Shown here: piece by piece, positions 1 to 41,743 of the stretch
Numbering within the stretch: the stretch's first letter is position 1
Layout: each line of letters starts with the position of its first letter
Assembly: GCA_902583265.1 (NCBI GenBank)
Contig: CACHVD010000009.1
Location: 1 to 41,743, forward strand
Direction of reading: 5' to 3'
Source: an uncultured Prochlorococcus sp.
GTDB taxonomy: Bacteria; Cyanobacteriota; Cyanobacteriia; PCC-6307; Cyanobiaceae
DNA: 41,743 bases
Translations under genes and position numbers: made by a program
The notes under the pieces: model-generated
The model's database searches: none
The model's input: the letters and a program-made list of their open reading frames with translations, nothing else
What the model was told of the DNA's origin: nothing

Positions 1-1837
1 GAACCGTCCAGATATGGATTCTCTAGTAGCTCTTGGAGTAACTAGCGCATATATGACAAGTCTTCTATCATTGTTATTTCCCATAACTGGTTTCCCTTGT
101 TTTTTTAATGAACCAGTTATGCTTTTAGGTTTTATACTTATAGGTCGTTTCTTAGAGGAAAGAGCAAGATACCAAACTGGTTCATCCATTGGAGAATTGT
201 TAGATCTTCAACCTGAAATGGCAAATATCTACACAGAAGATAATCAAATAAAGTCGATAAGAGTAAACTCCTTAAGACCTAATCAAGAGATTCAAGTTTT
301 AGCAGGCGACAGAGTACCTGCTGACTGCATCGTTATTCAAGGGAATTCATATGTTGATGTTTCACATATTACTGGAGAATCCAAACCTATCGAAGTAAAT
401 GAAGGCGCAAATCTATCTAGTGGATCATTAAATCTTAATTCAACTCTAAGACTAAAAGTACAAAAAGTAGGAGGGGATTCTTCTCTTGCAAAACTAGTAA
501 GTCTTATTGAGTCTGTAAACGCTAGAAAACCTCGCATTCAAAGAATCGCTGATGAAATTGCAGGCAAATTTACTTACTTTGTACTTATTTTTGCTACTTT
601 AACCTTCTTCTTTTGGTGGAAGGGGGCAAAAAACATTTGGCCTAATTTATTAAGTCATAATGACCAATTTATAACTCATTCTAGCCATACACTTCATAGT
701 TCTCTTGGTAGTAATGCTGAGAATTTCTTGAGTTTAGCAATTCAATTGTCAATTGCTGTTTTGGTAATAGCTTGTCCTTGTGCATTAGGGTTAGCAACCC
801 CAACTGTAATAACTGTCGCATCAGGTAAAGCAGCAAAAAAAGGTGTTTTATTTAAAGGCGGGGACAAAATAGAGATGGCTTCAAAAATTAATCACATTAT
901 TTTTGATAAGACAGGTACTTTAACAAAAGGTAAGCCTTTCATTGTTGATTATAAAAATAATAATGATCATTCATTTTTATTAAGAATAGCTGCAAGTTTA
1001 GAGAAGGAAAGCAGACATCCAATTGCGGATGCGTTAATTCGAGAGGCAAAAAAACAAAATTTAAGTTTATTTCCAATAAAAAAAATTTTCACCCATTCTG
1101 GAAGAGGTATTTCTGGAGAACTTGATTCAATTGATGGACTTATCAATATTGGAAACATTGAATGGCTACTAAGTAATGGAATAGTTATTAATAGTGATGC
1201 AAAAAAAGTCCTTGAAAATGAAGAGACCAAAACGAACACTATTATTGGAGTAAGTATCAAATACAAGTTATTAGGATTTATATTGTTAGGAGATTCACTT
1301 AGAGATGATTCAATTCAAACAGTTAACAATTTGAGAGAAAACAAATTTAAGATTAATATTTTAAGTGGAGATAGAAAACAAACAGTTTTAGCTTTAGCAA
1401 AAAAAATTGGTTTTAAAGAAACAGAAGTAAAATGGGATCTTCTTCCTCAAATGAAGCTGAAGAATATAGAAAATTTAAAAATCAATAATAAGGTAGCAAT
1501 GATAGGTGATGGTATTAATGATGTTCCAGCCTTAGCATCCTCAGACTTAGGCATTGCTGTTGGATCTGGGACTCAAATAGCTAAGGCTAATGCAGATGTA
1601 GTATTGATGGGAGATCAGCTAAATGGATTACCCTATGCCTTTAATCTTGCAAAAAAAACTATTAGAAAAATAAAACAAAATCTAACATGGGCTTTCGGTT
1701 ACAACTTACTAGCTATACCTTTAGCCGCCGGCATTTTATTCCCTAAATACGGTATTCTTCTTACTCCCTCAATAGCAGCATTATTAATGGCTACAAGCTC
1801 TATTACAGTTGTAATTAATGCTTTATCCTTAGATTAA
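1..1837 (+). CDS. Copper-type P1B ATPase, 5' end outside the window
   Basis: This is a membrane pump that uses ATP to move a soft metal, most likely Cu(I), across the plasma or thylakoid membrane. The reading frame is open from base 2, and the visible Met at base 14 lies inside the NxxD-MDSLVALG helix, so the N-terminal metal-binding domain and first helices are missing. Counting from that Met, the fragment has the TGES actuator loop (120-123), the CPC metal site in VIACPCALGLATP (254-256), the phosphorylated Asp in DKTGT (298), the SRHPIADA motif of the nucleotide-binding domain and GDGIND near the end. CPC plus HP marks P1B-1 copper pumps (PacS/CtaA type in cyanobacteria). A loop at about 214-228 before the CPC helix carries five His. 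The tmk start codon follows the stop directly, so the two are probably co-transcribed. Whether it is PacS or CtaA cannot be told here. Confidence 0.93.
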   Translation, partial: NRPDMDSLVALGVTSAYMTSLLSLLFPITGFPCFFNEPVMLLGFILIGRFLEERARYQTGSSIGELLDLQPEMANIYTEDNQIKSIRVNSLRPNQEIQVLAGDRVPADCIVIQGNSYVDVSHITGESKPIEVNEGANLSSGSLNLNSTLRLKVQKVGGDSSLAKLVSLIESVNARKPRIQRIADEIAGKFTYFVLIFATLTFFFWWKGAKNIWPNLLSHNDQFITHSSHTLHSSLGSNAENFLSLAIQLSIAVLVIACPCALGLATPTVITVASGKAAKKGVLFKGGDKIEMASKINHIIFDKTGTLTKGKPFIVDYKNNNDHSFLLRIAASLEKESRHPIADALIREAKKQNLSLFPIKKIFTHSGRGISGELDSIDGLINIGNIEWLLSNGIVINSDAKKVLENEETKTNTIIGVSIKYKLLGFILLGDSLRDDSIQTVNNLRENKFKINILSGDRKQTVLALAKKIGFKETEVKWDLLPQMKLKNIENLKINNKVAMIGDGINDVPALASSDLGIAVGSGTQIAKANADVVLMGDQLNGLPYAFNLAKKTIRKIKQNLTWAFGYNLLAIPLAAGILFPKYGILLTPSIAALLMATSSITVVINALSLD

Positions 1838-2476
1838 ATGAAAGGAAAATTTATCGTTATTGAGGGTATTGATGGATGTGGAAAGACTACCCAAATAGAT
1901 GAAATATCTAAATGGCTACCTAATAGTGGTCTAATAAAAAAAGGATCTAAATTAATCACAACAAGAGAGCCTGGAGGCAGTCTTTTAGGAAAAAAACTTA
2001 GAGGATTAATTCTTGATAACGATAAAAATAACAGACCTTCATCACTCGCGGAATTATTGCTTTATTCAGCAGATAGAGCTGAACATGTTTCCAAAATTAT
2101 TTCACCTGCTCTAAATAATAATGATTGGGTACTAAGTGATAGATTTTCTGATTCCACTCTAGCTTATCAAGGTTATGGAAGAAATATCAATTTAGAAGTA
2201 ATTAAAAATATTGAATCTATTGTGTGTCAAGGAGAATCTCCTGATCTAACTTTCTTCTTAGATATTTCTCCAAAAGAGAGTATATTCAGAAGAAAAAATG
2301 AAATTCCAGACAGAATAGAGTCTGAAGGTATTAGATTTTTAGAAAAAGTAAATGAAGGCTTCAAACTAATTGCCAAAGAAAAAAACTGGAAAGTAATATC
2401 TGCTTCACAAAATATTAAAACTATTTCTAATCAAATAAAAGCGACAATAATAAACAATTTTTCTAATAACAAATGA
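1838..2476 (+). CDS. tmk: Thymidylate kinase
   Basis: Tmk phosphorylates dTMP to dTDP for DNA synthesis in the cytoplasm. The 212-residue length is normal. The P-loop [10 protein letters not shown] sits at residues 9-18, the dTMP-binding TTREPGG follows, and the [15 protein letters not shown] segment carries the DR motif and the lid region. The ATG starts immediately after the ATPase stop codon. Its own TGA overlaps the holB ATG by four bases (ATGA), indicating translational coupling. The tmk-holB pairing is common in bacteria, so the assignment is secure. Confidence 0.97.
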
Positions 2477-3441
2477 TTAAGTTAAAAAAAAATAATTTTT
2501 TATTTAATGATGAAGTCAATACTAGTCTTAGTAACATAATTAAAAACAAATCATTTGCTAATGGTTACATATTTTATGGTGCTGAAGGAGTAGGAAAAAA
2601 GCAAACGGCTCTTCTCTTTATAGAAGAAATTTTCAAACAATCTTCACCAAGCGAGAATTTTGAAGAGAGAATTATCAACAATAACCATCCTGATTTTCTA
2701 GTTATCGAACCCGATTCTCTTTTGTCAACTAAAAATTCAAGAAGTTCCAGCCTTGAAAAAACAATAAGAAGTGAATCTGATATTATTAAGGTCACTCAAA
2801 TACGCAAGATAAAAACTTTTCTTAGTCAGAAATCAATAAACTCAGAAAAAAAAATTGTTTTAATTATTGATGCGCACCTTCTAAATGAATCAGCCTCAAA
2901 TTGTTTATTGAAAACTTTAGAAGAACCTAGTAATGGCATTTTTATTTTATTAACATCTAAATTAAACCTTCTCTTAGATACGATCATCTCAAGATGCCAA
3001 ATGATAAGGTTTCGACCCTTTTCCAGTAACCAAATAAAGTCTATTTTGAAAGATCATTTAGATACTTCTAAATTAGAGATTAATTCGAATTTTAAATTTG
3101 AAGATTTTATAAACTCCGCTAATGGATCTCCAAATCAATTATTGAAAAATATTGAAATTTGGAATGATTATTCAGATGAAATTATAAGTAAATTGGATTC
3201 TCCAATAAAAAATAGTCTAGAAATACTAGAAATCTCTAAATTAATATCTGAAAAATTAGACATTTATCAACAGATTTGTTTAGTCAATTTAATACAAACT
3301 ATTTGGTGGAGAAAGACAAAAAATATTAATTTAGTAAATAAACTTGAAAATTTAAAAAATCTCCTTAGAAGAAACATTCAACCAAAATTGGCATGGGAAA
3401 TTACTTTTTTAAAAATATCAATGAAAGATATACAAGTTTAA
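2473..3441 (+). CDS. holB: DNA polymerase III delta-prime subunit
   Basis: HolB is a clamp-loader subunit of the replicative polymerase that helps load the beta clamp. The 322 residues show the AAA+ layout: a P-loop-like [11 protein letters not shown] near residues 36-46, the Walker B-like region [20 protein letters not shown], and the sensor and arginine-finger segment containing SRCQ. The C-terminal helical collar is poorly conserved, as usual for delta-prime. The gene overlaps tmk by four bases. Its stop codon overlaps the stop codon of rpaA on the other strand (bases 3438-3441), leaving no room for a terminator between them. Confidence 0.92.
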
Positions 3442-4220
3442 TCGACTGCAGAGTTTATCAAATTAGGATTTCTTGCTTGAATAAACTCTTGCTTTGCAGT
3501 TTCAACTTGAGAACCAATGGGTAGCTCAAGACAATATCCCGCACCATATACAGTTTTTATATATGTGGGCTTACGTGGATCAGGTTCTAGTTTTGTGCGC
3601 AAGTGTCTAACATGAACTCTTATTGTCTCAATATCATCATCAGGTTCATATCCCCATACTTCTTTTAGGATTAATGCTGGCGATACAGTTTGACCATGCC
3701 TCTGCAACAGGCAGTGGAGTAATTCAAACTCAAGATGCGTTAATCTTACAGGCGATTCAAACCAGATAGCTTCAAATCTTTCAGGAACAAGAGTTAAAGG
3801 GCCATAATTTAGTATTTCTTGTTGATTACTAGAATTCAATTGTGCTCTATTCGTTCTTCTTAATAATGCTTTTATGCGTACATGTAATTCTTCTAGATCG
3901 AATGGCTTTGTAATGTAATCATCTGCTCCTGAATTAAAACCAGTCACTTTATCTTTAAGGCCCCCTAATGCAGTTATCATCAAAATTGGGATATTTGATG
4001 TTCTTTCATCCCTCCTAAGTCGCTGGCACAAAGTTAACCCATCAACACTTGGCAACATTAAATCTAATAGTATTAAATCTGGTGAGTATTGAAGGGCTAA
4101 TGCTTGTCCTTTAATTCCATCTTCAGCCTTTTGGACATCGAAACCAGAATGTTCTAAATGACCTGCCACTAAATCACGCATATCACGATCATCTTCAATT
4201 AAAAGGATTGAAATTTTCAT
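3438..4220 (-). CDS. rpaA: OmpR-type response regulator RpaA
   Basis: RpaA is the DNA-binding output regulator of the cyanobacterial circadian and light system and partners the histidine kinase SasA. The receiver domain (about 1-120) has acidic residues ED-D at 9-11, phospho-acceptor D53 in LLDLMLP, T82 and K104 in KPF. A winged-helix domain fills about 140-235 and includes [20 protein letters not shown] and a conserved [16 protein letters not shown] segment. QRLRRDERT and GFNSGADDY fit RpaA as I know it rather than RpaB. It is convergent with holB. The 408-base gap upstream presumably holds its promoter. A paralogous regulator is the only real alternative. Confidence 0.9.
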
Positions 4221-4628
4221 ATCTATAGAGTATTAATTTAAAATTAAGTTTTAGTATTATGATTCTCTCAAGAATTTATAAAGATTGCTGAATTAGTGTA
4301 AACAATTTTATCAATTAGATTTATCTAATAAATCAATAATACCAAGGGATTGAACATAAATTGTAAATTTTATGAAAGTTTAAATTTTACAATTTCTTTT
4401 GATTCTATTTACTTTTTCTTAATAATCAGATGAATATCAGGAAAAAAAATAATGATTAAATTTAAAAGAATATCTAATTAAAAGTGCCACAGTAGGCATC
4501 TAAGGATGAAACAAATAAGGGGGAATTAAAGTTTTTAAAGAAGATTTAATATTGTTTAAAGTTTTTTTGATTACTTCTGAGTGTTTAAATTATTAATTTT
4601 GTTTATATTAAAAAAAATTTAAGTTTCT
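4221..4628. other. 408-base gap between rpaA and a hypothetical gene
   Basis: This is the longest gene-free stretch in the window. It must contain the start region of rpaA (minus strand) and of the gene at 4629 (plus strand). Most of it is very AT-rich. One less AT-rich patch at about 4484-4525 has a weak hairpin (TGCC 4485-4488, GGCA 4495-4498) followed by a purine-rich run with five G. No tRNA, repeat array or convincing protein-coding frame is visible. A small RNA is possible but not shown. Confidence 0.5.
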
Positions 4629-4988
4629 ATGAAAAAGAATTCTATTATCTACTCTGATTTGTCAAAAAAACAACTAGAAATTCTTAAAGAACTTTATATT
4701 CAAAAAAAAGTTGAATCAATGAGTAATCAAGAACTTAAACAATATGTACTAGAAATTATTTCTCATCAGATAAACGATACTATTGGCAAAGAAGAAGAAA
4801 TGGAAGCATGGAGAGAAATGTCAGATTTTTTTGGAGAACAATTTGAAATAACTATCCAAGAAATACAAACAAAATATATTGACTATCAAAACGTTCCTGA
4901 AACAGAAATAGATCCTCAGAAACAAAGAATAGAATTACTTGAAAGGAATAATTTAGATCCAGAGAAAAAGGATATGTGGGATGATTAG
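4629..4988 (+). CDS. Hypothetical charged, helical protein, 119 aa
   Basis: I do not recognise this protein. It is soluble, rich in Glu, Lys and Gln, and predicted mostly helical, with no signal peptide or membrane segment. The core includes MSNQELKQYVLEIISHQIND and IGKEEEMEAWREMSDFFGEQ. The tail is acidic and ends in MWDD. The ATG follows an A/T-rich leader with no clear Shine-Dalgarno sequence. It lies alone between the long gap behind rpaA and the restriction-gene region, so it may be part of the accessory stretch rather than the core genome. Codon use looks like that of its neighbours. Confidence 0.7.
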   Translation: MKKNSIIYSDLSKKQLEILKELYIQKKVESMSNQELKQYVLEIISHQINDTIGKEEEMEAWREMSDFFGEQFEITIQEIQTKYIDYQNVPETEIDPQKQRIELLERNNLDPEKKDMWDD

Positions 4989-5048
4989 AATTTCCTGAAA
5001 GGTTTACTTGAAACTATAAAAGCAGAAACTATTAAATATTGATTATAA

Positions 5049-5141
5049 AGACGTATAAATAAATTATCTACCAAGAGAATTGGTTTTCTCAGATATCAAA
5101 TAGATCAATGGATAGATGGGAAAAGAGATACATGGAAATAA
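5049..5141 (+). pseudogene. Possible remnant of an AlpA/excisionase-type gene (C-terminal end only)
   Basis: One frame between stop codons reads KLSTKRIGFLRYQIDQWIDG followed by KRDTWK and a stop. This resembles the end of small AlpA/MerR-like winged-helix proteins, where a basic wing with an aromatic residue is followed by an E/D-I-x-x-W-I/L helix. The DNA upstream has in-frame stops and I could not find the expected N-terminal helix-turn-helix in any frame, so at most a fragment is left. The link to AlpA rests on about 25 residues read by eye and is tentative. Its position between a restriction gene at a tRNA and a core gene would suit a decayed integrative element. Confidence 0.3.
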
Positions 5142-5172
5142 AATTTTTATTAATATACTTTTGAAATCAGGA

Positions 5173-6465
5173 TCATTCAAAAAGTATTTCCTCAGGATCT
5201 CTATATTGGATTACGCCTTCATATTCTGAATCAATTTTTCTTAGATATTCTTCTACATTTTTAAAACCTTGTTCAAAAACAATTTCGTTAACCATTTCAG
5301 CAAGTTTTTTGCCATTGATTAATAAAAGAGGATACTTATCTTCAAGAATTTCAATTTGTACTTTATCTGAAAAATAAGAGGTAGTTACATATACACCCAA
5401 CCATCCTCTTTTAAGTTTGGCGACTGTTCTTGCAATATGATTGCCTCCTGTTGGACTATTTAAGGATTCACATTTTGCTTGTCCTAAAACAATAACTTTT
5501 GCACTTCCAAAACCAGTTCCAATATCCATTCTCCCTATAAAGTCTATTCCAGAATCTCCACTACCTTTTGTTATCCACCCTGCTTTATAGTCTTTTGCAG
5601 ACTTCCTTATTAGATATTCAGTTACGATAGATGCTAAATTCTCAAATCTGAGTTTGTTGTTGTCATAAAAATCATATATTTCTTTTAGCGTTTTAAATTC
5701 TTTTGAACCTTTTTCTGGTTTTTGTTGAGAAGTTGGAAGAACATTCAGTTTAAATACATTTCTTCTTAAACTATCAATACTTTTATTCCCCAATCCAATC
5801 CATTTTTTCCATGATGAAGGTGCTTTTTTTAGTGTTTCCTCTATAGATAAATTTTTATCTCGCCGAAGGTTTATCCATTCCCAATCAAAATATTCATTTT
5901 CTAAAGTCATCTCCAATACAGCAAAATCAAAAACATAATTAACAAAATCTTTGTTAGTTTTTCCATTATGTTGAACAATTCTCTCTGCATTTGTAATTAT
6001 TCCAAATCCATTAAACTCCAAAAAACCTTTTTGCTTTCCATCAATTGATTTTCTTTTAAAAAATATTATCGGGCATGCCTCTCTTCTCACATTAATATTG
6101 CTTGAATTATGTATTTCAAATTGCTTAAGTAGTGCTTTATTGCCTGATTTTTTCTCAGGATCTCCTATGTCCTTATTATCTCCGTAATATCTAATATGAC
6201 CTTTTTGAACATTATAAAAATCTTGCCATGGAGTAACTAAAGAACCACTTTTATGTGGACTTGAAGAAGTAATTATGGCAGGTGTTCTTTCTATACTCTT
6301 ATTTCTTACTTTTCCTATAGGATTTATTCCACTTTCTAACAAAACTAAATTTTCATTTGGTAAGTCCGTATAAAATGAAAAGTTAGGATAACCATCAATT
6401 TCAATTTGATCTCTTACTTTATCTTTTGGATATCTAAATATTTGCCCAATTTTTAATTTATTCAT
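5173..6465 (-). CDS. AspBHI-like modification-dependent restriction endonuclease
   Basis: This is a probable stand-alone endonuclease that cuts DNA carrying modified cytosine. The N-terminal half (about 1-200) contains TPWQDFYNVQKGHIRYYGDN, which fits the SRA-like N-domain of the AspBHI/MspJI group. The C-terminal part (about 270-400) looks like an Mrr/HsdR-type nuclease: GDSGID (D304, D308) followed by the QAK motif (Q329, K331) in VIVLGQAKC, the D-Q/E-x-K signature of the PD-(D/E)xK fold. The length of 430 residues is close to the family's. No methyltransferase gene lies nearby, as expected for a modification-dependent enzyme. The gene has its own ATG and is flanked by the 11-bp repeats and tRNA-Asn upstream. 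Confidence is good for the nuclease domain and moderate for the AspBHI subfamily. Confidence 0.78.
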   Translation of the reverse strand: MNKLKIGQIFRYPKDKVRDQIEIDGYPNFSFYTDLPNENLVLLESGINPIGKVRNKSIERTPAIITSSSPHKSGSLVTPWQDFYNVQKGHIRYYGDNKDIGDPEKKSGNKALLKQFEIHNSSNINVRREACPIIFFKRKSIDGKQKGFLEFNGFGIITNAERIVQHNGKTNKDFVNYVFDFAVLEMTLENEYFDWEWINLRRDKNLSIEETLKKAPSSWKKWIGLGNKSIDSLRRNVFKLNVLPTSQQKPEKGSKEFKTLKEIYDFYDNNKLRFENLASIVTEYLIRKSAKDYKAGWITKGSGDSGIDFIGRMDIGTGFGSAKVIVLGQAKCESLNSPTGGNHIARTVAKLKRGWLGVYVTTSYFSDKVQIEILEDKYPLLLINGKKLAEMVNEIVFEQGFKNVEEYLRKIDSEYEGVIQYRDPEEILFE

Positions 6466-6571
6466 AATTTTCTCTGAACAAATAATTATATTTATTTTGC
6501 CAGATATTGAAAATAATTCCCCACCATTTATAAATTACTTCCCCACCATTTCCCCACCATTTCCCCACCAT
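6458..6571 (-). other. Short frame through the repeat array into the restriction gene start
   Basis: An ATG at 6571 opens a 37-codon frame that runs through the 11-bp repeats and stops inside the start of the restriction gene, overlapping its ATG by a few bases. Because 11 is not a multiple of three, the repeats read as changing Trp/Gly-rich words such as VGKWWGNGG. It could be a leader peptide or a chance frame created by the G-rich repeats. I see no ribosome binding site for it and do not call it a gene. Confidence 0.15.
6517..6571. repeat. 11-bp direct repeat array, five phased units
   Basis: The unit TTCCCCACCAT occurs exactly at 6517-6527, 6539-6549, 6550-6560 and 6561-6571. The slot at 6528-6538 is the right length but degenerate, so all units keep a strict 11-bp period, about one helical turn. 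The C-rich units stand out from the AT-rich surroundings. The array lies between the restriction gene start and the tRNA-Asn terminator. Such phased direct repeats suit cooperative protein binding, for example integrase arm sites or an operator for the restriction gene. It is too short and has no spacers, so it is not a CRISPR. Confidence 0.9.
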
Positions 6572-6587
6572 AAACATCACACAGAAA

Positions 6588-6612
6588 TAAAAAAAGACTC
6601 CTTATGGAGTCT
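6588..6612 (-). terminator. Rho-independent terminator after tRNA-Asn
   Basis: A perfect 7-bp stem (AGACTCC 6595-6601, GGAGTCT 6606-6612) with a TTAT loop is followed on the minus strand by a run of T (bases 6594 down to 6589). It lies about 25 bases past the 3' end of tRNA-Asn and would end its transcript before the repeat array. Confidence 0.85.
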
Positions 6613-6637
6613 GGTGAAAGTTAATTTATAATTTGAA

Positions 6638-6709
<72 letters not shown>

Positions 6710-6758
6710 ATATAAAATGAATTTAGCTCTTTAAAGTACCTTATGACAAGTAAAAGAA

Positions 6759-7433
6759 TTAATTATATTGAAATTTTGATGGTTCTTGCCAAGTAGACAA
6801 AAAGCCATTTTTCAACTCTGCTACTGAATCAGCATAAGTTAATTCTTCATATCGATGCGTAATCCATAAAGCGGACAAAGGTTTTTTATTATCATTTGTA
6901 AGATTTTTAATAGTATTTAAAACTTTTAATTGGCTGGTTTGATCAAGTAAAGCTGTAGGCTCATCCAAAAGAATAAAATTACTATTACTAATAAGAGCGC
7001 ATGCAATAGTTAAGCGTTGTTTTTGTCCGCCGCTTAACGTATGAGTTGGTCTTTTTTCAAAACCAGTTAATCCCACCTGATCAAGCACATTTTCAATTTT
7101 TTTATTAATTTCATAATCACTTATATTTTGTTTAATATTAATCAGAAGTTCGCTCCTGCAATTTGGCATTAATATTTGATGGTCAGGGTTTTGAAATACC
7201 ATTCCTATATTTGCCTTGGAATTAATAACTCCAGTGTTGGGATTTATTATGCCATTAATTAATTTTAAAAGGGTACTTTTCCCACTCCCGTTTTTACCAA
7301 CGACCATCCAAAACCCTGGTTTTTTTATTGATAAATTACACTTAAAAATTAAATTTTCTTTTTTACCCGGATAAGAAAAAGAGACATCTTTGAAATGAAT
7401 ATAAGGTACTTCATTTTCAAGAAAATCTCGCAT
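6759..7433 (-). CDS. ECF/CbiO-type ABC transporter ATP-binding protein
   Basis: This cytoplasmic ATPase would power an importer, probably of the energy-coupling-factor type. It has a full nucleotide-binding domain: Walker A GKNGSGKST near residue 47, the Q-loop in VFQNPDHQILMP, the signature LSGGQKQRL, Walker B ILLDEPTALLD and the H-loop WITHR. The FQNPDHQ motif is typical of CbiO/EcfA proteins and their plastid relatives. No transmembrane or substrate-binding partner is nearby, so the substrate cannot be named. The ATG overlaps the stop of the upstream gene (TAATG at 7431-7435), indicating coupling. The tRNA-Asn gene lies downstream on the same strand. Confidence 0.88.
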   Translation of the reverse strand: MRDFLENEVPYIHFKDVSFSYPGKKENLIFKCNLSIKKPGFWMVVGKNGSGKSTLLKLINGIINPNTGVINSKANIGMVFQNPDHQILMPNCRSELLINIKQNISDYEINKKIENVLDQVGLTGFEKRPTHTLSGGQKQRLTIACALISNSNFILLDEPTALLDQTSQLKVLNTIKNLTNDNKKPLSALWITHRYEELTYADSVAELKNGFLSTWQEPSKFQYN

Positions 7434-7714
7434 TAATTCTGTGATTCTAAGTTGAGAGAGAAACCTGGTCTCTTAGCCCCTCCTGCAACTGATGATTTTT
7501 CATATATTTGAACAGAAATGATTTCTTTAGATCTTACAGCAATTAATTTATCTTGCACTTTATCACACCTTAATTCAATCAAATTTGAAGACTCTAAAGT
7601 TTCATTCATAGAACTTTTTATTTCATCAAAAATTCGTTTGACATCTTCAAATTCTTTCTTTTGAATTGAAAGTGGAAAAGGTGAATATCTCAAACTTAGT
7701 TCCAAGGAATACAT
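7433..7714 (-). CDS. Conserved hypothetical protein, about 93 aa
   Basis: I do not recognise a named family. It is a small soluble protein with an N-terminal beta-like segment (YSLELSLRYSPFPLSIQKKE), a helix with many acidic residues, and a C-terminal part ending in GGAKRPGFSLNLESQN. I chose the ATG at 7714 over a GTG two codons upstream; neither has a clear ribosome binding site. Its stop overlaps the start of the ABC ATPase gene by one base, so the two are likely an operon and may share a role in the transporter. That functional link is inference. Confidence 0.8.
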   Translation of the reverse strand: MYSLELSLRYSPFPLSIQKKEFEDVKRIFDEIKSSMNETLESSNLIELRCDKVQDKLIAVRSKEIISVQIYEKSSVAGGAKRPGFSLNLESQN

Positions 7715-7867
7715 AATCACTATTAAAAACTACTTTTTATAATAATAAATATTTTCACCCAGAAAGTAATTTAAATTAAATTCTTTTGAGAAAATTATAT
7801 AAAAGATCTTTAAATACAATTATTATGGAAATAGGAGATTTAATTTTGCAATTTAAATAATTATTTC

Positions 7868-8836
7868 ATGGAAATAGCAAATAATATAACTTCTCTTGTT
7901 GGAAATACCCCTTTAGTTAAATTAAATCGAATCAGAGATTATTTTAATTCTTATCCAGAAATAATAGCCAAGCTAGAAAGTTTCAATCCATCAGCTTCCG
8001 TTAAGGATCGCATCGCTTATTCAATGTTATGTAAAGCTGAAGAAGAAGGATTGATTACGCCAGATAAAACAACTTTAATAGAGGCGACAAGCGGAAATAC
8101 TGGCATTGCATTAGCAATGGTTGCTGCAGCAAAAGGCTATAAATTAATTTTAACTATGCCTGATACGATGAGTATTGAAAGAAGGGCAATGTTGAGAGCA
8201 TATGGAGCTGAACTACAGTTAACACCAGGGAAGGAAGGAATGAAAGGAGCTTTAGATTTAGCTAATGAATTATCTTTAAGTATTTTAAATAGCTATCAAT
8301 TTAATCAATTTGAAAATTTTGCTAATCCAGATATTCATGAAAGAACAACGGCCCAAGAAATATGGGCCCAATCTAATAACAATGTAGATGGATTAGTTAC
8401 AGGAGTAGGTACTGGAGGGACAATTACTGGTTGCGCACGTTTTTTGAAAAAAGTTAATCCAAATTGCAAAATTTATGCTGTAGAGCCCAAAAAAAGTGCC
8501 GTCATTTCTGGAGAAAAAGCAGGGTCTCATTCAATTCAAGGAATAGGAGCAGGTTTCGTACCGAAAGTCCTGAATACTGAATTAATTGATGAAATTATAA
8601 AAGTAGATGACGATGAAGCATTTTATTATGGGCGTTTATTAGCTCGATTGGAAGGTCTTTTGTCAGGTATCAGCAGTGGTGCCGCTTTAGCAGCGACTAT
8701 AAAAATCGGCGAAAGGAAAGAACTAATGAATAAAAGATTAATTGTAATTCTTCCAAGTTTTGGTGAAAGATATTTATCAACAGCAATGTTTGAATCGAAC
8801 ACCTCAATTCAAGCCAGAAAAGATGGTTATCTTTAA
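7868..8836 (+). CDS. cysK: Cysteine synthase A
   Basis: CysK is a PLP enzyme that makes cysteine from O-acetylserine and sulfide in the cytoplasm. The 322 residues match the family length. The PLP lysine is K46 in PSASVKDRIAY, the substrate loop TSGNTG is at 74-79, and the phosphate-cradle loop GTGGTITG follows near residue 180. The C-terminal SGISSGAA segment is also typical. It stands opposite the hypothetical-ABC operon across a 153-base gap and precedes a J-domain gene by 16 bases. A cysM-type variant is a minor alternative. Confidence 0.95.
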   Translation: MEIANNITSLVGNTPLVKLNRIRDYFNSYPEIIAKLESFNPSASVKDRIAYSMLCKAEEEGLITPDKTTLIEATSGNTGIALAMVAAAKGYKLILTMPDTMSIERRAMLRAYGAELQLTPGKEGMKGALDLANELSLSILNSYQFNQFENFANPDIHERTTAQEIWAQSNNNVDGLVTGVGTGGTITGCARFLKKVNPNCKIYAVEPKKSAVISGEKAGSHSIQGIGAGFVPKVLNTELIDEIIKVDDDEAFYYGRLLARLEGLLSGISSGAALAATIKIGERKELMNKRLIVILPSFGERYLSTAMFESNTSIQARKDGYL

Positions 8837-8852
8837 TACTTAATTTATAAAA

Positions 8853-9530
8853 ATGGAAAAAAATTTATATGAAGAATTAGGCCTCAGAAAAAGTGCAACC
8901 AAAAGTGAAATTAAATCTTCATATCGTTCTTTAGTTAAGAAACATCATCCCGATGCAGGCGGAGAAAAAGAACGATTTCTTGCAATACAAAATGCTTGGG
9001 AGACTCTAAATGACCCTATTAAAAAAGAACAATATGATAGAAATTTCTTCTCTCCCAATTCATCATTTGATTCATTAAATAAAAATTGGGAAGAGAAACT
9101 AAATTCAAAAAAATATAATTCGTCTTATAAAGATAAAGAAGTTGAAAAATGGATTAAAGAAATTTTCACTCCGATCAATAGATTAATTAGCCAAATAATT
9201 AAACCTTTGAACAACGAAATAAAAGAACTATCTGCGGATCCATATGATGACCAACTTATGGATAATTTTTGCAGTTATATAAGTCTTTCACAAAAGAAAA
9301 TTGAAAAAGTTGAAAAAATTTATAACAAAAAGTTAGTTCCAAAGTCTATTTCAAATTTAGGCCTCGATCTTTATCATTGTTTTTCAAAAGTTAAAGACGC
9401 ACTATCAGAGCTTGATAGATATACACAAGGATATGTAGATGATTACTTATTTGATGGTAAAGAAATGTTTAAAGAAGCAAAAAGAATCCAATCAAAAATG
9501 GCTACAGAGAAAAAAAATAAAGATTTTTAA
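8853..9530 (+). CDS. J-domain (DnaJ-like) protein
   Basis: This is a co-chaperone that should stimulate an Hsp70 (DnaK). The N-terminal J-domain (1-64) contains YEELGLRKSATKSEIKSSYR and the catalytic HPD in KKHHPDAGG. The rest lacks the Gly/Phe region, zinc fingers and substrate domains of true DnaJ. It is instead a helical, Lys-rich tail specific to this family, so the client is unknown. It follows cysK closely on the same strand and faces ndhO, with only ten bases between the stop codons. Confidence 0.92.
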   Translation: MEKNLYEELGLRKSATKSEIKSSYRSLVKKHHPDAGGEKERFLAIQNAWETLNDPIKKEQYDRNFFSPNSSFDSLNKNWEEKLNSKKYNSSYKDKEVEKWIKEIFTPINRLISQIIKPLNNEIKELSADPYDDQLMDNFCSYISLSQKKIEKVEKIYNKKLVPKSISNLGLDLYHCFSKVKDALSELDRYTQGYVDDYLFDGKEMFKEAKRIQSKMATEKKNKDF

Positions 9531-9540
9531 ACTAAAATTT

Positions 9541-9777
9541 TTAATCAATATATTCTTTAAGTTGATCTAATTTCAGCCAAGCATCTGGAACAGGTCTTCG
9601 CCATCGAACCTGGGCATATTCGTCTTTGACAGAGAGGATTTCTCCAGGACCCTCAAAGATGTAATTAGGTAAATCATCATCACTGGCAAGCGCCTCAATA
9701 CTGTTTCTATAATTTTCTTTATCGACAAAAACTAAGCTTCCTTTCTTCAGAGGTTTCTTTTGAATAGAATCTGTCAT
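9541..9777 (-). CDS. ndhO: NDH-1 complex subunit O
   Basis: NdhO is a small peripheral subunit of the thylakoid NDH-1 complex involved in cyclic electron flow and respiration. The 78 residues show the family pattern: KKGSLVFVDKENYRNSIEAL, the ASDDDLPNYIFEGPGEIL segment, the EYAQVRW strand and the ending WLKLDQL. It has no membrane segment, as expected for a subunit on the cytoplasmic arm. It is a lone gene convergent with the J-domain gene. I also considered the SH3-like NdhS, but the ASD-LPNY and WLKLDQL motifs fit NdhO. Confidence 0.9.
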   Translation of the reverse strand: MTDSIQKKPLKKGSLVFVDKENYRNSIEALASDDDLPNYIFEGPGEILSVKDEYAQVRWRRPVPDAWLKLDQLKEYID

Positions 9778-9912
9778 GTTAAAGTCTAGGAAGTTATTTT
9801 AAATTTATTATACAAAAACTTGTTTGATAAATATTTAAAAAAATTGATAACCGAATAATGATTACAAAATTCCAAAAAATTTAATAGCCTTATATGATAA
9901 ATATCTAATAAT

Positions 9913-10839
9913 ATGCGTCTTTTACTACTTGGCTGCACTGGATTTGTTGGTAAAGAACTTGTACCAACACTATTAAATGAAAACCACGAGATTTATATTA
10001 TAAGTAGAAAACCTATCAGTAAATTAAAACTTGATTTAGATTTCAATAAGTTTAAATTTTTTCAAATAGATTTATCAAAAGAAAAAAACTGGAATAACGA
10101 AAATCTTCTTAATATTCTAAAAGAAACAGATGGAATTATTAACTTGATGGGAGAACCCATAGCAGAAAAAAAATGGACTTCTGAACAAAAACAAGAGATT
10201 GAAAATAGTCGTATTAACGCCACGAAATTTATGATGAAGACCCTTAAAAATTTAAAAATAAACCCAAAAGTCATTATAAATGGATCAGCTATAGGTTATT
10301 ACGGTACAAGTTTGTCTAGTGAATTCACTGAAAATAGTCCTGGAGGAAAAGACTTTTTATCAAATCTTTGCAAAAATTGGGAAGCGGTCGCCGCTGAAAA
10401 ACCATTTTTCTCAAGGTTAGTTATTTTTAGAATTGGAATTGTCCTAGAAGCTGATGGAGGTGCATTAGGAAAAATGCTCCCTATATTTAAAGTTGGATTA
10501 GGTGGACCTATTGGAGATGGTAAGCAATGGATGAGTTGGATTCATAGAACTGATTTATGTGCACTAATTATTCAAGCATTAGTTGATAAAAAGTATTCGG
10601 GAGTATTTAATGCTGTTGCACCAAATCCAGTATCAATGAGAGAATTTTCTCAGACTTTAGGCAAATGTCTGAATAGACCTAATTTACTTCCAGTGCCTGG
10701 AGCAGTTTTAAAAATATTGTTAGGAGATGGAGCGAAAGTTGTTTTAGAAGGACAAAAAGTAATTAGCAGTAAAATCAAAAATTATAATTTTAAATATCCT
10801 CTTCTTGAGAAAGCAATTTTCGCCTCCACCAAGAATTAA
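9913..10839 (+). CDS. SDR-type epimerase/dehydratase, TIGR01777 family
   Basis: This is an NAD(P)-binding extended short-chain dehydrogenase of the YfcH/SDR39U1 group; the substrate is unknown in general. The N-terminus MRLLLLGCTGFVGKELVP has the GxTGxxG nucleotide loop. INLMGEPIAEKKWTSEQK, NGSAIGYYG and the C-terminal WMSWIHRTDL region are family hallmarks. The 308-residue length is normal. Its last 50 bases overlap the end of a convergent membrane-protein gene on the other strand. Confidence 0.9.
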   Translation: MRLLLLGCTGFVGKELVPTLLNENHEIYIISRKPISKLKLDLDFNKFKFFQIDLSKEKNWNNENLLNILKETDGIINLMGEPIAEKKWTSEQKQEIENSRINATKFMMKTLKNLKINPKVIINGSAIGYYGTSLSSEFTENSPGGKDFLSNLCKNWEAVAAEKPFFSRLVIFRIGIVLEADGGALGKMLPIFKVGLGGPIGDGKQWMSWIHRTDLCALIIQALVDKKYSGVFNAVAPNPVSMREFSQTLGKCLNRPNLLPVPGAVLKILLGDGAKVVLEGQKVISSKIKNYNFKYPLLEKAIFASTKN

Positions 10840-11059
10840 TACCGTTTACTAAAGCACCAACAATAAGAATTGTTATCAATGGAACTATAAGAGGATTCCA
10901 AACTATCTGAATAAAATTAATAAAAATAAATATCCCATTAAATTCCATGATGATTGCAAAAATAAAAAATATTGCAAAAAAAATGACTGTAAATAAATTT
11001 ATTAATAATAAATTATCGATAATTTGTTTTAACCTATTTTGATTGTTATCCTTAGTCAT
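10790..11059 (-). CDS. Small membrane protein, 89 aa
   Basis: I do not recognise a family. There are two hydrophobic stretches (about 20-42 and 46-70) after a charged N-terminus, then a basic tail SWWRRKLLSQEEDI, suggesting two helices with the tail in the cytoplasm. Its start overlaps the end of the LpxB-related gene by eight bases, so it probably belongs to that operon. Its 3' end overlaps the SDR gene on the opposite strand by 50 bases. The operon position and clean membrane topology make it likely real. Confidence 0.72.
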   Translation of the reverse strand: MTKDNNQNRLKQIIDNLLLINLFTVIFFAIFFIFAIIMEFNGIFIFINFIQIVWNPLIVPLITILIVGALVNGINSWWRRKLLSQEEDI

Positions 11060-12254
11060 TTTTCATAACAATATTCATATCATCTACCATTTTAAGACAA
11101 GCTTTGTTTTCACCCAGTCTTTTTTTAGCATTTTCATTACATGAGATCATAAACTTCTTATTAAGCTGTATAAGGTATATTATTTTTATGATCAATTTAA
11201 TTGTCTGATTGATTTGATCATTTTTGTCTTTAAAATTATTGGCACAAAAAACATATTTCCCAAGTAAACGTCTTTGCGCCTCTGCAAAAGTTTTTGTAAA
11301 TTGTGGACCTTTCCCTTCAATCTGAATAACCGGTTTTCCTAGTCCAATCGCTTGCTCTGATGCTGTTCCTGCCATACTAATACAGCATCTACTTTTCAAT
11401 AATATTTTGTCAAAATTATTCCAATACATATTCACTTCTAAAAATTTATATTGGAATTTCAAGAGATTATTATCTTTTATATTTTCTATTTTTAACCATC
11501 CTCTTTTTTGAAATATCTCCTTTATTTTTGATGAAGATAGAGCATTAACTAGTGCAAAATTAAAATGAATTTTTTGAAAATATCTTAAATCTGATAATGC
11601 CTCTAGTACCTCTAAAATCAAAACAAAATTATCTAAAATCTCAGGGAACCTACTTCCTGGAAATAATCCAATACTAAATTCATCTTTATTTAATTCTTTG
11701 TTTATAGGAAAAAACTTATCCATAAATGGGTTGCCTAAAAAAGACACTTTCTTTTTTAACTGTAAAGATAAATCATTAGCTGTAAGGTAATCTCTCGTAT
11801 ATATTTTTTTTGCTTTTTGTGAGAGCAAGAAAAATTTAGAAGGCCATGGTAATTTCAACTTCCCTTCATAATGGCTTGAATAAGCAACTAGATATGTAAA
11901 AAAATCTTTCTTACAAACCCATGCAAAAAAAACAGGCACAATATCTCCAACTACAAAAAAATAATCATATTTTTTTCTTATTTTAAAAGTTAAATATAAT
12001 CTTTTTAGAAGATAAAATATTTCTCCTCCTAATATCTCAGTAAGTCTTCCCTTAAAAGAATTATAACCAATTCCTCCAGTTCTAAATTCCTTAGTTTTAC
12101 CGATAATCTTAATTTTTTCTTTTTTGTAGTGGTTTCCTTTACCAACAATTGGCAAAGCATGAACAGAATATCCATTTTTTATGAATTGTTTAGCTATTAG
12201 ACTGCCAGATAGATCTTCTCCATGACCATTACTTAAAATTAAAATCTTAAACAA
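11052..12254 (-). CDS. Lipid-A-disaccharide synthase-related glycosyltransferase
   Basis: This is a GT-B fold protein related to LpxB, of the group found mainly in cyanobacteria (TIGR03492-type); its acceptor is not known. The N-terminus ILILSNGHGEDLSGSLIAKQ matches the family, followed by VVGDIVPVFFAW and a C-terminal nucleotide-sugar region with CCISMAGTASEQAIGLGKPV. The length of 400 residues fits. The start codon is TTG, one base after the stop of the TPR gene. No acceptable ATG lies near, and the motif begins only three codons in. It sits in a minus-strand run: IscA-like, TPR, this gene, membrane protein. Confidence 0.82.
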   Translation of the reverse strand: MFKILILSNGHGEDLSGSLIAKQFIKNGYSVHALPIVGKGNHYKKEKIKIIGKTKEFRTGGIGYNSFKGRLTEILGGEIFYLLKRLYLTFKIRKKYDYFFVVGDIVPVFFAWVCKKDFFTYLVAYSSHYEGKLKLPWPSKFFLLSQKAKKIYTRDYLTANDLSLQLKKKVSFLGNPFMDKFFPINKELNKDEFSIGLFPGSRFPEILDNFVLILEVLEALSDLRYFQKIHFNFALVNALSSSKIKEIFQKRGWLKIENIKDNNLLKFQYKFLEVNMYWNNFDKILLKSRCCISMAGTASEQAIGLGKPVIQIEGKGPQFTKTFAEAQRRLLGKYVFCANNFKDKNDQINQTIKLIIKIIYLIQLNKKFMISCNENAKKRLGENKACLKMVDDMNIVMKND

Positions 12255-12255
12255 T

Positions 12256-12684
12256 TTAAAATTCCAGCCATTTTTTTACTTTGTTTAACTCAGCCCAATC
12301 TGGATATCTACTTAATCCGTCTTCAACAGATTCTTTCAAATCGCTTTTCACATCTGGCATCATTATAGACATTTTTTTTATTAACTCAATATGATCCCTA
12401 ACACCTTTATTATTGGTAGCCAAAAGAGCTAAAGACAAATTCATTCTTGCTTGTGGATCTTGCTGATTTAATCGAACAGCTTGTCTGGCAGCTGACAAAG
12501 CTTCTTCATTATTTTTCAAAAGTAATTGAAGCCATGATAAACAAGTCCAAGCAGCAAAATGATTTGGAATTTGCTGTATAATTTTTTTAAAATCTTGAAC
12601 GATTGGAATTAAATCTTGCCCTGCTTTATATCTTGATAAAGCTGCATTAAAATCCTCTTCGATGGGATTAATTTCGTTATTCAT
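12256..12684 (-). CDS. TPR-repeat protein, 142 aa
   Basis: This is a small soluble protein with helical repeats. The segment NHFAAWTCLSWLQLLLKNNE and the following ALSAARQAVRLNQQDPQARM form a TPR-like pair, and further helices follow to the C-terminus. TPRs bind other proteins; no partner can be named. It starts six bases after the IscA-like gene and ends one base before the LpxB-related gene, so all are likely one transcript. Confidence 0.82.
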   Translation of the reverse strand: MNNEINPIEEDFNAALSRYKAGQDLIPIVQDFKKIIQQIPNHFAAWTCLSWLQLLLKNNEEALSAARQAVRLNQQDPQARMNLSLALLATNNKGVRDHIELIKKMSIMMPDVKSDLKESVEDGLSRYPDWAELNKVKKWLEF

Positions 12685-12690
12685 TATTTA

Positions 12691-13083
12691 TTAGACTGCA
12701 AAAGAGCTTCCACAACCGCAAGTTTGAGAGGCATTGGGATTTACAAAATTAAAGCCACCGCCAATTAATTCCTTACTAAAATCTAGCTGCATTCCATAAA
12801 TATATAAAAGACTTTTAGGATCACAAACAACTTGAAAGCTTTGATCAGCTTTTAATGAATAATCATAAACTTTATCATCGGAATTTATTTCATCAGTTCC
12901 TACAAAATCCATCGTATAACTCATCCCACTACAACCGCCAGATCTTACTCCTACCCTTAGTGCTTTTTTATCACTTTGGCCCTTTAACAAATTTGAAATT
13001 TGTTCTATAGCATCATTCGTAATTAAGATACCTTTGCCATCATCAGAATTTTTAATTTCCTGTTTAACTTCTACATTTTCCAT
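12691..13083 (-). CDS. IscA/HesB-type iron-sulfur carrier
   Basis: A-type carriers hold and transfer Fe-S clusters. The three conserved cysteines are present: one in RSGGCSGMSY and two in the C-terminal TCGCGSSF. The core from GILITNDAIEQISNLL onward fits the family. I chose the ATG at 13083 (130 aa). A longer frame from a TTG at 13143 would add a hydrophobic, poorly conserved extension that reaches toward crtQ and is unlikely to be translated. It is divergent from crtQ. Which paralogue (SufA, IscA or ErpA type) cannot be settled here. Confidence 0.9.
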   Translation of the reverse strand: MENVEVKQEIKNSDDGKGILITNDAIEQISNLLKGQSDKKALRVGVRSGGCSGMSYTMDFVGTDEINSDDKVYDYSLKADQSFQVVCDPKSLLYIYGMQLDFSKELIGGGFNFVNPNASQTCGCGSSFAV

Positions 13084-13183
13084 AAACAAGGGATTTATAC
13101 TATTTATAATATAAAAACTTAATTGATAGGATGCATAGAACAAACATGATCCAAACTTGATTTGTTATAATTCTAAGAAAAAA

Positions 13184-14638
13184 GTGAAAATTGCAATCGT
13201 TGGTTCTGGATTAGCTGGTCTTACAGCAGCAGTCAATTTAGTTGATGAAGGTCACGAAGTAGAAATTTACGAAAGCAGGTCATTTTGGGGAGGTAAAGTA
13301 GGAAGTTGGGAAGATAAGGATGGCAACCACATAGAAATGGGTTTACATGTATTTTTTTACAATTATGCAAATCTTTTTAAATTAATGAAAAAAGTGGGAG
13401 CTCTAGACAATTTACTCCCGAAAGATCATACTCATCTATTTATCAATAATGGTGGTAGTTTAAAATCGTTAGACTTCAGATTCCCTTTAGGTGCTCCATT
13501 TAACGGACTTAAAGCTTTTTTTACCACCGAACAACTTACTTGGGTAGATAAGTTCAGAAATGCCTTGGCTTTAGGGACAAGTCCAATCGTTAGAGGCTTG
13601 ATAGACTATGAAGGTGCAATGAAAATAATTAGAGATCTAGATAGAATTAGTTTTAAAGAATGGTTTTTAAACCATGGTGGAAGTGAAAAAAGTTTAGAAA
13701 GAATGTGGGATCCTATCGCATATGCATTAGGTTTTATTAATTGCAAAGATATTTCAGCAAGATGCATGCTAACTATATTCATGATGTTTGCTTCAAAAAC
13801 AGAAGCCTCAAAACTTAATCTTTTAAAAGGTTCCCCACATAAGTGGTTAACGCAACCTATCGTCGACTACATCACAAACAAAGGAGCAAAAATACATCTT
13901 AACCATAAGGTAGAAGAAATCATTTATCAAAAGGAATCTTCCTCTTATTCAGTAAATCAATTAAAAATATCTTCTCCTGAAGGAATTAAGGCAGTGTTTG
14001 CAGATAAATTTCTAGCTGCCTGCGATATTCCTGGAATAAAAAAAATAATTCCAAAAGAATGGTATCAATTTAAAGAATTTGAAGGTTTAAAAAAACTTAG
14101 AGCTGTAGCTGTTGCCACAATCCAATTAAGATATGATGGTTGGGTTACTGAATTACAAAAAGATAATACTGGAAACGAACCAATTGGACTAGATAACCTT
14201 CTTTATTCTGCTGATGCCTCATTCAGTTGTTTTGCTGATTTAGCACTAGCAAGTCCAGCAGACTATAGAAAAAAAGATATGGGATCGCTTCTCCAATGTG
14301 TTTTAACTCCTGGTGATAGATGGATGGGAAGATCCACAGAAAGAATTACAAAAGAAATTGATAAAGAGGTTCGCCGTCTATTCCCATCCTCAAAAAACCT
14401 TAAATTGCTTTGGAGTAACGTGGTACAAATTCCACAATCACTCTATAGAGAAGCTCCCGGTATGGAACCTTTCAGACCCGATCAAAAAACATCTATATCT
14501 AATTTCTTTATGGCTGGTAGTTATACAAAACAAGATTATATAGACTCTATGGAGGGAGCTACAATGAGTGGTCATTTAGCTGCCGCTGCAATTTTAGAGA
14601 AGAAAGCCGAATTAGCAAAAAATCTTGCAGTAAGTTAA
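13184..14638 (+). CDS. crtQ: Zeta-carotene desaturase (CrtQ type)
   Basis: CrtQ introduces two double bases' worth of desaturation, turning zeta-carotene into lycopene on the route to photosynthetic carotenoids. The N-terminal FAD site [20 protein letters not shown] is followed by [13 protein letters not shown]. The C-terminus has [20 protein letters not shown], the plant-type desaturase motif that also contacts FAD. I place the start at the GTG at 13184 (484 aa), since the FAD motif normally starts at the first residues; a TTG at 13157 would add nine codons. A START-like gene follows three bases after the stop. Confidence 0.93.
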
Positions 14639-14641
14639 ATA

Positions 14642-15112
14642 ATGGGTATTTGGCTAAAACATGACGTAATAACAGTTGTTAATGCGCCTCTTGAAAATGT
14701 ATGGGACACATGGAGTGATTTAGAGTCAATGTCACTTTGGATGAGCTGGATTGAATCTGTAAAAACAGTTGACGAAGAAACTAATACGTTACCAGATTTA
14801 ACAGAATGGACTTTAGCTGCAAATGGCTTTAGGTTTAAATGGAAAGCTCAAATTACAGAAAGGGTTGAAAAAAGCAAACTTAAATGGAAATCAATAGGAG
14901 GTTTACCAACTGAGGGATCAGTAGTTTTCGAAAGTAAAACTGATCAAATCACAACGGTAAATTTAGCAATAACTTATGAACTACCAAAAATGATTGCTCG
15001 GTTTATGGAAGAAAATATTTTAGGAAAAATGGTTACAAACGAATTACAGGCCAATATTGATAGGTTTAAAGATTTAGTTGAAAAGAACTATAAAAAAAAT
15101 TTTTCTAATTAA
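14642..15112 (+). CDS. START/SRPBCC-family protein (cyclase/dehydrase-like)
   Basis: This small soluble protein of the Bet v1-like fold has a cavity that usually binds a lipid or pigment. Evidence is the opening KHDVITVVNAPLENVWDTWS, the DLESMSLWMSWIESV segment, the beta-strand pattern, and the long C-terminal helix ending in DRFKDLVEKNYKK. It starts three bases after crtQ and is surely co-transcribed with it, which hints at a role in carotenoid or membrane lipid handling (inference). Its stop region overlaps the end of hemD on the other strand by eight bases. Confidence 0.87.
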   Translation: MGIWLKHDVITVVNAPLENVWDTWSDLESMSLWMSWIESVKTVDEETNTLPDLTEWTLAANGFRFKWKAQITERVEKSKLKWKSIGGLPTEGSVVFESKTDQITTVNLAITYELPKMIARFMEENILGKMVTNELQANIDRFKDLVEKNYKKNFSN

Positions 15113-15902
15113 AAATATTAATTGCTTCATCTAGTAGTCCTTCAAAAGTATATTTTTGTGCCTGAGTATCAATTCTTCCAAAAATCTTGTTACATGTTTT
15201 TGTTGTCTGAGGTCCAATAGTTAATAACTTAACTTGATCAAAATATTCTAACCATTGTTTACCAAGTTTTTTTTCTAGTAAAAAAGCAGCATTTACTACG
15301 GTTTTACCGCTTGAGAAAATAATTGCATCGACTTTTCGATTAGAAATAATATCAATTGTTTCTTCCGGAATTGATTCAGGACATCTAGTTTCATATGCAG
15401 CAACCTCAAATACACGAGAACCAGCCTTTCTAAATTGATCTGCAATTAAATCTCTACCACCTGTTTGAACTCTAGGTACAAAAACTCGAAGTCCATAACC
15501 AGATACTGGGAAATTATCAATTAAACTTTCAGCAACAAATTCTGGAGGTATGAAATCAGCCTTAATCCCAAAATCAGCAAGAGTTTTTGAGGTTTTTTCT
15601 CCGACTACGGCGATTTTTGTTTTTTTAGAACATTCTTTTAATGAACTATTAAAGTATCTAAGTCTTTTATCCACAAATTTGATTCCATTACCACTGGAAA
15701 AAATAATCCAATGAAAATCATTTATTTGATTTAATGCTTCGTCAAGAGGATTCAAATCATCAGGATCAGTAATACTTATTGCAGGTAAATCAAATACATT
15801 CGCGCCTTTGCTTATGAATATCTTTTTTATATCTAATATCCCTTCTTTTGATCGAGTAATAATTATATTTCTTTGATCAAGGGGTAGATCAACTTTTGGC
15901 AT
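15105..15902 (-). CDS. hemD: Uroporphyrinogen-III synthase
   Basis: HemD closes hydroxymethylbilane into uroporphyrinogen III, the common precursor of heme and chlorophyll. The sequence is divergent, as usual, but keeps the two-lobed pattern: IIITRSKEGILDIKKIFISK at the start, FHWIIFSSGNGIKF, VPRVQTGGRDLIADQFRKAG, and VDAIIFSSGKTVVNAAFLLE in the second lobe. I chose the ATG at 15902 (265 aa), which has GAGG six bases upstream, over an ATG at 15917 without one. The gene overlaps the 3' end of rbfA by 14 bases. Confidence 0.9.
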   Translation of the reverse strand: MPKVDLPLDQRNIIITRSKEGILDIKKIFISKGANVFDLPAISITDPDDLNPLDEALNQINDFHWIIFSSGNGIKFVDKRLRYFNSSLKECSKKTKIAVVGEKTSKTLADFGIKADFIPPEFVAESLIDNFPVSGYGLRVFVPRVQTGGRDLIADQFRKAGSRVFEVAAYETRCPESIPEETIDIISNRKVDAIIFSSGKTVVNAAFLLEKKLGKQWLEYFDQVKLLTIGPQTTKTCNKIFGRIDTQAQKYTFEGLLDEAINIFN

Positions 15903-16281
15903 CCTTGTCCTCAACATTATGATTTTGATTTTGATTTTTTAATTCATCGAGAAGTTTCAAGACTGATAATCCTTTATCAAGAACAACATCGTCTTTAAAA
16001 ATTATCTCTGGAACTCTTCTCATCTCAATTCTTTTTCCTAAACTATGCCTTATAGAGCTTTTAGCAGTATTCAAGTTTGATACAATTTCTTTCCTCACTT
16101 TCTCTTTAGCAGTTGAAGTTATATAAATTTTACAGTGTTGCAAATCACCTGATAAATCAATCTTAGAAATATTGACGAAATGATCTCTAATAAGATCATT
16201 TTCTAAATCATTCTGCAAAATAAGGGTTATTTCTTTCTTCAAAAGAGAAGAAACTTTTGCAAGACGGTAATTATTTGGCAT
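15889..16281 (-). CDS. rbfA: Ribosome-binding factor A
   Basis: RbfA is a 30S maturation factor that binds near the 5' helix of 16S rRNA. The 130 residues start NNYRLAKVSSLLKKEITLIL and include ISKIDLSGDLQHCKIYITS and the C-terminal RRVPEIIFKDD with the KH-domain pattern. It overlaps the upstream DUF751 gene by one base (TAATG) and hemD downstream, so DUF751-rbfA-hemD reads as one translationally coupled unit. Confidence 0.94.
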   Translation of the reverse strand: MPNNYRLAKVSSLLKKEITLILQNDLENDLIRDHFVNISKIDLSGDLQHCKIYITSTAKEKVRKEIVSNLNTAKSSIRHSLGKRIEMRRVPEIIFKDDVVLDKGLSVLKLLDELKNQNQNHNVEDKDAKS

Positions 16282-16490
16282 TATGGTTGTAAATTTATTG
16301 GGTTTGTCATCGCTTGCAAGACAAAATAAAAAGTTATGAAAGCACTTAAGACAGAAGATATCAAACCTACTATTGTGAGTGGATTTGATCTATTCTTGAA
16401 TAAAGGTTCAAGCAAAGCAACAAGTCCCCCAACAATGATAGATATCAAATACTTTGGATATCTCGCAACATTAGAGAAAAATTCGCCCAT
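16281..16490 (-). CDS. DUF751 (Ycf33-like) small membrane protein
   Basis: This belongs to a cyanobacterial/plastid family of unknown function. The protein has MGEFFSNVARYPKYLISIIV at its N-terminus and two hydrophobic helices (about 13-33 and 42-62). I chose the ATG at 16490 (69 aa), which has GGAG five bases upstream, over a GTG three codons earlier. It opens the rbfA-hemD operon and is divergent from the GST gene. Confidence 0.85.
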   Translation of the reverse strand: MGEFFSNVARYPKYLISIIVGGLVALLEPLFKNRSNPLTIVGLISSVLSAFITFYFVLQAMTNPINLQP

Positions 16491-16544
16491 CAGCTCCACA
16501 AATAGATTACTTTTTTAGCTAAGTTTTAACAAACATTAAACAGC

Positions 16545-17270
16545 ATGATTACATTATATCAATTTAGGCATAGTGCTTTTTGTTTAAAAACAAGAATGGC
16601 TCTTCATGCAAAAAAACTGCAATATCGAGTTGAAGAAGTAACACCTGGAATAGGCCAATTTGAAATCTTTAAATTATCAGGTCAAAAACAAGTACCCGTA
16701 ATAGTCGATAGTAATGATCAAGTTATTAGTGACTCTTCAACTATTTGCGAATATATAGATAAAAAAAATGAAAACAATCCACTTTTTCCGGAGGATCCAA
16801 TATTATTTGCGCAATGCAAAATAATTGAAGACTGGGCAGATACTACAATGGCTACAACTTGTAGAAAAGCTTTAATAAAATCTGCAATTGAAAATCCACA
16901 GCTAAGAACTGCATTACTTCCAGATGAAATACCTTCTTCAGTTAAAAGTATTGTTGATAAATTACCTTTTGAAAATCTTAGTAAAATTTCTAATGTAGTT
17001 TTGTCTTCTAAAGATAATTTAGAACTCCAAAAATTACTGGAAGCTTTATCAAAATCCTTGATCAACAAGAAATATTTAGTTGGAGATAGTTTATCAATTG
17101 CAGATATTTCAATTGCTGCTCAATTATCCCTTATTAAATTTCCAAAGTCTGCAGGACCAATTCTTTCAGGAGAAGGGAGCCAAGAATACATAAACAACCC
17201 TTATTTAGAAAATCTTTTCATTTGGAGGAACAACTTAGAAGAATATCTTTTTAGTGCTAACTCTCAATAA
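16545..17270 (+). CDS. Glutathione S-transferase-like protein
   Basis: The N-terminal thioredoxin-like domain (1-80) begins MITLYQFRHSAFCLKTRMAL, with a lone Cys in the active-site position, and has the cis-Pro QKQVPVIVD and the glutathione-binding DSSTI. The C-terminal helical domain includes KKYLVGDSLSIADISIAAQL, the GST N-capping motif. The substrate is unknown. Its 3' end overlaps the convergent DUF6816-like gene by 14 bases. Confidence 0.88.
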   Translation: MITLYQFRHSAFCLKTRMALHAKKLQYRVEEVTPGIGQFEIFKLSGQKQVPVIVDSNDQVISDSSTICEYIDKKNENNPLFPEDPILFAQCKIIEDWADTTMATTCRKALIKSAIENPQLRTALLPDEIPSSVKSIVDKLPFENLSKISNVVLSSKDNLELQKLLEALSKSLINKKYLVGDSLSIADISIAAQLSLIKFPKSAGPILSGEGSQEYINNPYLENLFIWRNNLEEYLFSANSQ

Positions 17271-17964
17271 ATTCAAACTTCAATTTATATTTATTTGTTT
17301 TGATAGCATGAATAGAAGGATCACCAACTTTTGAACCATAAGAAGCAACATATTGCACTCCACAAATTGATGGTTTGATTGAATGATCAACTTCCAATAT
17401 TTCTTCGGAACATTTTTGAAATTTACTAATGGTCTCCACCTGATTAATCCTTGAAGCACCTGGCTTATGTGCTGTTTGTATAACTAGCTCATCTGCGAAA
17501 AAAATATCATTATCTTGGATCTGATTTCTCCCTGTAATTCTTGAATCGATGTAAAAATCATCTTTTAAATAAGTAACTTGATTATTAATAGATTGAGGAT
17601 CATTTACAACCTTGATTAAGGTATCACCAAATATTGCTTTTCCAATAGATTCAGAATTTTTTGCACGATTACCAACAACTAAATCTGAATCATTCTTAAA
17701 GAAATTTACTTTATAAATAACTGGCTCTTCTGAATCATTAATTATATCTTGAGAAGTAACAAGCCAATTCCCCTCGAACCATTTAGGATAAATTAAATCC
17801 TTAGAGGTATCCGAAAATTTAAAATTTGGTAAATATAATTCTGGCCATTGATTTACACGATTTTCCAAAAACTCTCGTACATTAGTATCTACAAAAGCAA
17901 AAGAACTTTCTAAAAAAATTCCTTGAAAAATCAAGCAAAGGATTAATCCAAGAAGAATCTTCAT
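17257..17964 (-). CDS. Exported protein resembling thylakoid-lumen DUF6816 family
   Basis: A clear signal peptide (MKILLGLILCLIFQGIFLES with a cut near SSFAF) sends this 235-residue protein out of the cytoplasm, to the lumen or periplasm. The mature part is beta-rich and has FEGNWLVTSQD and VIYKVNFFKNDSDLVVGN. This looks like the cyanobacterial/plastid DUF6816-type proteins, but that name is from memory and only moderately sure. Its start codon is one base from the start codon of the divergent CRR7-like gene, so its promoter must lie inside that gene. Confidence 0.75.
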   Translation of the reverse strand: MKILLGLILCLIFQGIFLESSFAFVDTNVREFLENRVNQWPELYLPNFKFSDTSKDLIYPKWFEGNWLVTSQDIINDSEEPVIYKVNFFKNDSDLVVGNRAKNSESIGKAIFGDTLIKVVNDPQSINNQVTYLKDDFYIDSRITGRNQIQDNDIFFADELVIQTAHKPGASRINQVETISKFQKCSEEILEVDHSIKPSICGVQYVASYGSKVGDPSIHAIKTNKYKLKFEFIES

Positions 17965-17965
17965 T

Positions 17966-18223
17966 ATGTCAAATCCACTAATAAGAGCATCAGATCATTA
18001 TGTATTATTAGAGCCAGATTCAAAAGAAAAAATTGTATCAAAGCAAGAAGCAATTTTATGGTTGAAAAATTGGCTCAGTAAGACAGAAACACAAACAATA
18101 TATCAAAATATAGAAGATCCTGATCAGGAATTTTTTGAAGAATTATTAGAAAGTACTTATGAATTAGAAATAAAATTAGGATACGTTATCAAATGGTTTG
18201 CAGTAAGAATTGAACCAGATTAA
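17966..18223 (+). CDS. Chlororespiratory reduction 7 (CRR7)-like protein
   Basis: CRR7 is needed in plants to assemble the chloroplast NDH-1 complex, and cyanobacteria keep a short homologue. The 85 residues match the family layout: HYVLLEP near the start, an acidic middle, and the ending ELEIKLGYVIKWFAVRIEP (family form: cEl-lg-YLQWYAVRLEK). With ndhO it is the second NDH-1-linked gene in the window. The stop overlaps the aroK stop by four bases. The start is one base from that of the divergent exported-protein gene. Confidence 0.78.
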   Translation: MSNPLIRASDHYVLLEPDSKEKIVSKQEAILWLKNWLSKTETQTIYQNIEDPDQEFFEELLESTYELEIKLGYVIKWFAVRIEPD

Positions 18224-18777
18224 CTAATTATTTCTTTATGAATTGCATTAATTATTTTCATAGCGACTTCTTCAATATTTTCTCTTTTTACTTTAATTCT
18301 TAAATCTGCTTGTGAATACAAATTTTCTCTAGATTGAAAAATTCTCATATATAAATCATTTAGATTCTTTCCCTGAAGAAGTGGCCTATTTTCAATTTCA
18401 TTTTTCAATCTTTCAATTGCTATATCTTTTTCGAGATCTATCCAAGCAATTATTCCCTGCCTTAAGATTCCCCAGTTTTCCGATTTGGTAACTATTCCTC
18501 CCCCAGTAGAGATTACTAATGAAGGAATTTTGATAGTTTCTTTAAGGCAGTTTGCTTCTATTTCACGGAAATTATTTTCTCCTTCTTCATTGAAAATTTG
18601 ATTGATAGATTTTTTTGCCAAATTCTCTATTAACGAATCTAAATCAATATATTTATATTTCAATAATTCAGCTAGCTTCAAACCGGTTTGTGACTTACCA
18701 GAACCCATCATCCCTATTAAAAATATGCTTCTGCCCTGTAAAGTATGAACTGTTTTTTTGATAATGGATTGTTCCAT
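18220..18777 (-). CDS. aroK: Shikimate kinase
   Basis: AroK phosphorylates shikimate in the pathway to aromatic amino acids and quinones. The 185 residues have the P-loop GMMGSGKSQTG, the shikimate-binding DLDSLIE, the GGGIV loop and the lid with RPLLQG. The third P-loop residue is the expected K-S pair. The gene faces CRR7 with overlapping stop codons and is divergent from the PTPS gene across 50 bases. Confidence 0.95.
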   Translation of the reverse strand: MEQSIIKKTVHTLQGRSIFLIGMMGSGKSQTGLKLAELLKYKYIDLDSLIENLAKKSINQIFNEEGENNFREIEANCLKETIKIPSLVISTGGGIVTKSENWGILRQGIIAWIDLEKDIAIERLKNEIENRPLLQGKNLNDLYMRIFQSRENLYSQADLRIKVKRENIEEVAMKIINAIHKEIIS

Positions 18778-18827
18778 AAAGACAAAAACGTATTTAAAAC
18801 CTTAAGATAGTATTATCGCAGAAAAGT

Positions 18828-19754
18828 ATGACTTCTACACAATCCAAACCATTACATGGAAAAGGACGTGAATGCGTCATAACTCGACGCGCCTGCTTTA
18901 GTTCTAGTCACCGTTATTGGCTTCCTGAAAAAACCCAAGAAGAAAATTTATCTCTTTTTGGAAATTGCAGTATTGCACCAGGTCATGGTCATAATTATGA
19001 ACTTATTGTTTCAATGGGTGGAGAACTAGACTCTGATGGAATGGTACTTAATCTCTCTGATGTAAAACACTCTATTAAAGATAAGGTTACTGGACAGTTA
19101 GATTTTCGTTTTTTAAATGATGTATGGCCTGAATTTAATGTTAATAATAAAGAGGGTATACTTCCCACGACTGAAGCATTAGTAAAGGTTATTTGGAGTC
19201 GTCTAAAGGATGATTTACCTCTCACAAGTCTAAGGCTTTATGAAAACCCAAATTTATGGGCAGATTATTTAGGAAAAAACATGGAAGCATTTTTAACAGT
19301 ACAAACTCATTTTGCAGCCGCTCATAGACTTGCAAAAGAAGAGATTTCCTTTGATGAAAATAAAAAAATCTATGGGAAATGTGCCAGAGTTAATGGACAT
19401 GGTCATAACTATCTTGTCGATATAACTGTAAAAGGAGACATTGATAAAAGAACTGGAATGGTTTGTGACTTATCTGCGCTTCAGGAGATAATTAATGATT
19501 TGGTTGTTGAACAACTAGATCATACTTTTCTAAATAAAGACATCGAATTTTTTCAAGATTGTGTTCCAACTGCTGAAAATATAGCTTTATATATTTCTGA
19601 TATTCTTAAAAATCCAATATATGAACTTGGTGCAACATTACACAAAATAAGACTACAAGAGAGCCCAAATAATGCTGCAGAAATTTATGTTGATCAAAAG
19701 CTAACCAATTCATTGAAGTTGAAACTTGAAAATAGTTTAATCTCACAAACTTGA
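18828..19754 (+). CDS. Tandem-domain 6-pyruvoyl-tetrahydropterin synthase/QueD family protein
   Basis: Two PTPS-fold domains occur in one chain. The C-terminal domain (about 153-290) is complete: zinc His H166, H191 and H193 (HGH), catalytic C185, the D231-H232 pair in LDHTFLN, and E278. The N-terminal domain (about 15-145) keeps H28, C47, H53, H55 and E139 but has LDF (91-93) where the catalytic His should be, so it may be inactive or altered. PTPS/QueD enzymes act on dihydroneopterin triphosphate for pterin or queuosine synthesis; which product is made here is not shown. The next gene, a RibD-C reductase, is coupled through a TTGA overlap. Confidence 0.9.
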   Translation: MTSTQSKPLHGKGRECVITRRACFSSSHRYWLPEKTQEENLSLFGNCSIAPGHGHNYELIVSMGGELDSDGMVLNLSDVKHSIKDKVTGQLDFRFLNDVWPEFNVNNKEGILPTTEALVKVIWSRLKDDLPLTSLRLYENPNLWADYLGKNMEAFLTVQTHFAAAHRLAKEEISFDENKKIYGKCARVNGHGHNYLVDITVKGDIDKRTGMVCDLSALQEIINDLVVEQLDHTFLNKDIEFFQDCVPTAENIALYISDILKNPIYELGATLHKIRLQESPNNAAEIYVDQKLTNSLKLKLENSLISQT

Positions 19755-20401
19755 GTATCCCAAGAGTAATAATTGTTATAGCATCTAGTCTTGATGGGAG
19801 AATTGCATTTCCTGGAGGTGGAGAATCGCATCTTGGAAGCGAAGAAGATAAAAAAATGTTAAATCAACACTTATCAATGGTTGACGCCACCATTTTTGGT
19901 TTAGGTACTTTAGTAGCTCATCAATCAACTTACCTTATTAAAAATCTCAATGGTAATGAAGAAGTAACAATATCAAAAAAACAACCAATCTCCATAGTTG
20001 CTTCAAATAGCAAAAAATTTAACAGTAATTGGGAATACTTTCGTCAACCAATTAGAAGATGGCTAATAAGCTCAAATAAAGTTGATGATTCGTCGAATAA
20101 TGACTTCGAGAAACAACTCTTTTTCGAAGATTCATGGAGTAAAACTTTAATTTCGCTTAAAAAAGAAGGGATAAATGATTTAGCTCTTTTAGGAGGTGCA
20201 AAACTTATAAATTCATTTATAAAAGAGGATCTAATAACAGATATAAAAATTACAATAATTCCACAAATTATTGGAGGTAAATATACATGGATCCCTTCAG
20301 AAAAAACAAATGAGATTTTTAATCTAAAAAGACTATGGGAAATAAAATCAATTAAAAATTTAATGAATAATGAAATTCATATTCATTACAAAAAAATTTG
20401 A
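19751..20401 (+). CDS. RibD C-terminal domain reductase
   Basis: The protein is a stand-alone RibD-C/dihydrofolate-reductase-like domain. Features are VIIVIASSLDGRIAFPGGG at the N-terminus, the VDATIFGLGTLVAHQSTYL segment, and the NADPH region LALLGGAKLINSFIKEDLI. No deaminase domain is attached. Such proteins reduce riboflavin precursors or pterins. Its coupling to the PTPS gene (TTG start overlapping the TGA stop) suggests a pterin substrate; this is inference. The length of 216 residues is normal for a single domain. Confidence 0.85.
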   Translation: MSIPRVIIVIASSLDGRIAFPGGGESHLGSEEDKKMLNQHLSMVDATIFGLGTLVAHQSTYLIKNLNGNEEVTISKKQPISIVASNSKKFNSNWEYFRQPIRRWLISSNKVDDSSNNDFEKQLFFEDSWSKTLISLKKEGINDLALLGGAKLINSFIKEDLITDIKITIIPQIIGGKYTWIPSEKTNEIFNLKRLWEIKSIKNLMNNEIHIHYKKI

Positions 20402-20418
20402 AATAGATTCAATAATAA

Positions 20419-21573
20419 ATGAACCAAAAAATACATAAAGTTGAAATCAAATTGTCAATCAAGGAAATCTCCAAGGAGATATGGAATGAATTAGCAAATG
20501 AAATCAATAATCCATTCTATGAATGGACCTGGCTTAAAAACCTTGAAATATCAAAAAGTGTCTCAAGAGAAACTGGTTGGCAACCTCTATATTTTGTTGC
20601 TTATAAAAATCAAGAAATATTAGGAATTGCTCCACTTTTTTTAAAAAATCATAGCTATGGAGAATTCATTTTTGATCAATCATTTGCAAGATTGGCTCAA
20701 GAGCTGAATTTAAATTATTACCCTAAATTAATTGGAATGAGTCCTTATAGTCCTGTAAATGGATATCAATTTCTTTATAAAAAAAATGAAGATAAGAAAG
20801 AAATTACAAATTTACTCATAAACCGTATCGAAAGCTTTGCGATTACAAACAAAATTTTAAGTTGTAATTTTTTATACATTGACGAAAGCTGGGGCAACCA
20901 TCTTAAATCTTTGGGATACCATAAATGGATAAATTCCAGCAGTGAATGGAGGAGTAATGGAGAGAAGACGTTTGATGATTTTCTTTGTAGATTTAACTCT
21001 AATCAGAGAAAAAATATCAAAAAAGAGAGGAAATCAATTACTAAGCAAGATGTAAAAATAGAAATTTTTAATGAAGATGATATCAACCAAGAAATCCTCA
21101 AAAAAATGCATAATTTTTATGAACAGCATTGTTCTAGGTGGGGAGTTTGGGGAAGTAAATATCTAACATCTACATTTTTCGAAAAAATTGTTGCTAATAA
21201 AAAAAATATTTTACTTTTTAGCGCATCAAAAAATGATTCGAATGATATTTTTGCTATGTCAATGTGCGTTAAAAATAAAAACAACTTATGGGGTAGATAT
21301 TGGGGTAGTCAAGAAGACATATCTAATTTACATTTTGAATTATGTTACTACCAGCCAATTGAATGGGCAATAAAAAATAGTATCCATTTTTTTGATCCTG
21401 GAGCGGGTGGTAAACATAAAAGACGGAGAGGGTTTTTTGCAAAAAGCACCATAAGTTTGCATAAGTGGTTTGACAAAAATATGGAAAATATAATTTATCC
21501 TTGGCTAAATGAAGTTAATAAACAAACCGAGAAGGAAATTGAATTTGAGAATAATTCTATACCCTTTAAATAA
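20419..21573 (+). CDS. FemAB-like/COG3146 acyltransferase
   Basis: This is a GNAT-fold protein of the COG3146 (DUF482) group, sometimes annotated as peptidoglycan-related; the substrate is unknown. The protein has ELANEINNPFYEWTWLKNLE, the GWQPLYFVAYKNQEILGIAP strand, SFARLAQ and the C-terminal FDPGAGGKHKRRRGF, all family features. The length of 384 residues fits. It lies 17 bases after the reductase gene and is probably in the same transcript. Confidence 0.85.
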   Translation: MNQKIHKVEIKLSIKEISKEIWNELANEINNPFYEWTWLKNLEISKSVSRETGWQPLYFVAYKNQEILGIAPLFLKNHSYGEFIFDQSFARLAQELNLNYYPKLIGMSPYSPVNGYQFLYKKNEDKKEITNLLINRIESFAITNKILSCNFLYIDESWGNHLKSLGYHKWINSSSEWRSNGEKTFDDFLCRFNSNQRKNIKKERKSITKQDVKIEIFNEDDINQEILKKMHNFYEQHCSRWGVWGSKYLTSTFFEKIVANKKNILLFSASKNDSNDIFAMSMCVKNKNNLWGRYWGSQEDISNLHFELCYYQPIEWAIKNSIHFFDPGAGGKHKRRRGFFAKSTISLHKWFDKNMENIIYPWLNEVNKQTEKEIEFENNSIPFK

Positions 21574-21632
21574 AAATTTTTTGGCTTTTCTAAAGATTAT
21601 ATTAGTAATATAGTTTTTATTAACTTCTAATA

Positions 21633-22019
21633 ATGGTTTCTAGTAAAAGTTTAGATGAAAAAATAAAGATTGATAATAATCTATCCAACCGATATATAGA
21701 CCTCGATCCAAACGGTTATTTTATTATAAAAGTAGATTTAGAAGAAAATAAAATAATTTTAGAGCACTTTTTAAATAACATCGATGAAGAAGGCTATGCT
21801 CTTGACCCAGAAACAAATGAACCAATTAAATGCGACTCTCAAAATAAAAGAGTAAGTAATGAAGTTTTTAAAGGTATTAGTGCGAAACAACTTGGAATAT
21901 TGATTACTGAAGAAAGAAATGACTTAATAACCAGATTCGATCATGCTCTATATCTAGGCCGGGAACTACAAAAAGCAGAAGAATGTTTATACAAAAAATT
22001 ACCATATATCCAAGATTAA
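21633..22019 (+). CDS. DUF4346 protein
   Basis: The domain is common in cyanobacteria and otherwise often attached to dihydropteroate-synthase-related proteins. It shows DLDPNGYFIIKVDLEENKII, ALDPETNEPIKC, GISAKQLGILI and the ending FDHALYLGRELQKAEECLY followed by YIQD, all in family order. Function is not known. Here it is a lone domain of 128 residues, 60 bases after the acyltransferase gene and 64 bases before petL. Confidence 0.85.
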   Translation: MVSSKSLDEKIKIDNNLSNRYIDLDPNGYFIIKVDLEENKIILEHFLNNIDEEGYALDPETNEPIKCDSQNKRVSNEVFKGISAKQLGILITEERNDLITRFDHALYLGRELQKAEECLYKKLPYIQD

Positions 22020-22083
22020 GAAATTAAACGAAAAAATCTAATCTTTTCATCTGATGTTAAATTAAATAAAAATAATAAAATTA

Positions 22084-22176
22084 ATGAACATCATTTTCTA
22101 TATTGCATTTATTGGTTTTGGTTTTGGAGCTGCTTTCGCATTAGATAAGCTCTTAAGAGCAGTTAAATTAATTTAA
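22084..22176 (+). CDS. petL: Cytochrome b6f subunit PetL-like peptide, 30 aa
   Basis: This short gene fills the space between DUF4346 and rimO. The peptide is one membrane helix: it starts MNIIFYIAFIGFGFGAAFAL and ends DKLLRAVKLI. PetL of cyanobacteria is a single helix of about 30 residues with an N-terminal FYI-x-FI and a C-terminal R/K-x-x-KLI; the fit is good by eye. PetL sits at the edge of the cytochrome b6f complex and affects its stability. Its stop lies two bases from the rimO stop, so the frame fits the gap exactly. The call rests on a short match. Confidence 0.68.
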   Translation: MNIIFYIAFIGFGFGAAFALDKLLRAVKLI

Positions 22177-22178
22177 AA

Positions 22179-23543
22179 CTACAGAATCTTAATAATCTCT
22201 CCATACAAATCATATTCATCAGCGAAAGAAATATTTGCTTCAACAAATTTACCAATATAATTTTTCAAATAATTTTTAGTATTAAAAGATAAAACCACAT
22301 TTCCGTCAATCTCAGGAGCGAAATTGTAGGATCGACCTATTAATTCGTTATTATCTGATATTTTTTCTACCAAAACTTTCATTTTTGAACCAACATATGC
22401 CTGATTTTTATCTTTAGAGATATTTTGTTGAACTGAAATAACATTATCTTTTCTTGCCTCTGCAACCTCTGGCAATACTCTATTTGGTAAATCAAAAGCT
22501 GCAGTTCCATCCTCAGGAGAAAAAATAAACACTCCTACATGATCAAATTTATGCCTATTCAAAAATTCGAGAAGATGTTCAAAATGTTCTTTTTTTTCTC
22601 CTGGGAAACCAACAATAAGACTAGTTCTCAATACAGCAGATGGAATTTCTTCTCTAATTTTCTCCAAAATTGATTCATTCAAAGAAGCTTGCCAAGGTCT
22701 ATTCATACTCTTCAACACATCTGGATGACTATGCTGAAGTGGCAAATCAAAGTAAGGCACGATATTCTTTGAATCTTTGAAAGCTCTAATAACTTCATCA
22801 GTTAAACCTGTTGGATAAGCATAATGTATCCTTATCCAAGGAATTGGAACTTTAGAAAGCTCATTCAAAAGTTTGGCTAATGATGGTTTTCCATAAATAT
22901 CTTGACCATAATTAGTTGTTATTTGACTAATTAATATGATTTCTTGAATACCCTTTTTTGCAAGACTTTTGGCTTCTGAAACTATAGATTCTATTCTTCT
23001 ACTTCTTTGAGGACCTCTCAACTTAGGAATAATACAAAAAGCACAATTATAATTGCAGCCTTCAGCAATGCGAAGATACGCAACAAATTTATTTTTATCT
23101 ACAAAACGAGGTATTTCCTCATCTGCAATAAATTCAGGTATTTTTGAAACTTCATTAACGATTTCCCCTTTTTCTACTCTATCTAAAACCTTGGCTATCT
23201 TTTGATAATCTCCTGTTCCAACCAAACCTTTTATTTCAGGGATTTCTTTTATAAGCTCATCTTTAAAATGCTGAGCCATACAGCCTGCAACTATTACTTC
23301 TTTTCCTTGATTTGTATATTCTAAAATTTTTCTAATAGATTCTTCTCTAGCTGTTTCAATAAAACTGCAAGTATTTACAACAACAACATTTGCATCATTT
23401 ATATTGCTGTCTACTTCATAACCCTCTTTATCTAATAAGCCTTGCATATGTTCAGTATCAACAAGATTTTTCTCACAACCAACATGACTGAATGCAATCT
23501 TAGATAGTTTTTTTTCTTTTACATTGAGACTATTTTGTTTCAC
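22179..23543 (-). CDS. rimO: Ribosomal protein S12 methylthiotransferase RimO
   Basis: RimO is a radical-SAM enzyme that methylthiolates an Asp in ribosomal protein S12. The UPF0004 domain supplies cysteines C23 ([10 protein letters not shown]), C59 and C88 for one cluster. The radical-SAM motif [10 protein letters not shown] gives C163, C167 and C170. A TRAM domain ends the protein. The GCEKNLVD opening separates RimO from MiaB. The start codon is GTG. The length of 454 residues is typical. Confidence 0.95.
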
Positions 23544-23648
23544 AACTTGAAAAATAAGAATTAAAAGATTTAAAAAGCATTTCGTATATAACTCTCATGC
23601 CAAGATAATATTAGGATAGATAATGTAAATAACAAACTTTCTTTTTTT

Positions 23649-24584
23649 ATGGCCCTTAAGACTTTAAACAGAAGAAATACAAAAGATTTGAAATGGCCAA
23701 AAATCATAATCGCAATTCTTAGTACTATAGGCTTAGTTGATACAGGTTCGATTACTTTAAAAAACTGGGATTTATTTACTTCGCTTTCATGCCCAGGGAT
23801 ACAAAATGGTTGTGAAACAGTTTTAAATAGTCCTTGGGGTACTTTATTTGAAAATAATCAAGTTAATATACCTCTCTCATTAGCTGGATTTATAACATAT
23901 TTATCAATATTAGTTATCACAATAATACTCTCGCTTAATTTAATTTCCCCAAAAGAAAAACTAAATAAGTTTTTATGGTGGTTAGTATTTCTCATTTCTT
24001 GTGCGTCATCAACATTTAGCTTTTTATTGATAAATATAATGTTTTTTAAGATTGAAGCATATTGCTTTTTTTGTATACTTTCAGCAATTTTATCGTTTTC
24101 TATCTTTATAATTTCTATGATTGGAGCAAAGTTTGAAAGTAGAGAACCTATGATTTTTAGAGGTTTCATTGTAGCCATTAGTGTCCTGCTCGGGGGATTA
24201 ATATGGTCAACAAATGTTGACCCCTCTAATGCTATTGATGTTGCAAACCCCACTGAAAATGTATCACCAATAATCACCACTTCAAGCTCTCCCCAGAAGG
24301 TAAAGTTTGCAAAATTTTTAAGTGTAAACAACATTGTTATGTATAGTGCATACTGGTGCCCGCATTGCCACGATCAGAAACAATTATTTGGTAAGGAAGC
24401 AGTTAAAGAATTAAAAGTAGTTGAGTGTGCTAAAGATGGTAAAGATAATGAGTATGAGCTATGCCAAACGAAAGGAATCAGTGGATTTCCTTCATGGGAA
24501 ATAAATGGAAAAATTATTAGCGGTACGCGTGACTTAAATGAACTAGCAACGAAAACAGACTATCAGGGAGATCTTAATTTTTAA
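23649..24584 (+). CDS. VKOR-thioredoxin fusion (LTO1-like)
   Basis: This membrane protein forms disulfides in the thylakoid lumen or periplasm, passing electrons to a quinone. The N-terminal VKOR domain has loop cysteines C48 and C55, the catalytic C139-F-F-C142 pair in a helix, and four membrane segments. A further segment (about 170-187) leads to a thioredoxin-like domain with CPHC at 237-240. The arrangement matches the plant LTO1 and cyanobacterial VKOR proteins. Its end overlaps nadB by 11 bases. Confidence 0.93.
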   Translation: MALKTLNRRNTKDLKWPKIIIAILSTIGLVDTGSITLKNWDLFTSLSCPGIQNGCETVLNSPWGTLFENNQVNIPLSLAGFITYLSILVITIILSLNLISPKEKLNKFLWWLVFLISCASSTFSFLLINIMFFKIEAYCFFCILSAILSFSIFIISMIGAKFESREPMIFRGFIVAISVLLGGLIWSTNVDPSNAIDVANPTENVSPIITTSSSPQKVKFAKFLSVNNIVMYSAYWCPHCHDQKQLFGKEAVKELKVVECAKDGKDNEYELCQTKGISGFPSWEINGKIISGTRDLNELATKTDYQGDLNF

Positions 24585-26241
24585 TAAATCTTTTTTGAAT
24601 TTTTTGATCTAACTGTTGTCTAGTATGGCATTCCCAATTTTTATCTTTATCAGGGAAATCATCTCGATAATGCCCTCCTCTACTTTCTTCTCTAAATAGA
24701 CAAGCTTTTAATAAAGTTATGGTGGTTATTTGTCTATTCTTTAAATCAAGTAAAAGATTTAATGCTCTTCTATTGCGTTCACTAAGTTTTATTTTTTGAT
24801 AAAATTTTATTTTTTCAAGAGAACTTAGTAAAACATTTTTTTGTAATTGAGAAATATCGGCTTGAATATAATGTAAAAATTTACTCATATTTACATTATT
24901 TCGAGATACGCCTAAATTTAACCAACAAAGTTTTCTTAGTTCATCAATTTTTTCAGCAATTATAGAAATTTGATCTTCTTTAGGATCTTCAGTATCAAAC
25001 TCTTGAAATGATCTATCAAATTTTTCATCTTTAGAAAATTCATTCAAAACAATTGAAGACATTTTTCTTGCGAAAACAAGACACTCCATCAGTGAATTAC
25101 TTGCCAGTCTATTAGCACCATGCACACCTGTAGAAGCAACTTCTCCAACGGCATATAATCCTTTTCTTGTTGAAGATGCATTTAGATCAGTTTTAACACC
25201 TCCCATCCAATAATGAGCTGCAGGAGCTACGGGAATAATCTCATTTAAGGGGTTAACGCCATAATCCTGACATCGACTTAAGATCGTGGGGAAGCGCTCT
25301 ACAATTTTTTCTGGGTCAATATACCGAAGATCTAAACCAACATGGTCTACATCATTATCATGCATATTTTTCATAATTGCTCTACTTACCTGATCTCTAG
25401 TAGCTAGATCACGATTCTCAAGATTTTTAACTGGACTTTCACCATTTTTATCAACTAAAATCGCTCCTTCCCCTCTAAGTGCCTCAGATATTAAGAAGCA
25501 AGGTGCACCATAAAATTTTAAAGCTGTTGGATGAAACTGCACGAACTCTAAATCTTCGATAGCAGCTCCTGCTTTCCATGCAAGAGCGATCCCTTCACCA
25601 GAAGATTGGGCAGGATTTGTTGTATTTGTAAATAAGTGCCCACCCCCACCTGTAGCCAAAACAACAGCTCTAGATTTAATCCAATATAAATTTGCTCCAT
25701 CAAGAACCTGAACTCCTCTACATTCTTTATTTTCAATGAGAAGTTCAGTTACTCTTACACCCCTGCAGTGAAGAATATTTTTTTGATTCTCAATATGATC
25801 TTCTAGAACTTCAACTAATGCTCGACCAGTACGATCTTTAACATGTAAGACTCTTCTGCGTGAATGGGCTGCTTCCAAGGTAGTAGCTAGTTGATCAGAA
25901 CTTTGATCAAAAATCATCCCTAAATTCTGCAACCTTTCTACGCAACCTGGAGCTTCTCTAACTAGCATTTCTACAGCTTGAAAATCACATAGTCCATCTC
26001 CTGCTTTTAAAGTATCCTCAGCATGAAGATCAAATGAATCATCTTGTCTAACAACAGATGCAATTCCTCCTTGAGCCCATCTACTAGAAGATACCTTACT
26101 AGTATTTCTATTTAAAAGAAGCACTTTTAAATTTGAGGGTAATTCAAGACAAGTCATAAGGCCAGCAGCTCCAGCGCCTATAACGATTACATCCCAATTA
26201 TTTATTGGTATTTCTTCTTGCGAAAATGGAGGCCTTAACAT
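24574..26241 (-). CDS. nadB: L-aspartate oxidase
   Basis: NadB oxidises aspartate to iminoaspartate, the first step of de novo NAD synthesis. The FAD motif VIVIGAGAAGLMT-type appears at residues 18-29 (VIGAGAAGLMTCL), with the SSRWAQGGIASV segment, HSRRRVLHVKDRTGRALV and HYWMGGVKTDLNASSTRKGL. The length of 555 residues is normal. Its ATG overlaps the stop of the DUF3120 gene (TAATG), so they are coupled. The 3' end overlaps the VKOR gene on the other strand. Confidence 0.95.
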   Translation of the reverse strand: MLRPPFSQEEIPINNWDVIVIGAGAAGLMTCLELPSNLKVLLLNRNTSKVSSSRWAQGGIASVVRQDDSFDLHAEDTLKAGDGLCDFQAVEMLVREAPGCVERLQNLGMIFDQSSDQLATTLEAAHSRRRVLHVKDRTGRALVEVLEDHIENQKNILHCRGVRVTELLIENKECRGVQVLDGANLYWIKSRAVVLATGGGGHLFTNTTNPAQSSGEGIALAWKAGAAIEDLEFVQFHPTALKFYGAPCFLISEALRGEGAILVDKNGESPVKNLENRDLATRDQVSRAIMKNMHDNDVDHVGLDLRYIDPEKIVERFPTILSRCQDYGVNPLNEIIPVAPAAHYWMGGVKTDLNASSTRKGLYAVGEVASTGVHGANRLASNSLMECLVFARKMSSIVLNEFSKDEKFDRSFQEFDTEDPKEDQISIIAEKIDELRKLCWLNLGVSRNNVNMSKFLHYIQADISQLQKNVLLSSLEKIKFYQKIKLSERNRRALNLLLDLKNRQITTITLLKACLFREESRGGHYRDDFPDKDKNWECHTRQQLDQKIQKRFIKN

Positions 26242-27008
26242 TAAACCAATCCACTAAAAGTTGGTTGCAGAATTGCTAAAACAACAAAAATACCATCAAC
26301 AATTAATGTCGTTTGAATTACGTAACCAGAAACTAAGAGTGCTTTACCACTAGTGGTATTAATCGTGGCAGAATCTAAAATTTCTTTTGAAATAAACCAA
26401 AGTATAAGAGCAACAAAAACAATAATTGATAATGCTTTTATTTGAATAAGACTCTCAGAGGTTTTTTGAAGAATCATAGGTGCATTTTCAGAATCTGCTG
26501 CAATTACCTGCCTCCATTGATCCATAATTCCGATTAAAAATATTGTTATGTCGGTAACTGCGGTTCCAAACAAAGAAGAGATATAAAAACTTGAACCTAT
26601 TTTCCAATTAGTACCAAATCCAATTAAGGCTAATGGGAAAACTACAGCTTCAACAGGTATGTGTAGGATAGGAAATGGGCTTAACCATCCCCAGAACAAA
26701 CATCCACCAAGCCAACTACCTGATACTCCAAGTAATAATGAACTAACAATAAACCACTTATTTGATCCTTTTTGATTCAAAACAATTGCCACTAAGACAA
26801 TAACAAAAGTAAAACAAAGCGCACTTATTGGTTCTAATCTCACCCAAGGGGCTTGAACAAAAATAGGTAAAATTACAAAAAAAGAAGACCACAATCTTAA
26901 AGATATAGGATTTGATAAAAAAATATTTTCGAATGAATCAACTGTCTTATGAGATTCATAGTTGAATTTATCTTTTACGTCTAAATTTTTTGTAATTAAT
27001 TCTTTCAA
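26241..27008 (-). CDS. DUF3120 membrane protein
   Basis: This is a cyanobacteria-specific integral membrane family of unknown function. About six hydrophobic segments follow a charged N-terminal tail of roughly 35 residues. SNPISLRLWSSFFVILPIFV, FQAPWVRLEP-like QAPWVRLEPISAL and GGCLFWGWLSPFPILHIPVE are its conserved parts. The start codon is TTG and no Met occurs near the N-terminus. It is translationally coupled to nadB. Confidence 0.82.
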   Translation of the reverse strand: MKELITKNLDVKDKFNYESHKTVDSFENIFLSNPISLRLWSSFFVILPIFVQAPWVRLEPISALCFTFVIVLVAIVLNQKGSNKWFIVSSLLLGVSGSWLGGCLFWGWLSPFPILHIPVEAVVFPLALIGFGTNWKIGSSFYISSLFGTAVTDITIFLIGIMDQWRQVIAADSENAPMILQKTSESLIQIKALSIIVFVALILWFISKEILDSATINTTSGKALLVSGYVIQTTLIVDGIFVVLAILQPTFSGLV

Positions 27009-27027
27009 TGAAAAAGGTTTATTTTAA

Positions 27028-27141
27028 TTAATCTAAATCGTGTTTTAGAAAACTGCGAATGCCATATTTTAATAAATGAAAGGCCCATAACTTAACATCT
27101 ATATTTAGTTTTTTAAAAGTATTTAATACACTTTGAGTCAT
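27028..27141 (-). CDS. Possible small protein, 37 aa
   Basis: In the 179-base gap between DUF3120 and the DUF512 gene there is an ATG-started frame on the minus strand. It reads MTQSVLNTFKKLNIDVKLWA, then a basic helix ending KHDLD. It is amphipathic and plausible as a short peptide, but there is no clear ribosome binding site and no known family. It could be chance in AT-rich DNA or the leader of the DUF3120-nadB transcript. Confidence 0.25.
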   Translation of the reverse strand: MTQSVLNTFKKLNIDVKLWAFHLLKYGIRSFLKHDLD

Positions 27142-27187
27142 ATATAAGTTTAGAATAAATATAAATAAGAGTATTTGGCCTTAAATT

Positions 27188-28588
27188 GTGTGGCAAGAAA
27201 TTAATTACACGGAAGATCACAATGATCTTTTGGTTCCTAATATTACTTATAAAATAAATCCTGCAGAAATTGAAAGTATCGAAGCTAATTCAATTGCTGA
27301 AGAAATAGGATTTGAATCAGGTGATTCAATTATTAGTATTAATGGAAAAAAACCAAGAGATTTAATTGATTATCAGATTTTAATTAGTGAAGAAATTTTA
27401 AATATATCAGTTTTAGATAAAAATCATGAGATTCACAATATAAATATTGAAAAAGATCAAGATGTTAATTTAGGTATAAATTTTAAAGATGCATTATTTG
27501 ATTCAATCAGGCAATGCAATAATAGATGTCCATTTTGTTTTATTGATCAACAGCCAAGTGGTAAAAGAAAAAGCCTTTATATAAAAGATGATGATTATAG
27601 ATTAAGTTTCCTGTATGGCTCTTATTTAACTCTTACGAATTTAAAAAAAGAAGACTGGGAAAGAATTGCTATGCAAAAACTATCCCCACTTTTTATTTCA
27701 GTTCATGCTACTGATCCCGCCACAAGAGAAAAATTATTAAAAAATAAAAAAGCAGGAGTGATACTTGATCAAATTTCTTGGTTTGAAAAAAACTCTATTC
27801 AAATACATGCTCAAATTGTTGTTTGTCCAGATATAAATGATGGGTATATTCTTGAGAAATCAATTTTGGAACTTGCTGAATTCCACAAAAAAACCTCTCA
27901 GACAGTACTTTCAGTCGCAATAGTTCCAGTAGGACTTACAAAATTTAGACCTGAAAATGATGGATTGAAGTCAATAAGCCAAGAATACGCAAAAAAAACT
28001 ATTAAACAAGTAGAGAGAATTCAAGCCTCGCTACAAATTACACTTGGGACTCGTTTTTGTTGGCTAGCAGACGAATGGTATCTAATTGCTGGTACAAATT
28101 TACCTAGTTACAAAACCTACGAAAATATGCCACAAGAATCAAATGGAGTAGGATCAATTAGAAGTTTTCTTAAAATATTAACTATCAAAACTCATCACTT
28201 GCCAAAAAAGATAAATAAAATCAGAACAGTTAGTTGGATTGTAGGAAAATTAGTTTATGAAGCACTTATTCCAATAGTAGAAAAATTAAATCTCATAGAT
28301 GGATTGACTATTAAATTGTACGGTTTACCAAGCATTTATTGGGGTCAAGAACAAGTCGTTACAGGACTTCTAACTGGTGAAGATTTAATTCATGGATTAT
28401 CTCAAAAGGATCTTGGAGAGGCAATTTATATTCCATCAATTATGTTAAAACATAATAGTGAATTATTTTTAGATGACAAAAACATTAGTGAAGTCTCACA
28501 AATTCTGAATACAAAAATTCACATTCTTGATAACCCAGATGATATTATTAGTACTCTTATTGGTATATCAAAAAGTCAAGAATTCTAG
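27188..28588 (+). CDS. DUF512 radical-SAM protein (cyanobacterial FeS oxidoreductase family)
   Basis: The protein belongs to the cyanobacterial TIGR03279-type family with unknown reaction. A PDZ-like domain comes first (about 25-90, with GFESGDSIISINGKKPRDLI). The radical-SAM cysteines follow in RQCNNRCPFCFIDQQ (C110, C114, C117), and the C-terminal DUF512 domain fills the rest, including FRPENDG and the TRFCWLADEWYLIAG segment. The start codon is GTG. The TolC-like gene begins three bases after the stop. Confidence 0.88.
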   Translation: MWQEINYTEDHNDLLVPNITYKINPAEIESIEANSIAEEIGFESGDSIISINGKKPRDLIDYQILISEEILNISVLDKNHEIHNINIEKDQDVNLGINFKDALFDSIRQCNNRCPFCFIDQQPSGKRKSLYIKDDDYRLSFLYGSYLTLTNLKKEDWERIAMQKLSPLFISVHATDPATREKLLKNKKAGVILDQISWFEKNSIQIHAQIVVCPDINDGYILEKSILELAEFHKKTSQTVLSVAIVPVGLTKFRPENDGLKSISQEYAKKTIKQVERIQASLQITLGTRFCWLADEWYLIAGTNLPSYKTYENMPQESNGVGSIRSFLKILTIKTHHLPKKINKIRTVSWIVGKLVYEALIPIVEKLNLIDGLTIKLYGLPSIYWGQEQVVTGLLTGEDLIHGLSQKDLGEAIYIPSIMLKHNSELFLDDKNISEVSQILNTKIHILDNPDDIISTLIGISKSQEF

Positions 28589-28591
28589 ATT

Positions 28592-30025
28592 ATGCATAGA
28601 AAGTTAATACGTACATTTTTAATACCATTTTTTTTATTTTTTGAGCCTAATACTGCATTATTTAGTCAAAATAAAGATGAAATCAAACGAATCTATGCCT
28701 CAAAAGAACTAGAAAATATAATTAGTTATTCAGATATTAGTAAAATCATTTTGAACAATAATCAGGAACTTAAATCGCTAAATGAACTAGTATTATCCTC
28801 GAAATTTAATCTCAATAGTAAGTTAGCTAAGAGAAATCCAACCTTAGATTTTAATGTCAATGGATTACCACAATTTCAAGCCGGTAGAACCTATAATAGC
28901 AACTCTGGAAATACCAAAACTTCACAATTTTCAGTCAATCCTTCTTTAACACTGAAATTAGATCTGATTGATCCGCTCAGAGGAAATGAAATCAAAATAG
29001 CCAAGTTGAATTATGAAATAGCAAAAAACAATTATGACATTAAAAAAAGAGATTTAATCCAAGAGGCAAGAGTTCGATATCATGACCTACAAAAATCATT
29101 TAAAGATGTATTAAATAAAGAAATTACCCTAGATTTATCAATTCAAATTCTTAAAGATGCGGAATCAAAGCTAGAGACTGGAATTGGTACAAAGTTCGAT
29201 GTTCTTGAAGCTAATGCTCAATTAACTCGAGATAAACAGTTTCTTAATGAAAAAAAAATTCAACAAAAAATTAATAAGCTTGCACTTAAAGAGATCTTAA
29301 ATATTAAAGAAGATTTTAATATAGAAAAAAATCAATCTTTAATTGGCTACTGGACTTACGATCTCGATGCAAATTTAAAATATGGATTACAAAGTAATCT
29401 ATCTTTAAAAAACACTAGTCTTCAAGAAGAAATTAAGCAAACCCAGGCAAAGAATTTCCTTAATGCTAATAAACCAAAAATTTTTATTAGCAATACTTTT
29501 TCTTCATCTTTTACTAAAGGTGACTCATTAACTTCAACACTTATTGATACTGATGAATATGGTTCTTCTTACACAAATACAATAGGCCTAAACTTTTCTT
29601 GGAACATCTTTGATGGCGGTCAAAATAAAAATTCCTCTAGATCACAAAAAGCCTCTGCTCAGGGAGAGAAATTTTCTTATGTCAATATCCAAAATATTCT
29701 TGAATCAAATATCAATAAAGCATATCTAAATTTAAATTTAAATCAAGCAAGAATACTTTCTACATTAGAAGAAGTCTCTTCTACTGAAGAATCCTTAAGA
29801 TTATCTAGATTAAGATATGAAGTGGGGATCTCAACCCTAAAAGATGTTCTCATCAGACAAAAAGAATTGAGCGACGCAAGGTCTAAAAATATTGACGCAA
29901 TTTATAAATATAATTTAAATTTAGATCAGCTTGAGAGATTAACTTTTCTTAAAATCAATAAAAATTGTACCGATCAATCAATTAATAAAACTATTGATCA
30001 AACTTATTCAATATGTGATATATAA
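28592..30025 (+). CDS. TolC-like outer-membrane efflux protein
   Basis: The protein would form the outer-membrane channel of an export system. It has a signal peptide (MHRKLIRTFLIPFFLFFEPN), two helical-hairpin repeats with heptad-like Leu/Ala/Asn patterns (about 140-230 and 350-440), and beta segments with FSVNPSLTLKLDLIDP and NTIGLNFSWNIFDGGQNKNS, the classic OEP motif before the second repeat. The length of 477 residues is normal. The pump partners are not in the window. It lies in a close run with the DUF512 gene before it and the IMPase gene directly after it. Confidence 0.9.
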   Translation: MHRKLIRTFLIPFFLFFEPNTALFSQNKDEIKRIYASKELENIISYSDISKIILNNNQELKSLNELVLSSKFNLNSKLAKRNPTLDFNVNGLPQFQAGRTYNSNSGNTKTSQFSVNPSLTLKLDLIDPLRGNEIKIAKLNYEIAKNNYDIKKRDLIQEARVRYHDLQKSFKDVLNKEITLDLSIQILKDAESKLETGIGTKFDVLEANAQLTRDKQFLNEKKIQQKINKLALKEILNIKEDFNIEKNQSLIGYWTYDLDANLKYGLQSNLSLKNTSLQEEIKQTQAKNFLNANKPKIFISNTFSSSFTKGDSLTSTLIDTDEYGSSYTNTIGLNFSWNIFDGGQNKNSSRSQKASAQGEKFSYVNIQNILESNINKAYLNLNLNQARILSTLEEVSSTEESLRLSRLRYEVGISTLKDVLIRQKELSDARSKNIDAIYKYNLNLDQLERLTFLKINKNCTDQSINKTIDQTYSICDI

Positions 30026-30826
30026 ATGCAAACAGATAAGTTAACAAAAAAACAATTAGAAGAATTAGATTCATTATTTGATTTGGTTAGCCAGCGTCAA
30101 CTTAAAGACTTTGGAAATATAAGTGCAAGTAATAAGTCAGATGGATCTTTGATTACAAGTTGTGATTTATGGAGTGATCAAACTATAGTAAATGGTCTAT
30201 CATCAATTGCGCCAAAAGAGGGGGTTCTTAGCGAAGAGGGGGATAAATTAATTCCTAATAGTAATGCGTATTGGATAGTTGACCCACTTGATGGAACAAC
30301 AAATTTCGCTGCTGGTATTCCATATTGGTCTATATCAGTTGCCAGATTCGTGGCAGGCAAACCTCAATCTTCTTTTTTGATTATTCCTACAATAAAGAAA
30401 AAATTTTTATCTATTCAAGGTGAGGGTGTCTGGTTAAATAACACAAAGATTGAACCTAATATCAATAACCAAAGAAGTGAATGCGTATCCTTATGTAGTA
30501 GATCTATAAAAATCTTACAAAAAAAACCAAATTCAATATTTCCTGGAAAAATAAGGCTTTTAGGTGTATCAAGTTTAAATCTAACAAGTGTAGCGATGGG
30601 ACAAACTTTTGGAGCTATTGAGTCAACACCAAAGATATGGGATATTGCAGCAGCCTGGCTATTGTTAGAAGAACTTAAATGTTCATTAGAATGGTTAGAA
30701 ACAAATCCCTTAAACTTAGTTCCAGGACAAAACATGAGCAATGTTAATTTTCCATTAATTGCTGGTAGATCAATAGAAAAAATTAAAGTCTTAAGGCCTT
30801 GGGGTAATTTATTATTGGATAACTAG
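30026..30826 (+). CDS. Inositol-monophosphatase-family phosphatase
   Basis: This is a Mg-dependent sugar or inositol phosphatase. The metal motifs are present: SEEGD (a variant of GEE), DPLDGTTNFAAGIPYWSISV, and the C-terminal WDIAAAWLLLEE. The length of 266 residues is normal. It starts on the base after the stop of the TolC-like gene. Possible substrates include inositol phosphate, histidinol phosphate or PAP, and the sequence does not decide. Confidence 0.9.
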   Translation: MQTDKLTKKQLEELDSLFDLVSQRQLKDFGNISASNKSDGSLITSCDLWSDQTIVNGLSSIAPKEGVLSEEGDKLIPNSNAYWIVDPLDGTTNFAAGIPYWSISVARFVAGKPQSSFLIIPTIKKKFLSIQGEGVWLNNTKIEPNINNQRSECVSLCSRSIKILQKKPNSIFPGKIRLLGVSSLNLTSVAMGQTFGAIESTPKIWDIAAAWLLLEELKCSLEWLETNPLNLVPGQNMSNVNFPLIAGRSIEKIKVLRPWGNLLLDN

Positions 30827-30913
30827 TTGCATAATAAATAAATAATTGCTTAAAAAATTTCCTTATTAGATACAATAAAAAGTAAATTAGATAAGTATTT
30901 GAAGAGAATAAAT

Positions 30914-31819
30914 ATGCAGAGAAGCTCAGCTTGGATACTAAAAAGTTTATGGGGAGCTTGTGAGAGATGGAGCAAATCTGATTGTATTGATTTAAGTGCT
31001 GCATTTGCTTACTACACACTACAATCATTTTTTCCTATTCTTCTAATTTCTCTTTCAATAGCATCATGGTTCCTAGGTAAACAAGAAGGTTTAGATCAAC
31101 AAATAATTTCTGTTGCAGCTCAGATTTTACCTCCTTCTGTAGTTGAATTAGTAGAGACAACCTTATTTAAATTAATTGATCAAGGTTTTGGCGCAGGTAT
31201 TCTTGGAGCAATGTTTTTGCTTTTTACAGCGGGAAATGCATATTTATCTCTCCAACGAGGTTCAGATAGGCTTTGGGAAGACGAACTTCCCTCTAAAAGG
31301 GTCAATGCTGCGTGGAGAGAACAAGCATCAAGGTTTCTTCGAAATAGAGTTGAAGCTTTTTTAATAGTATTCTTTATAGGTTTCTTAATGGTATTAGATC
31401 AGATTAGTGCGAATCTTAGAATGATACCGAGTAATGTCCTAGAAAATCTTTCAAAATCCAATAATCTAATTTCTCATTTATTAATGAAATTGCCTCTTTT
31501 ACAAGTTGGTCAATTTGCTATACCACTAGTTGGCTTTTCTTTAATGGCACTTTTGCTACAAGCTCTTCTACCTAGTAGAAAAGTTCCTTTGAGACCACTT
31601 TTGCCTGGATCTTTTCTTATTGGAATAGGCCTAACCACTTTAAACCTTGCGGTAAGTAAAAGTATCCTCTCCCTAGGAGTAAGATTTCAAGCATATGGTT
31701 TTATTGGGGGTTTTCTTGTACTTACTTTATGGGTATGGCTTTTGGGAGTAATTTTATATTTTGGACAATGCTGGAGTGTAGTTATTGCTAGTATGTCTTT
31801 AGTAAATAAAAAAAGATAA
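30914..31819 (+). CDS. YihY/BrkB-family membrane protein
   Basis: The family was once called ribonuclease BN; its real role is unknown. Six membrane helices are visible, with DLSAAFAYYTLQSFFPILLI, LQRGSDRLWEDE and FIGGFLVLTLWVWLLGVILY as conserved parts. I chose the ATG at 30914 (301 aa), with GAAGAG eight bases upstream, over a TTG five codons earlier. A zinc-ribbon membrane protein gene follows 18 bases later on the same strand. Confidence 0.9.
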   Translation: MQRSSAWILKSLWGACERWSKSDCIDLSAAFAYYTLQSFFPILLISLSIASWFLGKQEGLDQQIISVAAQILPPSVVELVETTLFKLIDQGFGAGILGAMFLLFTAGNAYLSLQRGSDRLWEDELPSKRVNAAWREQASRFLRNRVEAFLIVFFIGFLMVLDQISANLRMIPSNVLENLSKSNNLISHLLMKLPLLQVGQFAIPLVGFSLMALLLQALLPSRKVPLRPLLPGSFLIGIGLTTLNLAVSKSILSLGVRFQAYGFIGGFLVLTLWVWLLGVILYFGQCWSVVIASMSLVNKKR

Positions 31820-31837
31820 AAAGGAAATCATAGAAGT

Positions 31838-32179
31838 ATGGATTATTTCCTCAAAGGCAATAAAACTTTGATTACTTACAGTTTAATAATGTTTGTCATA
31901 ATATCTATTTTTGGAATAAACTTTTTCATTAGTTTTCTTGGGAATATTCTACTTGTTTTATTCTTAATTCCTATCTTATTAGTAGTGGTATTATTAATCG
32001 GTTTTAACTCTTATAAATCAAAAATAAATACATGTAGTAATTGTGGAGCAATATCCCTGGGTTTAAGTGATACCTGTATGAACTGCGGTGAAGAACTGAA
32101 GGATACAAACAAATGGAGTAAACTTGATAAAAATCCGAGTGAGAGAACAATTGAAGTAAAGGCTGAAGAAGTTAAATAA
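31838..32179 (+). CDS. Small membrane protein with C-terminal zinc ribbon, 113 aa
   Basis: No named family is recognised. Two hydrophobic helices (about 11-31 and 33-56) are followed by a zinc-ribbon knuckle pair: C66-x2-C69 and C80-x2-C83. The tail is charged. The ribbon would lie in the cytoplasm and could bind a partner or nucleic acid. It lies close behind the YihY gene and ends three bases before the stop of hli on the other strand. Confidence 0.78.
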   Translation: MDYFLKGNKTLITYSLIMFVIISIFGINFFISFLGNILLVLFLIPILLVVVLLIGFNSYKSKINTCSNCGAISLGLSDTCMNCGEELKDTNKWSKLDKNPSERTIEVKAEEVK

Positions 32180-32182
32180 AAA

Positions 32183-32329
32183 TTAGCCTATTCCAATTTG
32201 TCGTAAAATACTCTGTCCAGTAATTAGTTCAGTTCCTAACCCGATTAAAATACCCATCATAGCCATACGACCATTCCATGTTTCGGCAAAATTCACAAAT
32301 CCAAATCTTGGTTGATTGTCATCGGTCAT
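32183..32329 (-). CDS. hli: High-light-inducible protein (Hli), 48 aa
   Basis: Hli proteins are single-helix relatives of the light-harvesting family that bind chlorophyll and carotenoid and protect photosystems in excess light. The 48 residues start MTDDNQPRFGFVNFAETWNG. The chlorophyll-binding ExxNGRxAMxG motif runs from E16 to G26, and the helix continues to the end. A candidate -10 (TACAAT, 32344-32339) lies close upstream of the ATG. The gene fits neatly between the zinc-ribbon gene and the next minus-strand gene. Prochlorococcus carries many hli copies. Confidence 0.93.
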   Translation of the reverse strand: MTDDNQPRFGFVNFAETWNGRMAMMGILIGLGTELITGQSILRQIGIG

Positions 32330-32395
32330 AATTAGCTTATTGTACTAATGTTATTTTAACGTTTTGAAGAAGAATTTATGAAAAATAATAAATGA

Positions 32396-32779
32396 TTATT
32401 TAACATGTCTTATACCATCAACAGGACGATACTCATCTCCGGTGAGTTCCTCATAAATGATGGCTGGCAATCCTGTATCAAACATGGTTTGTAACGCTTC
32501 CTTGAGCATAGGATTCCATCCACCAGTACTTACTTTGCCATGCCTTACTGTCCAATCCCATGTTCCTTGAAGATCTCTTGGTATTCGTCCTTCTCTATCT
32601 CTTCTAGCAACTAAATCTAGAGATTCTACTAAACCAACAATAACTGGATTTTTACCATAAGAAGGAGTTAGGCTTAGTTCCAGCCTAACAGGATCTTCTT
32701 TCACCATTTTTAAACGAAACCTTGGTGGTAACTTAAGTGATCTTATGACCGATGAGACGATTTTTGTTTTTAATTCCAA
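32396..32779 (-). CDS. Conserved hypothetical protein, 127 aa
   Basis: I do not recognise a named family. It is soluble and well-composed, with RSLKLPPRFRLKMVKEDPVR, GKNPVIVGLVESLDLVARRD and TWDWTVRHGKVSTGGWNPML, which look conserved rather than random. The start is a TTG with AAGGA seven bases upstream; no better start is near. It follows the DUF2973 gene by 25 bases on the same strand. Confidence 0.78.
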   Translation of the reverse strand: MELKTKIVSSVIRSLKLPPRFRLKMVKEDPVRLELSLTPSYGKNPVIVGLVESLDLVARRDREGRIPRDLQGTWDWTVRHGKVSTGGWNPMLKEALQTMFDTGLPAIIYEELTGDEYRPVDGIRHVK

Positions 32780-32804
32780 TTTTTTTCCTTAAATTAAAAT
32801 TCAA

Positions 32805-33068
32805 TTAATCAGTTGTTGAACCCTTTTCTTCAAGTGAAGAATCATTATCATTTGAAAATCTTACTGTTAGGAGCTCCTCTTCTGTAATATTTCCTGATTT
32901 ATCTAGAAGTTCTGGGTGTATTGTATATTTTTTTTGTTTAAATTTTGAGTTATTAAAACGTTTTTTTTCTGATTCAGATATATTCCATCCATTTGACATA
33001 ACTTTAAAAGCTTTCCAAACTAGATAAGTGAGGGCTGCCGAATATATAATTGGAAATAGGATGGTCAT
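32805..33068 (-). CDS. DUF2973-like small membrane protein, 87 aa
   Basis: The protein has one N-terminal hydrophobic segment (MTILFPIIYSAALTYLVWKA), a basic linker, and a conserved HPELLDKSGNITEEELLTVRF-like stretch that fits the cyanobacterial DUF2973 family. The tail is acidic. Function is unknown. It is divergent from HtrA across 145 bases and probably forms a unit with the next gene. Confidence 0.75.
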   Translation of the reverse strand: MTILFPIIYSAALTYLVWKAFKVMSNGWNISESEKKRFNNSKFKQKKYTIHPELLDKSGNITEEELLTVRFSNDNDSSLEEKGSTTD

Positions 33069-33181
33069 TAAGCTTATAAATTAAGAAGTATTATAAGATA
33101 TATGATAGCTCGAAAAAAAGAAAATTAACTATTTTAAGGTAATAAATTCTTCTCTAAATTAAATAAATTTTTTTGTATAGT

Positions 33182-33208
33182 TATAATAGAACAACACACA
33201 TATTGTGT
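33182..33208 (+). promoter_or_regulatory. Putative promoter -10 and short inverted repeat before htrA
   Basis: A perfect TATAAT lies at 33182-33187, so transcription would start near 33194. An inverted repeat ACACA-TAT-TGTGT (33196-33208) lies just after, where a bound protein could block transcription or a small hairpin could affect the leader. No good -35 is visible. Both points are inference from the sequence. Confidence 0.45.
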
Positions 33209-33213
33209 AACAA

Positions 33214-34356
33214 ATGAATAGGAAAATATTAAGAAAATCAATATTGAAAAGCCAGAAGAATAAAAAATTATTTCTCTCATCAGCAATTGCACTAGCGTTT
33301 GTTTATCCGACAAATGTAATATCACAGTCTTTAATTGATACAAAATTAAATGAAATTAATAATTATTCAAATAAATCTTTCATCACTAATGCTGTAGAAA
33401 AGACAGGTTCATCTGTGGTGACAATTGATACACAAAGATATGTTAAAAAAAGAAAATTTAACCGAAATTCGCAACTATTTCTAGACCCATATTTTGAGAG
33501 ATTTTTTGGATTAGATTTACCTAAGGACAATCAGCCAAGGATAGAGCAAAGCCAAGGAAGTGGATTTATATTCGCGGACGGACTTGTAATTACTAACGCA
33601 CATGTTGTAAATGGATCGGATAAGGTAATTGTTGGTTTAACCAATGGCAAAAAATTTAACGCAAAACTTATAGGTCAAGACTTTTTTACTGATTTAGCCG
33701 TGCTAAAGATTGAAGGAAAAGGACCGTGGCCAATAGCTCAATTGGGCGATTCTTCAAAAATTAAAGTTGGTGATTGGGCAATCGCAGTTGGTAATCCATT
33801 CGGACTGGAAAACACAGTTACCCTTGGAATTATTAGTAATCTCAATAGAAACGTTAATCAATTAGGAATATATGATAAAAAACTTGAAATGATTCAAACA
33901 GATGCTGCTATTAATCCTGGAAACTCTGGAGGACCACTTTTAAATAGCAATGGTGAAGTAATTGGCATTAATACCTTAATAAGATCAGGGCCGGGAGCAG
34001 GCTTAAGTTTCGCAATTCCAATTAATAAAGTTAAGGAAATTTCTTATCAACTGATAAATAATGGGAGAGTAATACATCCTATGATTGGGATAAGCCTAAT
34101 AGATGAAAATAACCCTAAAACAAATAATATTTCTGTAAAAGTTGGTTATGTAGTACCAAATAGTCCAGCTGAAAAGAGTGGATTGATGATAAATGACATA
34201 ATCATAAAAGTGGGCAATAAAGATATCAAAGCAGCTTCAGACGTTATTAGCCAAATAAGTAAAAATGGAATTGACAAAAAAGTAAATATATTATTGAAGC
34301 GAGGAAATACTCTTATAAGAGTTAAAGTACAACCAACTGATATTACTGATCTATAA
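33214..34356 (+). CDS. HtrA/Deg-family serine protease
   Basis: This is an envelope protease for damaged or misfolded proteins. A signal or anchor segment (about 18-38) is followed by the trypsin-like domain with the triad H130 (TNAHVV), D160 (FTDLAVLKI) and S238 (NPGNSGGP), then a single PDZ domain near the C-terminus (GYVVPNSPAEKSGLMINDII). One PDZ domain and 380 residues fit the cyanobacterial HhoA/HhoB/HtrA group; which one cannot be told. No Shine-Dalgarno sequence precedes the ATG. Confidence 0.93.
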   Translation: MNRKILRKSILKSQKNKKLFLSSAIALAFVYPTNVISQSLIDTKLNEINNYSNKSFITNAVEKTGSSVVTIDTQRYVKKRKFNRNSQLFLDPYFERFFGLDLPKDNQPRIEQSQGSGFIFADGLVITNAHVVNGSDKVIVGLTNGKKFNAKLIGQDFFTDLAVLKIEGKGPWPIAQLGDSSKIKVGDWAIAVGNPFGLENTVTLGIISNLNRNVNQLGIYDKKLEMIQTDAAINPGNSGGPLLNSNGEVIGINTLIRSGPGAGLSFAIPINKVKEISYQLINNGRVIHPMIGISLIDENNPKTNNISVKVGYVVPNSPAEKSGLMINDIIIKVGNKDIKAASDVISQISKNGIDKKVNILLKRGNTLIRVKVQPTDITDL

Positions 34357-34374
34357 AATTACTAAATGATTAAT

Positions 34375-36012
34375 TTATTGATTACAAGTTTTGATACTTT
34401 GTTTATTTTTTTCTAAAAAATATTCGTAATTACCATCATATGAAAACAACTTTGAATCTTTAATTTCAACAATTCTATTTGCAACCTTTGAAATAAAATA
34501 CCGATCATGAGAAATTATTAATAATGAACCTTTATAATTTTTAATTGCTAATTCTAAGTTTTCCTTAGATTGCAGATCCAAATGGTTAGTTGGTTCGTCC
34601 AAAAGAAGGAAATTACTAGGATTAATAATCATGAGCGCCAATGCTAATCTTGCCTTTTCTCCCCCACTGAGTTGTTTAATATATTTAAAAACAGTTTCAT
34701 TTTGAAAGCCAAAACCCCCTAAAAATGTTCTAACTTTTTTTTGGGACCATTCTGGAGACTTGTTACATATTAAATCAATAACCCTTTCGTTAAGTGAAAG
34801 TGCTTCAGCCTGATTCTGTTCATAATAGCTAGTAATTATATTATGTTTACCAAGATTAATTTCTCCAATTTCAGGAGATATTTTTTTCATAATAATTCTA
34901 AGCAATGTAGATTTGCCGCAGCCATTAGGTCCCAATATTGCTATTTTCTCCCCAGAAGAAATCTTTAAATTAATATCTAAAAAAAGAATTTTATCCTCGA
35001 AACTATGAGACAAATTTTTGATATTTAGAACTAATTTTCCTGAGCGAGGGCACTCTGGAAAATTAAAAACAGGACTTTTTGATTTTGCTATGGGAGCCTC
35101 AATTTTAGAAATCTTTTTTAATTGTTTTTCTCTACTCTTAGCTTGAGAACTTCTAGTTGCACTAGCTCTAAATCTATCTATATACCTCTTCTGCAACTCA
35201 ATTTCTTTTTGTTGTAATTGATATGCCTTATTTTTTGATTCTTCATTCAAAGATTTCTGTTCGACAAAAAAAGAATAGTTCCCATTATATGTTTCAGATG
35301 TTCCTCTATCTATAAAAATTATTTTTTTACATAATTTATCTAAGAAATATCTATCATGGCTAATTATTATAACTGCAATCTTAAGCGATGACAGATATTC
35401 TTCCAGCCAAAAAATAGTTTCTAAATCTAAATGATTGGTTGGTTCATCCAGTAAAAGTAAATCAGGTTTTTGTAAGATTATTTTTCCAAGTGCAACTTTC
35501 ATCTGCCAACCACCTGAGAAATTGCCAACTAATTTATCAGCATCTTCTGTAGAAAAGCCTAATTTTGGTAATATTTTTTCTACATCAGATTGCATTTTAT
35601 AACCACCTAAAGCTTCAAATTTTGCCTGATATTTTGCGAGTTGATTTACTAATATTTCAAGTTCATCGGAATTTTTTTTTATATCCAATGATTTCATTTT
35701 ATTCTCAATTTCTAAAAGTTTAATAGCAACAACTTGTATATCATTAAAAGAACTTTCTAATTCCTGTCTCACTGAAAAATTCAAATTACAATCAAACTCC
35801 TGTTTTAAATGGGCAATTTTAGGATTTCCCTCTTTGATGATCGTTCCACTTGTTTGCTCTTCCTCTCCAATTAAAATCTTAAATTGGGTTGATTTACCTG
35901 CACCATTAGAACCAACTAATCCAACTTTTTCTCCTTTCTTAATCTCCCAACTAATATTTTTTAAAACAACATCTGTAGAATAAATTTTGCTTACACCTTC
36001 AAATCTAATCAC
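34375..36012 (-). CDS. ABC-F family ATPase
   Basis: A soluble protein with two ATP-binding cassettes and no membrane part, of the Uup/EttA type that acts on ribosomes. Cassette 1 has GSNGAGKST and the degenerate signature FSGGWQMK. Cassette 2 has GPNGCGKST and LSGGEKARL. Both have DEPTNHLD. A linker with many Lys, Glu and Arg lies between them at about 245-310. The start is GTG. The C-terminus is short, so it lacks the Uup DNA-binding extension. Confidence 0.93.
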   Translation of the reverse strand: MIRFEGVSKIYSTDVVLKNISWEIKKGEKVGLVGSNGAGKSTQFKILIGEEEQTSGTIIKEGNPKIAHLKQEFDCNLNFSVRQELESSFNDIQVVAIKLLEIENKMKSLDIKKNSDELEILVNQLAKYQAKFEALGGYKMQSDVEKILPKLGFSTEDADKLVGNFSGGWQMKVALGKIILQKPDLLLLDEPTNHLDLETIFWLEEYLSSLKIAVIIISHDRYFLDKLCKKIIFIDRGTSETYNGNYSFFVEQKSLNEESKNKAYQLQQKEIELQKRYIDRFRASATRSSQAKSREKQLKKISKIEAPIAKSKSPVFNFPECPRSGKLVLNIKNLSHSFEDKILFLDINLKISSGEKIAILGPNGCGKSTLLRIIMKKISPEIGEINLGKHNIITSYYEQNQAEALSLNERVIDLICNKSPEWSQKKVRTFLGGFGFQNETVFKYIKQLSGGEKARLALALMIINPSNFLLLDEPTNHLDLQSKENLELAIKNYKGSLLIISHDRYFISKVANRIVEIKDSKLFSYDGNYEYFLEKNKQSIKTCNQ

Positions 36013-36083
36013 TGTTTTAAAATAGAATTTACAAAATCTGTGGCTTATTTACTAAAAAATATTTTGTGGAATAAAATTAAATC

Positions 36084-36260
36084 ATGAAAAGAATAGAACA
36101 AATTGTAGTAATTTTCATAGCGGCAGCTCTTGCAATTCCAAGTTATTGGTTTTTTTGGACTTTAGCTGGTGGAGGTGGCTATAACAAAAGAATAAAACCT
36201 ATTCCTACTCTTAATAATAATTATTCGAAACCTTTTTCTAAAGACCTCCTCGAGCCTTAA
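36084..36260 (+). CDS. Small single-helix membrane protein, 58 aa
   Basis: A short ATG-started gene lies between ABC-F and the Nif11-like gene. It reads MKRIEQIVVIFIAAALAIPS, followed by an aromatic segment (YWFFWTLAGGGG) and a polar, Pro- and Asn-rich tail. One membrane helix is likely, perhaps as an N-terminal anchor. Its last 23 bases overlap the end of the gene on the other strand. No family is recognised, but the clean membrane composition favours a real gene. Confidence 0.5.
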   Translation: MKRIEQIVVIFIAAALAIPSYWFFWTLAGGGGYNKRIKPIPTLNNNYSKPFSKDLLEP

Positions 36261-36468
36261 TTAACCACATTTTGGTTGCCTCATCATCAATAGTACTCAA
36301 ATATTCAATAACTTCTTCTTTAGTCACAGAAATATTTAACTCGTTGCCAATATCGCATATTTTATCTAAGGCTTTTTTGGGATTAGTTAAGGCTGTCATA
36401 AAAAGTCTTTGTTTCTTTTTGGAATCGTTGGCTATTAACTTATAGAGCTTTTCAGCATTACTGTTCAT
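36238..36468 (-). CDS. Nif11-like small protein ending in a Gly-Gly motif, 76 aa
   Basis: The sequence resembles the Nif11 domain seen in leader peptides of cyanobacterial ribosomal peptides: NAEKLYKLIANDSKKKQRLF, the TNPKKALDKICDIGN segment, and ISVTKEEVIEYLSTID, in the expected order. The protein ends ARGGL, which looks like a double-glycine cleavage site, but only one residue follows, so there is no core peptide. No lanthipeptide synthetase or peptidase-transporter is in the window. It may be a Nif11-domain protein with another role. The match is by eye. Confidence 0.6.
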   Translation of the reverse strand: MNSNAEKLYKLIANDSKKKQRLFMTALTNPKKALDKICDIGNELNISVTKEEVIEYLSTIDDEATKMWLIKARGGL

Positions 36469-36502
36469 GTTTTTAAAATCTATTTATTAATAGATTATTA
36501 CT

Positions 36503-36841
36503 TCAAGCTACATTTTGTTCATTATATTTATTATTAGATAAATCATTATCCAAATCTTTTATCTCTTTTGCAGAGGCATCTGCCATACTTCTTGCGTCTA
36601 AACATAAAACTTTTCTTAGTTTCGCAAAGTTAGCTGCGTGAGATTTTCTACCATCTTTTTGAGCATAATACTCAGACTGCTGAAGAATATGATGAAGATG
36701 AGTTAACAAATATGGACTAATTACAGCTGATACCAAAACGTCACAATTTTCATTATCCTGAGAATCAGAATTGACTAATCTTTTTTTCGGTTTATCAATT
36801 ATCGATCTTTTAGGAGAATCAATTTTTCTTGAATTTTTCAT
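36503..36841 (-). CDS. Conserved hypothetical protein, 112 aa
   Basis: No family is recognised. A basic, disordered N-terminus (about 1-30) leads into an ordered helical part containing SPYLLTHLHHILQQSEYYAQ and ANFAKLRKVLCLDARSMADA, and the tail is acidic. It precedes the Nif11-like gene by 34 bases on the same strand and is divergent from the ribbon-helix-helix gene, so the three may be regulated together. Confidence 0.72.
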   Translation of the reverse strand: MKNSRKIDSPKRSIIDKPKKRLVNSDSQDNENCDVLVSAVISPYLLTHLHHILQQSEYYAQKDGRKSHAANFAKLRKVLCLDARSMADASAKEIKDLDNDLSNNKYNEQNVA

Positions 36842-36888
36842 GGGACAATAAAAAAATTAATTGATACGGACATAAATTTCCTTACTAA

Positions 36889-36930
36889 CAATATACACAA
36901 AGATAGTATCCTTGACTAACTGTGTATACT
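36889..36930. promoter_or_regulatory. Inverted repeat between divergent genes, overlapping two putative -10 boxes
   Basis: TATACACA (36892-36899) and TGTGTATA (36921-36928) form a perfect 8-bp inverted repeat with 21 bases between. The right arm overlaps TATACT (36925-36930), a candidate -10 for the ribbon-helix-helix gene. The left arm overlaps TATATT on the minus strand (36894-36889), a candidate -10 for the hypothetical gene. A repressor bound here would control both genes; autoregulation by the neighbouring regulator is the simplest guess. Confidence 0.5.
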
Positions 36931-36958
36931 TATAAGTAACAGTTATCAACTTTGACTC

Positions 36959-37261
36959 ATGGCTACCCGCCAAAATTCAACTAATGGGAAGCCTAAATCC
37001 CCCAGAATTCAAGTAGTTCTTCCAGAATTAATATGTGAGCAATTAACTATTTTGGCCGATAATGAATCTAGGACAGTAAGTAATATGGCAAAAGTGTTAA
37101 TACAAGAGGGTATAAAAAAATATTTAGAAAAAGAAAGAAAATCACCTGTTTCAGAAAATAATCTAAATACTGATAAATTTAGAGATGAACTTGAGAAACA
37201 AAGCGTCAGAAGATTAAAAAGAGCTCCTCAAAGGATTAAATATTATAAACAATCTGATTAA
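36959..37261 (+). CDS. Ribbon-helix-helix (CopG-like) DNA-binding protein, 100 aa
   Basis: The core at about 15-55 (SPRIQVVLPELICEQLTILA, then a turn and VSNMAKVLIQEGIKKYLEKE) is a ribbon-helix-helix fold: one beta strand that pairs in the dimer and enters the DNA groove, then two helices. The tail (60-100) is basic and polar. No toxin gene is adjacent, so it is probably a chromosomal regulator rather than an antitoxin. It faces an inverted repeat at its promoter. Confidence 0.75.
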   Translation: MATRQNSTNGKPKSPRIQVVLPELICEQLTILADNESRTVSNMAKVLIQEGIKKYLEKERKSPVSENNLNTDKFRDELEKQSVRRLKRAPQRIKYYKQSD

Positions 37262-37267
37262 AAATAA

Positions 37268-37972
37268 TTAATTTTGAGGCAATTTCTGTAAATCTACAGT
37301 TTTACCCATGACTACTAAAATATTTCCTCTTTCCAAAATATATTTTGCTGGAGGATTAACTGTTAACTCTTCAGCAGATCCTGCAGCAAGAACATTTACT
37401 AAATAATTTTTCCTCAAATTTAAATCTCTCAAAGATCTTCCAATAAATTCCTCTGGAACAGTTATTTCATCTATGCCAGTTTGATTATCTAGTTCCAATC
37501 TTTCGATTAGGTTTGGTCTTACCAGTTCTAAACCTAATCTTTCTCCTTGCATCCTAGATGGGAAAACAACTTTATCTGCACCTACTCTTTTTAACATTTT
37601 TTCGTGCAAGTCACTGGTAGCTCTCGCTATTACTCTTTTCACTTTGCTACCTTCACTATCCTTAGCAATAAGAGTTGTAGTTATACTTGCTTCAATAGGT
37701 TCACTAATACCCACTACAACAGTATTCATTTCAAGTATTCCCGATTCCTTCATAGACTCCTCATCAGTACAATCTACAACTCTCGCTTCTATCGAAGGTT
37801 CTAATTGCCTTAAATCATCAATAGCTTTTTCCGAATAATCTGCAGCCAAAACATCCGCACCATTACTAATAAGTTCTCTACAAACTGCGGTTCCAAATCT
37901 TCCAACGCCGACAACTGCAAAAGTGAGTGCTTCATTTTCTCTCTTTTGAGACCACTGCCACCAATCAGCCAT
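37268..37972 (-). CDS. KtrA-type potassium channel regulatory subunit
   Basis: KtrA is a cytoplasmic ring subunit that gates the membrane protein KtrB. The RCK N domain has the GxGxxG nucleotide motif (G22, G24, G27 in VVGVGRFGTAVC) and D45 after the second strand. The TrkA-C domain (about 145-230) ends the protein with ERGNILVVMGKTVDLQKLP. It begins 18 bases after ktrB and is in the same direction, so they form an operon. Confidence 0.92.
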   Translation of the reverse strand: MADWWQWSQKRENEALTFAVVGVGRFGTAVCRELISNGADVLAADYSEKAIDDLRQLEPSIEARVVDCTDEESMKESGILEMNTVVVGISEPIEASITTTLIAKDSEGSKVKRVIARATSDLHEKMLKRVGADKVVFPSRMQGERLGLELVRPNLIERLELDNQTGIDEITVPEEFIGRSLRDLNLRKNYLVNVLAAGSAEELTVNPPAKYILERGNILVVMGKTVDLQKLPQN

Positions 37973-37990
37973 AATAAAACTCAGTCAATC

Positions 37991-39394
37991 CTAAACATAT
38001 AGATCAGCCCTAGGATAGCCAATTCTCTTTTGTCTATCTATTCTACTCTTATAAAGAGCCTGCCAAAGTGCACTTAAAAGCAAAAGGATCCCAAGTCTGC
38101 CCACAAACATACCCACAATAAGAATAAATTGACCAAAATGATTTAATTTTGCAGTTAAACCAATATCAAAACCAACTGTTGCAAATGCAGATATACAAGT
38201 GAACAGAATTTCTAGGAATGTGAATGATTCTTTTTTAACAAAAGTATTTGTTGTGGTAAGCAACATTGCCATTAAAAAAACAAAAAGCAAAGATCCAACT
38301 GTGATTCCAACTGCCTTTAGAATAACCTTATCTGAAATTAATCTATTGCTAATAATTACATCTTTCTGACCTCTTAAAGTTGATCTAGTTGCAGCCATTA
38401 ATGCAATAAATGTAGTTGTTTTTATGCCCCCACCAGTACCTCCGGTACTTGCTCCAATAAACATAAGCATCATTAATAATAAGAGGCCCGTATCTGAGAT
38501 AGAGTTCAAAGAAATCGGAAAATTTGTAAAGCCTGCAGTTCTTGCACTAACTGTTTCGAAGATAGATGAAATCAACCGTTCAAACAAATTTAAATCATTA
38601 AAAAATTGACTATTTAGCAATGATTCAGTGATAAAGAATCCTAATGATCCAAACAATATTAGAGACAAACTAGTCCTAATAACTAGTTTGGAATGAAGGC
38701 TTAATTTCTTATAAGAAAGATTTTTTTTATGACTCCAAATATCATCAATAACACGCCAGCCTAATCCACCCATAACAATGAGAAAAATAAAAACAATATT
38801 CACCAAATAATTTGTTCTATAGTCTTGAAGACTATTTGACATTAACGAAAATCCTGCATTGTTATATGCAGAAATGCTGTGAAAAATCGAGGACCATAGT
38901 CTTTCCCAATTATTTTGAATGTCTACAAATCCAAAAGAATATAAGACAATTGCGCCCAAAGAAATAATACTAATCGCTGTAATAGCAATGCTTTGAAAAG
39001 TTCGACCAATTCCTCCAACTCCAAATTCATCTAAAGTCTTTCCTTTGTCTAATCTAGTTCTTAGCTTTGTCCCCTTTACAACAAACCCTTGTAAAAATGT
39101 TGTAATTGCCATTAATCCTAGACCACCTGATAAAAGCATAAAAGCCAAGAAAACTTGGCCGAAGAAATTTAAATCAGCACCGATATCTATTATGGTTAAG
39201 CCAGTTACAGTTATAGCTGAAGTTGATGTAAAAAATGCTTCCCATAAACCAACCTTTGAAGATGAACATAATGGTGAACTCAATACTAAAGTTCCAAGGC
39301 AAATAATAATCAAGCCTGTAACAATAGTAAATTGTGGTACTGATAGCTTTTTGTAAGCATCTTTGATCTTGTACACCTTACTTGTAAATTTCAC
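37991..39394 (-). CDS. KtrB/TrkH-type potassium uptake protein
   Basis: This is an integral membrane protein that takes up potassium, often with sodium. The four pore-loop motifs with their filter glycines are present: TVTGL near residue 64, NNAGFSL, RTAGF and ATVGFD. About eight or more membrane helices are spread over 467 residues. The start codon is GTG, four bases after the DASS gene stop. KtrA lies directly downstream. In Synechocystis, KtrAB-type uptake serves salt and osmotic response, which may be its job here. Confidence 0.93.
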   Translation of the reverse strand: MKFTSKVYKIKDAYKKLSVPQFTIVTGLIIICLGTLVLSSPLCSSSKVGLWEAFFTSTSAITVTGLTIIDIGADLNFFGQVFLAFMLLSGGLGLMAITTFLQGFVVKGTKLRTRLDKGKTLDEFGVGGIGRTFQSIAITAISIISLGAIVLYSFGFVDIQNNWERLWSSIFHSISAYNNAGFSLMSNSLQDYRTNYLVNIVFIFLIVMGGLGWRVIDDIWSHKKNLSYKKLSLHSKLVIRTSLSLILFGSLGFFITESLLNSQFFNDLNLFERLISSIFETVSARTAGFTNFPISLNSISDTGLLLLMMLMFIGASTGGTGGGIKTTTFIALMAATRSTLRGQKDVIISNRLISDKVILKAVGITVGSLLFVFLMAMLLTTTNTFVKKESFTFLEILFTCISAFATVGFDIGLTAKLNHFGQFILIVGMFVGRLGILLLLSALWQALYKSRIDRQKRIGYPRADLYV

Positions 39395-39398
39395 GATA

Positions 39399-41207
39399 TT
39401 ATCCGTAATTTAAAATTATCAATGCTGGCACTGTAAATGACATCATAAGTGTTAATCCAGCTCCATATTTTGCGATATCAAAAAATCTATATCTTCCAGG
39501 ACCATAAACCATTAAGTTTGTTTGATAACCCATTGGAGTCAAGAAAGATTGACTTGCGCCGAACAAAACAAGCATAATTAATGCGCTTGGTGAAATGCCT
39601 AATACATTTGAGAATTCAATTGCAACAGGCAAAATCAAAGCAACCGAAGCAGCATTACTTATAAATTGAGTAAGAATAACTGTCGAGACAAAAATTACGA
39701 CTAGTGCAAAATACAGAGGCATTCCATTGAGGACGAAGTTTAGATTGACTGCAATTAAATCCGCTAATCCTGTTACTTGCATAGCAACACTAAAGCATGA
39801 TAAAGATCCCAACAATAAAATGACGTCTAACCTAATTGATTTTTGTATCTCTGCAGGCCTTAAACATCCACAAGCCACCATAACAATGACTGCTAAAAGG
39901 ACTGAACCTACTAATGGAATATTAGAAACAGAAGGCAAAACCACCATTCCTATTGCAATTGCAATCGATATAGGTTTTTTTATCAAAAAAGGTAAGTCGT
40001 CTTCGAATTGATCTAAAATAAGCAAATCATTACTAGCTTGCAAACCTCTTATTGAATCTAAAGGTGCTTGCAATAATAAAACATCTCCAGCCCTTAAAAC
40101 GGCCTGACCTAATCTCTCCTGTACAGTTTGTTGACCTCTTCTTAATGCTAAAACTGTTGCATTATGACGCTGCCTAAATCTTAATTCCCTCAAACTTGCA
40201 CCGGCTAGAGTTGAACCAGACGGTAAAAGGGCTTCAAAGGTCTTAATACCTTCATCATCTGAAAAAACATTAGCTCCATCGAAAGATGTTTTGTTTTCTC
40301 CTAACAGAATGGTATGTTCCTGCTGTAGTCTAAATAAGTCTGCCCTTGTAACGCGGATTATTAACCTATCATCGGGTTCAATCTTTCTATCAGCTAAAGG
40401 AGGAAGAATAACTTTTCCATTTCGTTGTAATTCCAGAACATCAACGTCAAATCGTCTTTGCAATCTACTATTTCTGACAGATTGTCCAACTAATTCTGAA
40501 GTAGAGGGAATAGTAACTTCAGTAAAATATATATTCATATCACCATTTTTAATAAACTCCTTATCTCTTCCTCTATCTGGCAAAAGCATGTCAGAAACTA
40601 GAATCATATAAGTTGTACCTATAAGCCACACAGGAATTCCTATTGAAGTCAAACTAAATAATTCCAAAGCTCCATAACCTAATTGTTGACTAATATCACT
40701 TACAAGAAGATTTACTGAACTACCTAATAATGTCAGAGTTCCACCGAGTAAAGTAGCAAAAGAAAGAGGTAATAAAACTTTTGATGGTGATATATTTCTT
40801 CTCTCGCACCAACTTTCAATTAAAGGTAACAATGATGCTACTACTGGAGTATTAGGTACAATTCCAGATATTGGAGCAATCAAAAAAGCTATTAAAGAAA
40901 TTAATTTCCTTGGAGTTCTAATACTTTCAGAAGAAATCAATTCTCTTACTCTATCTAAGGCACCACTTTTAAATAATGCAGAGGAAACTGCAAATAAACC
41001 CATAAGGGTAATTAAAGACGGGCTACCAAATCCAGCTAAAGCTTTTTCAGGAGAAAGAACACCTGTAGATATAAATATTCCAACACATAACAAACCAGTC
41101 AATTCTGGCGCAATAGTATTTTTAATAAATAAAATTATTGACATTATTAAAACTACTACCGTTATAAACGCATCAAAATTATCACTAACTACTGCAATTA
41201 AATTCAT
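39399..41207 (-). CDS. DASS (SLC13-type) transporter with two TrkA-C domains
   Basis: This is a membrane transporter, probably for sulfate or another divalent anion, driven by sodium. It has an N-terminal helix bundle (about 1-210), two cytoplasmic TrkA-C domains in the middle (about 220-305 and 315-400), and a C-terminal bundle (about 405-602). PNTPVVASLLPLIESW and QFISNAASVALILPVAIEF carry the two substrate-loop motifs. The double TrkA-C inserted domain is common in cyanobacterial members. It lies in line with ktrB and ktrA. Confidence 0.9.
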   Translation of the reverse strand: MNLIAVVSDNFDAFITVVVLIMSIILFIKNTIAPELTGLLCVGIFISTGVLSPEKALAGFGSPSLITLMGLFAVSSALFKSGALDRVRELISSESIRTPRKLISLIAFLIAPISGIVPNTPVVASLLPLIESWCERRNISPSKVLLPLSFATLLGGTLTLLGSSVNLLVSDISQQLGYGALELFSLTSIGIPVWLIGTTYMILVSDMLLPDRGRDKEFIKNGDMNIYFTEVTIPSTSELVGQSVRNSRLQRRFDVDVLELQRNGKVILPPLADRKIEPDDRLIIRVTRADLFRLQQEHTILLGENKTSFDGANVFSDDEGIKTFEALLPSGSTLAGASLRELRFRQRHNATVLALRRGQQTVQERLGQAVLRAGDVLLLQAPLDSIRGLQASNDLLILDQFEDDLPFLIKKPISIAIAIGMVVLPSVSNIPLVGSVLLAVIVMVACGCLRPAEIQKSIRLDVILLLGSLSCFSVAMQVTGLADLIAVNLNFVLNGMPLYFALVVIFVSTVILTQFISNAASVALILPVAIEFSNVLGISPSALIMLVLFGASQSFLTPMGYQTNLMVYGPGRYRFFDIAKYGAGLTLMMSFTVPALIILNYG

Positions 41208-41256
41208 ACGAAACTTATTTAACTCAATATACCCAAAAACAATATTTCAAAAAAGT

Positions 41257-41743
41257 TTAATTGGAATAATCTTTTTTTAGAAACTTTTTAAAAATAGATT
41301 TTTTTTGGAACATCCATGAAGATGCAGATTTTAAGCTTTCAGTAATATCAGGCAACTTGGAGGCATATATAAGTCGTCTTGCCTCGAAAGCCAATTTCCC
41401 AGATAAAGTAACACCAAGCCCAGAGATTGAAGCGTCGCCTATTCCTAAGCTAATCATTTCACCGTTATCTTGAAATTCAAAGGGTAAAGAATCCTTTCCT
41501 TGAATTAAAAGTTCTAAATTGTTAGCAAGATGATTACCTTCCTGCATAGCAACCTGAGCAGTTACGGGTAAATCCTCCATACCTTCAATAACTGAAATAT
41601 CACCAATAGCAAAACAGTTTTTATGGTTTTGTATTTGCAAATTATTATTCACTAAAATTCGTCCAAATTTTTTTATTATTTGATCAGTTTCTAAGTAAGA
41701 CAAATTAGATTTAACTCCTGCAGTCCAAATAACAATATCTTTA
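41257..41743 (-). CDS. Type II NADH dehydrogenase, C-terminal part (cut by window end)
   Basis: The reading frame stays open to the window's right edge, where it reads DIVIWTAGVKSN, the motif that precedes the last part of the FAD/NADH domain. Then come the FAIGDISVIEG FAD contact, PVTAQVAMQEG and a C-terminal membrane-binding region with Lys-rich ending. NDH-2 oxidises NADH with quinone without pumping. The N-terminal FAD and NADH motifs lie outside. It is followed on the same strand by the DASS gene after 49 bases. Confidence 0.9.
   Translation of the reverse strand, partial: KDIVIWTAGVKSNLSYLETDQIIKKFGRILVNNNLQIQNHKNCFAIGDISVIEGMEDLPVTAQVAMQEGNHLANNLELLIQGKDSLPFEFQDNGEMISLGIGDASISGLGVTLSGKLAFEARRLIYASKLPDITESLKSASSWMFQKKSIFKKFLKKDYSN

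Follow-up and report, generated by a model that had tools for sequence, protein, structure and literature searches.

The window, meaning the whole stretch of DNA analysed here (41,743 nucleotides from an uncultured Prochlorococcus sp.), carries on its minus strand (5173..6465) a gene for an MspJI-type modification-dependent restriction endonuclease of 430 amino acids, and this gene is carried as cargo by a tRNA-Asn integrative element, which is left-truncated in the window genome. We favour, at a probability of roughly three in four, a reading in which restriction dependent on 5-methylcytosine (5mC) would be exerted by the MspJI-type cargo of a trans-mobilised, integrase-less tRNA-Asn element. 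The nuclease gene would be the sole cargo of a small element that uses the 3' end of tRNA-Asn as its insertion point and consists of att, two 11-bp repeats, a gene for an AlpA-like directionality factor or regulator, the cargo, three repeats and att again, with a related autonomous element lending its integrase in trans for recombination. Its product would cleave in a methylation-dependent manner and restrict incoming modified-cytosine DNA, be it from phage or from islands of neighbours with C5-methyltransferases, and the host would be spared since it presumably makes no 5mC.

The intact form of the element is found in a complete genome, G359, where 14 bp repeating the 3' end of tRNA-Asn are followed by two 11-bp repeats, the AlpA-like gene, the nuclease gene on the opposite strand, three repeats and finally tRNA-Asn, the unit measuring 1773 bp (1.77 kb) from att to att and containing no integrase. 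Its left repeats (TTTCCCCACCA, twice) lie about 80 bp past the left att copy, the second one overlapping the start codon of the AlpA-like gene, whose product matches Phage_AlpA (E 5.7e-10) and a PHROG excisionase (E 1.1e-9). The window retains the nuclease, the right repeats and the end of the AlpA gene, and is without the left att copy, the left repeats and the first half of AlpA. The C-terminal remnant of the AlpA/excisionase-like gene (5059..5141, plus strand) was delimited by tblastn and alignment with G359; when the intact G359 protein is the query, its residues 31-65 are placed by tblastn at 5034-5138, with stops. The right-end repeats TTCCCCACCA, read from the sequence at 6517..6571 (plus strand), keep an 11/22-bp phase (starts at 6517, 6539, 6550 and 6561) and stand, as in G359, directly upstream of the nuclease start codon. 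They are followed by a hairpin, AGACTCC-TTAT-GGAGTCT, with a minus-strand T run (6595..6612, minus strand), which was recognised by eye and is probably the tRNA-Asn terminator; similar hairpins, also seen by eye, precede other att copies. The right attachment core AACTCCCCGGGCGG (6636..6649, minus strand) is the 3' end of tRNA-Asn (GTT; 6637..6710, minus strand; ARAGORN), the integration target, and the same 14 bp make up the left att copy of G359. Because its left end has been lost, apparently by deletion, the window copy is probably immobile.

Two core genes flank the site: on the left a gene for a 119-aa DUF7326 protein (4629..4988, plus strand; Pfam PF24012, E 4.1e-18) and on the right an ABC transporter ATPase gene (6759..7433, minus strand; Pfam ABC_tran, E 5.6e-28). 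DUF7326 is matched in 100 of 121 genus genomes, including 39 of the 41 that are at least 90% complete; it was considered as a phage-derived partner and ruled out, being a core gene with no match in phage records (its PHROG matches are weak, the best at E 0.0024). The sequence-only reading had placed the nuclease at a tRNA locus between rpaA and an ABC ATPase. The tRNA locus is indeed there, as are the regulator and ATPase genes, but the name rpaA is unconfirmed, the best NCBIfam match of the response-regulator gene (3438-4220) being RpaB and falling below that model's cut-off, and the nuclease does not directly adjoin the regulator, the DUF7326 gene lying between them.

The interval from DUF7326 to tRNA-Asn was collected from 101 genomes, the window and the two other nuclease carriers included; 17 of these stretches stop short of tRNA-Asn and stand outside the interval counts, leaving 84, all of which have the ABC ATPase. 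The interval measures at most 350 bp in 26 of them, 351-600 bp in 8 and more than 600 bp in the other 50, the longest reaching 12.6 kb, and insertions here are thus frequent. We counted 22 places with the paired repeat CCCCACCATTNCCCCACCA, spread over 12 of the 265 genus genomes, the backwards-read control pattern being absent (0) among the matches listed, and either DUF7326 or tRNA-Asn is visible on the contig for 20 of these places; the other two (G466:C20 and G558:C26) are short contigs with an att copy only. AlpA relatives were found at 56 places in 46 of the 265 genomes, and 51 places were examined (left out were the window genome, G592:C2, two places of G466 and one of G375). Of the 51, 43 have CTCCCCGGGCG with at most one mismatch no more than 410 bp upstream of the AlpA gene, the other 8 having no nearby copy. 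In 35 of the 51 (31 genomes), the tRNA-Asn att copy lies 100-133 bp upstream; 33 of these 35 elements share their stretch with DUF7326 or tRNA-Asn, and 31 could be spanned from att to att (0.8-9.8 kb).

Just before AlpA, 31 of the 35 elements bear an 11-bp tandem matching at 9 or more of its 11 positions, as against 0/35 for each of the control periods 7-10 and 12-15 and a mean of 0.09/35 for shuffled sequences. The repeat itself varies among elements (TTCCCCACCAT, TTCACGACCAT, ATTCCCAACAT, CTTCCCACCAT and others). The two ends could be compared in 27 elements, and in these the left repeat agrees better with the right end of the same element than with the right ends of others (none of 10,000 permutations was as good; 50 of 10,000 when only one element per distinct repeat was kept, n=16). 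This agreement reaches 9-11 of 11 bases in 14 of the 27, the G359-type element included, and only 6-8 of 11 in the other 13, which is the background level (other elements average 8.05). The rule of paired end repeats is therefore not general and holds for 14 of 27. In some of the 13 poorly matching elements, the right end may be a wrong or a decayed one, given that att copies are stacked. Such stacking was observed at L060 (G375) and L051 (G473), where up to three att copies lie in tandem to the left of one tRNA-Asn, each followed by its own 11-bp repeat pair.

What might these repeats do? Phage lambda Int binds arm-type sites, and on this model we propose that the right-end repeats TTCCCCACCA could be integrase arm-type sites or, alternatively, AlpA-binding sites. 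A competing explanation, which we regard as unlikely and yet as the one that fares best, holds that they are AlpA operators controlling the cargo promoter and that the units move when flanking core genes or att copies recombine homologously. This would agree with the position of the right repeats directly upstream of the nuclease start in both genomes, with the overlap between the second left repeat of G359 and the AlpA start codon, and with the 13 of 27 elements lacking a good right-end match, as operators of AlpA alone would allow. It is at odds, however, with the constant spacing between att and left repeat, with the att copies that flank the units, with the tandem stacking of units in G473, G375 and G306, and with the existence of integrase-bearing units whose left repeats keep the same spacing.

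These integrase-bearing units are also the candidates for helpers of the integrase-less ones. A tblastn search with the G375 integrase over 129 stretches and 25 genomes revealed integrases 62-66% identical to it in G477, G413, G443 and G517. An att copy lies upstream of each of the five, that of G375 included; DUF7326 or tRNA-Asn is co-located in G375, G477 and G517, and only an att copy in G413 and G443. More distant integrases occur in G479, inside the tRNA-Asn interval, and in G493, elsewhere and with no att copy seen. The integrase-bearing relatives match the PHROG phrog_1 integrase. In three of them, a pair of repeats comes after the att copy at much the same distance (TTTCCCGACCA in G375, TTCCCAACAT in both G477 and G413), and TTCCCAACAT also marks the integrase-less elements of G311 and G389. 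Since integrase-bearing relatives share this left-end plan, we infer that integrase-less elements are moved in trans by the integrases of visiting relatives. Of the assemblies examined, 12 of the 13 with TTCCCCACCA elements (several incomplete, G359 complete) have no match to the G375 integrase at E 1e-10, the remaining one, G473, having a 30% match, and neither G359 nor the window genome gave a match to it by tblastn. The PF00589 matches of G359 lie outside the unit (one, a 389-aa gene, is of a kind present in many of the 60 genomes surveyed; the other, 437 aa long, scores below the cut-off). The PF00589 survey of these 60 genomes found one integrase within an interval, that of G479, and missed those of G375 and G477, and was not used as proof of absence. 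The nearest integrase-bearing element differs by one base in its repeat, and the cognate integrase may be another. In viral contigs, scans that need exact peptide or DNA words brought up no close relative of the nuclease, of AlpA or of the integrase, and none of the att-repeat pattern. One viral contig with a triple repeat (L167) was considered as a free form and rejected, its ORFs resembling those of an unrelated GC-rich phage and no tRNA being present.

Could the integrase-less unit instead be a decayed tycheposon that lost its recombinase, rather than one of a trans-mobilised class? The existence of integrase-bearing relatives would suit this explanation, as would the 54 residues of integrase end retained in G270 (L067:7572-7733), a decayed relative of the G375 integrase. 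Against it, many integrase-less units keep att and AlpA with differing cargos, and such repeated sparing is unexpected under random decay; we find this explanation unlikely as well, and slightly more so than that of the operators.

The cargo enzyme itself had been proposed, by the sequence-only reading, to be an AspBHI-like, modification-dependent nuclease of 430 residues encoded at 5173-6465. The ORF is exactly that, on the minus strand, and its kind is borne out by sequence (Pfam, PADLOC and phmmer matches and the MspJI alignment). Pfam matches to RE_AspBHI_N (E 1.3e-27) and Mrr_cat (E 9.5e-8), the two profiles whose search had been suggested, both exceed the curated cut-offs, and the protein consists of an SRA-like N domain (residues 42-224) and an Mrr-type nuclease domain (residues 290-392); the PADLOC model of a type II methyl-directed enzyme, mREase_II PDLC03206, covers residues 3-429 (E 6.8e-155), and NCBIfam has no model for this protein. 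The AspBHI label holds as to the profile and fails as to the nearest solved relative, which is MspJI (4f0p; phmmer E 1.2e-87, residues 6-428), followed by AspBHI (4oc8; E 1.6e-15) and LpnPI (E 0.0062), so that an AspBHI relative proper was ruled out. The motifs are as claimed: YYGDN at residues 93-97, D304-x3-D308 and Q329-x-K331. Identity to MspJI extends over 163 of 422 aligned positions (39%), and D308, Q329 and K331 align with MspJI D334, Q355 and K357, all three kept, which we take to be the catalytic residues of MspJI. An AlphaFold model built from one sequence had a pLDDT of 32.6.

The (D/E)..(D/E/Q)XK nuclease pattern is given in an excerpt of PMC3874153. In MspJI, according to the consulted portion of PMC4499157, S90, W101, D103, Y114, F115, G116 and D117 hold the flipped 5-methylcytosine, E65 contacts the orphan guanine and K173 is a candidate for reading the purine at +3. 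By alignment, E65, S90, W101, D103, Y114, G116, D117 and K173 are all kept in the nuclease, and thus six of the seven 5mC-pocket residues are identical, the exception being F115, replaced by Y; the same portion of PMC4499157 has Y at this position in AspBHI and LpnPI too. By sequence, the nuclease is a full-length member of the MspJI family, predicted to depend on 5mC. As K173 is kept, an mCNNR-like recognition site may be guessed. It is rather improbable, in our estimate, that the target is something other than 5mC, for example another cytosine modification of cyanophages. In favour of such a target, the family takes 5hmC too (PMC3874153, in the excerpt consulted) and one pocket residue is changed (F115 to Y, a Y shared with AspBHI and LpnPI); against it, every other pocket residue that was compared is the same as in MspJI.

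Would a 5mC-dependent enzyme meet its substrate? In the genus, 68 of 265 genomes have C5-methyltransferase genes (31 of the 87 more complete ones), and therefore 5mC-bearing DNA should circulate among neighbours. Among phage records, 883 have a C5-methyltransferase match, with no cyanophage among the matches listed. No such match was found in the window assembly or in G359, the two carriers with an intact nuclease, and there is one in G433, where the copy is broken; this contrast fits the prediction of self-damage, but with three genomes, two of them about 65% complete, and a chance of about 0.14 given 68 positives in 265, it proves nothing.

The three carriers just named are the only ones among 266 genus genomes with a nuclease match: the window genome, G359 (97% identity) and G433 (81-83%), the last with a copy disrupted by in-frame stops and by a change of frame, which could be sequencing error, G433 being a single-cell assembly. 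Matches were also found in 2 of 400 genomes of a family draw and in 1 of 319 of a phylum draw, this one being the window's own. The gene is accordingly accessory, as had been suggested, and not present throughout Prochlorococcus. Its nearest plasmid relative is 40% identical, and phage records contain one match, at 22%. Between the window and G359, the nuclease has a dS of 0.139 and a dN of 0.0137, while the dS of six flanking genes is 0.35-0.58 (Fisher test on synonymous differences, 4.6e-12 against the flanks and 1.0e-7 against the two nearest genes), and identity to G359 is 94-100% in 12 of 12 100-base bins of 5300-6499, compared with 64-95% in bins 4400-5099 and 6600-7599. The simplest reading, because nuclease dS is below that of flanking genes, is that the cassette passed between lineages after their split. 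The pairwise dN/dS of 0.098 in turn points to a protein kept by selection. That the nuclease is a stationary, vertically inherited solo restriction gene that by chance sits beside a tRNA, with no mobile element involved, is highly improbable, for even if the window alone, with no left att copy, left repeats or AlpA start, could suggest it, the full unit in G359 mostly refutes it, and the lack of a match in 263 of 266 genus genomes, a nuclease dS that does not reach half the value of any of six neighbours and a third carrier with the nuclease elsewhere in its genome all speak against it. The broken copy of this third carrier (L003:8001-9289 and 9606-9923) lies away from tRNA-Asn and is adjoined by a 105-aa gene that also recurs within several tRNA-Asn intervals, as if islands exchange cargo.

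The nuclease had been described as a gene standing alone and as a one-gene defence module in a genus that keeps few restriction genes. It has indeed no adjoining methyltransferase partner; it is, however, the cargo of an integrative element, truncated here, and in other genomes of the genus type I, type II, type ISP and MrcB-like genes occupy the tRNA-Asn site, so that it is not the lone defence gene of its genus. Cargo of the restriction or nuclease-helicase type was recognised in at least 10 of the 31 AlpA elements spanned, a lower bound, as PADLOC and Pfam were run on chosen cargo proteins: the MspJI type in G359, which is the one intact copy of this cassette known; a type II methyltransferase plus nuclease in G504; a full type ISP enzyme in G515; Mrr_cat_2-helicase proteins with helicase-associated repeats in G416 and G306, and one of Mrr_cat_2-helicase type in G311 (PADLOC match); an MrcB_N-NOV_C protein in G316; a helicase with an MTES_1575 match just below cut-off in G570; a Z1 helicase in G397; and a PDDEXK-type protein in G389. 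The remaining AlpA elements contain DUF805 proteins, large repeat proteins or unknown genes. Among the intervals without AlpA, that of G386 contains type I M and R proteins and that of G356 a C5-cytosine methyltransferase; G306 also has such a methyltransferase between DUF7326 and tRNA-Asn, next to two AlpA elements.

Some of these cargos deserve description in their own right. The single cargo of the AlpA elements at L049:10084-13383, L084:1630-4752 and L227:11979-14873 is a protein of 964-1099 aa that combines Mrr_cat_2 and an SF2 helicase with helicase-associated repeats (seven stretches in L049 and five in L227 by Pfam; L084 by PADLOC), the repeats standing where a type ISP enzyme has its methyltransferase and specificity parts; possibly, these proteins represent a separate nuclease-helicase defence type. 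Very large repeat proteins also occur as AlpA-type cargo (L053:1656-7022, L051:869-4366 and L220:8460-12878), that of L053 (1788 aa) having beta-propeller, cadherin and RTX calcium-binding repeats. At the tRNA-Asn site of G356, the C5-cytosine methyltransferase (L069:2906-3919) is accompanied by two further proteins (L069:1191-2021 and 2251-2862), one of them HhH-GPD repair-like and one unknown, of 276 aa, a set that is a possible natural opponent of an MspJI-type enzyme. It is tempting to speculate, albeit with considerable doubt, that the tRNA-Asn site works as a defence exchange, where integrase-less cassettes, with AlpA as their sole recombination gene, bear in their end repeats an 11-bp 'address' that picks the passing helper integrase, and where the MspJI cassette would, besides cutting methylated phage DNA, also exclude rival islands that methylate the host, because 5mC nuclease cassettes and C5-methyltransferase islands use the same site.

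Prochlorococcus is treated as a minimal cell, and small single-gene cassettes offer a route to ask how its defence genes move; the tandem end repeats, moreover, make the idea of a helper integrase testable with plasmids. Strains with the nuclease gene may, besides, destroy DNA that contains 5mC, a point of relevance to attempts to transform Prochlorococcus, for which restriction-modification is named as a remaining hurdle in the part of PMC7523629 consulted.

How does the element compare with known systems? With the tycheposons of Prochlorococcus, reportedly the subject of work by Hackl and colleagues in 2023, the G359 unit shares insertion at a tRNA gene, 3'-end copies, the carriage of cargo and the host, but tycheposons carry a tyrosine recombinase and the 1.77-kb unit does not. 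The unit is also shorter, at 1773 bp, than the 4-200 kb stated for tycheposons in an excerpt of PMC10872708. A second comparison is offered by integrative islands of the AlpA/Vis type, such as P4-like islands and CP4-57, and by the comparable hitcher elements, which share with it an AlpA-like excisionase and the use of a tRNA 3' end as att; unlike the AlpA/Vis-type islands, the G359 unit has no integrase, AlpA being its only recombination-type gene. In the literature searched on tycheposons, tRNA-Asn islands, Prochlorococcus restriction and AlpA, we did not find a description of this element among the matches listed, and a tRNA-Asn cassette that lacks an integrase and bears 11-bp end repeats may in this sense be called an undescribed variant. 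The enzyme, by contrast, appears to be a new member of a known family: it shares over its whole length the two-domain layout of the MspJI family (FspEI, LpnPI, AspBHI, RlaI, SgrTI) and, at 39% identity, the pocket and nuclease residues of MspJI (PDB 4f0p/4f0q/4r28). Unlike MspJI, whose source is presumably Mycobacterium, it is known here from its sequence and is housed, with no adjoining methyltransferase gene, within an integrative element of a marine cyanobacterium.
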